Notes under the pieces: model-generated | What the model saw: only the letters and a program-made list of their open reading frames with translations | Told to the model about the DNA's origin: nothing | Database searches by the model: none | From: an uncultured Cohaesibacter sp. | GTDB lineage: Bacteria; Pseudomonadota; Alphaproteobacteria; Rhizobiales; Cohaesibacteraceae | DNA: 64,000 nucleotides | Direction of reading: 5' to 3' | Assembly: GCF_963676485.1 (NCBI RefSeq) | Contig: NZ_OY781114.1 | Location: 3,612,501 to 3,676,500 of the forward strand | Part shown: one piece after another, positions 1 through 64,000 of the stretch | Layout: every line of letters begins with the position of its first letter | How positions within the stretch are numbered: position 1 is the first letter of the stretch | Made by a program: the position numbers and the translations under genes

Positions 1-61
1 AGACGCCAAAAAACGGGATTGGCAGCGCGATAAAGCCCGTTTGTTGCGTGCACGCGGCTAA
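1..61 (+). CDS. smpB: SsrA-binding protein SmpB, C-terminal end (partial)
   Basis: Only the last 19 codons lie in the window, ending at the TAA at 59-61. The basic tail (DAKKRDWQRDKARLL then RARG) fits the lysine/arginine-rich C-terminal tail of SmpB, which usually contains a KKRDWxRxK-type segment. SmpB binds tmRNA and brings it to stalled ribosomes for trans-translation. The tail enters the mRNA channel of the ribosome. The identification rests on this tail alone, so the upstream sequence is needed to confirm it. From here to the first tRNA (62-327) I see no convincing gene. Confidence 0.7.
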   Translation, partial: DAKKRDWQRDKARLLRARG

Positions 62-327
62 AGCACTTGCATCTTTTCCAGATTCGGTAAGTCAACGCCA
101 AAAGGCGGATGGTTTTCTTCTCGCCAAGAGCGATAGGGGCTTTGAGCTCTTTTGCGGCGGGAAAGCGCAGACTTCTGTGCTTTCGTCCAAAATTGGGGAC
201 AAAATTTTCTAACCTTTTTAAATGCCATGCAAGCGTTTCTGGCTGAAACGCTTTTTAAAAGAGGGGAAAACCCGAATTTGGGGTTTAAAAATCTGGCAAG
301 GCTTCTATAAAGATGACACTTCAATGA

Positions 328-404
<77 letters not shown>

Positions 405-491
405 ATCTTAATCTTATTTCAAGTTCAATGTCTTGAAATGTTCTCGCCAGAGACCATATGGATTAATGTTGCATGCATTGAAGAAAATTGA

Positions 492-568
<77 letters not shown>

Positions 569-803
569 ATTTCCCCACTGACTTCCTTGTCTTTTAAAGC
601 TTCCAGCGAATCATCCTAAATTTTCTGATTGTTCTTGTTTGCGTTGGTCTTGCTGATATCAGGCCCAACTGCGCATGTGTCGGCTTTTGTGCATCCCTCT
701 GCCTCCAACGGGCTTGGGGCCATAGAATGGAGGCTGCCTATTCATGAACTGGATGGATTGATTTATGTGATCCCGCAATGGGCTCTCTAAAGTGGTTTTC
801 CAT

Positions 804-837
804 ACAACGCGAAAATCTTAAAAGATCTCCGCGTTGT
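804..837. terminator. Hairpin after the formate/nitrite-type channel gene
   Basis: An inverted repeat, acaacgcg (804-811) with cgcgttgt (830-837), lies 16 bp past the stop of the leftward channel gene. There is no clear T-run on either side, so it may be a 3' stabilising hairpin or a weak terminator. Confidence 0.35.
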
Positions 838-852
838 GGTTGATTGAGTGCG

Positions 853-1695
853 CTACTCCAGTTCGCGCACGACTTGTCCATAGGCCAACAGGGCAAACAA
901 TCCAGTGCCTCCGGCTATGTTCCCCAAAAGAGTGCACGAAAGGAGTGCCGCAGTTTGTGCAAGCCCTATTTCTCCGCGCATTCCCAAAAGGAAAAGTTCG
1001 GTTGACCCTGCAATGACGTGGGTGAAATTGCCGAGCGCTATGAGATATGTGAACATGATGATCACAAGGAATGCAGCACTGCGTGCGGAGGGGATCATCC
1101 ACACGATTGCCGCCACAAGAAAGCCCGATGTGATCCCATAGGAAAAGGCCTGTGATACATCGAGATTGGCATAATGGTGTGAAATTGCTGCCATGCCATC
1201 TACATATTCAGGCGGGATGGTTCCGATATGATATCCCAGCAGCGCCGCAAGAAATGTTCCGCACAGGTTGGCGACAAATACGATTGCCCAGAGGCGCAGG
1301 GTACTCCAGAGCATCTTAAGGGAGCTGTGCGTGAGAAGGGGCAATATTGCCGTGATTGTGTTTTCGGTAAATAGCTGCAGGCGCCCGAGAATGACCAATA
1401 CGAACCCAACCGTATAGCCAAGATTCTCTATGGCAAATTGATATGGTGAGCCTTCAAACACCTTGTGAAGGATCCCTTCAGCAATAACCGAGGTTGAAAT
1501 GCCTAAACCGGCTGCGACGCCCGACCACCACAAGGATGTCGCCGGGCGATTCAGTTCTTCCATGCCTTCGCGATGGACGACGGCATATACTGATACAGAA
1601 CTCAGGCTGTGATGATCGCGGACATCTTTTCTTTCTTGCGCACTCAACGGGGATTTGTTGCCCGATTTCTTTTCTTTTCTTATTTGATCCGACAT
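853..1695 (-). CDS. Formate/nitrite transporter (FNT) family channel, YfdC-like
   Basis: A 280-residue polytopic inner-membrane protein. The first 45 residues are charged and cytoplasmic (SDQIRKEKK). About six hydrophobic segments follow, and the FNT signature LFTENT is at about residues 108-113. A second loop, GNFTHVIAGSTE, near residue 222 carries the histidine expected at the central pore constriction. FNT proteins are pentameric channels for small monovalent anions such as formate or nitrite. The long charged N-terminus and TENT motif resemble the YfdC subgroup, whose substrate is not settled. The gene is monocistronic and transcribed leftward. No formate or nitrite enzyme is nearby to define the substrate. 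Confidence 0.85.
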   Translation of the reverse strand: MSDQIRKEKKSGNKSPLSAQERKDVRDHHSLSSVSVYAVVHREGMEELNRPATSLWWSGVAAGLGISTSVIAEGILHKVFEGSPYQFAIENLGYTVGFVLVILGRLQLFTENTITAILPLLTHSSLKMLWSTLRLWAIVFVANLCGTFLAALLGYHIGTIPPEYVDGMAAISHHYANLDVSQAFSYGITSGFLVAAIVWMIPSARSAAFLVIIMFTYLIALGNFTHVIAGSTELFLLGMRGEIGLAQTAALLSCTLLGNIAGGTGLFALLAYGQVVRELE

Positions 1696-1811
1696 GAGGA
1701 GCCTTTGTTTCTGGGCATGATGTTAGGTGCTTTATCTGGTCGTTCCTTACAGCTGAAACAACCCTATTGGATGTCTTTGGCGTTTGTTTCTTTCAAGATA
1801 TGGTCAAAGCT

Positions 1812-2024
1812 TCAAGGCCCCAGATGGCTGTCTTTATGATGCAGGATGCCCGCCACAATACCAGGGCCGAGCGTTGGCTCTTCCTTGCGCGAGGCTTCGT
1901 CGCGCAAAATCTCGAAGGGATAGTCGCCGTCTAATTCCTGTTTCAGCTTTTCATAGGTCTGCACGGTGCTCTGCAGGTTTTCTTGGCTGAAATGATAGTC
2001 AAAGCCGCCATTTTGCTCCAGGCA
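1812..2024 (-). pseudogene. Orphan 3' coding remnant (about 70 codons, no start)
   Basis: Reading leftward from an in-frame TGA at 2025-2027 there is an open frame of 70 codons ending in TGA at 1812-1814. The residues look protein-like (acidic, aromatic, few repeats: NGGFDYHFSQENLQS, then YEKLKQELDGDYPFEIL, then GPGIVAGILHHKDSHLG), and synonymous positions look like those of neighbouring genes. There is no ATG, GTG or TTG near the open end, and the gene just upstream (GntR) stops at 2050. I read it as the surviving 3' end of a gene whose front was lost by deletion. I do not recognise the family. A short real gene with a CTG start at 2021 is possible but less likely. Confidence 0.4.
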
Positions 2025-2049
2025 TCAAGCTTGATGCTGGTTGCCTTTG

Positions 2050-2673
2050 TCAGTTGGCTGCTCCGGTTTGATGAATGTGGGCGTGGATGATTTTCTTGAG
2101 CCGGTGGGCATTCTTTTCTGCCAGTGCGTCGACCATGTCGCAATGCTCTTTACCCGATTGCTCTATGCGGGCATAGCTGGACCATTGCGAAGCAGGGGCA
2201 GGGGGGATGCGCAAGCGCAGATCAGAGACCAGTTCCAGCAGGCTGGCATTTCCACTGGTTGCCAGTAAGGCTGTATGAAAGGCGATGTTGGTTTCGTAGA
2301 TTTCCGTGATCTTGTGATCGCGGATCTGATCCATGAAGCGCTGGGCCAGTTGGCTTAGTCTGTCTAGCTGTGCGTCTGTGACCTTGTGCACCATGAAGTC
2401 CGCAGCCGACGTTTCAAGCATGATGCGAATGTCGCGGATCTCATCGATGGAGACATCGTCTTCATGATGCACATAATATCCCCGGTTCGGCTCATAGCGG
2501 ATGATGCGCTTGTTACAGAGCGTCTCCAGAGCTTTTCTGGTTTCCGAACGGCTTGCGTCATAGCGTCGCTGCAGATCGATCTGCTTCAGCCAGCTTCCTG
2601 GGGAGAACAAGCCAGAGCCGATGTCTGCAGTCAGAAGATTTGTTAGGTCTTTGCTGGGCTTCCTTTTTCTCAA
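2050..2673 (-). CDS. GntR-family transcriptional regulator, FCD (FadR-like) type
   Basis: A 207-residue regulator. Residues 8-75 form the winged helix-turn-helix of the GntR family (LKQIDLQRRYDASRSETRKAL, then a wing ending RGYYVHHED). Residues 80-205 are the all-helical FCD ligand domain, with the NIAFHTALL helix and late histidines (EHCDMVDAL, HAHIHQTG) where this domain often binds a metal. Asn replaces the usual Asp before the FH pair. It is transcribed divergently from the M20 amidohydrolase and amino-acid importer operon, so that operon is its likely target. The ligand is unknown. Small acids or acylated amino acids are typical for the class. Confidence 0.9.
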   Translation of the reverse strand: MRKRKPSKDLTNLLTADIGSGLFSPGSWLKQIDLQRRYDASRSETRKALETLCNKRIIRYEPNRGYYVHHEDDVSIDEIRDIRIMLETSAADFMVHKVTDAQLDRLSQLAQRFMDQIRDHKITEIYETNIAFHTALLATSGNASLLELVSDLRLRIPPAPASQWSSYARIEQSGKEHCDMVDALAEKNAHRLKKIIHAHIHQTGAAN

Positions 2674-2887
2674 ATCTATCCACCATTCTTCTGGTCATAA
2701 ATGATTAAATTCGCATCAGAATCTCGACTGCCTTATTTTTAATCGTGCACAGAGATTGCGCAACCCCAAAAATTGTGGTCAATATTGGTGCCAATTTCGC
2801 AATAATGTTTAATCTCATAGGTTTATTGGATTTGTTTTGCGAATTGAAAAAAATCATATCAAGTAAGTTTCGAAGGAACTGTCCCCA
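2674..2887. promoter_or_regulatory. Divergent promoter region, GntR / M20-importer operon
   Basis: This is the AT-rich gap between the divergent GntR gene and the M20 gene. It contains the inverted repeat attgg-tg-ccaat (2784-2795), preceded by attg-tggt-caat (2772-2783). Two overlapping dyads here are reasonable candidates for GntR operators. An AAGGAA ribosome-binding site (2873-2878) precedes the M20 start. No promoter hexamers stood out clearly. Confidence 0.35.
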
Positions 2888-4309
2888 ATGCTCAATAGCG
2901 ATGAAATCTGGTCTCGTGTCGACGAGCTGTCTGAAGACTTTTGCGGCTTGTCGGATCGGGTGTGGGAGACACCCGAGCTTTGTTTCAAGGAGGTCCGGTC
3001 CGCAGCTGAGCATATGGCCATGTTGGAAAAGCATGGGTTTAAGGCCGAGGCAGGTGTTGCAGGTATGCCAACTGCAATCATGGCCGAAGCAGGCTCCGAA
3101 GGGCCGGTGATTGCCATTCTGGGTGAATATGATGCGCTGCCCGGCCTTAGTCAGGTGCATGGTGTTGCGGAACGCCAGGAGGTCGAAAAAGGCGGCAGCG
3201 GTCATGGCTGTGGACATAATCTGCTCGGTGCTGGCTCCATGCTGGCTGCAACCGCCGTCAAGGACTGGCTGAAGGAAAGGGGCATCAAGGGACGCGTGCG
3301 CTATTATGGCTGTCCGGCAGAAGAGGGTGGCTCTGCCAAGGGCTTTATGGTGCGCGAGGGAATGTTCGACGATGTTGATGTCGCCATCTGCTGGCATCCG
3401 GCGCCCTTCGCTGGCGTCAACAAGCCCATTTCTCTGGCCTGCAATGAATTGATCTTCACCTTCACCGGGCGGGCCTCCCATGCTGCTGCTTCTCCGGAAC
3501 TGGGGCGCAGTGCGCTTGATGCCGTTGAACTGATGAGCGTTGGTGTGAACTATATGCGCGAGCATATGGCCTCGACCGCGCGCATCCATTATGCGGTGAT
3601 TGATAGCGGCGGTATTGCGCCAAACGTGGTGCAGCCGCGGGCCGTTGTGCGCTATCTGGTACGCGACCTTGAATTGCCGGATATGCAGGCTCTGGTCGAG
3701 CGGGTCAAAAAGGTTGCCGAGGGTGCTGCCTTGATGACGGAAACCTCCGTTGAGAGCGTGATTGTTTCCGGCGATGGCAATCTCATTGGCAATGATCCGC
3801 TTGAAGAGCTCATGCACCAGATGCTTGAGCGCCTTGGACCGCCGCAATATTCCGAAGAAGACAAGGCCTTTGCCCGTGAAATTCAGGCGAGCCTGTCAAA
3901 GGAAGATATCGAAGCCGCTTACAAGCGATTTGGTCTCAAGTCTCGCTTTGACGAGCCGCTGTGCGAGAGCATTACGCCGCTTAACTCCGGCGACGGGCGC
4001 CATGTCGGCTCTACGGATGTGGGCACTGTGAGTTGGGTGGTCCCGACCGTTCAGATGCGCGGCGCAACCTATGCTGTGGGCACGCCGGGGCATTCCTGGC
4101 AGCTGGTGGCGCAAGGCAAGACGCCTGCCGCTCACAAGGGCATGGAGCATACGGCCAAAGTCATGGCAGCGACGGCCTGTGAGCTGTTCCTTGACCCTGC
4201 CAAGATTGCAGCAGCAAAAGCGGATTTCGCTGACAAGCTCAATGGCCGTCCCTTCATCAATCCAATCCCGGATGATTGCGATCCGGAACTGCCTGAAACC
4301 AACGAATAG
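2888..4309 (+). CDS. M20-family amidohydrolase, AbgB-like (aminoacyl-/p-aminobenzoyl-glutamate hydrolase type)
   Basis: A 473-residue cytoplasmic metallo-amidohydrolase of peptidase family M20. The metal site is visible as GHGCGHN (about residues 104-110), CPAEEGGSAKG (about 142-152) and HPAP (about 170). The dimerisation domain follows (FTGRASHAAASPELGRSALDAV, about residues 193-214). The C-terminal part contains GTVSW and GHSWQL, which are typical of the AbgB branch rather than of ArgE or DapE. AbgB cleaves p-aminobenzoyl-glutamate, and relatives cleave other N-acyl or dipeptide bonds. The gene leads an operon with an amino-acid ABC importer, so the likely job is to release an amino acid from an imported conjugate. 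Substrate not determined. Confidence 0.85.
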   Translation: MLNSDEIWSRVDELSEDFCGLSDRVWETPELCFKEVRSAAEHMAMLEKHGFKAEAGVAGMPTAIMAEAGSEGPVIAILGEYDALPGLSQVHGVAERQEVEKGGSGHGCGHNLLGAGSMLAATAVKDWLKERGIKGRVRYYGCPAEEGGSAKGFMVREGMFDDVDVAICWHPAPFAGVNKPISLACNELIFTFTGRASHAAASPELGRSALDAVELMSVGVNYMREHMASTARIHYAVIDSGGIAPNVVQPRAVVRYLVRDLELPDMQALVERVKKVAEGAALMTETSVESVIVSGDGNLIGNDPLEELMHQMLERLGPPQYSEEDKAFAREIQASLSKEDIEAAYKRFGLKSRFDEPLCESITPLNSGDGRHVGSTDVGTVSWVVPTVQMRGATYAVGTPGHSWQLVAQGKTPAAHKGMEHTAKVMAATACELFLDPAKIAAAKADFADKLNGRPFINPIPDDCDPELPETNE

Positions 4310-4387
4310 GCAGGTCACTGTCTCAATTCTTTTTTCCCGATCCCGTTGTAAAGGTGCGGCGGGATCCCGACAAGGAGACTATTCCCA

Positions 4388-5098
4388 GTGAGCTTTTTTC
4401 AACTGATGGGCTTTGGTGAAGGTGGTTGGGGCGCCTTCATGCTCATGGGGGCGCTGGTCACCATGGCACTGGCGCTCTGTGGGTTTTCGATTGGTGCCTG
4501 CTTTGGTGCATTTGCCGCCTGGGCCAAGATATCGGGCAACCGGTTTACGCGTACCGTTGCGGATATCTATACCACTGTGTTGCGCGGCATTCCTGACCTG
4601 CTGGTCATTTACCTGTTTTATTTCGGTGGCAGTGCTTTTCTTACCTGGCTGGGGCGCCTGTTCGGCTCCGACGGCTTCATCGGCTTGCCTGGCTTTCTGG
4701 CCGGGGCCATGGCCATCGGCATTACGTCGGGCGCCCAGCATACGGAAGTTTTCCGTGGTGCCTATCGTGCTGTTGCCAAGGGGGAAATTGAAGCGGCCGT
4801 TGCCTGCGGTATGCCCCGAGCGATGCGCTTTCGGCGCATTGTCGCGCCGCTGGTTTTGCGCCATGCGCTGCCGGGGTTGGGCAATGTCTGGCAGATTGTG
4901 TTGAAAGAATCAGCGCTGGTTTCCGTCACTGGCGTGGTGGAGTTGCTCCGCCAAAGTCAGGTGGGGGCAGGCTCAACGCGCCAGCCATTCGACTTCTATC
5001 TCGCAGCAGCCATTCTTTATCTTTGCATCACCACCATCTCGAGCATCAGTTTCCACACTGCCGAGAAGCGGTTCAATAAAGGGGTGAGAAGAAGCTGA
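4388..5098 (+). CDS. Polar amino-acid ABC transporter permease, HisQ-like
   Basis: A 236-residue inner-membrane permease starting at GTG 4388 behind an AAGGAG site. It has about five hydrophobic segments, and the EAA loop EAAVACGMPRAMRFRRIVAP (about residues 137-156) contacts the ATPase. The RGIPDLLVIYLFYFGG segment is typical of the HisQ/ArtQ side of the His/Lys/Arg/Orn importer family. Its stop overlaps the ATG of the next permease by one base, so the two are translationally coupled and probably form the heterodimeric pore. Confidence 0.9.
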   Translation: MSFFQLMGFGEGGWGAFMLMGALVTMALALCGFSIGACFGAFAAWAKISGNRFTRTVADIYTTVLRGIPDLLVIYLFYFGGSAFLTWLGRLFGSDGFIGLPGFLAGAMAIGITSGAQHTEVFRGAYRAVAKGEIEAAVACGMPRAMRFRRIVAPLVLRHALPGLGNVWQIVLKESALVSVTGVVELLRQSQVGAGSTRQPFDFYLAAAILYLCITTISSISFHTAEKRFNKGVRRS

Positions 5099-5835
5099 TG
5101 GACATGCAATTTTTCTGGGAGTCGCTGGTCACCCTGATCCCCGGTATCCCGCTCACCTTGCAATTGGCGTTTCTTTCCACCTTGCTTGGGGCCTTTATTG
5201 CGCTGGGATTGGCGATGATGAGGCTTTCTGGCATCCGCCCGCTGGATTGGTTTGCGCAAGGCTATCTGTTTGTGTTTCGTGGCTCACCACTTCTGGTGCA
5301 GCTATTCCTTATCTATTACGGGCTAAGCCAGTTCCCCGCTGTGCGCCATTCCTTTGCATGGACATTCCTGCGCGATCCATACTGGTGTGCCATCATTGCA
5401 TTGACGCTCAACACGGCTGCCTATGCCAGTGAGGTCATTCGTGGAGGATTGCTTTCGGTTCCCCATGGGCAAGTGGAAGCGGCGCGCGCTTGCGGCATGT
5501 CGGGCTTCAAGCTGTTTCGACGCATCGTCTTGCCGCTGGCCATCCGGCAGGCGTTGCCAGCCTATGGCACAGAACTGATTCTGATGGTCAAAGCCACCTC
5601 GCTGGCCTCCATCATCACCATCATGGAAATCACCGGCCTTGCTGCCAAACTGGTTTCCGAGACCTATCGGGTGATTGAGGTATTTGTGGTTGCCGGTGCT
5701 ATCTATCTGGTTATCAATTTTATCCTCACTCGCATCATCATGGCATTTGAATATAAGCTGACGCCGCATTTGCGCGAACCGCGCATTACCAAAATGCTTG
5801 CCCTTGAAAATGAATCTGCTGGAGAAATCTCGTGA
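5098..5835 (+). CDS. Polar amino-acid ABC transporter permease, HisM-like
   Basis: A 245-residue permease partner of the HisQ-like gene. It carries the family's [16 protein letters not shown] segment (about residues 61-76) and the EAA loop [20 protein letters not shown] (about residues 128-147). It begins at an ATG sharing one base with the preceding stop and ends with a GTGA overlap into the ATPase gene. Together with HisQ-like, HisP-like and the binding protein at 6684 it forms a complete uptake system. Confidence 0.9.
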
Positions 5836-6614
5836 CCAGTTCTGCCTCTCAAAACAGCTCCGTTGCTGTCAGCCTGACCGATCTGCACAAGTATTTCGGT
5901 GACCTCGAAGTGCTCAAGGGTGTAACCATGAAGGCGCATGAAGGCGAGGTGGTCTCCATTCTCGGCTCCTCCGGCTCGGGCAAATCCACCATGCTGCGCT
6001 GTATCAATATGCTTGAAACCCCAACCTCGGGCACCGTTACCGTTGGCGAGGAAACCATCAAGTTGGTGACCGACCGCAAGGGTATCGTCAAGCCTGCCGA
6101 CCGCAAGCAGGTGGATCGTCTGCGAACCCGCGTTGGCATGGTGTTTCAATCCTTCAATCTGTGGTCTCACAAGACCATTCTGGAAAATGTGATTGAAGCA
6201 CCGATCCATGTGCAGGGGCGAGACAGGACAGACTGTATCGAAGAAGCCAAGGATATCCTTGCCAAGGTCGGCATTGCCGACAAGTGCGATTTCTACCCCT
6301 CCCATCTTTCGGGCGGGCAGCAGCAGCGCGCGGCCATTGCCCGGGCGCTTGCCCAACATCCTGATGTGCTGCTGTTTGACGAGCCGACATCGGCGCTTGA
6401 TCCGGAGTTGGTGGGTGAGGTTCTGCGCGTGATGAGAAGTCTTGCAGAGGAAGGCCGCACCATGTTGGTGGTCACCCACGAGATGAGCTTTGCGCGCGAT
6501 GTATCCAATCGGGTCGTCTTCCTGCATCAGGGGCAGATCGATGCCGAGGGGAGCCCTGAAGCTCTCTTTAACGACATGAGCAATGAACGGTTTCAGAAAT
6601 TTATTGCCGGCTAA
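5832..6614 (+). CDS. Polar amino-acid ABC transporter ATP-binding protein, HisP/GlnQ-like
   Basis: A 260-residue ABC ATPase with Walker [10 protein letters not shown] (about residues 45-53), signature [15 protein letters not shown] (about 158-172), Walker [14 protein letters not shown] and switch His in VVTHEM. The insertion [28 protein letters not shown] between Walker A and the Q-loop is typical of the HisP subclass. It starts at GTG 5832, four bases inside the preceding permease gene. It powers import through the HisQ/HisM-like pore. Confidence 0.93.
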
Positions 6615-6683
6615 CGGCGGTAGTCAAAAGCTCCGGTCCATCTGATCTGGATGGTCGGGAATCACAACCAAAGGGAAATTGAA

Positions 6684-7532
6684 ATGAAAGTCTGGACTCG
6701 ACTTCTCGGGGTGGCTATGACCGCAGCAATGCTGATGGCTGGCCCTGCGATGGCAAAGGAATGGAAAACTGTCAAACTGGGTACTGAAGGCGCCTTTCCT
6801 CCGTGGAACTCCACCAAGGCTGACGGCACGCTGGAAGGCTTTGAAATTGATCTGGCCAAAATCCTGTGTGAACGCATGGAAGTGAAATGCGAATGGGTTG
6901 TCCAGTCCTGGAAAGGCATCATCCCTGCGCTGAATGCTGGTAAGTTCGACGCTATCATGTCGGGCATGTCTGCAACAGCAAAGCGCGCCGAGGTTATCGA
7001 CTTCTCGATTCCTTATGGCTCTACCGGCCAGACCTTTGGCGTTCTGTCTGATTCAGAGCTCGTTGATTTGCCGCTGAAAGGGGATGTCTTCCCGCTCGCT
7101 TCCAAACCGGAAGAAGCCAAGAAGGCCATTGAAGAAATCAAGCCGATGTTCAAAGGCAAGATCATCGGTGTGCAGTCGTCCGCTATTGCAGAGCGCTTCT
7201 TGCAGGAAAATCTGGCTGACGTGGCTGAGATCCGCGAGTATGGCAAAACGCAGGAGCATGATCTTGATCTGATGTCCGGTCGCGTGGATGCCATCATGGC
7301 CTCCACTGCCTATATCTCCACAGCCATGAAAGACCCAGCCAACAAAGGCATGGTTCTGGCTGGTCCTCGTTTTCAGGGCGGTATTTTGGGCAAGGGCAGT
7401 TCCTTGGGCATGCGCAAGGGGTCCGATGATCTCAAAGCCATGTTTGACAAGGCAATCGCCTCTGCGCGCGATGATGGCACCATCAAGGAGTTGTCCATCA
7501 AATGGTTCGGCTTTGACGTGACCGTCTATTAA
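6684..7532 (+). CDS. Periplasmic amino-acid-binding protein (SBP_bac_3 family)
   Basis: A 282-residue solute-binding protein. I chose ATG 6684 because it follows a purine-rich AAGGGAAATTGAA and gives a clean Sec signal peptide (KVWTRLLGVAMTAAMLMAGPAMA, cut near residue 24). An in-frame start at 6651 would only add hydrophilic residues before it. The mature protein opens with the family pattern TEGAFPPWNSTKADGTLEGFEIDL and includes FDAIMSGMSATAKRAEVIDFS, as in LAO/His-binding proteins. It is the last gene of the M20-importer operon, followed by a strong terminator at 7594-7631. The exact ligand cannot be read from the sequence. Confidence 0.92.
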   Translation: MKVWTRLLGVAMTAAMLMAGPAMAKEWKTVKLGTEGAFPPWNSTKADGTLEGFEIDLAKILCERMEVKCEWVVQSWKGIIPALNAGKFDAIMSGMSATAKRAEVIDFSIPYGSTGQTFGVLSDSELVDLPLKGDVFPLASKPEEAKKAIEEIKPMFKGKIIGVQSSAIAERFLQENLADVAEIREYGKTQEHDLDLMSGRVDAIMASTAYISTAMKDPANKGMVLAGPRFQGGILGKGSSLGMRKGSDDLKAMFDKAIASARDDGTIKELSIKWFGFDVTVY

Positions 7533-7593
7533 GCCACGCGCAGACCTTGCCGGAATGCCGGCCGGGTTTGACGTCTCAAATCAAGAAGACATG

Positions 7594-7631
7594 CCGCCCC
7601 TTTGCTATCCAAGCCGAAGGGGCGGTTTTTT
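7594..7631 (+). terminator. Rho-independent terminator after the amino-acid importer operon
   Basis: A GC-rich stem, ccgcccctt (7594-7602) with aaggggcgg (7617-7625), a 14-nt loop and then six T. It ends the rightward operon and separates it from the convergent pduS-pduT transcript. Confidence 0.9.
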
Positions 7632-7702
7632 ATGAGTTGAAGCCTGATTGCGGCAATTCAATAGCCGATTGGATGAGTGATCCTGCGGCGTTCTTCCGGT
7701 TG

Positions 7703-8257
7703 CTAGATATACTCTTTGAACAGCTCTTGCGACGCATTGGAAATGACCACATGATTGACGAGGATACCGGCGTCCTTGATCTCCTCTATGCCTGCTGATA
7801 CCGCGGCTGTGACCGCGCCCACATCTCCGCAGAGCAGCAGAAAGCCTTTCCCCCCAACAGCCATGGCGATGTGGACCCTCACGAGGGTGACATTTGCAGC
7901 TTTGGCGGCGGCATCGGCTGCCCAGACAATGCTGGAAGAGGAGAAGGTTTCAATGATGCCGAGGGCTTTGCCTTTTGTGTTCTGTAGCTCGACAGAGCCT
8001 GTGAGGGAAGGGAACAGTTGAGGGTCGACATTAGGCAGGAATATCTTGTCCACCTGAAAGCCCGCTGCAAGGCGCTCTCCTGCATCAAGGGCTGTCTGGA
8101 CTGGGGAGACCTTTCCGCCGACAACGATCATGTATTTGCCCGGACAAATGGTTCGGGCAACAAGCAGTTCCACATCCGCAGCCTTGAGCATGCCGTCCTG
8201 TACCAGATATCCAGCTGCAATGCTGGAGAGTTCCAAAATTCCGATGGCTAGTGGCAT
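7703..8257 (-). CDS. pduT: PduT-like tandem-BMC-domain shell protein with Fe-S cysteine
   Basis: 184 residues made of two BMC domains in tandem (about residues 3-90 and 97-184). This is the BMC-T architecture, in which a trimer forms a pseudohexameric shell tile. The start AIGILELSSIAAG and the segment ARTICPGKYMIVVGG match PduT. The cysteine is residue 38, the position that in PduT of enteric bacteria coordinates one [4Fe-4S] cluster at the trimer axis. The second domain opens ALGIIETFSSSS and contains VRVHIAMAVGGKGF. The gene is 60 bp downstream of pduS on the same strand. PduS and PduT are known electron-transfer partners in propanediol microcompartments. No BMC-H, BMC-P or enzyme gene is in this window, so the shell, if any, must be encoded elsewhere. 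Confidence 0.9.
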   Translation of the reverse strand: MPLAIGILELSSIAAGYLVQDGMLKAADVELLVARTICPGKYMIVVGGKVSPVQTALDAGERLAAGFQVDKIFLPNVDPQLFPSLTGSVELQNTKGKALGIIETFSSSSIVWAADAAAKAANVTLVRVHIAMAVGGKGFLLLCGDVGAVTAAVSAGIEEIKDAGILVNHVVISNASQELFKEYI

Positions 8258-8317
8258 GATGGCATTCCTCGTTATCTGCTTTACTTTTCTTTGGTTCCCG
8301 CACAGGGCGTTTGGGTG

Positions 8318-9670
8318 TCAGGCAAATGGGGTTATCACGATTTCCCTGTCGCTGACTTGCGTCACCTGGCCATCGACGGGGGCATGAATTTCAGCACCCA
8401 ACTTGTCGCCAACCGTAGCTATCTTCTGGAACCGTGTCACCGTGTCACCCGCTGCGACTATGGGGGTGGCCGGTGCGCCGATATGCTGGCTGGTGCGGAT
8501 GGTCAATTGCTGCGGATGAAGCGCGAAAGCTTGCAATGAACCCCTATTCTGGAAGCGGTCAAGCGCCAGACGGGTCATGATTTTTTTTACCGGCGTGCGG
8601 CGATAGTCGATCAGGGGATGGGCCTTGGTCTGGCCGGAGCCATCAAGATTTGCCTTGGCGGCCATGGCCTGCTTTTTGCTCGCAATGGTGACTTGAGCCG
8701 GATAGAGCCCCTCGGGGCAGGAGACGAGAGTGCAGAGATTGCATTCTGCGCAAGCCATGGTTTGAGGTAGGATGGCGAGCTGATCGGCGCCTTCGTTGAA
8801 GGATGAAAACATCAGGTTGCGCATGGCCTTGTGTGGCTCGACCGGGTGCCCCAGCAAATGGCGCGGGCATAGTTCGCTGCAAATTGAGCATTGATCACAG
8901 GCTGATTTGCCAATGCGTTTGACCCGCTTTTCCTGCGCTGCTGTGTCGAACCTTTTGATCAAGGGGTGATCCTTGGCAAAAACCAGCAAGCCACCGGTGG
9001 TTTTCGTGACCGGTTCGTCGAGGCTGGTTGCCAGCTTGCCCATCATGGGGCCTCCGATAATCACGGCGCAGTCGTCTTCCATATGGGAGAGGTCTGATGC
9101 TTTCAGATTCGGGTGGGCGAGGGCGATCACTTCACGCAAGGACATGCCGATGGGGACTTCCACCGAGAGCGGCTGCCGGACATCGCCACCGACGGTGATG
9201 AATTTGGTCACCAGCGGCGTGCCAAGGCCGATATTGTAGATCGTCTCCACATTGTTGACGATAACCCCCTGACTGCTGGGGAGTGCCTTTGGTGCGACAA
9301 TGCGGCCGGTTGCTTCATAAATGAGCGTGATTTCATCTCCAACCGGGTAGAAATCGCGTAGGCCCATGACCTCGATGCGGTCAGGCGCGGGGTTGGTTTC
9401 TTCCAGGTGAGCGATCAAATCGGTATATTTTGCCTTGATCCCGATGATACAGCGCTTGGCAGCCGTCAGATCCAGACAGGTTACAAGTCCCTTGAAAAAG
9501 GTCTCGCTCTTGAGCCGCAGCAGCTCTTTATCCTTGTGGAGGAGCGGTTCGCATTCGGCGGCATTGACGATGAATATTTCTGTTGCGCTGCCCAGTTTGA
9601 CATAGGTTGGAAATCCTGCGCCGCCTGCCCCAACGATGCCCAACTCTTTGATTTGTTCTGTTGTTGTCAT
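8318..9670 (-). CDS. pduS: PduS-like (RnfC-type) Fe-S flavoprotein oxidoreductase
   Basis: 450 residues from ATG 9670, chosen because GAGGG precedes it by six bases. Order of parts: a glycine-rich nucleotide/FMN region (LGIVGAGGAGFPTYVKL, about residues 10-26), NAAECEPLLHKDKELL (36-51), DFYPVGDEITLIYEATGR (about 106-123), an SLBB-like segment, then two ferredoxin motifs. The first is C-x2-C-x2-C-x3-CP (Cys 258, 261, 264, 268) and the second C-x2-C-x2-C-x4-CP (Cys 307, 310, 313, 318). A C-terminal barrel domain (GAPATPIVAAGDTV) follows. PduS is known as a cobalamin reductase that passes electrons via PduT in propanediol-using organelles. Homology also exists to RnfC of the Rnf membrane complex, but pairing with a BMC-T protein favours PduS. 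Confidence 0.88.
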   Translation of the reverse strand: MTTTEQIKELGIVGAGGAGFPTYVKLGSATEIFIVNAAECEPLLHKDKELLRLKSETFFKGLVTCLDLTAAKRCIIGIKAKYTDLIAHLEETNPAPDRIEVMGLRDFYPVGDEITLIYEATGRIVAPKALPSSQGVIVNNVETIYNIGLGTPLVTKFITVGGDVRQPLSVEVPIGMSLREVIALAHPNLKASDLSHMEDDCAVIIGGPMMGKLATSLDEPVTKTTGGLLVFAKDHPLIKRFDTAAQEKRVKRIGKSACDQCSICSELCPRHLLGHPVEPHKAMRNLMFSSFNEGADQLAILPQTMACAECNLCTLVSCPEGLYPAQVTIASKKQAMAAKANLDGSGQTKAHPLIDYRRTPVKKIMTRLALDRFQNRGSLQAFALHPQQLTIRTSQHIGAPATPIVAAGDTVTRFQKIATVGDKLGAEIHAPVDGQVTQVSDREIVITPFA

Positions 9671-10632
9671 GGCGGCCCTCATTTCATTTTTTGCGTTGTC
9701 AACGAAGCAAACCAGACACAGCCTCCTTGGCGACAGGGATTCGGTCACCCCGATGGGCATGTGCGGAGAGTGCAGTTTTTTGTTTTGGCTATCTTGTTGC
9801 TGCCAGCAAACTGCACGTCAAACTTTCATCAATCCAAGCTTGGTCTTATGCGCCCGCCATGCGCAAAAATGGCAAGGGGGGACTAGGCCGAAACAGGATC
9901 TGTGCAGCCTTTTTAAAGAGGAGCCAGTAGCTCGACTCTCATGCGGCTTTTATTGGATAACCGGGTTCTGATGATAGACCCTTTTATAAGTATAACTTAT
10001 TGATTTAACGCTTAATGTGTCAACGAGACTCATTTGCCATTCGAGAGTAAAAAATTGCTGTTGGCCTCTCTTGTTGGTGCCCTTCGAGAGGGGAGGCTAT
10101 CTTGTTGGCAAGTCTCTTCAGAGGACCGAGGAAGGCCCGCGCCCGTCCCTCTTGTCTACCTTTCGGGTGGTGTGTGACAGAGGCACGTTTTGGTGCGCAA
10201 GGGCATGATTTATGGAAGTAGTTATTGTTTCATTACTTCAGTATAACAAATATCAATGGAGGCTGCCTTTACAGATCCTACTTATTGTTTTTATGCGTCT
10301 TTTTTCTAGATATGCCTGAATAAAACCGTTTCCTAACTTGATTAGAATTTTTGGTTCGTCTTTCTAACAAGAATATATGATCAATTCGATGTATAAATGG
10401 ATGGGTTTGGGACACTTAAGTTTGGTTAAATGACTGATATTTTTCCAATAATGCGATATTTATACTTTTAAGTCATTCGGCTGATGAACAAAAGTACTAT
10501 GGTGCATACAATCAAACTCTCAGTACGTTTACTTAGTCTAAGTTAGACGCCGTGGCCGCTTTGAGGAGAGTGGGTTACGGAATGGCCACTTTGAGGAGAG
10601 TCGGCCGCTTACATTTTATTTGGGAGGAATTT
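9671..10632. other. Long gene-free divergent region (pduS / Liv importer)
   Basis: About 960 bp without a convincing gene. The open frames in it have atypical residue composition. The half next to pduS (to about 10200) is mixed in composition. The half next to the importer is AT-rich (10210-10540) and must hold the promoter for the rightward operon. It ends with the 30-bp-period repeat at 10553-10601. I looked for a cobalamin riboswitch upstream of pduS and did not recognise one. An uncharacterised small RNA or leader cannot be excluded. Confidence 0.5.
10553..10601 (+). repeat. Two direct copies of a 19-bp element before the importer operon
   Basis: tggccgctttgaggagagt (10553-10571) recurs as tggccactttgaggagagt (10583-10601), 18 of 19 bases identical with a 30-bp period. 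A further cggccgctt follows at 10602-10610. The copies lie 32-80 bp before the start codon. They could be a regulator-binding direct repeat (about three helical turns apart) or a duplicated leader segment with an SD-like GAGGAG. Confidence 0.6.
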
Positions 10633-11982
10633 ATGACCAAACTTTCGATTTCGCGTCGTGGTTTGATCAAGACTGGCGCATTCGTGGGTGCCGGCTTGGC
10701 CATGCCAACCATTTTTACGAGCAGAGCAAACGCATTCACAAATGCTCCGATGGGCTCCACCGTGACGCTTGGTTTCAACGTACCGCAAACCGGCCCTTAC
10801 GCAGATGAAGGCGCTGATGAGCTTCTGGCCCAGAAGCTCGCCGTGGAGCATCTCAATGGTGAGGGCGACGGTGGTTGCCTCAATACCTTCACCTCCAAGG
10901 CATTGAAGGGGAATGGCATTCTGGGCAAAAAGGTTGAGTTCGTAACCGGCGACACGCAGACCAAGTCGGACGCGGCTCGTGCCTCTGCCCGTTCCATGAT
11001 CGAAAAAGATGGTGCGATCATGATCAACGGTGGGTCGTCCTCTGGCGTGGCCGTTGCTGTTCAGGGCCTTTGTCAGGAAGCCGGCGTCATCTTCATGGCA
11101 GGCCTTACCCATTCCAACGACACCACTGGTAAGGACCGGAAAGCCAACGGTTTCCGTCACTTCTTCAACGCCTATATGTCGGCAGCGGCTCTGGCTCCGA
11201 TTCTGGCCAAGGAACTCGGCACCGATCGCAACGCCTATCACCTTACTGCAGACTATACCTGGGGCTGGACCCAGCAGGAATCCATGCAGGCCGCGACAGA
11301 GGCAATGGGATGGAAGACCGTCAATAACGTGCTGACACCGCTGGCAACGACCGACTTCTCGTCCTACATCGCTCCGGTGATCAATGCGGGCGCAGATGTG
11401 CTGGTGCTCAACCATTATGGTGGCAACATGGTCAACTCTCTGACCAATGCTGTTCAGTTCGGCCTGCTTGACAAAATGGTCAATGGCAAGGACTTCAAGA
11501 TCATCGTTCCTCTCTATTCCGAGCTGATGGCTGCTGGTGCAGGCGATAACATCAAGGGCGTGCTGGGTTCGATGAACTATAACTGGCAGCTGCAGAATGA
11601 AGGCTCCAAGGCTTTCGTTAAGTCCTTCGGTGAGAAATACGGGCGTCCGCCGTCCAACTCCGCTCAAACCTGTTACGCTCAGGTGCTGCTCTATGCGGAT
11701 GCCTGCGAACGTGCTGGTACCTTCAATCCGTGCGGAGTTGCCGAAGCGCTGGAAGGCTTCGAGTTTGATGGGCTTGGCAACGGCAAGACCATGTATCGCA
11801 AGGAAGATCACCAGTGCTTCAAGGATGTGCTGGTCGTGCGTGGTGCTCAAAATCCGACAACCGCCTACGACACGCTGGAAATCGTTGAAGTTACTCCGGT
11901 TGATCATGTCACCTATCCGCCGAACCATCCGATGTTCGGGGGCGATGATGCCTCGCTTGGCACCTGCAACGCCGGCGCATAA
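10633..11982 (+). CDS. ABC transporter substrate-binding protein, Liv type, Tat-exported
   Basis: 449 residues of the Peripla_BP_6 (Leu/Ile/Val-binding) family. ATG 10633 is preceded by GGGAGGAAT. The N-terminus has a twin-arginine signal (SRRGLIKTGAFVGAGLAMP, then ANA near residue 35). The mature region opens VTLGFNVPQTGPYADEGADELLAQKLAVEHLN, as in this family, and includes INGGSSSGVAVAVQGLCQEAGVIFMAGLTHSND. Several cysteines near the middle and end (LCQEAG, TCYAQV, DACERAG, NPCGV) could form disulfides. It heads a five-gene importer operon. The ligand could be an amino acid, amide or other small carboxylate. Nothing in the sequence decides it. Confidence 0.88.
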   Translation: MTKLSISRRGLIKTGAFVGAGLAMPTIFTSRANAFTNAPMGSTVTLGFNVPQTGPYADEGADELLAQKLAVEHLNGEGDGGCLNTFTSKALKGNGILGKKVEFVTGDTQTKSDAARASARSMIEKDGAIMINGGSSSGVAVAVQGLCQEAGVIFMAGLTHSNDTTGKDRKANGFRHFFNAYMSAAALAPILAKELGTDRNAYHLTADYTWGWTQQESMQAATEAMGWKTVNNVLTPLATTDFSSYIAPVINAGADVLVLNHYGGNMVNSLTNAVQFGLLDKMVNGKDFKIIVPLYSELMAAGAGDNIKGVLGSMNYNWQLQNEGSKAFVKSFGEKYGRPPSNSAQTCYAQVLLYADACERAGTFNPCGVAEALEGFEFDGLGNGKTMYRKEDHQCFKDVLVVRGAQNPTTAYDTLEIVEVTPVDHVTYPPNHPMFGGDDASLGTCNAGA

Positions 11983-12092
11983 TCAGAACGACCATTCTGG
12001 CCGTGCCGCAGCTAAGCGACACGGCCATCTGTTTGATTTGGGACCAGAACCGGCGCGGCTCGTGCGCACGGTTCATCGATGCAGGCTTTTCA

Positions 12093-13124
12093 ATGGATGC
12101 AATCATTCTTCAGATTCTCAACGGTTTGGACAAAGGCAGTGCCTATGCTCTGATCGCTCTGGGACTGACACTCATCTTCGGCACGCTGGGCGTGGTAAAC
12201 TTCGCTCATGGTGCCCTGTTCATGCTCGGCTCCTTTTGCGCGGTTACGCTGCAAAGACTGCTATCGCTGTCTTTCACGGTCGAGGATCCGACAAAAAAGG
12301 ACTTTTTGGGCAATCCGCTGAAGGTCGATACCCCTTATGTGGTTGACTGGTTTGGCGATGCGGCGGGCAATGCCATTATTAACTGGTCCGTGCCGCTGGC
12401 GATCCTGTTTGCGATACCCGTGATGCTGATGATCGGCTATGCGATGGAACGCGGGTTGATCAAGCATTTCTACAAGCGCCCTCACGCCGACCAGATTTTG
12501 GTCACCTTCGGCCTTGCCATCGTGATTCAGGAAATCGTCAAATATTTCTATGGTGCAAACCCGATTCCGACACCAGCCCCAGCTGCGTTCAAGGGCTCGC
12601 TCGATTTCGGCGTGATGATCGGTTTTGCTGAAAATACGATCATCTATCCCTATTGGCGCCTGATCTACTTCCTGTTTTCCGCTTTGATTGTCAGCGCTGT
12701 GTTTGCCTTTTTGCGCTTCACAACATTTGGCATGGTGGTCCGGGCGGGCATGGCCGATCGGGAAACGGTTGGTCTGCTGGGCATCAATATCGACAAGCGC
12801 TTCACAATCATGTTTGGCATGGCGGCCGCCGTTGCTGGTCTTGCCGGTGTCATGTATGCGCCGATCAACTCGCCGAACTATCACATGGGAATGGACTTCC
12901 TGGTGCTGTCCTTCGTCGTGGTGGTTGTCGGTGGCATGGGCTCACTGCCTGGTGCGGTTCTGGCTGGCTTCCTGCTTGGCATCCTGGAGAGCTTTGCTTC
13001 GATGAACGAGATTAAGTCGCTGCTTCCCGGGATCGACCAAATCATCATTTATCTTGTTGCCATTATCATCCTGTTGACCCGTCCGCGCGGTCTCATGGGA
13101 CGAAAAGGCGTGATGGAGGAATAA
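12093..13124 (+). CDS. Branched-chain-type ABC transporter permease, LivH-like
   Basis: A 343-residue membrane permease. I use ATG 12093 (MDAIILQILNGLDKGSAYALIALG), which gives the family's standard N-terminus. An in-frame open stretch from 12003 is hydrophilic and unlikely to be translated. It has about eight hydrophobic segments, the motif GTLGVVNFAHGALFMLGSF near residues 32-50, and an expanded periplasmic loop (about 60-110) rather longer than in LivH of E. coli. The C-terminal VVVVGGMGSLPGAVLAGFLLG motif is present. It is the second gene of the importer operon. Confidence 0.9.
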   Translation: MDAIILQILNGLDKGSAYALIALGLTLIFGTLGVVNFAHGALFMLGSFCAVTLQRLLSLSFTVEDPTKKDFLGNPLKVDTPYVVDWFGDAAGNAIINWSVPLAILFAIPVMLMIGYAMERGLIKHFYKRPHADQILVTFGLAIVIQEIVKYFYGANPIPTPAPAAFKGSLDFGVMIGFAENTIIYPYWRLIYFLFSALIVSAVFAFLRFTTFGMVVRAGMADRETVGLLGINIDKRFTIMFGMAAAVAGLAGVMYAPINSPNYHMGMDFLVLSFVVVVVGGMGSLPGAVLAGFLLGILESFASMNEIKSLLPGIDQIIIYLVAIIILLTRPRGLMGRKGVMEE

Positions 13125-13127
13125 GCA

Positions 13128-14336
13128 ATGCTGGGTTTGAGCAAGAAAGATACAACCTTTCTCCTCATCGTCATGTTTCTGACTTTGGCGACACCGATCT
13201 TGCTGCAGCCATTTCCCGAGAATTCGGGTCTGGCGCAGTTCAATGCCGGATATCCTGACCTGATGCAGAGATTTGCCATCTACGGAATCTTTGCAATCGG
13301 GTTCAATATTCTTTTCGGCCTGACGGGCTATCTCTCGTTTGGCCATGCCGCCTTTCTTGGCGTCGGATCCTATTCTGTCGTCTGGATGTACAAGCTCTTG
13401 AGCTACAATGTGCTGCCGGGGTTGATCCTTGCGGTAATCATGTCCGCTCTGTTTGCCCTGCTGATCGGATATGTTTCCCTGCGCAGATCAGGCATCTATT
13501 TTTCGATCCTGACATTGGCCATGGCGCAGATGTCTTTCAATCTGGCCTATTCAGTGCTCACGCCGTTGACCAACGGGGAGACGGGGCTTCAGGTTTATGG
13601 TGATGATCCGCAGGTGCTGCTGGGAGACGGTAGCCCGACCTCGCCGCACTTCTTTGGTATCGTTATGAACGAAGCCACAAAAGTCAATTTGGGAGGGTGG
13701 CAGTTTACCTTCAGCAATGGCTACTATTTCTGCGCTATCATTGCGATTATCGTCTTCTATATTTCCCTCAGGATCTTTCGTTCGCCCTTCGGTCTGATGT
13801 TGCGTGCGATCAAGACCAACCAGACCCGCATGAGCTACACCGGCCTCAATACGCGGCCATACACGCTCGCTGCCTTTGTAATATCGGGCATGTATGCCGG
13901 TCTGGCTGGCGGGTTGCTGGCTGCGATGGATCCTCTGGCCGGTGCCGAGCGTATGCAATGGACGGCGTCAGGTGAAGTGGTGTTGATGACGATTCTTGGC
14001 GGGGCAGGGACGCTGATGGGGCCGGTTCTTGGAGCAGGCTTCATCAAATATTTCGAGAATATCTTTTCCAAGATCAACGACAATGTGTTGCATGGATGGT
14101 TCTCGGCGCTGCCTGATGGCCTTGAAGATACCATCGTCTTTCTGATGCATCCTTTCATCGGCAAGGGGTGGCATCTGACACTGGGTCTATTGTTTATGCT
14201 GGTGGTTATCTTCCTGCCCGGCGGGTTGCTGGAAGGCGGACAAAGACTGCGCAACTGGTTCAAGCGCGAAAAGAAATCCGATATTCCGCCCAAAGACCCT
14301 GAACATCACCCCGAACCGAGCCCTCATGTGGCCTGA
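13128..14336 (+). CDS. Branched-chain-type ABC transporter permease, LivM-like
   Basis: A 402-residue permease, starting four bases after the LivH-like stop with GAGGAATAAGCA ahead of the ATG. It carries the LivM signature [23 protein letters not shown] (about residues 60-82) and [22 protein letters not shown] (about 285-306). A soluble insertion ([21 protein letters not shown]) lies in the middle. The last 30 residues are hydrophilic, charged and proline-rich ([18 protein letters not shown]). It pairs with the LivH-like subunit. Confidence 0.9.
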
Positions 14337-14351
14337 TGGAGATTGCATATA

Positions 14352-15107
14352 ATGGGCATTCTTGAAGTCAAAGATGTCAATAAGCGCTTTGGTGGCCTGC
14401 AGGCGCTTGGCAACGTCAATCTTTCGGTGGCCGAGAATTCGGTTCACGCGATCATCGGCCCCAATGGGGCGGGCAAGTCTACGTTGCTCAACTGTTTGAT
14501 TGGCAAGCTGGCGCCGGATACGGGATCTGTCACGTTCCAAGGACAATCAGTACTCGGTCGGACGCCTTATGAAATCAACCAGATGGGCATCAGTCGTGTT
14601 TTTCAAACGCCAGAGATCTTCACCGATCTGACGGTGATGGAGAATATGCTCATTCCCTGCTTTGCCAAGCGGGATGGGGCGTTCCGGATGCATGCATTTG
14701 AGACCATCCTTAACGAAAAGGAAGTCATTGAGCGGGCGGAACATATGCTGGAAGAGGTCAATATGACCGAGAAACTGGATATGGTTGCCGGATCCATGTC
14801 GCGAGGGGACAAGCGCAGGCTGGAAATGGCCATGTGTCTGGTACAGGCCCCCAAGCTTCTTTTGCTGGACGAGCCGACCGCAGGCATGGCGCGGGCAGAC
14901 ACCAACAACACCATTGATCTGCTCAAGCAAATCCATGAAAAGCATGACATCACCATCGCCATTATCGAGCATGACATGCATGTGGTCTTTTCTCTTGCGC
15001 AACGCATTACTGTCTTGGCGCAGGGCACGCCTCTGGTTGAAGACACGCCGGAAAATATCAAGGGTCATCCGAAGGTGAAAGAAGCCTATCTTGGAGAAGC
15101 AGCATGA
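14352..15107 (+). CDS. Branched-chain-type ABC transporter ATP-binding protein, LivG-like
   Basis: 251 residues starting at ATG 14352 (MGILEVKDVNKRFGG). A TTG nine bases earlier is a poorer start. Walker A is GPNGAGKST (about residues 34-42). The signature is degenerate (SMSRGDKRRLEMAMCL, replacing LSxGxQR), Walker B is LLLLDEPTAGM and the switch is IIEHDM. Retaining RGDKRRLE is normal for LivG relatives that handle urea or amides, so this may hint at a non-branched-chain substrate. Its stop overlaps the next start by four bases. Confidence 0.9.
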   Translation: MGILEVKDVNKRFGGLQALGNVNLSVAENSVHAIIGPNGAGKSTLLNCLIGKLAPDTGSVTFQGQSVLGRTPYEINQMGISRVFQTPEIFTDLTVMENMLIPCFAKRDGAFRMHAFETILNEKEVIERAEHMLEEVNMTEKLDMVAGSMSRGDKRRLEMAMCLVQAPKLLLLDEPTAGMARADTNNTIDLLKQIHEKHDITIAIIEHDMHVVFSLAQRITVLAQGTPLVEDTPENIKGHPKVKEAYLGEAA

Positions 15108-15895
15108 GCGAACTTGCGATTGAATCAACCAAACGCCCTGCAGAAGCCCGACCTGACTTTTCAAAACAAGCCAATGCTGCCGTCACGGCACCGGCCTTTT
15201 TGTCGGTGCATGATATTCACGCCTATTATGGTGAGAGCTATATCGTGCAGGGGGTCTCTTTCAATGTGCATGAGGGGGAAATTCTGGCGTTGCTGGGGCG
15301 CAATGGCGCGGGCAAGACATCCACCTTGCGCACCATCGCACGGCTCGACAATCCGTCCTTAACCTACGGCGAGATCTGGCTGGATCATCAGCATCTGCAC
15401 ACCATGGCGAGCCATGACGCTGCACGGGCTGGCATGGTTCTGGTGCCGGAAGACCGGCGTATCATTCCCGGTTTGACGGTTGAAGAGAATATCCAGCTGG
15501 CTCAGATCGTTGAACCTATCGGCTGGAGTATCGAGCGCCTCTACGACCTGTTTCCAAGGCTTGGTGAGAGACGCAATCAGGAAGGGGTGACGCTATCTGG
15601 CGGTGAGCAACAGATGCTGGCAATTGCGCGCGCTTTGGCGCGGGACATCAAGGTATTGTTGCTTGATGAGCCCTATGAGGGCTTGGCGCCTGTGATCGTG
15701 GACGAGATCGAGAAGACCCTCGAAATCATCAAGTTGCAGGGCATCACCACGATTCTGGTGGAACAGAATGCGATTCGGGCTCTGGAGTTGGCTGATCGCT
15801 CCGTTATCCTTGATACCGGTAGTGTCGTGTTTGATGGAACTGCCAAGGAAGTGCTTGAGAATAAGGAACTGCGCGAGAATTATCTCGCCATTTGA
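15104..15895 (+). CDS. Branched-chain-type ABC transporter ATP-binding protein, LivF-like
   Basis: 263 residues, with ATGA overlap with the LivG-like gene. An N-terminal extension of about 30 residues (KRPAEARPDFSKQANAAVT) precedes the usual start LSVHDIHAYYGESYIVQGVSF. Walker A is GRNGAGKTS, the signature LSGGEQQMLAIARAL, Walker B LLLDEPYEGLAPV and the switch VEQNA. The Tyr-Glu pair after DEP is common in LivF-like proteins of this uptake group. It is the last gene of the operon. Confidence 0.9.
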   Translation: MSELAIESTKRPAEARPDFSKQANAAVTAPAFLSVHDIHAYYGESYIVQGVSFNVHEGEILALLGRNGAGKTSTLRTIARLDNPSLTYGEIWLDHQHLHTMASHDAARAGMVLVPEDRRIIPGLTVEENIQLAQIVEPIGWSIERLYDLFPRLGERRNQEGVTLSGGEQQMLAIARALARDIKVLLLDEPYEGLAPVIVDEIEKTLEIIKLQGITTILVEQNAIRALELADRSVILDTGSVVFDGTAKEVLENKELRENYLAI

Positions 15896-15917
15896 TGGTT
15901 GGTCCTCTGGTTCTTCA

Positions 15918-15953
15918 TGCTGCCGCTTTTTCTCTCGGGGCCAAGCGGCAGCA
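15918..15953 (+). terminator. Hairpin after the Liv-type importer operon
   Basis: A perfect 11-bp stem, tgctgccgctt (15918-15928) with aagcggcagca (15943-15953), lies 23 bp past the LivF-like stop. It is followed by AAAAG rather than T residues, so it may stabilise the 3' end or act with Rho rather than as a classic terminator. Confidence 0.5.
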
Positions 15954-16362
15954 AAAGACCATGATTGAGCCGCCTTTCATCCACCATAGGTTGATATCGT
16001 TCCCTGTCTTATATTCTTCCAAGTCTTTCAGTCCACATGAATGAAATCATGTCGCTTATTACCGGGTCGCAATGAGCACGGGATTTTGCGGCCTCATGAT
16101 GTATAAAAGGGCACAAATGCGCCTCTTGCCTCTGCGCAGGCTTGTGCTCCAAGTTCAGATTTGATAGGCAGCTCTTCGAAACACAGCGGGGAGCGTTTTT
16201 TACGCTCTTCAGGCTTATTTCCTTGAAAATGCAGTCGGTCGGTTCACGCGTGCAAAGACCTGTAGCTAGTCTTGCAGTCATCCTTATCAGGATGCCATGA
16301 TGTGACCGCTTTTCGGATGTCAGGTCCTCTTTTTCTTATCGAATCTGTTCAATAGTAGCCCC
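15954..16362. other. Gene-free stretch before the M14 peptidase gene
   Basis: About 400 bp holding no open frame with protein-like composition. It must contain the promoter of the peptidase gene at 16363. I see no clear operator, repeat or RNA structure in it. Confidence 0.5.
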
Positions 16363-18192
16363 ATGATGAATTCGCAATCCAAGTCCGTGATCTGTCGCAC
16401 AGAGTTGCCGACATCCCTGTCTGTGCTCATTGATCGCTTCAAGCAGGCGGCCTACAAGGGGGCAGCGATTGACATCTGGGTCTTCGATGGTCCTGAGCGT
16501 CGCAAGGCTGCCGAGCGCGAAATCGCAAGGGCGGGCGCAGATGTGCATATTCATTCCGCTTTCAAGCCGCTGCTCCATGCGCTGCTTGAAGAGATGAATC
16601 TGACACATGTCGAGGATATGGTGATCCATTATCCTGTGATCGAGGGCGTTTCAGATATCCGCTTCCTGCTTGAGGCCTATCCGGTTCAGGATCTTTTTGA
16701 TGAAGGGCAATGCCGCTTTGAGCCCATGCCGCAGCAGGATGACAAGCCCTATTACCAGCTCGATATGACCATGTCTTCCAGCCGCAAGGACAGCGTGCGT
16801 ATTTTTGCGCCGAACCGGAGCCGGAAGGATCATGCAGGCATGGAGATCTTAGCCAATTGCGGCTGGGTGCGCGTTGCTCGCGCTGAGGATGCCGAGCTCG
16901 ATTGTAACGAACCGTTTGAAACGGATTTGGAACAAGCATTTCGGTGGGTGTTGGACAGTCTCATGGCGCAAGAGTGGGGCAATCAGAGCCCCTTGTTTGA
17001 TCGGCTTGAAATGCGCCTGGAAGCCCCTTTCTATGAGAGTGTCTTGCCGCGATCTCAAGAGGTGATCAGCTCTGCCGAACTGATGCACGAAGAGCTTTAT
17101 TTTGCCGCGCTTGAGACGCTCAAGGTGCAAAATGGCTACAAGGAGGATGACCGCACATTCGCGCCGGGGCAATTGGTTCCCTATCTGGTGCCACGCCTCG
17201 ATGAAACCGTTCTGGTTGAACTGGCGCTTGCGGCCGATCCCTATCTGGCGATCGATTGCGCCAGCGAAGCCATGCCCATCCTTCATAGTCGTGTCGAGGG
17301 CTGGCGTGTACCCAAAGATGAAGATCCGCTCAAAAGCCTTGAGCATGTGGATCATTGGCTTTCGCCCGATACGGTCCGGGCTGGCCTTGAGGCGCTTGGC
17401 GGGGAGAAGCTGATTTCTTGCTCACGGCGTGGGCGGCCCGTTTGGGGGCGCTATCTGAAGGGGGAGGGGCCTGGGCTGGTGATCAGTTCCGGGCAACATG
17501 CCAACGAGACCAGCGGACCGGTCGGCGCCTTGCGTGCGGCTGCGCGTTTGAGAGATGATGCGCATAACAATTTTGCCATTGCGCCTTTGCTTAATCCTGA
17601 TGGCTTTGCGCTAATGCGGGAATTCTGCAAGGATTATCCCACCCATATGAATCATGCGGCGCGCTTTACCGCTGGCGGCAATGATCTGGAATATGTCGAG
17701 CGTGGCTATGAAAACGATATCCTGCATGAAATCAAGAGTTTGACCGATGCCAAGCTGCATTTGAATCTGCATGGTTATCCCTCGCATGAATTTGTCCGGC
17801 CTCTTTCCGGGTATGTGCCGCGTGGGCAGGAACTCTGGACATTGCCAAAGGGCTTTATGCTGATCTTGCGCTATTTGCCCGGCTGGCAGGGCATAGGCGA
17901 AGCCATCATGCAGACCATGATTAGTGTTTTGCAGGAATATGACCCGATCATCGCGCTCAATCGGGCCCATCTGGCACGTTTTGGCCAATATAGCGCTGAG
18001 GAGATGGGCTTCAGCATCACCAAAGATATTGCGCATTTGACGCAGGAATTTCCTGATTCCCTGTTTCCGGTGACCATCATCACCGAAGCGCCGGACGAAA
18101 CTGTCTATGGTGAGAATTTCCAGATCTTGCATGAAGCACAAATGCGCTGCGTGATCGCGGGTGCCCGCGTTTTGCGTGATTTGATCCGCTAG
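16363..18192 (+). CDS. M14-like zinc carboxypeptidase with a long N-terminal region
   Basis: 609 residues with no signal peptide, hence cytoplasmic. The C-terminal third looks like a zinc carboxypeptidase fold: SSGQHANETSGPVGAL (about residues 376-391) supplies the His-x2-Glu zinc pair, PLLNPDGFAL (about 408-417) the substrate Asn region, LHLNLHGYPSHEF (about 466-478) the third His, and ITEAPDETVYGEN (about 571-583) a candidate catalytic Glu. The first 350 residues show no family I recognise; they include a PYYQLDMTMSS strand and an acidic VEGWRVPKDEDP stretch. M14 enzymes remove C-terminal residues or cleave amide side chains. Standing between an importer and a glycoside phosphorylase, its substrate is open. 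Confidence 0.75.
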   Translation: MMNSQSKSVICRTELPTSLSVLIDRFKQAAYKGAAIDIWVFDGPERRKAAEREIARAGADVHIHSAFKPLLHALLEEMNLTHVEDMVIHYPVIEGVSDIRFLLEAYPVQDLFDEGQCRFEPMPQQDDKPYYQLDMTMSSSRKDSVRIFAPNRSRKDHAGMEILANCGWVRVARAEDAELDCNEPFETDLEQAFRWVLDSLMAQEWGNQSPLFDRLEMRLEAPFYESVLPRSQEVISSAELMHEELYFAALETLKVQNGYKEDDRTFAPGQLVPYLVPRLDETVLVELALAADPYLAIDCASEAMPILHSRVEGWRVPKDEDPLKSLEHVDHWLSPDTVRAGLEALGGEKLISCSRRGRPVWGRYLKGEGPGLVISSGQHANETSGPVGALRAAARLRDDAHNNFAIAPLLNPDGFALMREFCKDYPTHMNHAARFTAGGNDLEYVERGYENDILHEIKSLTDAKLHLNLHGYPSHEFVRPLSGYVPRGQELWTLPKGFMLILRYLPGWQGIGEAIMQTMISVLQEYDPIIALNRAHLARFGQYSAEEMGFSITKDIAHLTQEFPDSLFPVTIITEAPDETVYGENFQILHEAQMRCVIAGARVLRDLIR

Positions 18193-18562
18193 CGCGGTCT
18201 GATATAAAAACGCCAAAATGACCTGAAAGCATTCCCTGTTGCGAGCGCATGTCATATGCCTGCAGTTGACGGGAGGTTTGCGTCTGATTGTTCGTTACAA
18301 GGGTATCCTCGCGCGTGGCTGTAGCTTCGTTATCCCACAGCCTTTGAAAGCAATCCCGATCCTAAAATGCAAAATATTTGCAAAAATTACCAATTATAGA
18401 AATAAATAAAAAATCTGAAACGTTTCACTTCCAACTTTCTGTCTCTTATGTTAGGCAATGGCCAACCAGAGGATTGGAGCTTTTGGTGTCTTTTTTTGGC
18501 TTGATATGCATAGTCAGCAAATGCGCGGCTCTTCCCATGCTTACATATGATAGGTGCTCACT
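18193..18562. other. Gene-free promoter region before the GH94 gene
   Basis: About 370 bp without a convincing gene. The stretch 18360-18415 is strongly AT-rich (promoter-like) and leads directly into the palindrome at 18416-18427. An SD-like AGGTG lies seven bases before the GH94 ATG. Confidence 0.5.
18416..18427. promoter_or_regulatory. LacI-type palindromic operator upstream of the GH94 phosphorylase
   Basis: A perfect 12-bp palindrome, tgaaacgtttca, with the central CG step typical of LacI/GalR-family operators, placed in AT-rich DNA 136 bp before the GH94 start. No LacI gene is adjacent. The nearest is at 45944, and I do not see this palindrome in front of that gene. Confidence 0.45.
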
Positions 18563-21007
18563 ATGAAATATGGATATTTTGACGATCAGGCCCGTGAATA
18601 TGTGATTACTCGCCCTGATACGCCAGCCCCCTGGATCAACTATATTGGCTGTCAGAGCTACTTTGGCATTCTGTCTGCCACCGCCGGGGGCTATTCCTAT
18701 TATCGCGATGCGCGTTTGCGCCGCCTGACGCGTGGCCGCTATAACAATGTGCCAACCGATTTCGGTGGCCGTTATGTCTATGTGCGCGACAATGAAACCG
18801 GCGACTGCTGGAGCCCTTCATGGATGCCGATGCAGACCGAGCTGGAAGATTATTCCTGCCGCCATGGCATGGGCTATTCGGTGATCTCCTCCAAGAAGGA
18901 TGGTATCCGCACCGCGACCCGCTATTTCGTGCCGCTCGATGAAACGCTGGAAATCTGGCAGGTGACGGTCACAAACGAGCGGCTTGTGCCTTCTGATATT
19001 TCGCTATTCTCTTCGGTTGAATTCTGTCTGTGGGATGCTTTGGATGACCAGAGCAATTTCCAGCGCAATCTCTCCACCGGCCAGGTGGAAGTGGAAGACG
19101 GTGTGATCTATCACAAGACCGAATATCGCGAGCGCCGCAATCATTTTGCCTATTTCGCCTGCTCCGAAGAGATTGCAGGTTTCGATACCCAGCGCGAGGA
19201 CTTTCTTGGCCCATGGCGTGGTTGGGACAAGCCGGTTGCCGTGATGGAAGGCAAGTCCCGGGATTCCATTGCCCATGGCTGGTCTCCGATGGGGTCGCAC
19301 CATGTCAAGCTGCGCCTTGAGCCGGGCGAGAGTCGTCAGGTCGTGTTTGTGCTCGGCTATCATGAAAATGACAAGGACGACAAGTTCGACCCGCCAAACT
19401 CGCAGATCCTGAACAAGAAGACGGTCAAGCCGGTTATCGACAAATATCGCGACCTGAAGGCTGTGGATGCGGCTTTCGAGGCACTGGCCAAGCATTGGGA
19501 TGAGCTGCTGGGTGTCTATCAGGTTTCATCGCCTGATCAACATACCAACCGCATGGTCAATATCTGGAACGCCTATCAATGTATGGCGACCTTCAACATG
19601 TCCCGCTCAGCCTCTTCGTTTGAGTCTGGTATCGGGCGCGGGCTCGGTTTCCGCGATTCCAATCAGGATCTGTTGGGCTTTGTGCATATGGTGCCATCGC
19701 GGGCGCGGGAGCGCATTCTGGATATTGCAGCCACGCAGCTTTCCTCGGGCGGTGCCTATCACCAGTATCAGCCACTGACCAAAAAGGGCAACAATGATAT
19801 TGGCGGCGACTTCAACGATGATCCGCACTGGCTGATTATCGGGGTGGCTGCCTATCTCAAGGAGACCGGCGATTTCTCCATTCTGGAAGAGCCGGTGATG
19901 TTTGATTGCCAGCCAGGCACCGAAGAGCCGCTTTATGAGCATCTCAAGCGCTCGATCCAATATGCCGAGGATCGTATGGGGCCGCATGGCTTGCCTCTGA
20001 TCGGGCGGGCCGACTGGAACGACTGCCTCAATCTCAACTGTTTTTCCGATACGCCGGGCGAAAGCTTCCAGACGACGACCAGCAAGGAAGGCACTGTGGC
20101 CGAATCCGTGTTCATCGCCGGATTGATGGTGCTGTCTGCCAAGGAACTGTCCGACATAGCCAGCATTGTCGGCAAGGATGGCGATGCAGCTTATTATGCG
20201 CGCATTTCAGCGGATATGAGCGCAACGATCAGCGAACATGGCTGGGACGGGGAATGGTTCCTCAGGGCCTATGACGATTTTGGCAACAAGATGGGCACGC
20301 ACGAGCAGGCCGAGGGCAAGATCTTTATTGAGCCGCAGGGTTTCTGTGTTCTCGCAGGGGTCGGTGTGGAAGATGGTAAGGCGCGGCAGGCACTGGATTC
20401 GGTTGCGAAACATCTGGCAACGCCGCACGGCATCGTGCTGCAACAACCGGCTTATTCGCGCTACTATATCGAATATGGTGAAATCTCAACCTATCCGCCG
20501 GGCTACAAGGAAAATGCTGGTATCTTCTGCCACAATAACCCGTGGGTGGCCATCGCCGAAGCGGTTATGGGCAACGGGGATAAGGCCTTTGACTATTATA
20601 GCCGGATCAGTCCTTCTGTGCGTGAAGGCATTTCTGATGTGCATCGGCTGGAGCCATATGTCTATGCGCAGATGATCGCTGGACGGGATGCGCCGAGCCA
20701 TGGGGAAGCAAAGAATTCATGGCTGACGGGAACGGCCGCATGGAACTATTACACCATCACACAATGGATTTTGGGTATCCGTCCTGACTATGATGGCCTC
20801 AAGATCGCGCCGGTGATCCCCGAGCGTTGGGATGATTTCCGTGTGCAACGTATCTTCCGTGGTGTCGCTTATGATATTTCCGTGGTGCGCAAGGGGTCGG
20901 GTAATGTGGTCTCGCTCAGCGTTGACGGCAAGCCGATCGCGGGGGATATCGTGCCTCCTCCGGCAGATGGCGTGACCAAGGTTACCGTTGAGGCAATCAT
21001 CGGATAG
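18563..21007 (+). CDS. GH94 glycoside phosphorylase (cellobiose/chitobiose phosphorylase type)
   Basis: 814 residues from ATG 18563 (MKYGYFDDQAREYVI, the usual family start). A GTG nine bases upstream is not needed. The N-terminal beta-sandwich (to about residue 270) is followed by an (alpha/alpha)6 barrel. The barrel carries GLGFRDSNQDLLGFVHMVP (about 354-372), GGDFNDDPHWLIIGVAAY (about 414-431) and the catalytic block GRADWNDCLNLN (about 479-490), where the Asp of ADWND is the general acid. GSWLTG-like NSWLTGTAAWNYY is near 715. GH94 enzymes split a beta-linked disaccharide with phosphate to a sugar-1-phosphate plus sugar in the cytoplasm. ADWNDCLN is the form seen in cellobiose phosphorylases, but chitobiose or another disaccharide remains possible. 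Monocistronic, ending at a terminator. Confidence 0.9.
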   Translation: MKYGYFDDQAREYVITRPDTPAPWINYIGCQSYFGILSATAGGYSYYRDARLRRLTRGRYNNVPTDFGGRYVYVRDNETGDCWSPSWMPMQTELEDYSCRHGMGYSVISSKKDGIRTATRYFVPLDETLEIWQVTVTNERLVPSDISLFSSVEFCLWDALDDQSNFQRNLSTGQVEVEDGVIYHKTEYRERRNHFAYFACSEEIAGFDTQREDFLGPWRGWDKPVAVMEGKSRDSIAHGWSPMGSHHVKLRLEPGESRQVVFVLGYHENDKDDKFDPPNSQILNKKTVKPVIDKYRDLKAVDAAFEALAKHWDELLGVYQVSSPDQHTNRMVNIWNAYQCMATFNMSRSASSFESGIGRGLGFRDSNQDLLGFVHMVPSRARERILDIAATQLSSGGAYHQYQPLTKKGNNDIGGDFNDDPHWLIIGVAAYLKETGDFSILEEPVMFDCQPGTEEPLYEHLKRSIQYAEDRMGPHGLPLIGRADWNDCLNLNCFSDTPGESFQTTTSKEGTVAESVFIAGLMVLSAKELSDIASIVGKDGDAAYYARISADMSATISEHGWDGEWFLRAYDDFGNKMGTHEQAEGKIFIEPQGFCVLAGVGVEDGKARQALDSVAKHLATPHGIVLQQPAYSRYYIEYGEISTYPPGYKENAGIFCHNNPWVAIAEAVMGNGDKAFDYYSRISPSVREGISDVHRLEPYVYAQMIAGRDAPSHGEAKNSWLTGTAAWNYYTITQWILGIRPDYDGLKIAPVIPERWDDFRVQRIFRGVAYDISVVRKGSGNVVSLSVDGKPIAGDIVPPPADGVTKVTVEAIIG

Positions 21008-21049
21008 AAGATCTCTGCCACGGCTATGATCGCCGGATTTCAGAATCAG

Positions 21050-21086
21050 AAAGCGCAGTCTGCTGATGCAGGCTGCGCTTTCTTTT
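21050..21086 (+). terminator. Terminator after the GH94 gene
   Basis: Stem aaagcgcag (21050-21058) with ctgcgcttt (21073-21081), followed by ctttttg. The inner loop can extend the pairing (tgctgatgca). The gene at 41013 ends with a hairpin built from nearly the same words. Confidence 0.85.
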
Positions 21087-21360
21087 TGTGCCCCGAGATC
21101 TGTGATTGCATAGCCTGAGAAGCCGCGCATTGTGTCTTTGCCCTGTGGGAGAGTGGCGCGACGTGGCAACAATTTTGGCTTCATCCTTAGTATGGCGCGC
21201 ACGCCGAGAGAGAAGACCTAATGTGATTGCCCTTGAAATTTTCAATATAATTCAATTGCTTGTCAAACCTATAGACCAATGTTGAGTGACCAATCGAGCG
21301 GACTAATCCCAATGGCTGGTACAAATCTGTTGCGCTCTGGATTATCTTTGTCATAATGTG
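21087..21360. other. Gene-free stretch upstream of the paaJ promoter
   Basis: No protein-like open frame and no clear repeat. The AT-rich 21225-21360 part leads into the operator at 21361 and probably carries the paaJ promoter. Confidence 0.45.
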
Positions 21361-21376
21361 AACGAACGGTCGGTTA
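21361..21376. promoter_or_regulatory. Putative PaaR operator upstream of paaJ
   Basis: aacgaacggtcggtta; its complement, taaccgaccgttcgtt, matches the pattern ACCGnCCGnnCG found also at 30076, 32739 and 32772. It lies 44 bp before the paaJ start, where a bound TetR-type repressor would block transcription of the long paaJ-paaZ operon. Confidence 0.65.
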
Positions 21377-21419
21377 ATTAATGAAGGCCGGTAGATAATC
21401 TCATTGGGGGGAATATTGA

Positions 21420-22625
21420 ATGTCGGAGGCATTCGTTTGTGATGCGGTGCGCACGCCTATAGGGCGCTATGGGGGAGCCCTGTCTTCAGTGCGGGCCGAT
21501 GATCTGGCAGCCGTGCCGCTTCGTGCTTTGCTGGAACGCAATCCGCAACTTGACTGGGACAAGGTGGACGATGTGATCCTTGGCTGTGCCAATCAGGCGG
21601 GCGAGGATAATCGCAATGTTGCACGCATGGCCGTATTGCTGTCCGGATTGCCCGTTGGCGTGCCGGGGACGACTGTCAATCGGCTTTGTGGATCGGGCAT
21701 GGACGCCATTGGGCTGGCTGCCCGCACCATTCGCGCCGGAGATGGCGACATGTTGGTTGCTGGTGGCGTGGAAAGCATGAGCCGGGCGCCCTTTGTCATG
21801 GCCAAGGCCAGCAGTGCCTTTTCCCGCAATGCGGAAATGTATGACACCACGATTGGCTGGCGCTTCAAGAATGCAGCGCTTGACGAAGCCTACGGTACCC
21901 ACAGCATGCCGGAAACAGCAGATAATGTGGCCGAGGATTATGGAATTACGCGCGAAGATCAGGACCGCTTTGCTGCCGAGAGCCAGCGTCGCTGGGAGAT
22001 GGCGCAAAAGGCAGGGCGTTTTGCTGATGAAATCGTGCCGGTCATCATTCCGCAGCGTAAGGGAGATCCGCTTGTGGTCGATACCGATGAGCATCCTCGT
22101 CCGGGAACAAGCGTTGAAACCCTTGCCAAGCTGCGTGGCGTCAATGGGCCCACGCTGACGGTGACTGCGGGGAATGCGTCTGGTGTCAATGATGGTGCCG
22201 CGGGGGTGATTGTTGCTTCGGAAGCGGCGGCCAGGACCAACGGTCTGACGCCGAAGGCGCGCATTGTGGCAATGGCAGCTGCGGGGGTGCCGCCGCGCGT
22301 CATGGGCATTGGTCCTGTTCCGGCAACCCGTCGGGCGCTCGAACGGGCAGGCCTTGCTCTGGGGCAGATGGATGTCATCGAACTCAATGAAGCCTTCGCA
22401 GCTCAGTCTCTTGCTGTTCTGCGAGACCTCGGGCTTCCCGAGGATGCCTCATATATCAATGCCGATGGCGGTGCGATCGCCATCGGCCATCCGCTGGGGA
22501 TGTCCGGGGCGCGGCTCGTGCTGCACGCCACATACCAGCTTCAACGCACTGGCGGGCGCTATGCGCTCTGCACCATGTGCGTTGGGGTCGGGCAGGGCAT
22601 TGCTCTCATTCTGGAACGGGTCTGA
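21420..22625 (+). CDS. paaJ: Beta-ketoadipyl-CoA thiolase (phenylacetate pathway)
   Basis: A 401-residue thiolase starting after GGGGGGAA. It has the nucleophilic Cys in [18 protein letters not shown] (about residue 89), [11 protein letters not shown] (about 115-125), NEAFAAQS (about 322), [16 protein letters not shown] (about 350-365) and the second Cys in [10 protein letters not shown] (about 388). The segment SRAPFVM and the 401 length are typical of PaaJ/PcaF. In the phenylacetate route this enzyme acts twice, on 3-oxo-5,6-dehydrosuberyl-CoA and on 3-oxoadipyl-CoA. It is the first gene of the paaJABCDE-paralogue-paaZ operon; paaA follows after 14 bp. Confidence 0.93.
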
Positions 22626-22639
22626 AGAGGAGGTCGGAC

Positions 22640-23638
22640 ATGTATGCACAGATGGTCAAGTCGGAAGGTATGAAGTCACGGGACGAAATGACGCCAGAAG
22701 AACAGGTTTTTCAGGACCGGATAGATCGGGGCGAAAAGATCGAGCCCAAGGAATGGATGCCCGAGGGCTATCGCAAGACGCTGATCCGGCAGATCGGGCA
22801 GCACGCCCATTCGGAAATTGTCGGGCAGCTACCAGAAGGGAACTGGATCACTCGCGCTCCGACGCTGGAGCGCAAAGCCATTTTGCTGGCCAAGGTACAG
22901 GATGAAGCCGGGCACGGACTCTATCTCTACTCAGCGGCGGAAACGTTGGGTGTCAGCCGGGATGAGCTGACCGAAAAACTGCATTCCGGTGCCATGAAAT
23001 ATAGCTCGATCTTCAATTATCCAACCCTGACATGGGCGGATATGGGGGCTGTTGGCTGGCTTGTCGATGGCGCGGCCATCATGAATCAGGTGCCTCTGCA
23101 GCGCACATCCTATGGCCCATACAGCCGGGCGATGATCCGTATCTGCAAGGAGGAGAGTTTTCATCAGCGGCAGGGCTACGCCATCATGATGAAGATGGCA
23201 GCAGGCACACCGGCGCAGAAGGAAATGGCGCAGGATGCGCTCAATCGCTTCTGGTATCCGTCGCTGATGATGTTCGGCCCGTCGGATGCGGAGTCGGTTC
23301 ATTCCGCCCAGTCCATGGCCTGGAAAATCAAGATCAATACCAATGATGAGCTGCGGCAGAAATTTGTCGATCAGACTGTGCCTCAGGCCGAGTATCTGGG
23401 CCTTTCCATTCCCGATGAGAATCTCAAATGGAACGAGGAAAAGGGCGGCTACGACTTCAGCGAGCCGGACTGGTCTGAATTTTTCGAGGTCATCAAGGGC
23501 AATGGGCCTTGTAACCGCGAGCGCATGCATGCGCGGGTGAAGGCCTGGGATGAGGGCGCATGGTTCCGCGAAGGGCTTTATGCGCATGCAGAAAAGGCGG
23601 CGCATCGCCGGGCTGCGGCAACCACGGCAGCTGAGTAA
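22640..23638 (+). CDS. paaA: 1,2-phenylacetyl-CoA epoxidase, catalytic subunit A
   Basis: 332 residues from ATG 22640, which follows GAAGAGGAGG. A ferritin-like helical diiron oxygenase subunit: [20 protein letters not shown] (about residues 84-103) and [16 protein letters not shown] (about 168-183) provide the two Glu-x2-His metal motifs. The N-terminal [18 protein letters not shown] is typical of PaaA. With PaaC it forms the hydroxylase core that epoxidises the ring of phenylacetyl-CoA using O2. The operon order paaA-B-C-D-E is canonical. Confidence 0.96.
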
Positions 23639-23667
23639 CTGCGAATTTTTTGGGGGGAGGGAAGATC

Positions 23668-23955
23668 ATGTCTAGAAAAGAATGGCCGCTTTGGGAAGTG
23701 TTCATCAGAGGCCAGCACGGGCTGAACCATCGGCATGTCGGCAGTTTGCATGCGCCGGATGCTGAAATGGCAATTCATCATGCCCGCGATGTTTATACGC
23801 GCCGCAAGGAAGGCGTTTCAATCTGGGTGGTGAAATCCAATGACATCACTGCGTCAAGTCCATCCGAGAAGGGGCCATTGTTCGATCCGGCAGAGAGCAA
23901 GGCTTATCGGCATCCGACCTTCTTTGATATCCCTGATGAAGTGGGGCATATGTGA
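23668..23955 (+). CDS. paaB: 1,2-phenylacetyl-CoA epoxidase, subunit B
   Basis: 95 residues from ATG 23668 (MSRKEWPLWEVFIRG) behind a GGGGGGAGGGAAG site. The segments FIRGQHGLNHRHVGSLHAPDAEMA and ARDVYTRRKEGVSIWVV are the whole-protein signature of PaaB, a small bridging subunit without metal ligands, needed for epoxidase activity. The stop overlaps the paaC start by one base. Confidence 0.95.
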   Translation: MSRKEWPLWEVFIRGQHGLNHRHVGSLHAPDAEMAIHHARDVYTRRKEGVSIWVVKSNDITASSPSEKGPLFDPAESKAYRHPTFFDIPDEVGHM

Positions 23956-24791
23956 TGAGCATTGCGACGATGGAAAAGCCCGAACCCGGGGCTGCTTTGC
24001 ATCCGGTAGAGGATCGGTTTGTCTCTGACAAGGCATTGGCTCCTGCCTTCTTCGAGTGGCTTTGCCGCATGGGGGATAGTGCCCTTGTGCTGGGCCACAG
24101 GGTGTCTGAATGGTGCGGGCATGCCCCTGCGCTTGAGGAAGATATCGCCATGGCCAACACGGCGCTGGACCTGATTGGTCACACCCAGATGTGGCTGGGG
24201 CTCGCCGGCGAAGTAGAAGGCAAGGGACGGAATGCGGATGTGCTGGCCTATTTGCGCGATGCATTGCAATTCCGCAATCTGCTGCTTTGTGAGCTGCCCA
24301 ACGGCGACATGGGCGTAACAATCATGCGCCAATTCCTGTTTGATGCACGCCATTATGCCTTGTTGATGCGGCTAACTGGTTCGGCCAGCCCAAGGGTTGC
24401 CGAAATTGCTGCCAAGGCCGTCAAAGAAGCCAGCTACCATTTGGAGCGGTCGTCAGATCTGGTCGTCCGGCTGGGGGATGGCACGGAAGAGAGCCACCGC
24501 AGGATGCAGGCGGCCCTTGAGCAGCTCTGGCCATATGTGGATGAGATGTTTGTGAGCGACGAGGTGGATAAAGCCATGACCGGGGTCGGCATTGCGCCCG
24601 ATCCCTCGGATCTTCGGGCCGAGTGGCAAGAGACAGTTTGCACGGTGCTGACGGAGGCCATGCTCGATATGCCCGGCCCGGCAGGCTTTGCGCAAACTGG
24701 CGGCACCACAGGGCGGCACACGGAGCATCTGGGTTACATTCTGGCCGAAATGCAGTTTCTGCAGCGGGCTTATCCGGGCGCGCATTGGTAA
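23955..24791 (+). CDS. paaC: 1,2-phenylacetyl-CoA epoxidase, structural subunit C
   Basis: 278 residues. I use ATG 23955, which shares a base with the paaB stop; GTG 23952 is an alternative. A ferritin-like helical protein of PF05138: ANTALDLIGHTQMWLGLAGEVEG (about residues 65-87), NGDMGVTIMRQFLFDARHY (about 115-133) and KEASYHLERSSDLVVRLGDG (about 157-176). PaaC is the non-catalytic partner of PaaA. It is spaced five bases from paaD. Confidence 0.94.
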   Translation: MSIATMEKPEPGAALHPVEDRFVSDKALAPAFFEWLCRMGDSALVLGHRVSEWCGHAPALEEDIAMANTALDLIGHTQMWLGLAGEVEGKGRNADVLAYLRDALQFRNLLLCELPNGDMGVTIMRQFLFDARHYALLMRLTGSASPRVAEIAAKAVKEASYHLERSSDLVVRLGDGTEESHRRMQAALEQLWPYVDEMFVSDEVDKAMTGVGIAPDPSDLRAEWQETVCTVLTEAMLDMPGPAGFAQTGGTTGRHTEHLGYILAEMQFLQRAYPGAHW

Positions 24792-24795
24792 AATC

Positions 24796-25341
24796 ATGGC
24801 CACTCACCTGATCCCATCCACTTCCTTGGAGCTGCCATCCGTCGATATCATCTGGCGCTGGCTGGCAGAGGTGCCCGATCCGGAAATTCCGGTTGTATCG
24901 GTTACCGAACTGGGGATTGTTCGCCAAGTGCGCTACGAGGGCGAAATGCTCGTTGTCGCCGTTACGCCAACCTATTCGGGCTGTCCGGCAACGGCAGTGA
25001 TCGATCTCGCTATCGAGGAAAAACTGCGCGAGAAGGGTATTGACCAGTTGCGGCTGGAACGGCGCCTTTCACCCCCATGGACCAGCGACTGGATTGTTCC
25101 GGAAGCACGCGAGAAATTGCGCGCCTTCGGCATCGCGCCGCCCATTGATGGTACCGCTGCAAGCGGCGTCATGGCCGCACGCGCCCGCCGCATGAGTGGC
25201 AAGAGCAATCTGGTGGTGGCTTGTCCGCGTTGCGGGTCGAGCCACACGGAACGTGTCAGCCAGTTCGGGTCGACCCCTTGCAAGGCCTCATGGCGCTGCA
25301 AGGACTGTCTGGAACCCTTTGACTATTTCAAATGCATCTAA
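24796..25341 (+). CDS. paaD: Phenylacetyl-CoA epoxidase assembly protein PaaD
   Basis: 181 residues from ATG 24796. The N-terminal MIP18/DUF59 domain has WRWLAEVPDPEIPVVSVTELGIVR (about residues 20-43) and the conserved TPTYSGCPAT (about 57-66) with its Cys. The C-terminus is a small zinc-type knuckle (CPRCGSSHTE, then CKASWRCKDC). PaaD is thought to mature the Fe-S or diiron centres of the multicomponent oxygenase. An open frame extends to 24688 inside paaC, but that part is a shadow. Confidence 0.93.
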   Translation: MATHLIPSTSLELPSVDIIWRWLAEVPDPEIPVVSVTELGIVRQVRYEGEMLVVAVTPTYSGCPATAVIDLAIEEKLREKGIDQLRLERRLSPPWTSDWIVPEAREKLRAFGIAPPIDGTAASGVMAARARRMSGKSNLVVACPRCGSSHTERVSQFGSTPCKASWRCKDCLEPFDYFKCI

Positions 25342-25362
25342 GCCTTGGAGGAGAGGCTTGCC

Positions 25363-26439
25363 ATGTCACGATTCTTTTCGCTTGAAGTGATCGATGTGCG
25401 CCGCGAAACTCGCGATGCCGTGGTCCTGACGTTAAAACCCGCCCCAACGGATGCGGCGGCTTTCACCTTTACGCAAGGGCAATATCTGACCTTTCGACGG
25501 ATGTTTGATCAGCAAGAGCTCAGACGCTCCTATTCCATCTGCGCTGGCCTTGACGAAGGCTGCCTCAAGGTGGGGATCAAGCGCGTGGAGGGCGGTGCTT
25601 TTTCCACCTGGGCCAATGAAGAGCTGATGGTGGGCGAATTTGTTGAAGCCATGCCTCCGATGGGGCGTTTCTTTACGCCAATTGATCCGGCCGCCGAGAA
25701 AAATTATCTGGCCTTTGCCAGCGGTTCCGGTATCACGCCGGTGCTATCGATCATCAAGACCGTGTTGGCCCGCGAACCGAAGTCAAGCGTCACGCTTGTT
25801 TATGCCAACCGGCAGATGAGTTCGATCATGTTCCGCGAGGAGCTGGAAGATCTCAAGAATATGTATTTGGGGCGGCTGTCCGTGATCCATATTCTCAAGA
25901 GCGAGGGGCAGGAGATAGATCTTTTCACTGGTCGCATCGACGAAGAAAAGCTTGATGCCCTGTTCAATCTCTGGATTGACGCAGACACCGTGGATACGGC
26001 CTTTATCTGCGGTCCGGAGCCCATGATGCTGACCATCGCGGATAATCTGAGCAAGCATGGCATTTCCGATGAGCAGATCAAGTTTGAGCTATTTGCCTCA
26101 TCTCAACCGGGACGGGCTCGCAAACCCGCTGTTTCCAAGGCTGGATCCATAACGCACAATAGCTGTGCGGTTTCGGTGACCCTTGATGGCGCGACGCGCA
26201 GCTTCACCATGCCCAAGGATGGCAATTCCATTCTCGAAGCGGCCATTGCAAATGATATGGACGCTCCCTTCTCTTGCAAGGCAGGGGTCTGTTCCACCTG
26301 CCGCGCCCGCGTGCTGGAGGGCGAGGTCGAGATGGCGGTGAATCATGCACTGGAAGATTATGAGGTAAAGGCTGGCTATGTGTTGTCATGCCAGTGTGCC
26401 CCGGTGTCGGACAAGGTGGTGCTGAGCTATGACGAGTGA
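25363..26439 (+). CDS. paaE: 1,2-phenylacetyl-CoA epoxidase, reductase subunit E
   Basis: 358 residues from ATG 25363 behind GGAGGAGAGG. It has an FAD domain with RRSYSICAGLDEG (about residues 48-60), an NAD(P)H domain with FASGSGITPVLSIIKTVLAREP (about 118-139) and FICGPEPMM (about 211-219), and a C-terminal plant-type [2Fe-2S] domain with C-x4-C-x2-C (CKAGVCSTC, about 305-313) and a later Cys in LSCQC. It passes electrons from NAD(P)H to PaaA. Its last 11 bases overlap the next gene. Confidence 0.95.
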   Translation: MSRFFSLEVIDVRRETRDAVVLTLKPAPTDAAAFTFTQGQYLTFRRMFDQQELRRSYSICAGLDEGCLKVGIKRVEGGAFSTWANEELMVGEFVEAMPPMGRFFTPIDPAAEKNYLAFASGSGITPVLSIIKTVLAREPKSSVTLVYANRQMSSIMFREELEDLKNMYLGRLSVIHILKSEGQEIDLFTGRIDEEKLDALFNLWIDADTVDTAFICGPEPMMLTIADNLSKHGISDEQIKFELFASSQPGRARKPAVSKAGSITHNSCAVSVTLDGATRSFTMPKDGNSILEAAIANDMDAPFSCKAGVCSTCRARVLEGEVEMAVNHALEDYEVKAGYVLSCQCAPVSDKVVLSYDE

Positions 26440-27193
26440 AACAGCCATGATGCCGATTGAGGAGTATCTCGCGCAAGGGGGAATGCTCACGTCGCCTGAA
26501 AATGTAACCCCGCGCTATCGCGCTGAGCTATTACGGCTGATGTCTTCCTTTGTTGATAGTGAGCTGGCTGGCTCCGCCGGTTTCGCGAACGCCATCAACT
26601 GGGCGCCGGGTATTGCACAACGAATAGCCGCCAGCCGGATCACTCTGGAGAAGGCCGCAAATGCGGAGAAGGTGCTCGATCTCATGGAAGATTTCGGCAC
26701 CGACAAGGCGCGGTACAATCGCGCTCATGACTGGGCCGCGCGAATGCCGCGCGATGCCGCGATTGACGCGTGCCGTCAAGGTGGCGATATGCGCTTATCG
26801 GTCTTTCATGCGCCTCTGGTCAGCTGGGTGGATGCTTGTGTGATGAACCTGCTGATGGGGCTGGCAACCGGCATCCAGCTTGGGGAGCTGGTTCAGGTTT
26901 CCTACAGCCCATTGGCTGATGTGATCCGGGATATTGCCCCTGTTGAAGCGAGCCACAAGGAGTTGGGGCGCGTCGGTCTCAAGGATATCTGTGCCACGGC
27001 TCAAGGTAGGCGCGAAGTTGAGGCTTCTGTTGATTACTGGCTCCCGCGTGTGGCGGCAACTTTCGGAGTGGTCGGTTCCGAAAGGTTCGAGCGGCTGAAC
27101 AAGATGGGGCTGCGCCACAGAACAAACGAGGCGCTTTTGGGTGAGTGGACCGAAGCTGCCAAAGCTGAGCTTTCTGCGCTCGGGTTGAGTTGA
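26429..27193 (+). CDS. PaaA/PaaC-like phenylacetic acid catabolic protein (PF05138 paralogue)
   Basis: 254 residues of helical ferritin-like sequence, starting inside the end of paaE (ATG 26429) and thus co-translated with it. LLRLMSSFVDSELAGSAGFANAI (about residues 31-53), AEKVLDLMEDFGTDKARYNRAHDW (about 78-101) and PVEASHKELGRVGLKDI (about 170-186) place it with PaaA/PaaC. One Glu-x2-His motif is visible (EASH), but the counterpart of PaaA's DEAGH helix reads NAEKV, so one metal site seems incomplete. Similar genes occur next to paa operons of some alphaproteobacteria, as I recall, without an assigned role. It may be an accessory or regulatory subunit or a distinct oxygenase. Confidence 0.8.
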   Translation: MTSETAMMPIEEYLAQGGMLTSPENVTPRYRAELLRLMSSFVDSELAGSAGFANAINWAPGIAQRIAASRITLEKAANAEKVLDLMEDFGTDKARYNRAHDWAARMPRDAAIDACRQGGDMRLSVFHAPLVSWVDACVMNLLMGLATGIQLGELVQVSYSPLADVIRDIAPVEASHKELGRVGLKDICATAQGRREVEASVDYWLPRVAATFGVVGSERFERLNKMGLRHRTNEALLGEWTEAAKAELSALGLS

Positions 27194-27209
27194 ATTGAAA
27201 GGAATAATC

Positions 27210-29288
27210 ATGAAAGACGCGACCCTGTCACCACGCCGTCTGGAAAGCTATATTGCCGGCGCCTGGCGTACGGGTGAAGGCGAGGGCGACCCTGTCGCAA
27301 ATGCGGCGACAGGGGCCGTACATGCCTTGATCGGAACCCAAGGGCTTGATTTTCGAGCCGCCCTTGAGTGGGGCCGTGCCGTGGGTGGTCCTGCTCTGCG
27401 GGCCATGACGATCCATCAACGCGCCCTGATGCTCAAGGCCCTCGGCTTGAAGCTGATGGAGCTTAAGGAAGAATTCTACCAGGAAAGCTTTGCCACCGGA
27501 GCCACGCGGAGCGATGCATGGCCCGATATTGAAGGCGGCATTGGAACCATGTTGACCTTTGCGTCCAAGGCGCGGCGGGAATTCCCCAATGCTCGTGTGT
27601 TGACGGAAGGGCCTGTCGAGATACTAGCACGGGATGGCTCCTTCATGGGCCAGCATATCCTGTCGCCGATGGAAGGTGTGGCGATCCACATCAATGCCTA
27701 TAACTTTCCGGTTTGGGGCATGTTGGAGAAAATAGCTCCTTCGTTGATTGCCGGCATGCCGTGCCTCGTCAAACCGGCCAGCCAGACCGCTTATCTGACA
27801 GAGCTTGTGGTGCGGCGCATGCTGGAAACCGGTTTGCTGCCCGATGGTGCCTTGCAGATTGTCACCGGCGATCCGGGCGATCTGCTGGATCATGTGACCG
27901 AGCAGGATGTTGTGACATTCACCGGTTCGGCGACCACCGGCCAGATGTTGCGGACCAAACCGGCCATTGTTTCCAATTCGGTGCGGTTTACCATGGAGGC
28001 GGATAGCCTCAATGCGTCCGTGCTCGGTGCGGATGCGGGGCCGGGCACGCCGGAATTTAATCTGTTCGTGCGCGAAGTGGCCCGCGAAATGACCGCAAAG
28101 GCAGGACAGAAATGCACAGCCATCCGCAGAATCATGGTGCCCCGTTCTCTTGAGGCGGCATTTGTGGAGGCTCTCACAGCGCGGCTTGGTCAAGTGCCGA
28201 TCGGGTTGCCAACAGAGCCGTCTGTGCGCATGGGGGCGCTCGTTTCTCTTAAGGATCGGGAAGTCGTTCGGGCGCGTATCGCCGAATTGCTGAGCGAAGC
28301 GGAGATCGTTGCGGGAGACCCGGATAACTGTCCGTTGATCTCTGGCGACGCGAACAAGGGGGCCTTCATGGCGCCGGTGCTGCTGCGCTCGGCCAATCCG
28401 CAGGAAGGGGAGGCTGTGCATGGCATTGAGGCCTTCGGGCCGGTGGCAACGCTGATGCCTTATGATGATCCGGAAGAGGCCATTTGTCTTTGCCGCATGG
28501 GGCGTGGGTCTCTTGTCTCCTCAGTCTTTACCGATGACAAGGCGCTGGCTGAGAAACTGGTGTTGGGTCTTGCACCTTTCCATGGGCGCGTCTTGATCGG
28601 CAATCGTGGGTCGGCCAAAAGCTCGACAGGGCACGGCTCACCGCTTGCGCCGTTGGTGCATGGAGGACCGGGCCGGGCAGGTGGTGGCGAAGAAATGGGA
28701 GGCATGCGCGGTGTGAAGCATTTCATGCAACGCACCGCCATTCAAGGGGCTCCCGCCATGCTGTCTGCAGTAACGGGGCAATGGGTGGATGGTGCACCTG
28801 TGCATCAGGATCGCCATCCTTTTCGCAAATCCCTTGCCGAACTGGAGATCGGCGATCAGATCGTCACGGATACACGCTCTGTCACGCAGGCCGATGTGGA
28901 GCATTTCGCTGAATTCACGGGCGACACTTTCTATGCGCACATGGACAGCGCAGCGGCCAAGGCGAACCCGTTCTTTGAGGATCGAGTCGCCCATGGTTAT
29001 CTCATTGCGTCCTTTGCAGCGGGGTTGTTTGTTGATCCCGAGCCGGGGCCTGTCCTTGCCAACTATGGGGTCGACAGGATGCGCTTCATGATGCCTGTCT
29101 ATTTTGGTGACAGTCTGCGGGTTCGCCTGACCTGCAAGGAGATCAATCCGCGCGAAAATGCAGAGCATGGTGAAGTGCGCTGGGATTGTCAGGTGGTCAA
29201 CCAGAGGGAAGAACTCGTGGCACAGTATGATGTGCTGACCATGGTGGCCAAAACCTGGCCCATGTCCGCATCAAATTCCGTTGACTAA
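27210..29288 (+). CDS. paaZ: Oxepin-CoA hydrolase / 3-oxo-5,6-dehydrosuberyl-CoA semialdehyde dehydrogenase
   Basis: 692 residues, a fusion of two enzymes. Residues 1 to about 525 are an aldehyde dehydrogenase (INAYNFPVWGMLEKIAPSL near 154, glutamate in FTMEADSLN near 263, catalytic Cys in AGQKCTAIRR near 301). Residues about 535-692 are a MaoC-type (R)-specific hydratase with the Asp/His pair in EFTGDTFYAHMD (about 570-581). It opens the oxepin ring and oxidises the reactive aldehyde to 3-oxo-5,6-dehydrosuberyl-CoA. ATG 27210 is preceded by GAAAGGAATAAT. Last gene of the operon, convergent with paaR. Confidence 0.95.
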   Translation: MKDATLSPRRLESYIAGAWRTGEGEGDPVANAATGAVHALIGTQGLDFRAALEWGRAVGGPALRAMTIHQRALMLKALGLKLMELKEEFYQESFATGATRSDAWPDIEGGIGTMLTFASKARREFPNARVLTEGPVEILARDGSFMGQHILSPMEGVAIHINAYNFPVWGMLEKIAPSLIAGMPCLVKPASQTAYLTELVVRRMLETGLLPDGALQIVTGDPGDLLDHVTEQDVVTFTGSATTGQMLRTKPAIVSNSVRFTMEADSLNASVLGADAGPGTPEFNLFVREVAREMTAKAGQKCTAIRRIMVPRSLEAAFVEALTARLGQVPIGLPTEPSVRMGALVSLKDREVVRARIAELLSEAEIVAGDPDNCPLISGDANKGAFMAPVLLRSANPQEGEAVHGIEAFGPVATLMPYDDPEEAICLCRMGRGSLVSSVFTDDKALAEKLVLGLAPFHGRVLIGNRGSAKSSTGHGSPLAPLVHGGPGRAGGGEEMGGMRGVKHFMQRTAIQGAPAMLSAVTGQWVDGAPVHQDRHPFRKSLAELEIGDQIVTDTRSVTQADVEHFAEFTGDTFYAHMDSAAAKANPFFEDRVAHGYLIASFAAGLFVDPEPGPVLANYGVDRMRFMMPVYFGDSLRVRLTCKEINPRENAEHGEVRWDCQVVNQREELVAQYDVLTMVAKTWPMSASNSVD

Positions 29289-29303
29289 TTTGCGCAACGG
29301 CGT

Positions 29304-29337
29304 CGGAGCTTGCATCGATGCAGGCTCCGGCTGTTTT
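29304..29337. terminator. Terminator between paaZ and paaR
   Basis: Dyad cggagc (29304-29309) with gctccg (29324-29329), extended by tgcatcgatgca inside, followed by gctgtttt. It lies between convergent genes and may serve mainly the rightward operon. Confidence 0.7.
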
Positions 29338-29399
29338 ACAGTGACGCAGGTGATATTCTGACTTTCGGGCCGGTTTCTTCTTCCCTGTGAAGGAGAGAT

Positions 29400-29999
29400 C
29401 TAGCGGACAGCCTTCACCCCTTCCAGAATGAGCACGGTTGCCAAATGGGCATAGTCCTCGCGGGAAATGGGGCCATCTTCCTTGAACCACATATAGACCC
29501 AATTCATCATGCCGAACAAAGACATGGTAACCGGCATCAGCAGCGGTCTGTCCGGATCATCCAGAACCGGGTGGATTTCGCGTAGCGTGTTGGAGAAGCA
29601 TTTGACGATGCGCCGCTCCACCTTGACGATTTCCGCACGCTGTTCGTCCGAGAGCGCCTGGCTGGCATTGAGCTGCACTTTGTGTTGGTCATCTGCGCCG
29701 CGATAGGCCTCAATGACAGTTTGAACCAGCTTTTCAAGCCGTTCTTCAGGTGGCAATGTCAGATCGTTTGCGTCCGTCAGGGCCTGATCCAGCTCTTCCA
29801 GATGGGAATGCACGATCTCGAAAATCAGCGCATCCTTTGAAGGATAATAGTGATAGAGCAGGGATTTTGACACGCCAGCGGCGGTTGCAATCTGCGACAT
29901 GGAGGCTTTTTCCATGCCCTGTGTTGCAAAGACCCGCGCTGCGTCCAGCAGCAAACTATGTTGTTTTTCTTCGAAATCGTTTGCGCGTGTTCTGGCCAT
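29400..29999 (-). CDS. paaR: TetR-family repressor of the phenylacetate genes (PaaR-like)
   Basis: 199 residues from ATG 29999 (MARTRANDFEEKQHSLLLDAARVF). A longer open frame to 30062 would include the operator and is less likely. Residues 10-60 are the TetR helix-turn-helix (ASMSQIATAAGVSKSLLYHYYPSKDAL). The rest is the helical ligand domain. It lies downstream of paaK on the same strand, with an operator-like dyad (30076-30092) just upstream, so it probably represses itself as well as the paa promoters. Phenylacetyl-CoA is the known inducer of PaaR proteins of this class. Confidence 0.85.
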   Translation of the reverse strand: MARTRANDFEEKQHSLLLDAARVFATQGMEKASMSQIATAAGVSKSLLYHYYPSKDALIFEIVHSHLEELDQALTDANDLTLPPEERLEKLVQTVIEAYRGADDQHKVQLNASQALSDEQRAEIVKVERRIVKCFSNTLREIHPVLDDPDRPLLMPVTMSLFGMMNWVYMWFKEDGPISREDYAHLATVLILEGVKAVR

Positions 30000-30075
30000 G
30001 GACAGAGTACTCCAAAATGCTGAAGACGAAAGTAGGGGGCTATTATGCCCCCTATACACCAAACTTACTATAGCT

Positions 30076-30092
30076 GACCATACGGTCGGTTA
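30076..30092. promoter_or_regulatory. Putative PaaR operator upstream of paaR
   Basis: gaccatacggtcggtta; its complement contains accgaccgtatggt, matching ACCGnCCGnnyGGT. It lies 77 bp before the chosen paaR start and overlaps the paaK stop codon, suggesting that paaR has its own autoregulated promoter. Confidence 0.65.
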
Positions 30093-31400
30093 AATTTTTG
30101 GCCGATTGTCGATAACACGCTTGGCCTTCCCTTCGGATCGAGCCAGCTCCTGTGGATCGCGCACGTCGATCCTGACCGTTACGCCTACCACCGACTTGAT
30201 GTGATGGGAGAGCTCGACAGCAGAGGCTTTGCGGGCGTCTTCTGAAATATGATCCGTGGACGCTTCTACATGGACAACCATAGTATCCTTATGCTCTTTG
30301 CGCGACAGCTCGATCTGGAAATGGGGGGTGAGGCCATCGCATTTGAGGATCTGTTCTTCGATCTGGGTGGGGAATACATTGACTCCGCGCAGAATAATCA
30401 TGTCATCCGAGCGGCCGGTTATTTTTTCGATCCGGCGCATGGAGCGTGCCGTTCCGGGCAGAAGGCGGGTCAGGTCGCGGGTGCGATAGCGCACCATCGG
30501 TAAGCCCTCTTTGGTGAGTGTGGTAAAGACCAGCTCGCCCATCTCGCCATCTGGCAACACTTCGCCGGTGGCAGGGTCTATGATTTCCGGGTAGAAATGG
30601 TCTTCCCAGATGTGCAGACCATCTTTTGTCTCCACACATTCATTGGCAACGCCCGGCCCCATGATTTCGGAGAGGCCATAGATATCAACGGCATGCATAT
30701 CGAACGCCTGTTCGATTTCTTCGCGCATGCTGTTGGTCCATGGTTCAGCACCAAAGATGCCAACCTTGAGCGAGCTTTCACGCGGGTCAAAACCCTGACG
30801 GCGAAACTCATCAAGAATCGAGAGCATGTAAGACGGGGTGACCATGATGATCGAGGGCTTGAAATCGTGAATCAGGGTGACCTGCCGCTCGGTCATGCCG
30901 CCTGAAATGGGGACCACGGTGCAGCCCAGTCGTTCGGCGCCATAATGGGCTCCGAGACCCCCGGTGAAGAGGCCATAGCCATAGGCCACATGCACGATGT
31001 CGCCGGGGCGCCCGCCAGAAGCACGAATCGAACGGGCGACCAGATCGGCCCAGATATCGATATCCTTGCGCGTATAGCCGACGACCGTGGGTTTACCGGT
31101 GGTGCCTGAAGAGCCATGAACCCGCACGAGCTTTTCCCGAGGAACGGCAAACATGCCAAAGGGGTAAGTGTCCCTGAGGTCCGTTTTCTGGGTGAAAGGG
31201 AACTTGGATAGATCCGCAAGGGTCTTCAGATCTGAAGGGTGAACCCCATACTCATCAAAGCGTTTGCGATAAAAAGGCGAATTTTCATAAGCATGAGCCA
31301 GCGAACGGCGCATGCGGTGATATTGTAGAGCCGAAATCTCGTCGCGTGAGGCGACTTCAATCGGATCCAGAAGGTTTTTGGTTGGTGTCAGATCGTTCAT
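30090..31400 (-). CDS. paaK: Phenylacetate-CoA ligase
   Basis: 436 residues from ATG 31400, preceded by GGGGAGGAAACG. An AMP-forming acyl-CoA synthetase of the PaaK type: phosphate loop HGSSGTTGKPTVVGYT (about residues 94-109), VAYGYGLFTGGLG (about 137-149), YGLSEIMGPGVANEC (about 235-249), GELVFTTLTKEGLPMVRYRTRDL (about 290-312) and C-terminal GRSDDMIILRGVNVFP (about 330-345). It activates phenylacetate to phenylacetyl-CoA, the entry step of the pathway. Order on this strand: paaG, paaI, paaK, paaR. Confidence 0.95.
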   Translation of the reverse strand: MNDLTPTKNLLDPIEVASRDEISALQYHRMRRSLAHAYENSPFYRKRFDEYGVHPSDLKTLADLSKFPFTQKTDLRDTYPFGMFAVPREKLVRVHGSSGTTGKPTVVGYTRKDIDIWADLVARSIRASGGRPGDIVHVAYGYGLFTGGLGAHYGAERLGCTVVPISGGMTERQVTLIHDFKPSIIMVTPSYMLSILDEFRRQGFDPRESSLKVGIFGAEPWTNSMREEIEQAFDMHAVDIYGLSEIMGPGVANECVETKDGLHIWEDHFYPEIIDPATGEVLPDGEMGELVFTTLTKEGLPMVRYRTRDLTRLLPGTARSMRRIEKITGRSDDMIILRGVNVFPTQIEEQILKCDGLTPHFQIELSRKEHKDTMVVHVEASTDHISEDARKASAVELSHHIKSVVGVTVRIDVRDPQELARSEGKAKRVIDNRPKI

Positions 31401-31416
31401 CGTTTCCTCCCCAGGA

Positions 31417-31887
31417 TCAGACGCCATCGCACTTGGCGACGGTTCGGGACGACAGCAGTGTCCCTTTTATGGTGCGGGCATGGCCGCGAAATTCAGCAAT
31501 GATGGTTCCGTCGTCGCGCACTATCTGTACGTCATAGAGGCCGGAGCGGCCGGAGCGGGATCGCTCGCAGGCAGTGGCCGTCAGACGGTCGCTGAGTGTG
31601 CCCGGTGCAAGAAAGGTGATGGTGCAATTCTGTGCGACGGTGATTTGGTTGTATGTGTTGCAGGCAAAAGCAAAGGCGCTGTCTGCCAGGGTAAAGAGAT
31701 AGCCGCCGTGAGCATTGCCGTGCCCGTTGGTCATCGCTTTGGAGACTGTCATGGACAGGACCGCTTCACCCGGAGCAATATGTTCCAGCTTCATGCCGAG
31801 CTTCTGAGATGTGGAATCCCCATCCCACATGACCTTGGCGCAGGCTTCGGCCATTTCTTGCGGGGTCATGGTCGTCAACTGATCCAT
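31417..31887 (-). CDS. paaI: Hydroxyphenylacetyl-CoA thioesterase
   Basis: 156 residues of the hot-dog fold. The chosen start is MDQLTTMTPQEMAEACAK at 31887. GHGNAHGGYLFTLADSAFAFACN (about residues 50-72) carries the Asn-x-His-Gly-Gly and the Asp used by PaaI for catalysis. PaaI clears dead-end CoA esters when the epoxidase product cannot proceed, freeing trapped CoA. It starts two bases from the paaG stop and ends 17 bp before paaK. Confidence 0.93.
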   Translation of the reverse strand: MDQLTTMTPQEMAEACAKVMWDGDSTSQKLGMKLEHIAPGEAVLSMTVSKAMTNGHGNAHGGYLFTLADSAFAFACNTYNQITVAQNCTITFLAPGTLSDRLTATACERSRSGRSGLYDVQIVRDDGTIIAEFRGHARTIKGTLLSSRTVAKCDGV

Positions 31888-31888
31888 C

Positions 31889-32683
31889 TCAGCATCCCCT
31901 GAAATTGGCTGGGCGCTTTTCCAGAAAAGCAGCGACCCCTTCGGCATAGTCATCGGTTTTGCCAGCCATACGCTGGCAGTCGCGTTCCATGTCAAGATGG
32001 GTGTCCAATGACTGGCTGGATGCGGACTGGATGAGGCGTTTGGTCAGCCCCAAACCAACGGTAGGGCCTGCGGCAAGCTGTTCGGCCATGGCGTTGGCTT
32101 CGTCCATCAGCGTCTCATCATCTACAGCCTGCCAGATCAGGCCCCAGTCGGCGGCCTTTTCTGCTGGCAATGGGGCTGCCAGCATGGCCAACGCCTTTGC
32201 TCTGGGTTCCCCAAGAATACGGGCTAAGGACCAGCTGCCACCCGCATCGGGAATGAGGCCGATCTTTGAAAAGGCCTGAATGAATTTCGCCGATTTTGCC
32301 GCCAGAACAATGTCACAGGCCAAGGCAATATTGGCACCAGCGCCTGCTGCCACGCCGTTGACTGCGCAAAGCACGGGCTTTTCCAGAGAGCGGATCAGCC
32401 TCAGAGTTGGATTGTAAAATTTTTCTATCGTTTGGCCGAGATCCGGTTTGGCACCGCCTTTGCGGGGATCGCGATCTCCCAGATCCTGCCCCGCGCAGAA
32501 GCCCCTCCCGGCTCCTGTCAGCAGAATGGCGCGGATATCCGCATTCTCATGGGCGTGTTCCATGTGCGCCCGCAAGGCAAGATGCATCTCTTCGTTAAAT
32601 GAGTTCAGCTTGTCGGGTCTGTTGAGCGTTAGCCTGAGCACGCCCTTTTGCAGATCCGACAGCACGGTCTCAGATGTCTTCAT
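31889..32683 (-). CDS. paaG: 1,2-epoxyphenylacetyl-CoA isomerase
   Basis: 264 residues of the crotonase family from ATG 32683, preceded by GGGGGGAGAAAAA. RGFCAGQDLGDR (about residues 59-70) forms the oxyanion-hole segment. CAVNGVAAGAGANIALACD follows near 105-123, and GLIPDAGGSW (about 139-148) has the Asp used by PaaG for isomerisation. It turns the ring epoxide into the seven-membered oxepin-CoA. First gene of the leftward paaG-paaI-paaK-paaR unit, with the promoter in the operator region shared with paaN. Confidence 0.93.
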   Translation of the reverse strand: MKTSETVLSDLQKGVLRLTLNRPDKLNSFNEEMHLALRAHMEHAHENADIRAILLTGAGRGFCAGQDLGDRDPRKGGAKPDLGQTIEKFYNPTLRLIRSLEKPVLCAVNGVAAGAGANIALACDIVLAAKSAKFIQAFSKIGLIPDAGGSWSLARILGEPRAKALAMLAAPLPAEKAADWGLIWQAVDDETLMDEANAMAEQLAAGPTVGLGLTKRLIQSASSQSLDTHLDMERDCQRMAGKTDDYAEGVAAFLEKRPANFRGC

Positions 32684-32738
32684 TTTTTCTCCCCCCAAGG
32701 CCCACTTTTGTAGAGCCAACGAAAGACTTGTTGCATAA

Positions 32739-32752
32739 ACCGTCCGGACGGT
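32739..32752. promoter_or_regulatory. Putative PaaR operator 1, paaG/paaN divergent region
   Basis: A perfect 14-bp palindrome, accgtccggacggt, the best copy of the pattern seen at 21361 and 30076. It is followed by caattata, a segment also repeated after operator 2, so the repeated unit is 20 bp (32741-32760). Confidence 0.75.
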
Positions 32753-32771
32753 CAATTATACCCTTGAATAA

Positions 32772-32785
32772 ATCGTCCGGACGGT
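32772..32785. promoter_or_regulatory. Putative PaaR operator 2, paaG/paaN divergent region
   Basis: atcgtccggacggt, 13 of 14 bases as in operator 1 and in the same orientation. The centres are 33 bp apart, about three helical turns, so two repressor dimers would sit on the same face of the DNA between the divergent paaG and paaN starts. Confidence 0.75.
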
Positions 32786-32819
32786 CAATTATATGCCGGA
32801 CACCAGAAGTGGGGATCCA

Positions 32820-34472
32820 ATGACTAACTTTTACAATCGCCATCGTGACTTGCTGTCTGACGCTGTTTCTGCGCTGAAATCGCGGGAATTCTGGACGCCG
32901 TTTCCGGAAATTCCCAGTGGCCGCTTCTATGGAGTAAGCGCTCGCGAGGACGGTCAGGCGGCTTTTGATAGACTAATTGGTCATCGCTTCATGCTCCCAG
33001 ATCATCCCGAAACCAACAGGGTAGGCATGGAAGAATCTCCGTGGGGCCTGCCGCTCAAGATCAGTTATCCGACGGCAGATACGCCAAGCCTGATTGAAGC
33101 TTCGCAAGCCGCCGCAGGAGAATGGGCTGAAGCCTCTCCCGAAATACGGGTTGGGGTGCTGCTTGAAACCTTGGTGCGGCTGAATGCCATGAGTTTTCTG
33201 ATGGGGCACGCCGTCATGCATACCACAGGGCAGGCCTTTCCTATGGCCTTTCAGGCAGGCGGGCCGCACTCGCAGGATCGAGGATTGGAAGCGGTCGCAG
33301 CCGCTTGGGTGGAGATGAACGCTACCGTACGTGAGGCGGTATGGGAAAAGCCGCAGGGCAAACAGGCTGCCATTGTGCTGGAGAAACGCTGGAAATTGGT
33401 GCCGCGCGGACTGGCTCTGACCATTGGCTGCAATACCTTTCCTACATGGAATGGCTATCCGGGGATCTTCGCCAGTCTGGCTACCGGCAATACAGTTATT
33501 GTCAAGCCACATCCGGCGGCTATTCTGCCGCTTGCGCTCACCGTGAGAGTGTTGCGTGAAGTGTTGGTGGAAGCCGAGTTGCCCGCTGATGCGGTTTTGC
33601 TGTGCGCCGATGAACCGGGGCAGGAAATCACTCAAGAGCTTGTACAAAGCGGTGCTTTTTCCCTGATTGATTATACCGGGTCTTCTGTCTTCGGGAGCTG
33701 GGTACGCAAGCATGCCGGCGCAGCGCAGGTCTTTAGCGAGGAAACCGGCGTCAATTCCATTACCATAACCGACTGCAATGATTTCAAGGGCATGTGCAGC
33801 AACATTGCCTTTTCGCTGGCGCTCTATTCAGGCCAGATGTGCACCTCGCCGCAAAATATCTATATTCCCTCCGCTGGCATCAACAGTGACGAAGGGCCCA
33901 AGTCCTTTGATGACGTCGCGGAAGGGATTGCCTCCGCCGTCGATATATTGCTGTGCGATGAGAAAAGCGCTTCAGGGGTGTGCGGCACTATTGCCAATCC
34001 GGCGACCCTTGCGCGGGTTGCCGTATCGCGGGGGATCGGGCGCATCGTGCGTGACAGCAGCGAGACAGGAATTGGCCGCAGCGCAACGCCTCTGTTGCTG
34101 GCGCTTGATGGGACAGAAGGCGGTGTGGAGCAGGAGGAGTGCTTCGGGCCGGTATCATTCTTCATTCCTTGTGAGAGCGCATCCGATGCCATAGAGCGGG
34201 CGTCCACCATCGCCCGACAGAAAGGGGCAATTACCGCCGCTCTTTATGCCACGGATCAGGAATTGATCGCGGCTGCAGAGCACGCATTCGGGCAGGCCGG
34301 AGTCAATCTGTCTGTCAATCTGACGGGCAACATCTTCGTCAATCAATCGGCGGCTTTCTCCGACTTTCACGTTACTGGTGCCAATCCGTCGGGCAATGCC
34401 TGCCTGACGGACACGGCTTTTGTCGCGTCGCGTTTTCGGCGCGTCATGATCCGTTGGCCCAAGGTCGCGTAA
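32820..34472 (+). CDS. paaN: Phenylacetic acid degradation protein PaaN (stand-alone aldehyde dehydrogenase)
   Basis: 550 residues from ATG 32820 (MTNFYNRHRDLLSDAV). An aldehyde dehydrogenase family protein of the PaaN type that lacks the MaoC hydratase domain of PaaZ. NTFPTWNGYPGIFASLATGNTVIVKPHP (about residues 202-229) is the cofactor region, FSEETGVNS (about 304-312) contains the general-base Glu and SGQMCTSPQNIYIP (about 337-350) the nucleophilic Cys. In a cluster that already has PaaZ it may detoxify the reactive semialdehyde or act in a side route. It is the first gene of a rightward operon with the aromatic-acid importer. Confidence 0.88.
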   Translation: MTNFYNRHRDLLSDAVSALKSREFWTPFPEIPSGRFYGVSAREDGQAAFDRLIGHRFMLPDHPETNRVGMEESPWGLPLKISYPTADTPSLIEASQAAAGEWAEASPEIRVGVLLETLVRLNAMSFLMGHAVMHTTGQAFPMAFQAGGPHSQDRGLEAVAAAWVEMNATVREAVWEKPQGKQAAIVLEKRWKLVPRGLALTIGCNTFPTWNGYPGIFASLATGNTVIVKPHPAAILPLALTVRVLREVLVEAELPADAVLLCADEPGQEITQELVQSGAFSLIDYTGSSVFGSWVRKHAGAAQVFSEETGVNSITITDCNDFKGMCSNIAFSLALYSGQMCTSPQNIYIPSAGINSDEGPKSFDDVAEGIASAVDILLCDEKSASGVCGTIANPATLARVAVSRGIGRIVRDSSETGIGRSATPLLLALDGTEGGVEQEECFGPVSFFIPCESASDAIERASTIARQKGAITAALYATDQELIAAAEHAFGQAGVNLSVNLTGNIFVNQSAAFSDFHVTGANPSGNACLTDTAFVASRFRRVMIRWPKVA

Positions 34473-34520
34473 GCGTCTTTGAGCCAATTTCATCAACTGG
34501 ATATCTAGGGAGGACTATCC

Positions 34521-35669
34521 ATGAAACCTGCAATCACCACTGCCATGACGACCCTTGTTGCGCTTGGTACTATCAGCCTAGCGGCTTCGGCGTCAGCCGA
34601 AATCCGCCTCGGGGCGAGTGTCTCGGCCACGGGACCGGCGGCCTTTTTGGGAGACCCGGAGGCCAAAACCATCGAAATGCTTGTCGACCAGGTCAACGAA
34701 GCCGGGGGCATCAATGGTGAGAAGATCGAGCTTTTCCTTTATGACGACGGTGGAGACCCCAACAAGGCCCGCACCTTTGCGACACGCCTTGTAGAAGATG
34801 ACGAAGTGGTTGCCATCATCGGTGGCTCGACGACTGGGACCACCATGTCGATCATTTCGGTGGCGGAAGATGAGGAAATTCCGTTCATCTCTCTGGCAGG
34901 CGCTATCCAGATCATCGATCCGGTCCGTGCCTATGTGTTCAAGACGCCGCATACCGACAGAATGGCCTGTGCCAAGATTTTCACGGATATGGCGGCGCGT
35001 GGGCTCACCAAAATCGGCATGATTTCCGGCACCGATGGCTTCGGAGCATCCATGCAGGCGCAATGTCATGATATTGCCTCGGAATATGGCATTGAGGTCA
35101 TCGCGGATGAAACCTACGGACCGCAGGACGCGGACATGACTCCGCAGCTCACCAAGATTTCCAAGACAGAAGGCGTAGAGGCAATCCTCAATCCCGGCTT
35201 TGGTCAGGGGCCAGCAATCGTGACCCGCAACAAGGCGCAGCTGGGCATCGACCTGCCGCTTTACCAGAGCCATGGTGTGGCTTCTGATGGCTTTATCAAG
35301 CTTGCAGGCGCTGAGGCTTCCGAGGGTGTCCGATTGCCGGGCACAGCCCTGTTGATTGCAGATATTCTGCCCGATGATGACCCGCAGAAGGATGTTGTTG
35401 CGTCTTACAAGTCGGCATTCGAAGGCAAATATGATCAGAAGGTTTCCACCTTTGGCGGCTATGCCAATGATGCCTTCTTGCTGATGGCTGGCGCTATAGC
35501 CAAAGGCGGGAGTGATGCTGAAGCGATCCGCAACGCGCTTGAGGAAACCACAGGACTGGTTGGGACAACCGGCACCTATAGCTTTTCCGCCGAGGATCAT
35601 CTTGGGCTGGATCTTAGTGCCTTCCGCATGCTCGAAATCCGTGATGGTGGCTGGACCCTTGCAGAATAA
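34521..35669 (+). CDS. Liv-type ABC transporter substrate-binding protein (paa cluster)
   Basis: 382 residues. Sec signal peptide MKPAITTAMTTLVALGTIS then AASASA (cut near 26). The mature protein begins EIRLGASVSATGPAAFLGDPEAKT, as in Peripla_BP_6 proteins. IIGGSTTGTTMSIISVAEDEEIPFISLAG (about residues 94-122) lines the ligand pocket. SD GGGAGG precedes the ATG. It lies 48 bp after paaN and before the matching permeases and ATPases, so the ligand is probably phenylacetate or another aromatic carboxylate, not a branched-chain amino acid. Confidence 0.85.
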   Translation: MKPAITTAMTTLVALGTISLAASASAEIRLGASVSATGPAAFLGDPEAKTIEMLVDQVNEAGGINGEKIELFLYDDGGDPNKARTFATRLVEDDEVVAIIGGSTTGTTMSIISVAEDEEIPFISLAGAIQIIDPVRAYVFKTPHTDRMACAKIFTDMAARGLTKIGMISGTDGFGASMQAQCHDIASEYGIEVIADETYGPQDADMTPQLTKISKTEGVEAILNPGFGQGPAIVTRNKAQLGIDLPLYQSHGVASDGFIKLAGAEASEGVRLPGTALLIADILPDDDPQKDVVASYKSAFEGKYDQKVSTFGGYANDAFLLMAGAIAKGGSDAEAIRNALEETTGLVGTTGTYSFSAEDHLGLDLSAFRMLEIRDGGWTLAE

Positions 35670-35732
35670 ATGTGCATCGGGCGGGGCTTTAGCTCCGCCT
35701 CAATCGACTCGATCTGACTGGGAGAGCCGCTC

Positions 35733-36605
35733 ATGGATGCCTTGATGCAGTTTCTTTTGTCCGGACTGACCGTTGGCGCTGTTTATGCACTGGTCGCTCT
35801 GGGCTTCACAATTATCTATAACGCTTCCGATGTGGTGAATTTTGCGCAGGGCGAATTCGTCATGCTGGGCGGCATGACGACCGTTTTTGCTCATGCTGCT
35901 GGGCTGCCCCTGCCGTTGGCCGCCGTGATTGCCATTGCGTTGACGGCCCTGGTCGGGGTGGCGCTCAACAAACTGGCGATTGAACCGGCCCGTGGGGCTC
36001 CGGTGGTCTCATTGATCATCATTACCATTGGAGCGTCGATTTTTATTCGGGGCGCTGCACAGTTGGTTTTTGACAAGCAGCTGCACCGCTTTCCATCCTT
36101 CTCTGGAGATGAGCCAATTCGCCTGCTCGGAGCCGCTATTTTGCCGCAGAGCCTGTGGGTCATCGGGGGGGCTTTCTTCATATTTTTTGGGCTGTGGGCC
36201 TTTTTCACCAAGACCTTGACCGGAAAGGCAGTCTTGGCGACGGCCAATAACAGGTTGGCTGCGCAGCTGGTCGGCATCAATACCGGCTGGGTGATGACGC
36301 TGTCCTTTTCTCTTTCCGCAGCTATCGGGGCTCTGGCGGGGGTGTTGGTCACTCCCATCACTCTGGTTTCCTATGACGTAGGGGTCGGGTTGGCACTCAA
36401 GGGGTTTGCGGCTGCCATGCTGGGGGGCATGGGCAACCCGAAGGGCGCGCTTGTTGGCGGTATCCTTCTGGGGCTTCTGGAAGCGCTGACCGCTGGTTAT
36501 CTCAGCTCTCAATATAAGGATGCTGTGGCGTTCATAGTCATTTTGGCTGTGCTGTTTGCCATGCCCCAAGGCCTGTTCGGCGCCAAGCATACCGAGAGGG
36601 TCTGA
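35733..36605 (+). CDS. Liv-type ABC transporter permease, LivH-like (paa cluster)
   Basis: 290 residues and about eight membrane segments. FLLSGLTVGAVYALVALGFTIIYNASDVVNFAQGEFVMLGG (about residues 8-48) is the LivH signature with the NFAQGE motif. GFAAAMLGGMGNPKGALVGGILLG lies near 221-244. It is second in the importer set and separated by three bases from the LivM-like gene. Confidence 0.9.
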   Translation: MDALMQFLLSGLTVGAVYALVALGFTIIYNASDVVNFAQGEFVMLGGMTTVFAHAAGLPLPLAAVIAIALTALVGVALNKLAIEPARGAPVVSLIIITIGASIFIRGAAQLVFDKQLHRFPSFSGDEPIRLLGAAILPQSLWVIGGAFFIFFGLWAFFTKTLTGKAVLATANNRLAAQLVGINTGWVMTLSFSLSAAIGALAGVLVTPITLVSYDVGVGLALKGFAAAMLGGMGNPKGALVGGILLGLLEALTAGYLSSQYKDAVAFIVILAVLFAMPQGLFGAKHTERV

Positions 36606-36608
36606 TCC

Positions 36609-37565
36609 ATGAAACCAAATCTGAAATGGATACAGTTGGCAATTGTGTTTGCGCTGATCGTTGTGCTGCCCGTGTTTTTTCCCTCCGGTTACTATTATCG
36701 GGTTGGTGCGCTGATCTTCGTCAACGCTCTTAGCGTTGTCGGGTTGGTGATCCTGATCGGTTATGCGGGCCAGATCAGCCTTGGCCATGCGGGATTTGCA
36801 GGCATAGGGGCTTATGCCTGTGCTTTGGGACCTGAATATCTTGGCTTGCATCCGGCTCTTTCTGTTGTTCTGGGTGCTGCTGTTTCTGCTGGGATGGCAG
36901 CCCTTATCGGCAAGCCGATCCTGCGTTTGAAGGGCTATTATCTGGCGGTTGCAACGCTTGGGTTTGGCATTCTGGTTTCCATGGTGTTGACCAATGAGCG
37001 GGCGTTGACAGGCGGGCCGGATGGGATGGCTGTGGCAAAGCTTGGATTGCGAAGCTGGCTGAAGGATGCCGGGATCAAGTTATCCAGCGGTGAATTCTGG
37101 TATCTGGTCTGCGGAGCGGTATTGCTGATCGGTATCTGGATTGCGCTCAATCTGTTCAATAGCGCAACAGGACGGGCCATGCGGGCGCTGCACGGCTCCG
37201 AAGTTGCCGCGCGGACCGTGGGCATTGATGTGGCGCAGCTCAAGCTGCAGGCCTTTGTGGTTTCTGCTGTCTATGCGTCTGTGGCCGGATCTCTATTGGC
37301 GTTGCAGAACCGCTTCATCACGCCAGATATTGCCGGATTTATGCATTCTATCGAGATGGTGACCATGGCCGTGTTGGGTGGGGTCAATTCCGTTTTGGGA
37401 GCCACATTCGGTGCTGCGATCCTCACATTGTTGCCGCAGATACTCACGGTATTTGCCGAATATGAGCAGTTGGTCATGGGGCTTGTAATGATCCTTGTGA
37501 TGATCTTTCTGCCAAAAGGACTGCTGCCTTCCATCGCTGCCAAGCTTAGAGGGAGGGGCGAATGA
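36609..37565 (+). CDS. Liv-type ABC transporter permease, LivM-like (paa cluster)
   Basis: 318 residues with LivM motif ILIGYAGQISLGHAGFAGIGAY (about residues 48-69), LAVATLGFGILV (about 115-126) and EMVTMAVLGGVNSVLGATFGAAIL (about 250-273). The end overlaps the LivG-like start by four bases (ATGA). It forms the pore with the LivH-like protein. Confidence 0.9.
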   Translation: MKPNLKWIQLAIVFALIVVLPVFFPSGYYYRVGALIFVNALSVVGLVILIGYAGQISLGHAGFAGIGAYACALGPEYLGLHPALSVVLGAAVSAGMAALIGKPILRLKGYYLAVATLGFGILVSMVLTNERALTGGPDGMAVAKLGLRSWLKDAGIKLSSGEFWYLVCGAVLLIGIWIALNLFNSATGRAMRALHGSEVAARTVGIDVAQLKLQAFVVSAVYASVAGSLLALQNRFITPDIAGFMHSIEMVTMAVLGGVNSVLGATFGAAILTLLPQILTVFAEYEQLVMGLVMILVMIFLPKGLLPSIAAKLRGRGE

Positions 37566-38371
37566 CGCTTTTACAAATAGAAGGTCTGGGCATCAGCTTT
37601 GGCGGCTTGCGCGCTGTCAATGATGTGGGATTTTCAGCCAGACCGGGGGAAATCGTCTCGGTTATCGGGCCGAATGGGGCTGGCAAGACAACCCTTTTCA
37701 ATATGATTTCCGGCGTCTATCTGCCCAACGCGGGGCGCGTTCTGCTCGATGGGCAGGATGTCACGCGGTGTGAATCCCATCGTCTGGCACGCAAGGGCCT
37801 GACGCGCACATTCCAGAATCTGCAAATCTTTCAGGATATGACAGTGCTTGAGAATGTCATTGTCGGTTTTCATCTGGCCGAGCGTGGCCATTTGCTGGCA
37901 GACATTCTGTCATTGCCAGCCACCAAGCGGCGCTCAAGAGACGTGCGGGCAAAAGCCATGGATCTGCTCCGGCGCGTGCGTCTTGACAAGGCCGCCGATC
38001 ATGTGGCGGGAAACCTGTCCTATGGTTCGCTGAAGAGACTGGAAATCGTGCGGGCACTTGCCATGGAGCCTCGGGTCTTGCTGCTCGATGAACCCGCTGC
38101 TGGCTGCAATGCTGTGGAGACTGAGGAGATTGATGCCTTTATCGCCGAAATTGCGGCGTCTGGTACCGCCATCCTGTTGGTCGAGCATGACATGAAAATG
38201 GTGATGCGGATTTCCAATCATATCGTCGTTCTGGATCACGGCGAGAAAATCGCGGAAGGCAGCCCGGAAGAGGTCTCGAAAAATCCCGATGTCATTTCGG
38301 CCTATCTTGGCGCAGATCAGGGGCAGGGGGCTCTGGGCGAGACTAGGGAGGGTGCCAATGCTGACGGTTGA
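37562..38371 (+). CDS. Liv-type ABC ATPase, LivG-like (paa cluster)
   Basis: 269 residues. Walker A GPNGAGKTT (about residues 37-45), signature LSYGSLKRLEIVRAL (about 155-169), Walker B LLLDEPAAGCN and switch VEHDM. LSYGxxKRLE is the LivG form. The last 30 residues (GADQGQGALGETREGANADG) extend beyond the conserved domain and overlap the next gene by 14 bp. Confidence 0.9.
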   Translation: MTLLQIEGLGISFGGLRAVNDVGFSARPGEIVSVIGPNGAGKTTLFNMISGVYLPNAGRVLLDGQDVTRCESHRLARKGLTRTFQNLQIFQDMTVLENVIVGFHLAERGHLLADILSLPATKRRSRDVRAKAMDLLRRVRLDKAADHVAGNLSYGSLKRLEIVRALAMEPRVLLLDEPAAGCNAVETEEIDAFIAEIAASGTAILLVEHDMKMVMRISNHIVVLDHGEKIAEGSPEEVSKNPDVISAYLGADQGQGALGETREGANADG

Positions 38372-39059
38372 GAAACTGCATTCGGCCTATGGCCGTATCG
38401 AGGTGCTGCACGGGATTGACTTGATGGTTAAGTCTGGCGAGATCGTCACTGTGGTGGGGGCTAATGGGGCAGGCAAAACGACATTGCTGAAGTGTCTGTC
38501 CGGCACGCAGCCCGTCACGACAGGGCGGATCGATTTTCGCGGTGAGGTGATAACGGCTGTGCCCGCCTTCAAGCGACTGGAGCGTGGACTGGCGCAATCG
38601 CCAGAGGGGCGGCAGATTTTCATCAATCTTTCGGTTGAGGAAAATCTGCGCCTTGGCGCTTTTCTCTTCAGTGATGATCGGGTGGATGCGGATATGCAGG
38701 ATGCTTTCACCATGTTCCCGATCCTTAGAGAAAAACGCAATCTGATGGCGGGGGGGCTTTCTGGCGGACAGCAGCAAATGCTGGCCATTGCGCGGGCCCT
38801 GATGGGGCGCCCACATTGCCTTTTGCTTGATGAACCTTCCATGGGGCTGGCCCCTTTATTGGTGGCGCAAATATTCGAAGTGGTCGAAAGCCTGAAAGCG
38901 CGTGATGTGACGGTGTTGCTGGTGGAACAGAATGCGTTTGGTGCGCTCAAGATTGCGGATCGGGGCTATGTGATGGAAACGGGGCAGGTCACCATAAGCG
39001 GGCCTGCTGCCGAGTTGATCGCAGATCCGCGCATTCGTGAAGCCTATTTGGGGATTTGA
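38358..39059 (+). CDS. Liv-type ABC ATPase, LivF-like (paa cluster)
   Basis: 233 residues from ATG 38358 (MLTVEKLHSAYGRIEVLHGIDL), inside the end of the LivG-like gene behind AGGGAGG. An open frame back to 38289 is a shadow. Walker A is GANGAGKTT (about residues 36-44), the signature LSGGQQQMLAIARAL (about 133-147), Walker B LLLDEPSMGLAPL and the switch VEQNA. The next gene starts two bases after its stop. Confidence 0.9.
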   Translation: MLTVEKLHSAYGRIEVLHGIDLMVKSGEIVTVVGANGAGKTTLLKCLSGTQPVTTGRIDFRGEVITAVPAFKRLERGLAQSPEGRQIFINLSVEENLRLGAFLFSDDRVDADMQDAFTMFPILREKRNLMAGGLSGGQQQMLAIARALMGRPHCLLLDEPSMGLAPLLVAQIFEVVESLKARDVTVLLVEQNAFGALKIADRGYVMETGQVTISGPAAELIADPRIREAYLGI

Positions 39060-39060
39060 T

Positions 39061-41013
39061 ATGGACGCGAGAAATACATCTGTCGTCAGCCTGCACCATG
39101 AAGGCGATATTGCCGTGGTCACGGTCAACAATCCGCCGGTCAATGCGCTTTCGCTGGCGCTTCGCCAAGAATTGCTTGATGCAGTCGAGGCGTGCGAAGC
39201 GAATGGAGCTGTGCGGGCGGTGGTCCTCATTTGTGAAGGGCGGACCTTTATTGCCGGCGCTGATGTGCGCGAGTTTGGCAAGCCGCCTCAGCCGCCGCAT
39301 TTGCCCGATGTGGTTGCACGCATCGAAGGGGCGCAGAAGCCCTGGATTGCCGCCATTCATGGGGCCGCGCTCGGGGGCGGGTTTGAAGTGGCCATGGGGT
39401 GCCGCTTTCGCATTGCTGTGGCTGATGCCAAGGTCGGGTTGCCCGAGGTGACGTTGGGCATTGTACCAGGGGCATCGGGTACGGTGCGTACGGCGCGCCT
39501 TGCCGGGGTTGCCTGTGCGGTGGAGCTTGTCACCAGCGGGCGACCATGGAATGCGGACAAGGCGCTTGCCGCAGGTCTGATAGACGGCATCGTTGTCGGA
39601 GATCTAAAAGAAGAGGCCCTTGCCTTTGCGCGGACTGCTTTGGAAAGACCCTTGCCTCCGGTGGCTTCTGAGCGTCCGGTCGAGCCGATGCCCGAGGTTT
39701 TTTGGCAAGAAGCAAAAAGAGTTGCTTCCAAGGTCGGATATCAGGCTCCGTTAAAGGCGCTGGAGCTGATCCGTCTGGGCTCTGAGCTGCCATTCTCAGA
39801 GGCGATGATAGAGGAGCGGGAGACGTTTCTCATGTTGCGTCAGTCCGATGAGGCCGCTGCCTTGCGCCATGTGTTTTTTGCAGAAAAAGCTGCAGGGCGA
39901 CCTGCGGCTTTGCGCTCGGTCGAGCCGCGCCCGGTGGCGACCGTCGGGGTGGTTGGTGGCGGCACCATGGGGGCTGGCATCGTGGCCGCCTTAAGGCAGG
40001 CAGGATTGCCTGTTGTCTTGATCGAGCGGGATCAGATCGCTTTGGATCGCGGGATGAATACCTTGTCCGCCTTGTTTGATGGAGCCGTTAAGCGTGGTAA
40101 GTTGGATGCCAAAGGCAAGGCCGAGCGCATGGGCGGTGTCACTGGCAGCCTGGAATATGGCGCTTTGTCAAATTGTGATCTCGTCATCGAGGCCGTTTTC
40201 GAGGAAATCGGCGTGAAGCGTGCCGTCTTTGCCGAGCTGGCCCGCCACTGCCGCCCTGATGCCATTCTTGCGACCAACACCTCCTATCTCGACCCGCGCG
40301 AGATTGTGCAGGGCCTGCCCAATCCGGATCGTTTTATCGGACTGCATTTCTTCAGTCCGGCCCATGTGATGAAGCTGCTGGAGATCGTGCCCGTGCCGGA
40401 AACAGCACAGGAGGTGCTGGCGGCGGCTTTTGCGCTTGCGCGACGCTTGGGAAAAATGCCTGTCAAAGCAGGTATCTGCGAAGGGTTCATTGGCAACCGT
40501 ATCCTCAAGCGCTATCGGGCCGAGGCGGAAGCGCTCATTATGGATGGGGTGCCCATTGCCGACGTTGATAAAGCCATGCGGGGGTTCGGTTTCCGTATGG
40601 GGCCGTTTGAAGCGCAGGATCTGGGGGGGCTTGATATCGCCTTTTTGCAACGGGAGGGCGCTCGATCTAAAGGCAACGAAGTGCCTGAAACGCTGGGGGA
40701 CATTCTGGTCAAGGCCGGGCGTAAGGGGCAGAAGACTGGCGGCGGCTGGTATGACTATAGGGATGGGGACCGAACTGCGTATCCTTCGGATGCGGTCAAG
40801 CAGTTGCTCAAGGAGCGGACAGGGACGGAAAAGACACGGCCTCTTGACGCGATTTCAAATCATTTGATCGCAGCCATGGCCGATGAGGGGCAAGCCATTC
40901 TGGATGAAGGGATCGCTGCACAGCCATCTGACATCGATCTGGTCGAGATTCATGGATATGGCTTTCCACGCTGGAAAGGGGGCCCCATGTTCTGGGCTGA
41001 GCGGATGGGTTAG
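39061..41013 (+). CDS. Fused enoyl-CoA hydratase / 3-hydroxyacyl-CoA dehydrogenase (PaaF+PaaH role)
   Basis: 650 residues from ATG 39061. The N-terminal crotonase domain (about 1-190) has RTFIAGADVREFG (about 61-73) and the catalytic pair of Glu in HGAALGGGFEVAMG (near 101-114) and LPEVTLGIVPGASGT (near 130). A linker leads to the NAD-binding part VATVGVVGGGTMGAGIVAALRQAG (about 294-317), with the catalytic His in FIGLHFFSPAHVMKLLEIV (about 423-441) and EGFIGNRI. It is the FadJ/FadB layout. Located in the paa cluster, and with no separate paaF or paaH seen, it most likely does both the hydratase and dehydrogenase steps of the dehydroadipyl-CoA branch. Confidence 0.88.
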   Translation: MDARNTSVVSLHHEGDIAVVTVNNPPVNALSLALRQELLDAVEACEANGAVRAVVLICEGRTFIAGADVREFGKPPQPPHLPDVVARIEGAQKPWIAAIHGAALGGGFEVAMGCRFRIAVADAKVGLPEVTLGIVPGASGTVRTARLAGVACAVELVTSGRPWNADKALAAGLIDGIVVGDLKEEALAFARTALERPLPPVASERPVEPMPEVFWQEAKRVASKVGYQAPLKALELIRLGSELPFSEAMIEERETFLMLRQSDEAAALRHVFFAEKAAGRPAALRSVEPRPVATVGVVGGGTMGAGIVAALRQAGLPVVLIERDQIALDRGMNTLSALFDGAVKRGKLDAKGKAERMGGVTGSLEYGALSNCDLVIEAVFEEIGVKRAVFAELARHCRPDAILATNTSYLDPREIVQGLPNPDRFIGLHFFSPAHVMKLLEIVPVPETAQEVLAAAFALARRLGKMPVKAGICEGFIGNRILKRYRAEAEALIMDGVPIADVDKAMRGFGFRMGPFEAQDLGGLDIAFLQREGARSKGNEVPETLGDILVKAGRKGQKTGGGWYDYRDGDRTAYPSDAVKQLLKERTGTEKTRPLDAISNHLIAAMADEGQAILDEGIAAQPSDIDLVEIHGYGFPRWKGGPMFWAERMG

Positions 41014-41042
41014 CCAAATCGCTCTCTCTTGAATCCAAAGGA

Positions 41043-41078
41043 AAAGCGCAGCTTGCTTGATGCAGGCTGCGCCTTTCT
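41043..41078. terminator. Terminator between the fused hydratase gene and the DMT exporter gene
   Basis: Stem gcgcagc (41046-41052) with gctgcgc (41066-41072), loop ttgcttgatgcag, flanked by aaaa and cctttctat. It is almost the same word as the terminator at 21050 and lies between convergent genes. Confidence 0.7.
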
Positions 41079-41122
41079 ATTTGGTCACGAAGTTGGTCCT
41101 TGAGCAGTTGGTCAGGCTGCTC

Positions 41123-42001
41123 TTATTCGGCAATGGCCGGGGCTGGCGTCCGCTTCATTTGGTAGAGTTTGAGAAGCGGCTGGCCCAATGCGGCGGCCAG
41201 AATGAGGCTGCCGCCGAGGAATGTTGCTTCACTGGGCACTTCTCCGAACAGAGCCCAGATGATCACCGGTGCAATGACAATCTTGATTTGTGCGATGAGG
41301 CTGACTTCCGGCGCGGAGATGAGGCGGGTGGCCATGGCATTCAGCATGCGGCCGATGGGCGCTGTAAACAGGCCCATGATCATCATGATGAGCACGCCAT
41401 ACATGTCGAAGTCGCCTACTTTGATAAAGGGAATGGCAAACAGGCCGATAAACAGACCACCTGCACCCACCACCAGAGATCGGTTGAGCTGGTTATATTT
41501 ACGCCAGACAACGAAATTCAGCGAGACGGCCAGCGATGCCGTCAGCGCGATCAGATCGCCTGCAATGCTGCCTGTGGCCAGCGATCCGCGGACGATGATA
41601 TACATGCCGGCCATGGAAAGAAGGATGGCAAAGAAGGTTTGCTTCTGCAGGCGTTCCTTGAGGAAAATCCAGCTGAAGAAGGCTGAAAAAATGGGCGTTA
41701 CGCTCATGATAAGCAGAACGTTGGCGACGGTCGTTTTTTGCACTGCAAGGGTGAAGGCTGTTCCGCTAACGCCCATGATGGCGCCGGAGACAAGCAGCAT
41801 GAAGCCGCCTGCCTTGATGACAGGAAGCAGGTGGCCTTCCTTGATGCGGGTAAGCACTGTCATCGAGATCAGCGAAAAAACGCCGAACAGGAAAGATGGC
41901 GCAAAGCCATGCAAGCCCGATAGGCGAATGAAGACCGCGTCCAGACTCATGAGAGCGGCTGCGACCAGAAGATAGGTGAGACCTTTTTCGTGATGTGTCA
42001 T
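41123..42001 (-). CDS. DMT-family (EamA) membrane transporter
   Basis: 292 residues with about ten hydrophobic segments in two EamA repeats. The first repeat ends VSGTAFTLAVQKTTVANVLLIMSVTPIFSAFFSWIFLKERL (about residues 78-118), the typical EamA half-end, and the second ends LISAPEVSLIAQIKIVIAPVIIWALFGEVPS (about 228-258). The family exports or exchanges small metabolites. Substrate unknown. It is divergent from a TetR regulator 83 bp away with an operator-like dyad between them, suggesting local control. Confidence 0.87.
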   Translation of the reverse strand: MTHHEKGLTYLLVAAALMSLDAVFIRLSGLHGFAPSFLFGVFSLISMTVLTRIKEGHLLPVIKAGGFMLLVSGAIMGVSGTAFTLAVQKTTVANVLLIMSVTPIFSAFFSWIFLKERLQKQTFFAILLSMAGMYIIVRGSLATGSIAGDLIALTASLAVSLNFVVWRKYNQLNRSLVVGAGGLFIGLFAIPFIKVGDFDMYGVLIMMIMGLFTAPIGRMLNAMATRLISAPEVSLIAQIKIVIAPVIIWALFGEVPSEATFLGGSLILAAALGQPLLKLYQMKRTPAPAIAE

Positions 42002-42043
42002 TGATGATAAATCCTGACTTGTAATTTCAAGATTTCGAATATA

Positions 42044-42057
42044 ATACTGGTGAGTAT
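42044..42057. promoter_or_regulatory. Dyad between DMT exporter and TetR gene
   Basis: Perfect inverted repeat atact-ggtg-agtat, lying between the two divergent starts (42001 and 42084) in AT-rich DNA. Location and symmetry suit an operator bound by the TetR protein at 42084. Confidence 0.5.
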
Positions 42058-42083
42058 GATTTGCAAGAGCCTATGGTGCCGTT

Positions 42084-42671
42084 ATGAAAGCTGCTGAGAA
42101 AATCCGTTTGAAACAGAAAACCATACTGTTGGCTGCTGAGCGACTGTTTATGGCCAACGGATATAGCGGCACCACCATGGATGCCGTGGCTTTGGAGGCG
42201 GGCTTTACCAAGCAAACGGTGTATCGCTATTACCCTTCCAAAGTGTCCCTATTTTCTGCCCTTATCAGTCATTTTGATGAAGATGAAATGGAATTTTTCT
42301 TTGCTGAAGAGGGTGCGCTAAAGCAGGAATTGCGGCGCTATGGCGTTGCCTTTCTTTCTCGCCATATGCAGCCTCGGCATTTGGCGCTGTTTCGTTTGAT
42401 GCTTTCTGAAAGCCGGGATAGCGGTGAACTTGGCGATTTGTTCCGCTCTCATGCGCAACCCTATTGGTTGGGTAAGCTGACAGACTTTCTCAGCCAGCAT
42501 CTATCTGGGCAAGATGCAAAGGCCTATGCGCATATGTTCAACGCCATGCTGTTAGCCGAGCGCACGCCGATTTTGATGCGCAGGGAGCATGAAATGACGG
42601 CGGAGCAGATTCGGGCGCATGTCGATTTCACTCTTGCGCTCTTTCTCAATGGATTGCCTGTCGAACGATAA
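42084..42671 (+). CDS. TetR/AcrR-family regulator, next to the DMT exporter
   Basis: 195 residues. HTH at residues 8-55 (ILLAAERLFMANGYSGTTMDAVALEAGFTKQTVYRYYPSKVSLFSAL). The C-terminal helices begin HFDEDEMEFFFAEEGAL, a form seen in regulators of multidrug or metabolite exporters. It is divergent from the EamA gene, its probable target. Confidence 0.88.
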   Translation: MKAAEKIRLKQKTILLAAERLFMANGYSGTTMDAVALEAGFTKQTVYRYYPSKVSLFSALISHFDEDEMEFFFAEEGALKQELRRYGVAFLSRHMQPRHLALFRLMLSESRDSGELGDLFRSHAQPYWLGKLTDFLSQHLSGQDAKAYAHMFNAMLLAERTPILMRREHEMTAEQIRAHVDFTLALFLNGLPVER

Positions 42672-42968
42672 CCATATGCTTCATGAGCGTTGCCAAAGAC
42701 AGGACAAGGCCGCTTTCTATTGCTGCCTGGCACATATTATCTGTGACTTTCTTCCCGATTGGCTCAAAGGACTGTGTGCGTCACAATAAGAGCACATAAA
42801 CTCTACAACTTGATTGTTTGTATTGAGTGGAAATCGTCCTGAGGTGGTGCTGTTGGCTCGCACTCAAGCGATTTTGGCTTTTATTTGTGGGGCTGGTGAT
42901 CTGTTTTGATGCCTGTTTCGCCCAAGTTTTCAATGAAGTGTCTATTTCGATCCAAGGAGCGCTTGATT

Positions 42969-44948
42969 ATGTCCACACTCTCTCTTTCCCGTCGTCACTT
43001 TCTGGCCGGCGCGGCTGGCGCCGGTGCGCTGATTGCCCTGCATCCATTTTCTGCCTTTGCAAAGGCTGGGCAGGCTCACTTGCGCCTGATGGAGACCACC
43101 GACATTCATGTCGCGATTTTTCCCTATGACTATTATGGCGACAAGCCAACGGATTCCGCTGGGCTTGCGCGTACGGCAGCGCTGATCAAAGACATTCGCG
43201 CTGAAGCATCCAACTCCATGTTGCTGGATAACGGGGATCTTATTCAGGGCAATCCCATGGGAGATTATGTTGCCTATGAGCGCGGGTTCGAAGGCGATCA
43301 GCTGCATCCCATGATGGCGGCCATGAATACCCTTGGCTATGATATGGCAACCCTTGGCAACCATGAATTCAATTATGGCCTCGATTTCCTCAAGAAAGCA
43401 CTGGCCGGGGCAAACTTCCCCTTTGTCTGCGCCAACATTGCCATGGGCGCTACGCTCGGTGCGGAGCCAACCAAGGACAAAACGCTGATCAAGCCCTATG
43501 AAATTCTTGAAAAGACAATCAAGGACGGGGATGGCAACGAACATGTCATCAAGCTTGGCTTCATTGGGTTCGTTCCGCCGCAGATCATGACGTGGGATAT
43601 GGCCAATCTGGAAGGCAAGGTGATGACGCGGGATATCGTCAAAACAGCCGAGGCCTATGTGCCGCAGATGAAGGAAGAGGGCGCCGAGCTGATCATCGCG
43701 CTGTGTCATTCAGGCATCGCCGGAGGTGGGTATTCCGAAGGGATGGAAAACGCCTCCCTCTATCTGGCCGGGGTCAAGGATATCGATGTGGTCTTCACTG
43801 GCCATCATCACCGCGTTTTCCCGGGCAACTATGCCGATATCAAGGGTGCCGACAACGAGAAGGGCACATTGATGGGCAAGCCAGCGGTTATGGCCGGTTT
43901 CTGGGGCTCGCATATGGGGTTGATCGATCTGCTGCTTGAAAAGAATGAGGACGGAAAATGGACCATAGCTTCGCATGTGTCCGAGGCACGCCCGATCTAT
44001 AAACGCGAAAAGCGTAAATATATTCCGTTGGTGGAAAGTGTGGGGTCGGTTCTGGCTCCGGTCCAGAAAACCCACGAAGAAACCCTTGATTATATCCGTC
44101 GCCCTGTGGGGGAAGCCGCCTCGGCGCTTTATTCCTATTTTGCGCTGGTGGCTGATGATCCGTCCGTTCAGATCGTTTCCAACGCGCAGCTTTGGTACAC
44201 TGAGCAGATGTTAAAGGGCTCCGAGTTTGAAGGGCTGCCACTGCTCTCTGCTGCGGCGCCATTCAAATGCGGCGGACGCGGCGGGCCGGATTATTACACC
44301 GATGTGCCTGCCGGTCCGATTGCCATCAAGAATGTGGCCGATCTCTATCTCTATCCCAACACGGCGCGGGCGGTGAAGGTAACGGGGCAGCAGGTCAAGG
44401 ATTGGCTGGAACGCTCCGCCGGAATTTTCAATCAGGTGGAAGCTGGCAGCAAGGATCAGACTTTGCTCAATCCTGATTTTCCGTCCTACAATTTTGATGT
44501 GATTGACGGGGTGACCTACAAGATTGATGTGTCCCAGCCGTCGAAATACTCCTCTGATGGCAAGGAAGTGCTCAATCCCGATGCCAATCGCATCGTTGAT
44601 CTGATGTATGATGGCAAGCCTATCGATCCTGAGGCTGAATTCATCGTGGCGACCAATAACTATCGCGCTGGCGGTGGCGGCAATTTCCCGGGCTGCGACG
44701 GGTCTACTGTCATTCTGACCGCACCGGATACCAATCGTGATGTCATCGTGCGCTATATCGTCGAGAAGGGCACAGTGAATCCGACAGCGGATTCCAACTG
44801 GTCTCTGGCTCCTCTGGCTGACACGACGGTTCTGTTTGAGACCGGACCGAAAGCAGCGGCCTTCGTAAAGGATGTGAAAGCAGTTTCCATCGAAGCGACA
44901 GGCGAGACCAGTGAGGCGGGCTTCGGGGTCTATCGCATCTCTCTTTAA
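42969..44948 (+). CDS. cpdB: 2',3'-cyclic-nucleotide 2'-phosphodiesterase / 3'-nucleotidase (CpdB-like), Tat-exported
   Basis: 659 residues from ATG 42969 behind AAGGAG. It has a twin-arginine signal ([22 protein letters not shown], then AFA near 30). The metallophosphatase domain starts [21 protein letters not shown] (about residues 36-56) and continues [15 protein letters not shown] (about 79-93), [14 protein letters not shown] (about 124-137) and [11 protein letters not shown] (about 276-286). The 5'-nucleotidase C-terminal domain contains [14 protein letters not shown] and [13 protein letters not shown]. It salvages phosphate and nucleosides in the periplasm. E. coli CpdB is Sec-exported, so the Tat route suggests metal loading before export. 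Monocistronic, with a strong terminator. Confidence 0.92.
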
Positions 44949-44971
44949 ACCCATCTGTGCCATTGGAAATG

Positions 44972-45007
44972 AAACACCCGCAAGCCTTTCGACTTGCGGG
45001 TGTTTTG
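44972..45007. terminator. Bidirectional terminator, cpdB / D-lyxose isomerase
   Basis: 13-bp perfect stem aaacacccgcaag (44972-44984) with cttgcgggtgttt (44993-45005), with T-rich flank on the right and A-rich on the left, placed between convergent genes. Confidence 0.93.
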
Positions 45008-45034
45008 TATATGGCTCTTGGCGTTTTTGAGACG

Positions 45035-45715
45035 CTAGCTCAGAAATTTATCATAGTCGGAGACGAGCAAATGGACCGGTGCTTCGTCTTCCTCAATGGA
45101 GGAGAAGCGGCCGATATCCATTTCGAACCAATTGTCGGTCCGGTCGTCATTCACGGTCGATACCTCGCCAATGAGGACATCGTCGCCTTCGCCCCAGAAG
45201 GAGTGCCAAACCCCAGGCATCAGGGTGATGCTTTCACCCGGATCGAGCTTGAGGTGGCTGCCTGCTGCAAGGGTTTTTATGCGCCCGTCAATGGGCACGA
45301 CAACGTCCTTTTCCCGATCAATCGTGCCTTCTTCATTGGGCGCCCACAGTTCGAGCACCAGCTTGCCGCCGCCGCGGTTGATGATGTCTTCGGCCTTGAG
45401 GTAATGGCGATGCATCGGGGAAAGCTGGTCTTTACGGCTGATCATGATCTTCTCGGCATAGAGCATGCCTTTGCCTCGTTTCAGATCATCTGCAATGCCG
45501 TTGCGCACGGTGAAGAGAAACAGGCCGAGTTCGTCGAATTTTCCAAGTCCGTAGTCGGTGATGTCCCACCCCATGGCGCGCTCGACATAGAGACTATGGT
45601 CGGTGGCCTTCATCTCTTCGGGAGAGAGATAGGCAAAGGGCGGCAAAATGTAACCGAAGGATCGAATGAAGCTGTCGGCCTCTTTCAGGATTTCATTGAC
45701 GTGGGAACGTTTCAT
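45035..45715 (-). CDS. D-lyxose isomerase family protein (cupin)
   Basis: 226 residues, single cupin barrel. Metal site in PMHRHYLKAEDIINRGGGKLVLELW (about residues 100-124; two His and a Glu) and MPGVWHSFWGEG (about 166-177; third His). It matches the D-lyxose ketol-isomerase group, which interconverts D-lyxose/D-xylulose and D-mannose/D-fructose in the cytoplasm. It is divergent from a LacI regulator and near a PfkB sugar kinase, so the three may serve one pentose or hexose route. No transporter for it is in the window. Confidence 0.85.
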   Translation of the reverse strand: MKRSHVNEILKEADSFIRSFGYILPPFAYLSPEEMKATDHSLYVERAMGWDITDYGLGKFDELGLFLFTVRNGIADDLKRGKGMLYAEKIMISRKDQLSPMHRHYLKAEDIINRGGGKLVLELWAPNEEGTIDREKDVVVPIDGRIKTLAAGSHLKLDPGESITLMPGVWHSFWGEGDDVLIGEVSTVNDDRTDNWFEMDIGRFSSIEEDEAPVHLLVSDYDKFLS

Positions 45716-45943
45716 CGAATCTGCTCTCTGAATTCGTGGTTTGAAAATTCACTGCAGCACTGCAATTGAGCCTAGTATAGGGCAAATTGATCGACTTTTA
45801 TATCGTTACAATTGGTAGGTTGGATAAATCTCTAAGGGTTTGTAATCGGGTAAAAAATAGCATAGGCTTCACTCGTGATTAGAATAGTTACGTATTAAAT
45901 TTTGCCTTTCTGGCTGAATAGCGCGTGCAGTTGAAGGGATTTC

Positions 45944-46960
45944 ATGCAGCAAGGGTCCAACAAGCCGACGCAAAAAACGATTGCGCACATCATGGGGCTG
46001 GCGGTCACCACCGTTTCTCGTGCCCTCAAGGGGGATCCCAAGATCGCTGAGGCCACGCGCTTGCAAGTGGCAAAGGTCGCCGAGGAAATCGGCTATGTGC
46101 CTGATCGAGCGGCCCAACGGTTGAGAACTGGCAAGACGCGCGTTATCGGCCTGATGCTCAGCCCGCATGATGAGATTTTCGGCTTTGGTAACAGCATGAT
46201 CGAAGGCTTGACGCGCTCTCTGGAAGGGTCTGGCTATCATCTCATTATCACCCCGACATTTTCCGGCGGTGATGATATCGAGCCAATCAAATATGTGGTG
46301 CGTAACGGTCTGGCGGACGGGCTGGTTTTGACCCGGACACGCAATTTCGATGAGCGTATCCGCTATCTGCTTGAAAAGAAGTTTCCCTTTGTCTGTCACG
46401 GGCGCACGGATTTCTCACAGAAGCATAGTTTCATCGACTTCAATAATGAGGACTTTGCCTTTCAGGCTGTGAACAGGCTGGCGGATCTTGGCTGCAATCA
46501 ACTGTCTATTATTCTGCCGCAGGAAGGCTTCACCTTTCACCAGCATCTCCGCTATGGGTTCATGCGGGCGGTGCGGCAGGCCGGGTTGGATTATGTCATT
46601 CCGGATAGGGTGACGCTGGATTCCAATCTTGAGGCCATCCGGTCCTGGGCCGTTGAGCTTTTGTCCGATCGCAAGGAAGGGGATGTCTTCGGCTTCATTT
46701 GCCCCGGAGAGACCAGCTATCTGGCGCTCAATGCCGGTTTGCGCAATATCGGTCTCAAGCGTGGGGTTGATTATCAGGCGGTTGTTAAAACGAACAGTGC
46801 CATCCTAGAGCAGATTTCGCCTACGCTTGATCGCGTTTACGAAGATATCGAGAATGCTGGCCTGCTTATGGGCAAAACGCTGCTGTCCATACTGGATGGC
46901 AGCAACGAGGGCATTTCACAAATTGTACAGGACCCTATTTTCAGCTTTCAGAATGTCTGA
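45944..46960 (+). CDS. LacI-family transcriptional regulator
   Basis: 338 residues. HTH and hinge at residues 8-62 (PTQKTIAHIMGLAVTTVSRALKGDPKIAEATRLQVAKVAEEIGYVPDRAAQRLRTG). A sugar-binding periplasmic-like core follows (VIGLMLSPHDEIFGFG; FVCHGRTDF). No SD site is obvious; GAAGGG lies 8 bp before ATG. It is probably the regulator of the divergent isomerase gene and of the kinase that follows 51 bp later. Confidence 0.9.
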   Translation: MQQGSNKPTQKTIAHIMGLAVTTVSRALKGDPKIAEATRLQVAKVAEEIGYVPDRAAQRLRTGKTRVIGLMLSPHDEIFGFGNSMIEGLTRSLEGSGYHLIITPTFSGGDDIEPIKYVVRNGLADGLVLTRTRNFDERIRYLLEKKFPFVCHGRTDFSQKHSFIDFNNEDFAFQAVNRLADLGCNQLSIILPQEGFTFHQHLRYGFMRAVRQAGLDYVIPDRVTLDSNLEAIRSWAVELLSDRKEGDVFGFICPGETSYLALNAGLRNIGLKRGVDYQAVVKTNSAILEQISPTLDRVYEDIENAGLLMGKTLLSILDGSNEGISQIVQDPIFSFQNV

Positions 46961-47011
46961 ATAGACGGCAAGGGGCTGAGCCAATCCGGTTTGTCAAGGA
47001 GGATTTGAACA

Positions 47012-47953
47012 GTGACGAATGGGCCGAGAATCATATGCTGCGGAGAAGCGTTGATCGACATGATACCCACCCAAAGCGGGGATGGGACGCTTACCTATCA
47101 GCCTTGTTCGGGTGGTGCGGTCTTCAATACCGCGATTGCCTTGGGGCGTCTGGGTGTGCCGGCAGAATTCCTGACCGGTTTGTCGTCAGACCTGTTTGGC
47201 GAACAAATCCGGGATTCCTTGCAGGAAAGCGGCGTTGGGGCAAGCCTTTGCGAAGTGAGCAAGCGTCCGACAACGCTTGCTTTCGTCAAGCTTGTTGACG
47301 GGCATGCCACCTATCATTTTTACGATGAGAATTCTGCGGGGCGCATGCTGTCGATTGAAAATGTGGGGGCTGTTCCACCTTCCATTGATGCGCTGTTTTT
47401 CGGTGGCATAAGCTTGGCTGTTGAGCCCTGTGCCCGCACCTATGAAGCGATTGCCCTGAGGGAAGCGAAAGACCACGTCATCATGATGGACCCCAATGTC
47501 AGGCCGGGTTTCATCGAGGATGCCGAGGTCTATCGTGAACGCATTCGTTCCATGATGGCCCATAGCGATATTGTGAAGCTTTCTGACGAAGATATCGCAT
47601 GGTTCTTTCCCGACCTTGATACGCTTGAGGCGCAGGTGGCTGAGGTGAAAAAGCTAGGCCCGACGATCATTCTGATCACCAAAGGGGCGGAAGGAGCAAC
47701 GGCCTATCTTTGTGACGGGCGCACCATTTCAGTGCCCTCCGAACGCGTTACTGTGGTTGATACTGTGGGGGCTGGCGATACCTTCAATGCCGGTATGTTG
47801 GCCAAACTGGATGAAATGTGCCTATTGAGCAAAGAGGCCCTCAAAGGCGTTGCCGATGATCAGATCGCGGCGGCCATGGCGTTTGCGGCACGCGTTGCTG
47901 CGGTAACTGTTTCGCGCAAAGGGGCAAATCCCCCTTGGGTGAAAGAGCTCTAG
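47012..47953 (+). CDS. PfkB-family sugar kinase (fructokinase type)
   Basis: 313 residues from GTG 47012, after AAGGAGG. N-terminal CCGEALIDMIPTQ and PCSGGAVFNTAIALGRLG (about residues 32-49) are the first PfkB signature. DTVGAGDTFNAGMLAKLDEM (about 248-267) is the second signature, with the anion-hole GAGD and catalytic Asp. Together with the D-lyxose/mannose isomerase next door it would phosphorylate fructose or xylulose. The substrate cannot be read from the sequence. Confidence 0.88.
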   Translation: MTNGPRIICCGEALIDMIPTQSGDGTLTYQPCSGGAVFNTAIALGRLGVPAEFLTGLSSDLFGEQIRDSLQESGVGASLCEVSKRPTTLAFVKLVDGHATYHFYDENSAGRMLSIENVGAVPPSIDALFFGGISLAVEPCARTYEAIALREAKDHVIMMDPNVRPGFIEDAEVYRERIRSMMAHSDIVKLSDEDIAWFFPDLDTLEAQVAEVKKLGPTIILITKGAEGATAYLCDGRTISVPSERVTVVDTVGAGDTFNAGMLAKLDEMCLLSKEALKGVADDQIAAAMAFAARVAAVTVSRKGANPPWVKEL

Positions 47954-48013
47954 ACTTCCAATTTGCTGCAATCCTGCCCCTGTCAGATGGGCTGGTGCTG
48001 ATCTTACAATCTC

Positions 48014-48045
48014 AAGCATGCGGTTTGGTCCGCATGCTTTTTTTT
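48014..48045 (+). terminator. Terminator after the PfkB kinase gene
   Basis: 10-bp perfect stem aagcatgcgg (48014-48023) with ccgcatgctt (48030-48039), followed by a run of T. Ends the LacI-kinase unit. Confidence 0.93.
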
Positions 48046-48210
48046 ATGCGTGTCCTGGCAGATCTGCGGTTGCAGACAGGATGGTGGTAGAAGATATGAT
48101 TTTTATGTTATAATTATCATACTTGCAACATAGAGTACGGTGGTGTATCTAAATGGCGGGTGTTTAGATAAGCAGAAAGCGTTGCTGTTTCCTTTAAGGT
48201 GGAGGGGCAT

Positions 48211-48840
48211 TTGAGCGAGAAGAAAACACGACGCCGAGGGGAAACTCTCGAGCGGGCAATTCTGGATGCAGCATGGGAAGAAGTGCTTGTCTATGGGTTC
48301 CAACAATATACTGTCGAAGGTGTTGTGAAGCGCGCCAAGACGAGCCGCTCTGTTGTCTATCGCCGCTGGTCCAATAAGGTGGAGCTGTTTGAGGCTGCGC
48401 TATTGCACTATTTCCATCAGAACAGACCCATTGTACCTGACAGAGGGTCGCTGCGCGATGATCTGATTGCTTTGCTCAATCAGGTTTGTGAAATGCGGGG
48501 CCATTTGATGTTGGTTCTTACATCCCAGCTGATGGAATATTACAGAGAGACATCTGTGAAGCCCATGGAGCTAAGGCATAAAATTGTCCTTGCCAGCGAT
48601 TCCGTGTTGGATGCGGTTTTGATGAATGCCATTCAGCGCGGCGAGATAACCGTTTTGCCTGTTCCTGATCGCATAAAGCACATACCCTTTGATATGTTGC
48701 TCAGTGAATTCTTCATGACGCTGCAACAGCCAAATCTGAACAGCATTATCGAGATTGTCGATTTGATTGTCCTTCCTGCGATCTATTTTCACCAGAAGCA
48801 ACATGCCCATGTCAATGGACAGGTGATTGCGGCCCAATAG
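48211..48840 (+). CDS. TetR/AcrR-family regulator
   Basis: 209 residues if it starts at TTG 48211, which has GGTGGAGGGG just upstream. GTG 48199 would overlap that site. HTH: TLERAILDAAWEEVLVYGFQQYTVEGVVKRAKTSRSVVYRRWSNKVELFEAAL (about residues 10-62). The C-terminal domain (LRDDLIALLNQVCEM) is of the TetR_C type common in soil bacteria. It is a lone gene with a short AT-rich leader, and no obvious target gene lies beside it. Regulation unknown. Confidence 0.8.
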   Translation: MSEKKTRRRGETLERAILDAAWEEVLVYGFQQYTVEGVVKRAKTSRSVVYRRWSNKVELFEAALLHYFHQNRPIVPDRGSLRDDLIALLNQVCEMRGHLMLVLTSQLMEYYRETSVKPMELRHKIVLASDSVLDAVLMNAIQRGEITVLPVPDRIKHIPFDMLLSEFFMTLQQPNLNSIIEIVDLIVLPAIYFHQKQHAHVNGQVIAAQ

Positions 48841-49442
48841 GGTCGGTGAGCCAACCAATCGGGTGCCCGGGTCGGGCATCCGGACTCCAACTTATTGCAG
48901 AACGAACACCTCTCATTTCAGGCAACTGAGTGAGATTGAAAGCAATCGCGCCAATTTTTAGGCACAACCCGCTAATAGGTTAAAATGACAGTGTTAAATA
49001 TACTGGTTTTTTTGACTTTTCTTCTGTAATCTTCCTCTTCGAAATCGTTGTCAAAAGCTATGTCGCTGATGGGCATGGATCAATAAGCCCATATTGGACA
49101 GTTGCTGCTTTCCTGTGCCTCTTGGTCACTAGATTGCTGGAATTTTGTAAATTCCTGCATCGGGTCTGGCTTTGACGATTTATTTTGAGGTCCAGTAGGG
49201 GGACTGGAGATGGGGTGCGCCTCTTTTGCTTTGGGGCTTTGATCAGAGCATGGGGTGCACCCCATCGAATTTGTGCCTAAAGGCAGGGCCTTTCTTGAAA
49301 AACAATCGTCATTTTTAGCAATTTAACTGGTGTTATACCTGCCGTTCTTCGTTGTGGCACAGACAGTTAACAGGTTGTCAAAGATTTCGGGAGCAAACTC
49401 CGCCCAATATTTTTATGACAGTAGGGTCTTGGGAGGCTTTCG
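48841..49442. other. Gene-free stretch before the chemoreceptor gene
   Basis: About 600 bp with no convincing gene. It holds a perfect 16-bp palindrome, atggggtgcaccccat (49250-49265), with a related half, atggggtgcgc, at 49209-49219, plus a small dyad aaaggc/gccttt at 49279-49293. Upstream (48950-49060) it is AT-rich. These are possible control sites for the chemoreceptor. I cannot name the regulator. Confidence 0.45.
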
Positions 49443-50732
49443 ATGTTCGGGTTACGCAAAGAAAAAGCAGCGGAGGGATCTTCCATAAATGATCTTGTCG
49501 CCGCCGCTATGGACGGATCTCCATCCGGTGTTTTTATCAATTGCCTGGCGCCGGGACGTGAAGGCATTGTGTATGCCAACAAGGCTTTCCTGAAAGCGAC
49601 TGGATATCCATCACTCCAGGCGGTTCAAAGTCGTCCGGCATCCGAGCTTCTGGCCAAGGAACAATATGGCGAGGCCAGTGCTGATGATTGTGCCAGGCAT
49701 GTAGAAGAAACCATTCAGAAAAGCGGAAGCTGGTCGGGCAAGATCATCTATAACAAATATGATGGCGGCTGCTTTGGCTCTCTGGTTGATGTTTCTGTTG
49801 TCATGGTCGATGGCGCGCCGTATGCATGCACCGTTTTGCAGGGAGCGGAAAATAGCGAAGCGGCCTTTGCCAGAAATCGCAGTTTCCAGACCCTCTCAAG
49901 CAATTTTCAGGATAGTGTGGGCACTGTTGCCCAAACCATTCAGGATGCTGCGGGCGAGTTGCAGTCAACGGCAGAGAAAATGATTGGCGTGACGCAGCAC
50001 ACCAGCTGTGAAACCTCGGCGCTGTTTGGGCTGACCAGCCAGACCGTTGACAATATGCGCTCCGTTCAGGCTGCGACTGAAGAACTTTCCACCTCAATCG
50101 AAGAAATTGGCCGGCAGGTGACCGCCGCGGGTCAGGTGGTGCAGGAAGCATCTGGTCAGGCTGAGTCTACGACCAATGTTGTCAGCGAACTGGCTTCATC
50201 GGCAAGCCGTATTGGCGACGTCATTCGCCTCATTCAGGAAATCGCCGAGCAGACCAATCTGCTTGCTTTGAATGCGACGATCGAAGCGGCGCGCGCAGGC
50301 GAAGCAGGACGCGGATTTGCTGTTGTTGCAGCTGAAGTGAAGGATCTTGCCAATCAGACCGCCAAGGCGACCGAAGAAATTTCAGGTCAGGTTTCCGGTA
50401 TTCAGAATTCCACGGGCGAGACCGTTGCTGCTATCGAGAAAATTGCTGGCACCATTTCGCATATCAACGAGATTTCTTCTTCCATCGCCACAGCGGTTGA
50501 ACAGCAAGCGTCTGCTGCCAATGAAATCGCGGACAATGTGACTCAAGCCTCCAATGGCGCCGAGCAGATTAATGCAGCCTTGGAAAGTGTTGAAGAGTCT
50601 GCCAAGGAAACCGAGCTGGCGTCAAAGACCGTTGCCGAGCGGTCTGTTCACTTGTCAGGTCAATCCAAGGAGTTGAGCGATCACACCAGCGCGTTTCTTG
50701 GGGCGTTTGATGAGGCCTATCAGGCCCTCTAG
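49443..50732 (+). CDS. Soluble methyl-accepting chemotaxis protein with N-terminal PAS-like domain
   Basis: 429 residues with no membrane segment. Residues about 15-145 look like a PAS domain ([68 protein letters not shown]). Residues about 150-429 are the coiled signalling hairpin, with the conserved tip [40 protein letters not shown] (about 267-306). It would sense an internal cue (redox, ligand or energy) and signal through CheA/CheW to the flagellar motor. Several Cys (residues about 36, 83, 100, 190) might matter. Monocistronic. Confidence 0.92.
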
Positions 50733-50774
50733 TGGATTGCGAATTGTGGTTTCAATCAATTCCAATGAAATAAA

Positions 50775-50802
50775 AAAGGGGCCTTGCTGGCCCCTTTGTT
50801 TT
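50775..50802. terminator. Bidirectional terminator, chemoreceptor / cysA
   Basis: Perfect stem aaaggggcc (50775-50783) with ggccccttt (50789-50797), 5-nt loop, A-run before and gtttt after. Between convergent genes. Confidence 0.9.
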
Positions 50803-50818
50803 GACCAATGAAATTGGC

Positions 50819-51571
50819 CTAAATGCCTGCGCCGGACTGATTATAGCCGCCTGCTCCTTCAAGGAATTCCGCCACGAAAGGCGAAGATGGCTTTTTGATC
50901 AGGTTGGCCGGCGTGTCAAACTGCTCGATCTTGCCGTCTGCCATGACGGCAATCCGGTCTGCCAGTTCGAAGGCTTCTTCCTGATCGTGAGTAACCAGTA
51001 TGGCGCTGACGCCGACCTTCTGCTGCAAGCTGCGCAGGGATGCACGCAACTCCTTGCGCACCCGCGTATCCAGAGCGCTGAAGGGTTCGTCCAGAAGCAG
51101 CATTCTCGGCTCAATGGCGAGGGCACGGGTGAGGGCAACCCTCTGGCGTTGACCGCCGGAAAGTTGGCTTGGGAAACGCTCTGCCAGATGGCCGATATGG
51201 GCCATGTCGAGCAGCTCGACGACCCGATGGTTGATGTCCCTTGCAGAAGGACGCGTGCTCCGCTGGCGCATCTTGAGCCCGAAAGCCACATTTTCGGCGA
51301 CACTCATATGCTCGAACAGCGCGTAATTTTGAAAGACCATGCCAAAGCGGCGTTTGCGGGCATCAACACCGGTGATGTCCTCGCCATCAAAGGACAGGGT
51401 GCCACCTTCGGCAAATTGCAGTCCGGCGATGGTGCGCAACAGAGTGGTTTTGCCCGAGCCGGATGGCCCCAAAAGTGCGATGAATTCTCCCGGCTCGATA
51501 TCGAGGCTGACCGCGTCAAGAACCAGATTGGAGCCGTAATATTTGCTGATATTCTGAATTTGTAGCGACAT
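50819..51571 (-). CDS. cysA: Sulfate/thiosulfate ABC transporter ATP-binding protein, CysA-like (short form)
   Basis: 250 residues from ATG 51571 (MSLQIQNISKYYGSN). Walker A GPSGSGKTT (about residues 34-42), signature LSGGQRQRVALTRAL (about 136-150), Walker B LLLDEPFSALDTRVRKELR and switch VTHDQEEAFELADRI. The residues after the ATPase domain are few (PSSPFVAEFLEG), whereas CysA of E. coli is about 365 with a C-terminal regulatory domain. This one lacks it. Last gene of the sbp-cysT-cysW-cysA operon. Confidence 0.9.
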   Translation of the reverse strand: MSLQIQNISKYYGSNLVLDAVSLDIEPGEFIALLGPSGSGKTTLLRTIAGLQFAEGGTLSFDGEDITGVDARKRRFGMVFQNYALFEHMSVAENVAFGLKMRQRSTRPSARDINHRVVELLDMAHIGHLAERFPSQLSGGQRQRVALTRALAIEPRMLLLDEPFSALDTRVRKELRASLRSLQQKVGVSAILVTHDQEEAFELADRIAVMADGKIEQFDTPANLIKKPSSPFVAEFLEGAGGYNQSGAGI

Positions 51572-51581
51572 GATTGCTTTC

Positions 51582-52454
51582 CTAGGCATGCTCGTGCGGA
51601 TGGCGCGCCTCGATGGTGGAGCGCAGAATAAGGGTGATAACGGCGATCACAGTCAGGACGGTTGCGGCCGCAAAAGCGCCGGTGGCGTTATAATCGTTGT
51701 AAAGAAGCTGCACCTGAAGGGGCAGGGTCATGGTTTCACCCCGGATATTGCCGGAAACCACGCTCACCGCGCCGAATTCTCCAATGACACGTGCATTGGC
51801 CAGGATGGCGCCATAGAGAAGGGCCCATTTGATCTTTGGCAGCGTGACATGACAAAAGGTCTGCCAACCGGTGGCCCCCAGCGTCAAGGCGGCCTCTTCC
51901 TGATCCTGTCCGGAGATTTCCATCAGCGGGATCAACTCGCGCGCGACGAACGGGCAAGTCACAAACAGGGAGACCAGAACAATACCAAAGAGGTTGAACA
52001 TCAACTGGATATCCCAATCATCAAGCCAACTGCCCACAACGCCGGTCGCGCCATAGATGAGCAGGTAGCAAAGACCGGCAACGATGGGAGAGATGGAGAA
52101 GGGCAGCTCGATGATCGTCTGCAGCGCTCGTCTACCAGGAAAATGGTAATGCACAATCGCCCAGGAAACGGCGATGCCGTAGATGAGGTTGATCGGCAAC
52201 ACGATAAGGGCCGTGAGCACCGTCAGCCAGATGGCGTGTAGGGTGTCAGGTGTCGTGATGTTGGCGCTATAGACTGCGAGGCCTTCTTGAAAGGCGCGCG
52301 CGAAGATGGAAATGACCGGAAGGGCCATGACTAAGGCCGCGAACAGGATGGCCACAAAGATTAGAGCTGCACGTTTGCGTGCCTTCTGGCGGAGGAGCGC
52401 CAGAACCTGCGGATTGGTGATCGGCGGAGTGGGCGATGGAGCTGTCATGATCAT
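51582..52454 (-). CDS. cysW: Sulfate ABC transporter permease CysW
   Basis: 290 residues, about six membrane segments. FARAFQEGLAVYSANITTPDTLHAIWLTVLTALIVLPINLIYGIAVSW (about residues 49-96) and the EAA loop EAALTLGATGWQTFCHVTLPKIKWALLYG (about 187-215) are typical of CysW, together with ANARVIGEFGAVSVVSGNIRG. It overlaps cysT by four bases. Imports sulfate or thiosulfate with CysT/CysA. Confidence 0.92.
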   Translation of the reverse strand: MIMTAPSPTPPITNPQVLALLRQKARKRAALIFVAILFAALVMALPVISIFARAFQEGLAVYSANITTPDTLHAIWLTVLTALIVLPINLIYGIAVSWAIVHYHFPGRRALQTIIELPFSISPIVAGLCYLLIYGATGVVGSWLDDWDIQLMFNLFGIVLVSLFVTCPFVARELIPLMEISGQDQEEAALTLGATGWQTFCHVTLPKIKWALLYGAILANARVIGEFGAVSVVSGNIRGETMTLPLQVQLLYNDYNATGAFAAATVLTVIAVITLILRSTIEARHPHEHA

Positions 52455-53329
52455 GACCTCCCTTTATGCAGATGTCGTGTGGCGCGAGATTGGGCGATAT
52501 TGGCTGCCACAAGAACGAGAAGGGCAATCAGCAGAATGGTTCCGGCAATGGCGCTGGCCGCAGGATAGTCATATTCTTCGAGTCGGATCATGATCAGCAG
52601 TGAGGCGATTTCGGTCTTGAAAGGCATGTTGCCAGCGATGAAGATCACCGCCCCGAACTCGCCGAGCGAGCGGGCAAAGGCCAGTGATGCGCCAGTGATG
52701 AAGCTTGGCCAGACTTGCGGAAACACCACATGGCGGAAAACCTGCCAGTCGCACGCGCCAAGGGTGCGGGCGGCTTCCTCTGCGTCCGGTTTAAGGCTTT
52801 CGAGGACAGGCTGCACGGTGCGCACGCCAAAGGGGACAGACGTGAACATCATGGCGAGCACGATGCCCCACCATGTATAGGCCACCTTCAGCCCTGCAAC
52901 AGAGAGCAAGGTGCCCATCCAGCCATTCTTGTCATATAGGGCCACCAGCGCGATGCCGGCCACTGCCGTTGGCAGGGCAAAGGGCAGATCCACCAGCGCG
53001 TCGAGCAGCCGTTTGCCGGGGAACTTGTAGCGCACCAGCACATAGGCGAGCAGGAGGCCAAAGGTGGCGTTGAAAATTGTTGCGAAAGCCGCAGCGCTTA
53101 TGGTCACACGGAAAGCGGCCAAGGTGCGTTCGGACGAAATGATGCGCCAATAATCAGCAAGGCCCAGTTGGCTCATCTGCCAGAAGAGACCGCTCAGCGG
53201 CAACAGGATGATGAGGCAGACAAACAGCAGACTTGTGCCCAGCGTCAGCGAGAAGCCGGGCATGACATGGCGTTTGAGCCGAAAGGGGCTTGGAAAGGTG
53301 CGGGGAAGCACTGCATTTGGATGTGTCAT
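52451..53329 (-). CDS. cysT: Sulfate ABC transporter permease CysT
   Basis: 292 residues from ATG 53329 (MTHPNAVLPRTFPSPFRLKRHVMPGFSLTLG). An open frame reaching 53482 would add about 50 non-membrane residues and is unlikely. FALPTAVAGIALVALY (about 129-144) and EEAARTLGACDWQVFRHVVFPQVWPSFITGASLAFARSLGEFGAVIFIAGN (about 192-242) match CysT/CysU. Forms the heterodimeric channel with CysW. Confidence 0.92.
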   Translation of the reverse strand: MTHPNAVLPRTFPSPFRLKRHVMPGFSLTLGTSLLFVCLIILLPLSGLFWQMSQLGLADYWRIISSERTLAAFRVTISAAAFATIFNATFGLLLAYVLVRYKFPGKRLLDALVDLPFALPTAVAGIALVALYDKNGWMGTLLSVAGLKVAYTWWGIVLAMMFTSVPFGVRTVQPVLESLKPDAEEAARTLGACDWQVFRHVVFPQVWPSFITGASLAFARSLGEFGAVIFIAGNMPFKTEIASLLIMIRLEEYDYPAASAIAGTILLIALLVLVAANIAQSRATRHLHKGRS

Positions 53330-53417
53330 CTCACGGGGCCTGTCTGAAAGGGCGCCAACAACAGTGGCCCGAAGCGTGATTTGCCTCGAGCCGAATGTGC
53401 CATCTGTTGGGAAGGGA

Positions 53418-54428
53418 TCAATTGCCGGTGAAGACCTGATCAAGAACACCACCTTCGGCAAAATGGGTCTTGTTGGCTTCATCCCAGCTGCCGAACACGT
53501 CTTCCACGCGGATCAGTCGCACTTCGGGGAAGTTGTCGGCATATTTTGCCTTGATCGTTTCGTTGTGAACGCGGTTGTTGAAGGAGGCGATAATGTCCTG
53601 CGCCTCTTCGCTATAGAGGTAATCCAGATAGGCTTTGGACACTTCGACGCTGCCGCGCTTTTCGGCCACTTTCTTCACGAGCGCTACAGGAAACTCGGCC
53701 AGAAGCGAGATGGAAGGCACAACGCGCTGATATTCATCTTCGCCATATTTGGCGCGAATATTTTCAACTTCAGCCTCGAAGGTGATCAGGACATCGCCGA
53801 TTTCACGCTCCACGAAACTGGTGGTCGCGCCGCGGCCGCCGGTGTCGAAGACAGCGATATTGCTTAGCAGCTTGCTGACAAATTCCCGTGCCTTGTCATC
53901 ATCGCCGCCATTCTGCTCCAGAGCATAGGCATAAGCTGCGAGATAGGTGTAACGGGCGTTGCCTGAGGTTTTCGGGTTCGGGAAAACGAGTTTTACGTCA
54001 TCGCGCACCAGATCGCTCCAGTCCTTGATGCCTTTGGGGTTGCCATCTCGCACAAGGAAGGCGGGGAGGGAATAGTATGGGCTGGCGTTGTTTGGCAGAT
54101 CCTGCTGCCAGCTTTTGGAAACAAAGCCACCGCGATCTGCCAGAACCTGCACATCAAGTACCTGGTTGAAGGTCACTACATCGGCTTTGAGACCCTGCAT
54201 GATGGCGCGAGCCTGCTTGGAGGAACCTGCGTGGGACTGTTTGATATTGATGTCCTGTCCGGTTTTTTCTTTCCAGTAGGCCTGAAATTTCGGGTTGATC
54301 GCAGCATAGAGTTCACGGGCAATGTCGTAGGAGACATTGAGGATCTCTTTGGGAGGGGTGTCGCTTGCGGACGCGGGGGCCGTAAAGAGGAAAGCGGCGC
54401 CAACAGCGGCTAGAAGTGTTTTTCTCAT
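53418..54428 (-). CDS. sbp: Sulfate-binding periplasmic protein
   Basis: 336 residues with a Sec signal peptide (MRKTLLAAVGAAFLFTAPASA, cut near 22). LNVSYDIARELYAAINPKFQAYW (about residues 30-52), QSHAGSSKQARAIMQGLKADVVTFNQ (about 64-89) and FPNPKTSGNARYTYLAAYAYA (about 149-169) line the sulfate site of Sbp/CysP. It is followed by cysT, cysW and cysA on the same strand and is divergent from the cardiolipin synthase gene. Confidence 0.93.
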   Translation of the reverse strand: MRKTLLAAVGAAFLFTAPASASDTPPKEILNVSYDIARELYAAINPKFQAYWKEKTGQDINIKQSHAGSSKQARAIMQGLKADVVTFNQVLDVQVLADRGGFVSKSWQQDLPNNASPYYSLPAFLVRDGNPKGIKDWSDLVRDDVKLVFPNPKTSGNARYTYLAAYAYALEQNGGDDDKAREFVSKLLSNIAVFDTGGRGATTSFVEREIGDVLITFEAEVENIRAKYGEDEYQRVVPSISLLAEFPVALVKKVAEKRGSVEVSKAYLDYLYSEEAQDIIASFNNRVHNETIKAKYADNFPEVRLIRVEDVFGSWDEANKTHFAEGGVLDQVFTGN

Positions 54429-54811
54429 GAGGTCTTGTGCCCTTCAAATCGTGGTGTTCATTGACAGCCAAGATAGGGGCTCGGGTCCATTTCTCTCAAG
54501 ATATCGTTATCTGTTGTTGGTCTTTGAATTAAAAAATTGTGCGCGATATGGTGCTAGACGAGCAAATTATTTGTTTTGAATTTCTGATATGGCTGAATGA
54601 AGGGAATTTTTTTCGATTCTGTCATTCAAGTTCCATTATGACCTGAACGGTTGATGCTGTGGCTTATGCGCATGCCTATGAAGGAGGCTCATAACTTTCC
54701 AGCTTTTGGACAAATAACGCTTTTGGTAGATGAATAATCATTTGGGCTTCCCGCCTCTTTCATTATGATAGTAGTGTGCAAAGGGATTATTCTGAAACGT
54801 GGTCGGGAAGT
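54429..54811. other. Gene-free divergent region, sbp / cardiolipin synthase
   Basis: About 380 bp between divergent starts. AT-rich at 54515-54650, with no clear dyad, riboswitch or CysB-type site that I can recognise. It must contain the sulfate-operon promoter. Confidence 0.45.
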
Positions 54812-56170
54812 ATGAGCTGGTTGATAACGCATTTGGCAATCGTCGCGATCAGCCTTGTGGTTGCGGCAAGTGCGCTTGTTATTCTGGGGCAGAAGCGAAG
54901 CCCGCAGGCCACTCTTGCATGGCTTCTGTTCCTTATTCTTGTGCCTTATGTTGCGCTTCCTATCTATCTGATTTTCGGCTTTCGCAAGAGCAAGTCCAGT
55001 GCTGATCTGAAGGCCGATCATGCCGGATCGCTGGTGAAACCCGATCATCCGGAAAAACGGGTGATCAATCTGCTCCAAAATGGCGGATTTTTCGGCTCGT
55101 CCGGCAATGCATTCAAGATACATGAAGACGGCATCGAGGCCTGGGAAGGGCTTCGCGAGATCATCGTGAATGCGGAAATCTCTCTGGACATTACGCTATA
55201 TCTCCTCGCACCGGACCCGGTGGGGGAAGCATTCTGCGCGCTTTTGGAAGAAAGAGCGAAAGCGGGTGTCTCTGTGCATCTCATTCTCGATAGGGTCGGT
55301 TCTCTCCACGCACCTTGGGCTGCCTTGAAACGCCTTGAGGCGGCCGGAGCGGAGGTCAGGCTCTATTCGCCCTTTACCGATTGGGCAAGGGGCGTGAATA
55401 TGAGCTTGAGAAACCATCGAAAGATGGTGATTGCCGACGGGCAACGCGTGTGGGCGGGGGGGCGCAATGTGGCCTCCCATTATCTTGGTCCTCAAAGAGA
55501 CGACCAGAGATGGATCGACTTTTCCTTCGCGGTAGAAGGCCCGGTTGTCGATCAATATATCGATGTTTTCTCCGCCGACTGGACATTCGTTGGCGGGCAT
55601 CCTCGAGCTGACAGCGCTATTCTGAGAGGCGAGAAGGGCAACTCAAAGCTCAATCTCATCCCCTCAGGCCCCAATATGGCTGAGGATTTGCTCTATGATG
55701 CTGTGGTTTTGGCTTGTCATCAGGCCAATGCGCGCATCTGGGTTTTCACGCCCTATTTTTTGCCGACCCCGAATCTCACACAGGCGCTTTCAATTGCGGC
55801 CCGGCGTGGGGTGGACGTGCGTATTCTGTTGCCTGCAAAATCCAACCAATGGCTTGCCGATCTGGCAAGAGGCCCCGCGCTGCGATTGCTTGGTGAAGAC
55901 GGGGTTTGCATTTTGACATTGCCGAAAATGATTCACGCAAAGGCCATCCTGATCGATGACAGTGCATTTGTCGGCTCTGCCAATTTCGATTCTAGAAGCC
56001 TTTTGCTCAACTACGAGACGATGCTGTTTCTTCAAACAGACGAAGATGTCTCTGCTCTTACGCGCTGGATGGAAAATATTCTTAAGGAAGCCTCGGAAGG
56101 GCTTGCCAAGTCCGGTTTGTGGAAACGGTTCTCAGAGGGTGTTTTCAGGCTCATTTCGCCGATCCTTTGA
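54812..56170 (+). CDS. cls: Cardiolipin synthase (phospholipase D type)
   Basis: 452 residues from ATG 54812, behind GGGAAG; GTG 54776 adds 12 polar residues. Two N-terminal membrane helices (about 3-22 and 36-58), then two phospholipase D domains. The first HKD motif is NHRKMVIADGQRVWAGGRN (about residues 207-225), the second MIHAKAILIDDSAFVGSANFDSRS (about 374-397). The family makes cardiolipin from phosphatidylglycerol in the inner membrane. Monocistronic. Confidence 0.9.
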   Translation: MSWLITHLAIVAISLVVAASALVILGQKRSPQATLAWLLFLILVPYVALPIYLIFGFRKSKSSADLKADHAGSLVKPDHPEKRVINLLQNGGFFGSSGNAFKIHEDGIEAWEGLREIIVNAEISLDITLYLLAPDPVGEAFCALLEERAKAGVSVHLILDRVGSLHAPWAALKRLEAAGAEVRLYSPFTDWARGVNMSLRNHRKMVIADGQRVWAGGRNVASHYLGPQRDDQRWIDFSFAVEGPVVDQYIDVFSADWTFVGGHPRADSAILRGEKGNSKLNLIPSGPNMAEDLLYDAVVLACHQANARIWVFTPYFLPTPNLTQALSIAARRGVDVRILLPAKSNQWLADLARGPALRLLGEDGVCILTLPKMIHAKAILIDDSAFVGSANFDSRSLLLNYETMLFLQTDEDVSALTRWMENILKEASEGLAKSGLWKRFSEGVFRLISPIL

Positions 56171-56220
56171 AAGGATACACCCACTGAGAATGCCAATGCA
56201 GGCAACCGTTTCCTGATATC

Positions 56221-57951
56221 CTACTTGATGAAATTGTCGCGAAGCAGGGACACAACTTCCTTTGTGCGCCCGTCCAACACAGCCTTCATGCCGAACATGG
56301 CCGTGGAGAAGACCTGTGATGCTTCGATTTTCGGCGGCATCACCAACTCCATCCTGTTGACCTTCACATCGAGCAAGGCCGGGCCTTTTGCCGAAAGCCA
56401 TTTTTGCATCGCGGACCCCAGATCATCGCTGCTTTCAACCCGCCAGGAATCCAGGCCGCAGGCATCGGCCAGTTTGGAGAAGTCTGGGTTTTTGAGGTCC
56501 GTGAAGGAATCCAGAAGGCCTTCCACGCGCTGTTCCATTTCAACGAAGCCGAGGGAGCCGTTGTTAAAGACCAGAAGCTTGACCGGTATGTCATGTTGCA
56601 CAAGCGTCAGCAGATCCCCCATCAACATCGTCATGCCACCATCGCCACAAAGCGCAATCACCTGCCGCTCCGGGTATGCGGATTTGATGCCGATGGCCTG
56701 CGGGTAGGCATTCGCCATTGTGCCATGCAGAAGGCTGGTGAGGAACCGCCGGTCTCCCTTGGCCGTCAGATACCGCAGGAGCCAGACCATGGGCGAGCCA
56801 CCATCAGCGGTGAAAATGGCGCTGTCATCGGCCAGACGGTCAAGCATGCGTGTCACCGTCTGAGGATGGATCAGCTCGGGATCATGAATTTCGGCATCGT
56901 CTTCATAGGTGGCCCGATCGCCTTTCCACTCTTTGAGGATTGAACTCAGGTGTTTGTCCTGCGTGCGGTCTTGTAGTCTCGGCAGCAACGCATCGATTGT
57001 TGAGGCAACGTCGCCGACGAGACCCATTTTGACCGGCGAGCGGCGACCGATATGTGTGTGGTCACTGTCAATCTGGATCACGCGCTCGGCAGAGGGATAA
57101 TATTGCGTCCAGGCAAAATCCATTCCAAGGCAAAGCACGATGTCGGCGCTTTCAATCGCATTTGCGCCAGCTCGATTGCCCAGAATGCCGGTCATTCCTA
57201 CGTTACAGGGGTTCTCAGGCTCGATGAATTCCTTGGCTCGGCTGGTGTGAACCACGGGTGCCTTAAGCTTTTCGGCCAGAGCGACAACCTGATCATGGGC
57301 CGCACGGGCGCCGAATCCTGCATAAATTGTCACTGCCGGAGCGTCAGAAAGGATATTGGCCAAAGAGCCAAGCTCATCCTCGGACGGCAGCAATCTGGGC
57401 TTGGGGCGGTGGACCGACCATGCCAGATCATCCTCGGCTGTCTCTTTGAACATATCGCCATTGACGATGACCACCGCAACCCCGCCACGGGTCAGCGCGG
57501 CCTGTGCCGCAAGTGTGGTGATCCGGCGCGCCTGTGAAGGATGGGAGATATATTCGCAAAAGACGCTGCATTGCTCATAGATCCGGCGCTGATCAACTTC
57601 TTGCGGGAAGTTAAGACCCACTTCCGTTCTGGCAACATCCGAAGCGATCAACACGACGGGCGCACCGTTGCGGTGGCTTTCGAAGATACCGTTGAGGAAA
57701 TGAAGGCTGCCGGGCCCACAGGTTCCGGCGCAAACGGCCAGCTCGCCGGTCATGAAGGCTTCACCGCCGGCCGCAAACGCGCCGACCTCTTCGTGACGGA
57801 CCCCAATCCAGTTCAAGTCCGAGGTGCGCACCGCGTCCGTGAAGTGGTTGATCGTATCTCCAACGATACCCCAGCAACGCTTCGCACCAGCCTTGACGAG
57901 CGTATCAACGACGATTTCGGCGACATTTTTCTGCATCAGCTTGTCCTTCAT
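56221..57951 (-). CDS. poxB: PoxB-like thiamine-diphosphate pyruvate oxidase/dehydrogenase
   Basis: 576 residues from ATG 57951, which overlaps the end of the upstream gene (ATGA). RHEEVGAFAAGGEA (about residues 52-65) provides the catalytic Glu for thiamine diphosphate, LCGDGGMTMLMGDLLTLVQHDIPVKLLVFNNGSLG (about 428-462) the cofactor fold, and the FAD half lies between. The C-terminal MKAVLDGRTKEVVSLLRDNFIK resembles the lipid-binding amphipathic tail of E. coli PoxB, so it is probably a quinone-linked peripheral membrane enzyme converting pyruvate to acetate plus CO2. A xenobiotic-type ThDP oxidase is an alternative. Confidence 0.85.
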   Translation of the reverse strand: MKDKLMQKNVAEIVVDTLVKAGAKRCWGIVGDTINHFTDAVRTSDLNWIGVRHEEVGAFAAGGEAFMTGELAVCAGTCGPGSLHFLNGIFESHRNGAPVVLIASDVARTEVGLNFPQEVDQRRIYEQCSVFCEYISHPSQARRITTLAAQAALTRGGVAVVIVNGDMFKETAEDDLAWSVHRPKPRLLPSEDELGSLANILSDAPAVTIYAGFGARAAHDQVVALAEKLKAPVVHTSRAKEFIEPENPCNVGMTGILGNRAGANAIESADIVLCLGMDFAWTQYYPSAERVIQIDSDHTHIGRRSPVKMGLVGDVASTIDALLPRLQDRTQDKHLSSILKEWKGDRATYEDDAEIHDPELIHPQTVTRMLDRLADDSAIFTADGGSPMVWLLRYLTAKGDRRFLTSLLHGTMANAYPQAIGIKSAYPERQVIALCGDGGMTMLMGDLLTLVQHDIPVKLLVFNNGSLGFVEMEQRVEGLLDSFTDLKNPDFSKLADACGLDSWRVESSDDLGSAMQKWLSAKGPALLDVKVNRMELVMPPKIEASQVFSTAMFGMKAVLDGRTKEVVSLLRDNFIK

Positions 57952-59582
57952 TTCATTGCCTCTTCTTTTGACTTGGTCGCCCGGGTTGACACCAGATCGA
58001 TAGCGGGGCGGAAGCTTTCTGCGCTGGCGGCATTCCACCAATCTGCGTAGACCGTCTCTTCGGGCGCATCCAACAGGATGCCTTCTGGCAGGAAGGTGTG
58101 AACGCGGTCCATGGGCACTGCCTTTTCAGGGCCGACGCGATGCATCAGATGGTGGGCTTCCAGCTCGGAGGGATGCTTCAAACCAGCCGATGCGATAATT
58201 TCAGAAAGAGCCTTCAGCGTTTTGGCGTGAAAGCGCGCGGCGCGCTCACCCTGGACCTCTGGAATAAGGCCGCGCTGACGCCATTTGTCTTGCGCTGTCA
58301 CACCGGTCGGGCAGGTCCCCAAGTGGCAACGCTGCGCCTGAATGCAGCCGATGGAAAACATGAAGGCGCGTGCGGCGTTGCACCAATCCGCACCCTGCGC
58401 GATGTTGCGCGCCAGCCCCATACCGGAATAGACCTTGCCGCTTGCGGCCAGCCTGATTTTACCCTTGAGGCCCGCCCCCACGAGGGCGTTGCGCATGAGA
58501 ACCAAGCCTTCAGACAAAGGCATTCCGACCCAGTCGGAAAGCTCAAGCGGTGCGGCACCCGTACCGCCTTCGCCGCCGTCAACCACAATGAAATCCGGTG
58601 TTATGCCGGTCTTCAAGATAGCCTTGATGATGGCAAAGGGCTCGTGCGGCTGACCGACACAGAATTTCAGTCCAACGGGCTTGCCGCCGGAAAGGTCGCG
58701 CATTTCTGCAGCAAATTCCAGCATCTCAATTGGGGTGGAAAATGCTGAATGTCCGCGTGGTGAGAGACAGTCCTGATGAGCTGGCACATTTCGGATTTTG
58801 GCGATTTCTTCGGTCACTTTGGCTGCGGGGAGTAGGCCTCCATGGCCCGGTTTTGCTCCTTGGCTGAGCTTGATTTCCGTCATCTTGACGGCATCATGGC
58901 TCGCGTTGTCGCGAAAGAGCTCTGGATCGAAATGTCCGTCCTTGTCCCTTGCTCCAAAGTAGCCGGACCCCAGCTCCCATACCATGTCGCCGCCATGCTC
59001 AAGATGATGGCTGCTCAAGCCGCCTTCGCCGGAATCATGGTAGAAGCCACCTTTTTTCGCGCCAATGTTCAGCGCTTTTACTGCATTGGCAGAAAGTGCG
59101 CCGAAGCTCATTGCGGAAATATTGAGGAGTGAGGCCGAATAAGGCTTGCTGCACTGGTCGCTTCCGACGGTCACCCGCGGGGACTCGTCCGGGGCCGGTT
59201 CTGGGGCAATCGAATGGCCGACCCAGTGATATTCTTCGGCATCCACGTCGCGCTCGGTTCCAAAAGGATGCGTGTCGGTTTCGTTGCGTGCGCGGGATTG
59301 GACCAGATTGCGCGCCTCAAACGAATAAGGCTTACCGTTCAGATTGTCTTCAACGATATAGGCCCGCAGGTAGGGGCGCAGCTGATAGAATAGCCATCTG
59401 ATGCGTCCTGCGACTGGATAGTTGCGGGTAATTGTCCAGCGCTCTTGCGTCCAGTCATAGATGCCGAGCGCCAGCACCAAGGCCGCCAAAATGGCAAGAA
59501 TATACCATCCCATAAATAAAGCGATGATCGCTAGGATGCCGCCCACAATTGGGATGATCCCTCTCTTCATTATATCAAGCAT
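57948..59582 (-). CDS. Membrane-anchored FMN-binding glutamate synthase-like protein
   Basis: 544 residues from ATG 59582 (MLDIMKRGIIPIVGG), preceded by GGGAGACACT. Two hydrophobic helices (about residues 8-48) come first. The rest is the FMN/3Fe-4S TIM barrel of the GltB synthase domain: LLNISAMSFGALSANAVKALN, KLSQGAKPGHGGLLPAAKVTEEIA (about 239-262), VVDGGEGGTGAAPLE and the cysteines of CIQAQRCHLGTCPTGVT (about 430-446). It lacks the glutaminase domain and so is not a complete glutamate synthase. Proteins of this family are FMN oxidoreductases of uncertain role. It is translationally coupled to the pyruvate oxidase gene behind it. Confidence 0.85.
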   Translation of the reverse strand: MLDIMKRGIIPIVGGILAIIALFMGWYILAILAALVLALGIYDWTQERWTITRNYPVAGRIRWLFYQLRPYLRAYIVEDNLNGKPYSFEARNLVQSRARNETDTHPFGTERDVDAEEYHWVGHSIAPEPAPDESPRVTVGSDQCSKPYSASLLNISAMSFGALSANAVKALNIGAKKGGFYHDSGEGGLSSHHLEHGGDMVWELGSGYFGARDKDGHFDPELFRDNASHDAVKMTEIKLSQGAKPGHGGLLPAAKVTEEIAKIRNVPAHQDCLSPRGHSAFSTPIEMLEFAAEMRDLSGGKPVGLKFCVGQPHEPFAIIKAILKTGITPDFIVVDGGEGGTGAAPLELSDWVGMPLSEGLVLMRNALVGAGLKGKIRLAASGKVYSGMGLARNIAQGADWCNAARAFMFSIGCIQAQRCHLGTCPTGVTAQDKWRQRGLIPEVQGERAARFHAKTLKALSEIIASAGLKHPSELEAHHLMHRVGPEKAVPMDRVHTFLPEGILLDAPEETVYADWWNAASAESFRPAIDLVSTRATKSKEEAMK

Positions 59583-60033
59583 AGTGTCTCCCGATTTATA
59601 CCATCCCACCCAGCGACTACTGAACCGCCCTTGGTTATTTGGTTTAGGTTATGCTGCCAGGGCTGGATCGTCCAGCATGGCATAGTATTGTTACATATCT
59701 TCCGCTGGAACGTTGATGCTCCTGTGGGGGCAGGAACCAATCGCGAGCTTTGATTGTAGTGATAATTAACTAGGTATAAGACCGAAATATGTCATTGCTG
59801 CCACTGACAGTGCCAGCAGGTTCACGGATTCCAGTTATGGAATTCTCAGCGAGGACGAAGGCAACAAGAGCACACACGAACAGAACGGATGCCTAGTCTA
59901 CTGCGTTGACCCAGATACCGGCGCAGCGATGGGGATGTGTGTGCTATTTGGGGTGTAATCTGACAGGTTTCTCAACAGCAATGCTCTGCACCGTAGGTTC
60001 AACATAATCAGCATTGACGGGATTTTCGTAGTC
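59583..60033. other. Intergenic stretch with a possible gene remnant
   Basis: About 450 bp between the glutamate-synthase-like gene and the gene at 60034. It holds the promoter for the leftward operon and, at 59770-59958, the start-less open frame listed separately. Apart from that I see no gene or RNA. Confidence 0.4.
59770..59958 (+). pseudogene. Start-less protein-like open frame (possible 3' remnant)
   Basis: After an in-frame TAA at 59767, 62 codons are open and end at TAA 59956-59958. The residues look natural (YVIAATDSASRFTDSS, then SEDEGNKSTHEQNGCLVYC and VDPDTGAAMGMC), but there is no ATG, GTG or TTG at its front. It may be the tail of a lost gene. I do not recognise a family, and a short chance frame is not excluded. 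Confidence 0.25.
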
Positions 60034-60978
60034 ATGTCACCATATCGCATGTTTAGGCTCATAATAATATTTTCCATTTTGTTCGCAGGTGTCGGGTGCG
60101 CCGACGAGGATGCGGTCGCAAAGTATCGTGGTTATCTGCCCGAACAGCTTCTCGCATTATCCAAGGAAGAGTGGCGCAGTTCAGTCCCGATGATGTTTAT
60201 CGGTGCTGCCAACCTAGCGGCATCGCCTGCAGGTGATCTCGTCATGCAATCCAACTTGAATTTGCTGATGTATGACGGTTTTGCTGATTACGATGGCGCG
60301 AAGCGGTCCTTTCAGGCGGATTTGGGCGAGAAACCCACCGGCACGCTGACCGTGTGGCAGATTCATTTGCTTGGATACCGCGCTTCGCGTGTGAACATGA
60401 CCAGTGTCAGTTTTTTCCCACTCGACTTCGGTGGAACGACAAACGGGAACTGGGCTTTCGTGAAAGGCACGACTGAGATCATTGACGAAAAGATCGCCTA
60501 TCCAATCAATCATGTCGATATTGAATGTAGACGTAACGAAGGCACGTGTAAGTATCGACAAATTGCGTTAATGCTGCCTGACGAAAGCTCTTGGGTGCAG
60601 TCCTATCATGTCGGTGAAATCGCGGACGAGATATATCGGATAACACGATGGGAAGGACAACTCATCGATGCCGTTCCGTTGAACAACACCGCGTGCCGAA
60701 CCAATCAGCTTAGCTTCAACTTCGAGACGCAGGAGTTCTTAGAGGTCGCCAGAAACAAAACGTCGGGAGACTGCAAAACCATGCTTGGCGTGACGCTCCC
60801 GCGCCTCGAAAAGCCTCGAGTGTCGAGGATTGTGGATGGGCGTAAGATCATTCGTGCTGAGTTCAAAGCTATCGGAGAAGAAACATTTTCGTTCTTTTCG
60901 AGTTCGTTCCGTAGTCGTGTTGAGGAAGTTGCTTTCCCAATAAGGGGAAGAATAAACCGTCACAGATCGCAACAGTAG
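60034..60978 (+). CDS. Secreted protein with a peptidoglycan-binding-like segment, function unknown
   Basis: 314 residues. Hydrophobic leader MFRLIIIFSILFAGVGCADE with a Cys at about residue 22, similar to but not a perfect lipobox, so either a lipoprotein or a Sec-secreted protein. Residues about 82-112 (DGFADYDGAKRSFQADLGEKPTGTLTVWQIHLLG) resemble a PG_binding_1 repeat (helix, Phe-Gln, then GxL-x-W). The rest (Cys pairs ECRRNEGTC; CRTNQ; DCKTM) may form disulfides. Codon use and composition look less like the neighbours. It sits alone, upstream of tRNA-Thr. I assign no function. Confidence 0.7.
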   Translation: MSPYRMFRLIIIFSILFAGVGCADEDAVAKYRGYLPEQLLALSKEEWRSSVPMMFIGAANLAASPAGDLVMQSNLNLLMYDGFADYDGAKRSFQADLGEKPTGTLTVWQIHLLGYRASRVNMTSVSFFPLDFGGTTNGNWAFVKGTTEIIDEKIAYPINHVDIECRRNEGTCKYRQIALMLPDESSWVQSYHVGEIADEIYRITRWEGQLIDAVPLNNTACRTNQLSFNFETQEFLEVARNKTSGDCKTMLGVTLPRLEKPRVSRIVDGRKIIRAEFKAIGEETFSFFSSSFRSRVEEVAFPIRGRINRHRSQQ

Positions 60979-61281
60979 ACATTATACGGGCAACCTAAAA
61001 CGGTAGCAAAGTCCGTATTGTTAGAATTCGAGGATAGTACGGTCTATTCCAGCCTGCAGGCACAGTTGCTTTTTGGGATAGAAAAACAGGGTCAAATCAA
61101 GCCATCAAACTGTCCATGAAAAACAGTGGCTAAAGCGCGAGATGAGTGGGTCGATTGTGTAGGTGACCTGTGCAAAGAAAAGTGTCGACTTGTGCAGAGT
61201 GAAAAGGCGCGCCACAGCCACACACCCTTTGTGGGCTGCAAAGTGGGGAAACAGGGGATTTCAAAGTCTTCAAAGGGGAGG
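60979..61281. other. Gene-free stretch between the secreted protein and tRNA-Thr
   Basis: About 300 bp, AT-richer than the coding DNA, with no convincing open frame. I looked for a repeat of the tRNA 3' end (which an integrated element would leave) and found none. Confidence 0.4.
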
Positions 61282-61357
<76 letters not shown>

Positions 61358-61668
61358 GCTGTGACAGACTTGCTAGAGATGAAAGGCGGCTATGTCAATA
61401 GAAGTCTTGGAGTTTTCCAATTGATACCGCTTGTCTGTCCGGTTTTGTTTTCAGTCCCTTCAAATTTCACAACATGCTTGTGAGAGCTTCTTGTGTCTCA
61501 TGCGGGACTTTTGGGCTTTCGGGCGTCTTTCTGCACCATCCCGTTTCTTTCGTCAAGCAGATTTCAAGCCGCAAAATTGCGATTTTTCTCTTCACGAATG
61601 CTGCCCTCACAATATTCCTTCACTTATAGGGTCGCGATCAGTCTCATCACATCCGCTTGCTTGGCTTT
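61358..61668. other. Gene-free stretch between tRNA-Thr and the FlhB-tail gene
   Basis: About 310 bp. It must contain the tRNA-Thr promoter (leftward). I see no gene or repeat in it. Confidence 0.45.
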
Positions 61669-62034
61669 CTATTCTCGGAGGCGGTTTTCTGTTGCTGGTG
61701 GCCGATAAAGTGCCCCTTTCTGCTTCTTTTCGGCTTCCTGCATGACAAAGTTGATGACGACAGCGACGGCTGCGTAAAGATTTTCGGGAATGACTTCATT
61801 CAGTTCGACATCTGCGAGTGCTTGGGTAAGGGCAGGATTTCCGTCAACTATAACGCCATGCTCTTTGGCAAGTTCGATGATGCGCTCGGCGGTTTTTCCG
61901 CGCCCCTTCGCGGTGACGCGCGGTGCTTCATCGACGCCTTCCTCATAATGCAAGGCCACGGCAAGCTTGGAGGAGCAGTCTTCCTGCCCGGCTTCAAAGT
62001 CGCCGTCTTCAGGTGTCTTGGGCTTTTTGGTCAT
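61669..62034 (-). CDS. FlhB C-terminal-domain-like (EscU/YscU/HrcU-type) protein
   Basis: 121 residues, no membrane segment. After an acidic leader, KLAVALHYEEGVDEAPRVTAKGRGKTAERIIELAKEHG (about residues 23-60) and PALTQALADVELNEVIPENLYAAVAVVINFVM (about 67-98) match the C-terminal export-switch domain of FlhB, but the NPTH autocleavage site and the membrane part are absent. Such stand-alone FlhB-tail genes often follow a FliK-like gene, as here (4-bp overlap). It probably takes part in flagellar export switching or control. Confidence 0.82.
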   Translation of the reverse strand: MTKKPKTPEDGDFEAGQEDCSSKLAVALHYEEGVDEAPRVTAKGRGKTAERIIELAKEHGVIVDGNPALTQALADVELNEVIPENLYAAVAVVINFVMQEAEKKQKGALYRPPATENRLRE

Positions 62035-63551
62035 AGCTTGCGGTCCAGTCGCGCGTGGTGGGGAGGGCTGTCTGCTTCGGCGGGAGCGGTTTCTGCGTCC
62101 TTCTTTCTAGAAAAAGAGAGGCCCTCGAGTGTCAGTCCTTCTTCTTCCAGCATGGCCTGAAGGCTTGGGGCTGCCTGCTCAAATAGCGCGACGGTCTGGT
62201 CCTGTTCGGCGGCGAGCGTTATGAGAACGCTTTGTTGGTGCAGCCTCAGGGATACATCAACCGGTCCGATTGCATCGGCATTCATGGCAAAATGGACGGT
62301 CCAGCCGCCGCGACGCTTTTTGTCCGCATCGCTGTCGTCTTGTTCGTGCTCCTCATTGTCGGGAGCTTCGGGCTCATGTTCGAGTGTCATCTGCACAATG
62401 GCGGTGCCGTTCGCCAACATGACCGGGATTTCGACATGAAGGGTCTGCATGGAATGGCTTCCTGCTGAAGCGCCAGAAGAAAAGGCCGATCTTGCTGAGG
62501 CAATCTGGTTCAATGTCAATCGCGCCAATGCGGCGTCCACGTCGCTCTTTATGCGGGCGAGAGCGAGACTGTTCGGATCTGCAGGGGAAATATTGGACGG
62601 TCTTGGGCTTTGGCCTTGCAGGGGGATGTTTGGCAAGGGGGGAGGATCGCGCTGCGCCCCTGAAGCGGGAGGAGGGGGCGGATTGGCATCCTTGGGCAAT
62701 AGAGCCTGCAACAGGTTGAGCGAGGCTTTGAGATTGGTATTGAGCTTTTCAGCGCCCTGACCTGTCGATAGCTGCCCCAGAAGGCCAAGGGATGTCATTA
62801 TGTCTTTGAGGGCGGTTTTGGCTTTTGCTGCCTCGGGGGGCTGCTTCGGCATGAGCTGGAAGCCAAGCAACCAGCGCATTGTCGTCTCTATGTCTGGTGA
62901 GACTTTGGGGCGTTGACCTGTTTCAACTTGTTGGACGAATGCAGTCAGATTGGCGAACAAGTCTGCGAGAGAGCGCTGTTGGCTGAGGGCTTGTCGCTGT
63001 AAAGCGACCAAGCTCTCTTGCGGCTGAGTGTTGCCGGAGGCCTGTTGTGGTGGCACGGTAGGTGTGGGACTAGAAGGAGACGCGCCATAGGGAGCCTGCG
63101 GGGTGACTCGTGCGCTGCCTGTCTGTGCTGGTATCACCGGGCGAGGTAGAACCGCAGGCTCTGCCCCCACTTTAGGGATCGGGTTTGGCAGTGGATTGGG
63201 CGATCCTGTTGGTGGACTGGTCGCATTCCCTTTTGTTGCTGTTGCCATTTGGGTTTGTGCCGACTGATCGGGGGGAAGCAAGCTGATCGCGAGGCGTGGG
63301 CCTTGCTGGGTCTGGATTGTTTGTAGAAGAACCAAGGTGCCCGGCTTCATTTGTGCTGCCGACTGGGCATCGACCTTCAAGTCCAACGTTTGACCACCGG
63401 CATTGAGTTGGATTTGGGTTTCTCCGGAAGGCCGTTTTGAGATCATCTGGATGCGGGCCTGCTGCGGCAAGGCATTGCTCAAAAGTTTGAGCAGGGATTG
63501 TTCGGCATTCTTTTGCGCAAGGGAAACCGTGCGGACAATTTCCATAGCCAT
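62031..63551 (-). CDS. fliK: FliK-like flagellar hook-length control protein
   Basis: 506 residues. The middle is low-complexity, Pro/Gln/Ala-rich (about residues 100-180 and 290-340), as in the ruler region of FliK. The C-terminus (about 370-480) holds the FliK core: LHVEIPVMLANGTAIVQMTLEHEPE, GGWTVHFAMNADAIGPVDVSLRLHQQSVLITLAAE and QAAPSLQAMLEEEGLTLEGLSFSRK. It starts MAMEIVRTVSLAQ. Its stop overlaps the FlhB-tail gene by four bases. FliK measures the hook and signals FlhB to switch substrate. Confidence 0.83.
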   Translation of the reverse strand: MAMEIVRTVSLAQKNAEQSLLKLLSNALPQQARIQMISKRPSGETQIQLNAGGQTLDLKVDAQSAAQMKPGTLVLLQTIQTQQGPRLAISLLPPDQSAQTQMATATKGNATSPPTGSPNPLPNPIPKVGAEPAVLPRPVIPAQTGSARVTPQAPYGASPSSPTPTVPPQQASGNTQPQESLVALQRQALSQQRSLADLFANLTAFVQQVETGQRPKVSPDIETTMRWLLGFQLMPKQPPEAAKAKTALKDIMTSLGLLGQLSTGQGAEKLNTNLKASLNLLQALLPKDANPPPPPASGAQRDPPPLPNIPLQGQSPRPSNISPADPNSLALARIKSDVDAALARLTLNQIASARSAFSSGASAGSHSMQTLHVEIPVMLANGTAIVQMTLEHEPEAPDNEEHEQDDSDADKKRRGGWTVHFAMNADAIGPVDVSLRLHQQSVLITLAAEQDQTVALFEQAAPSLQAMLEEEGLTLEGLSFSRKKDAETAPAEADSPPHHARLDRKL

Positions 63552-63819
63552 GAAATAATGCCTCTCGTGATGAACAACAGCTTTTATTAGGGTAGCAGAT
63601 CCATCCCGGAGCGCAAATCTTTGCAGGCGTTGAGCGGGAAACGCTCTGAACGCATGAGGCCATCAAGGGGAGCTTGGAGGCGGGATTTGGGGTGAAATAA
63701 GTAAAAATACTTATTGTAGATTGGCTAAATATTAACGAAATGCTAAAGTGTGACTTTGAAGAGGCCCATTATTTAAGGCACAATAGCCTTTTGGCATTTT
63801 ACAATCAGGGGAGTTCAAT

Positions 63820-64000
63820 ATGAAAGCATCTGTAAGATTGTTGACGACACATGCGGCAGCGGCTGTGGCGCTGTTGATGGCGGCCCCTCTGGCTCAAGCC
63901 AATCCCGGCTATGGAGGCTCCTATCCTCCTTCGGGGTATGGCAGCGGACTTCCTGTTGTGTCCGTCGTGCCCGATGCCAACGGCAAGGTCTATCTGGAAG
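63820..64000 (+). CDS. Exported protein, N-terminal part (cut by window end)
   Basis: 60 codons starting at ATG 63820 after AGGGGAG. Classic Sec signal peptide (MKASVRLLTTHAAAAVALLM, then AAPLAQA near residue 27), then a Gly/Tyr/Pro-rich stretch (NPGYGGSYPPSGYGSGLP) and VVSVVPDANGKVYLE. No family recognised. The 268-bp gap before it is AT-rich (63690-63800) and divergent from fliK. Confidence 0.75.
   Translation, partial: MKASVRLLTTHAAAAVALLMAAPLAQANPGYGGSYPPSGYGSGLPVVSVVPDANGKVYLE

Follow-up and report, generated by a model that had tools for sequence, protein, structure and literature searches.

A pduS-pduT pair in a Cohaesibacter genome as a probable, co-regulated satellite locus of a distant glycyl-radical-enzyme microcompartment

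The window analysed here, a stretch of 64,000 nucleotides from the chromosome of an uncultured Cohaesibacter sp., contains a pduS-pduT pair that stands between transport operons, with ABC transporter genes as its neighbours. This raises the question of which microcompartment, if any, the two proteins serve. An earlier note had described a pduT with Cys38 and a pduS with two four-Cys motifs, 60 bp apart, and had offered two readings, a satellite serving a shell encoded elsewhere or a shell-free electron relay that would be a new use of BMC-T proteins. Both ORFs were found intact at their positions (Table 1), with the gap of 60 bp between them. Our analysis points with high confidence to the first reading: the pair is very probably a satellite locus of a GRM3-like, B12-independent diol-type organelle, is probably co-regulated with it and would add a PduS-PduT electron relay to it.

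Table 1. Positions of the pair, of its upstream features and of the main locus (G000 is the genome that contains the window)
Feature	Position	Strand	Description
pduT	window 7703..8257	(-)	tandem BMC-T shell protein, 184 aa, pore cysteine Cys38 (ARTICPGK)
pduS	window 8318..9670	(-)	FMN/Fe-S flavoprotein, 450 aa, two four-Cys motifs, start ATG at 9670
long leader	window 9671..9993	(-)	between candidate promoter and pduS
candidate promoter of pduS	window 9994..10023	(-)	-35 TTGACA, 18-bp spacer, -10 TAAGTT
24-bp element CAATTTTTTACTCTCGAATGGCAA	window 10034..10057	(-)	common to the main-operon promoter, G000:C1:4075415-4075438
main locus (L010, with L204)	G000:C1:4.0755-4.0918 Mb		gene order, start: PfpI-like protein, GRE, Fe-ADH, BMC-H, PduB-type BMC-T
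main locus, continued			next: BMC-H with C-terminal extension, PduL, EutJ, 277-aa protein without family, BMC-P
main locus, continued			end: HbpS-like, AldDH, GrpU, GRE activase, MetK, PocR-domain histidine kinase, AraC-type response regulator

A domain search of PduT found two tandem PF00936 domains (136.5 bits). Its best solved relatives were 3pac, 3nwg and 3n79 (E 1.6e-42 to 3.7e-40), and the alignment with the solved PduT chains covered the full length and ran through the ARTICPGK pore motif, in which 3n79 has Ser in place of Cys. The NCBIfam PduT equivalog TIGR02526 matched residues 4-181 with 117.7 bits, below its cut-off of 250.3, yet solved PduT chains were among the top relatives of the protein. 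PduT has cysteines at positions 38 and 143. Residues 38-42 (CPGKY) fit the pore-cysteine motif C-P/S/A-G-K/R/S-Y/F given in PMC6325248, and the pore Cys did not vary when the protein was aligned with one or two distant homologues.

PduS contained PF01512, SLBB, Fer4_17 and RnfC_N, the same four-domain set that PMC6325248 gives for PduS. Its identity to enterobacterial PduS was 38-43% across 95-99% of the length (first ten matches); for the listed records that carry the annotation rsxC, it was 28-34% across 67-77%. In NCBIfam, the models for RnfC and PrdC both scored under their own cut-offs, and no PduS model matched there. By these comparisons, the window protein is closer to PduS than to RnfC/PrdC. 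In alignments to one or two distant homologues, the ligands of its two four-Cys sets (258/261/264/268 and 307/310/313/318) were invariant. A longer pduS ORF starting at 9760 is probably not used, because a TGA lies in the match upstream of the ATG in three of four relatives.

The statement of the earlier note that no microcompartment gene lies nearby held for the neighbourhood, where no other BMC-domain gene was found above the cut-off, and failed for the genome. A search of the whole assembly (96.7% complete, 2 contigs) located BMC domains above the cut-off at G000:C1:4080099-4087275, in addition to the two of pduT, and one BMC-P, at 4084356. They belong to a glycyl-radical-enzyme microcompartment (GRM-type) locus on the same chromosome, 0.45 Mb from the pair. 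This main locus has no pduS of its own, as the whole genome gave one PduS match at E <= 1e-20, and no second pduT, as the only BMC domains above the cut-off outside the locus were those of pduT. A complete BMC operon elsewhere in the genome without its own pduS/pduT was what the earlier note had set beforehand as the refuting observation, and the main locus is such an operon.

The main locus combines a GRE and its activase with shell, AldDH, PTAC and ADH genes, the gene set of GRM3/3b, and the GrpU pore motif GTCPQH makes the assignment lean towards GRM3b rather than GRM3. The best solved relative of the GRE was 9rco, named a glycyl radical protein, followed by glycerol dehydratase and then diol dehydratase. 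The GRE carries the glycyl loop, and the best solved relative lacks 49 of its residues (618-666). According to PMC6325248, the 1,2-propanediol GREs of GRM3-5 have an insertion of ~60 residues; the 49 residues fit a GRE of the 1,2-PD dehydratase type, in which an insertion of ~60 aa inside the protein serves as encapsulation peptide. We infer 1,2-propanediol or glycerol as the predicted substrate, and the organelle would be a B12-independent one, probably for 1,2-propanediol.

These features also bear on the possibility that PduS is a cobalamin reductase serving a B12 enzyme, as in Pdu organelles. The PduS and PduT of enterobacteria with Pdu organelles (Salmonella, E. coli, Klebsiella, Citrobacter) are 38-43% and 40-43% identical to the proteins of the window, and the PduS domains and cluster ligands are the same. 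PduS is homologous to cobalamin reductases, and the main locus contains an HbpS-like gene, whose product we take to be of the PduO C-terminal domain type. In contrast to the enterobacterial systems, the large subunit of the B12 diol dehydratase (PF02286) had no match in this genome, while two positive-control genomes matched, and the role of signature enzyme falls to a GRE, which has the glycyl loop and an activase. Judged from the diol dehydratase large subunit and the GRE, a role as cobalamin reductase is very unlikely.

The promoter regions connect the pair to the main locus. In an alignment of the sequences upstream of pduS, one block was kept even in the non-syntenic copy of G014, and an alignment of the sequences upstream of the main operon from seven genomes contained a similar block. 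A weight matrix was built from the main-operon sites only (three distinct sequences among the seven genomes) and was therefore blind to the pduS sites. When both strands of the window were scanned with it, the single best match was the 24-bp element upstream of pduS (23.05 bits; next match, 15.3). The best match also lay upstream of pduS in all four 20-kb pduST loci of the relatives, including that of G014, with 23.1-25.8 bits, and the next matches there had 12.2-13.4. When 200 windows were simulated with the dinucleotide composition of the real one, the maximum was 20.7 bits, and none reached 23; depending on base composition, 0.0003-0.0025 chance matches at 23 bits are expected per window and 0.03-0.2 per genome. 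A 16-letter exact pattern gave ten matches in 20 family genomes, six before main operons and four before pduS, and its reversed control gave none; the pattern was written from both kinds of site, so this test is not blind. Two deviating sites escaped it, that before pduS in G003 and that of the main operon in G015.

The element has a similar position in both kinds of promoter. In the seven main operons, it is followed by 9 nt, a TTGA-type -35, an 18-bp spacer and TAAYGT; in the five pduS promoters, by 10 nt, TTGACR, an 18-bp spacer and TAAGTT or TAATTT. For the candidate pduS promoter of the window, the 18-bp spacer was chosen by reading, with 17 also possible, and the -10 TAAGTT is weak (TAATTT in the G014 copy). 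The distance from the element to the pduS ATG was 350-363 nt in all five pduST loci, and the leader of the window copy had no Rfam match. When the pduS promoter was inspected by eye for an FNR-like box, no good match was seen. The shared element before both gene sets suggests that the pair and the main operon are turned on together. The main locus encodes a histidine kinase that carries a PocR domain, and this kinase and the AraC-type response regulator were present in the main locus of all seven genomes; they are the likely controllers of both operons. To our reading, this regulatory link is the fact that is added to the known kinds of locus discussed below.

We then compared the occurrence of the pair and of BMC genes across 20 family genomes, of which 18, including the own genome, belong to the genus; G005 (64% completeness) and G015 (8% contamination) are poor drafts. 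BMC domains were found in seven genomes. Five of these seven had the pair, with PduT found in the same five genomes as PduS; shared ancestry means that they are not five independent events. The orthologous PduS of the four relatives showed 76-87% identity over 470-476 residues. Weaker matches in ten family genomes (32-35% identity, covering only about the first two thirds) are presumably RnfC. The earlier note had proposed a survey of relatives for pairs without shell genes, and none emerged, as 0 of the 13 BMC-less family genomes had the pair. Its satellite reading is strongly supported by the main locus without pduS/pduT, the shared element and this co-occurrence. The pair is optional and not essential, because G012 and G015 keep the whole main locus, with GrpU, and lack the pair. 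A basal relay may be provided by GrpU, encoded in the main locus; this would account for how these two genomes can do without the pair.

In a class-wide sample, PduS was found in 1 of 385 genomes (own only; the E limit of 1e-36 may miss distant copies) and PF00936 in 13 of 385, and these matches are too sparse for an in-class ancestor of the pair to be shown. We also surveyed named genomes and kept the best 80 loci of a longer list. When these 80 distant loci were searched by tblastn with the own-genome proteins, 73 had PduT within 350 bp of PduS on the same strand; a GRE was within reach in 12, and BMC-P, AldDH or PduL in 54. Full flanks were available for 44 of them, and 41 of the 44 had an adjacent pduT. 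Five of the 41 (L097, L121, L127, L131, L147) contained no other shell or core gene in ~10 kb, and L091 (Desulfoluna) is a sixth such locus, its only further match falling inside pduT. All six genomes encode BMC-P elsewhere. BMC-P was encoded in 18 of 19 distant genomes, which is not a random-sample figure because the 19 were hand-chosen from the best 80; most were taken for having few BMC neighbours or for their nearness to the window. BMC neighbours do occur at L089 and L090 among them, and L094 has no adjacent pduT. The exception is L110/G454, a draft Acidobacteria MAG with pduS and pduT in which BMC-P was not found. The only BMC domains found there were two in one frame of 345 codons, possibly a fusion.

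These counts decide against a shell-free relay, in which PduS and PduT would form a soluble or membrane-associated redox pair in a cell that has no organelle. The isolation of the pair from other BMC-domain genes above the cut-off and the Acidobacteria MAG would agree with it. It is contradicted by the full shell gene set of the genome, the promoter element common to pair and main operon, the lack of the pair in all BMC-less family genomes and the BMC-P of the chosen distant genomes, where the single exception is a draft. We regard a shell-free relay as extremely improbable, and the tempting but wrong claim of a shell-free use of BMC-T is thereby removed.

A satellite of the GRM organelle, the reading that we prefer, leaves the origin of the pair to be considered. 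A PduS tree was made from 48 rows (the first 45 of the best 80 loci, minus L097, which has a stop in the translated match, plus 4 others). The genus grouped with Desulfobacterium, Desulfoluna and a Myxococcota MAG (100/99), apart from the PduS of Bacillota GRE loci. The Desulfobacterium pair lies ~5 kb from a GRE, which is only 33% identical to the own-genome GRE. This grouping with Thermodesulfobacteriota/Myxococcota, and not with the Bacillota GRE loci, indicates that the histories of pair and organelle may be separate, and the pair seems to have one of its own.

The chromosomal place of the pair was compared among the relatives. The same two transport operons flank it in its own genome and in G002, G003 and G010. 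The 20 kb around the G014 pair contained none of the window neighbours that were tested, and other transport and regulatory genes were read by eye beside the pair. For an empty-site test, the neighbouring solute-binding protein was used as query (E <= 1e-120) and matched in 9 of the 20 family genomes; ~10 kb was taken from each of five of the nine, those without the pair at the site (G012, G014, G001, G007, G004). In none of the five did the solute-binding protein adjoin the pair or those genes of the window's next operon that were tested, and a clean empty site was not found. pduT and the solute-binding protein are ~170 bp apart in the window; in G003, two ORFs that look sulfotransferase-like by eye (L057:10654-12326) stand between pduT and the ABC solute-binding protein, and the interval in G002 and G010 is similar in length to that of G003. 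A formate/nitrite transporter gene (PF01226; window 853-1695) lies ~6 kb from pduT.

A PduS lineage other than that of the Bacillota GRE loci, together with the absence of the pair from two of the seven BMC-bearing genomes, could also be expected if the pair were the decaying remnant of an older BMC locus that no longer serves the GRM organelle. Decay is at odds with the state of the genes: in all five pair-bearing family genomes, both frames are open, and neither the PduT pore Cys nor either of the four-Cys motifs is lost. The promoter element is likewise kept in all five, including the different genomic site in G014. A relic is therefore highly improbable. More tentatively, and short of an even chance in our judgement, pduS-pduT could be a mobile plug-in relay from a lineage shared with Thermodesulfobacteriota/Myxococcota, which spread independently of the organelle, sits at two unrelated chromosomal sites and was linked to the GRM organelle already present by a copied promoter element. 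If this were true, cells with the same organelle would differ in the electron conduction of their shell, through PduT or only through GrpU.

From the homologues, we propose how the satellite pair would work. The PocR kinase and the AraC-type regulator of the main locus would act on the shared 24-bp site beside the -35, and both promoters would be turned on. The PduT trimer would then enter the organelle shell, with its three Cys38 holding an Fe-S cluster in the pore, and PduS would dock onto the lumenal face of PduT. There, PduS would oxidise NADH produced by the encapsulated aldehyde dehydrogenase. Its FMN and two Fe-S clusters would carry the electrons onward, with either PduT as the way out or the GRE activase as the recipient. 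For homologues, PMC6325248 describes a pore Fe-S cluster, the oxidation of NADH and an interaction between PduS and PduT; PMC8667426, together with that source, provides the homologue basis for the PduT trimer, PduS docking and export or activase supply. Export, or NAD+ recycling, would be the preferred direction, and export is favoured because a potential of +99 mV is reported for PduT (PMC6325248).

Published accounts exist of satellite BMC loci as well as of PduS/PduT in GRM organelles (PMC4207490, PMC6325248, PMC8217296). The GRM-locus pairs covered in PMC6325248 resemble the one described here in the tandem pduS-pduT, the pore Cys, the two Fe-S motifs and the B12-independent organelle. 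By the count of that review, PduT or PduS occurs in 47 of 65 GRM3 loci, with the pair counted inside the GRM locus; here, in contrast, it lies 0.45 Mb off with its own candidate promoter, and the main locus has GrpU. The satellite loci of PMC4207490 and PMC8217296, as presented there, likewise have a shell gene away from the main locus of the same genome that makes no shell alone, whereas the present locus also has the redox partner PduS and a promoter element common to the main locus. Its shell genes are insufficient (PF00936 only), as expected for a satellite. The strict 2014 usage in PMC4207490 allows no other BMC-related gene; because pduS is BMC-associated, the locus is satellite-like in those terms, and it is a satellite under the wider 2021 definition. 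Our literature search, mostly without subscription papers and with supplementary tables outside it, found no paper that treats this locus or describes a pduST satellite with a shared promoter element; the supplement of the 2021 catalogue may list this satellite. The seven related genomes with one GRM organelle, five with the PduS-PduT relay and two without it, constitute a natural experiment. It would make the question of what PduS/PduT do in B12-free organelles, as raised in PMC6325248, testable by strain comparison or by deletion of the pair, away from the shell operon. A shared promoter element also offers a way to tie scattered satellite genes to their organelle.

Further observations concern the main locus itself. 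metK (S-adenosylmethionine synthetase; L010:18290-19438) was directly 3' of the GRE activase in all seven GRM loci of the genus, perhaps as a supply to the activase. The 277-aa protein (L010:13510-14343) had no Pfam or NCBIfam match and was present in all seven loci; with 38-77% identity, it was the fastest-changing among the main-locus proteins compared. Several successive proteins encoded downstream of the GRM locus (L011:9573-14999) were recognised by eye as having curlin-like N/Q-rich repeats.
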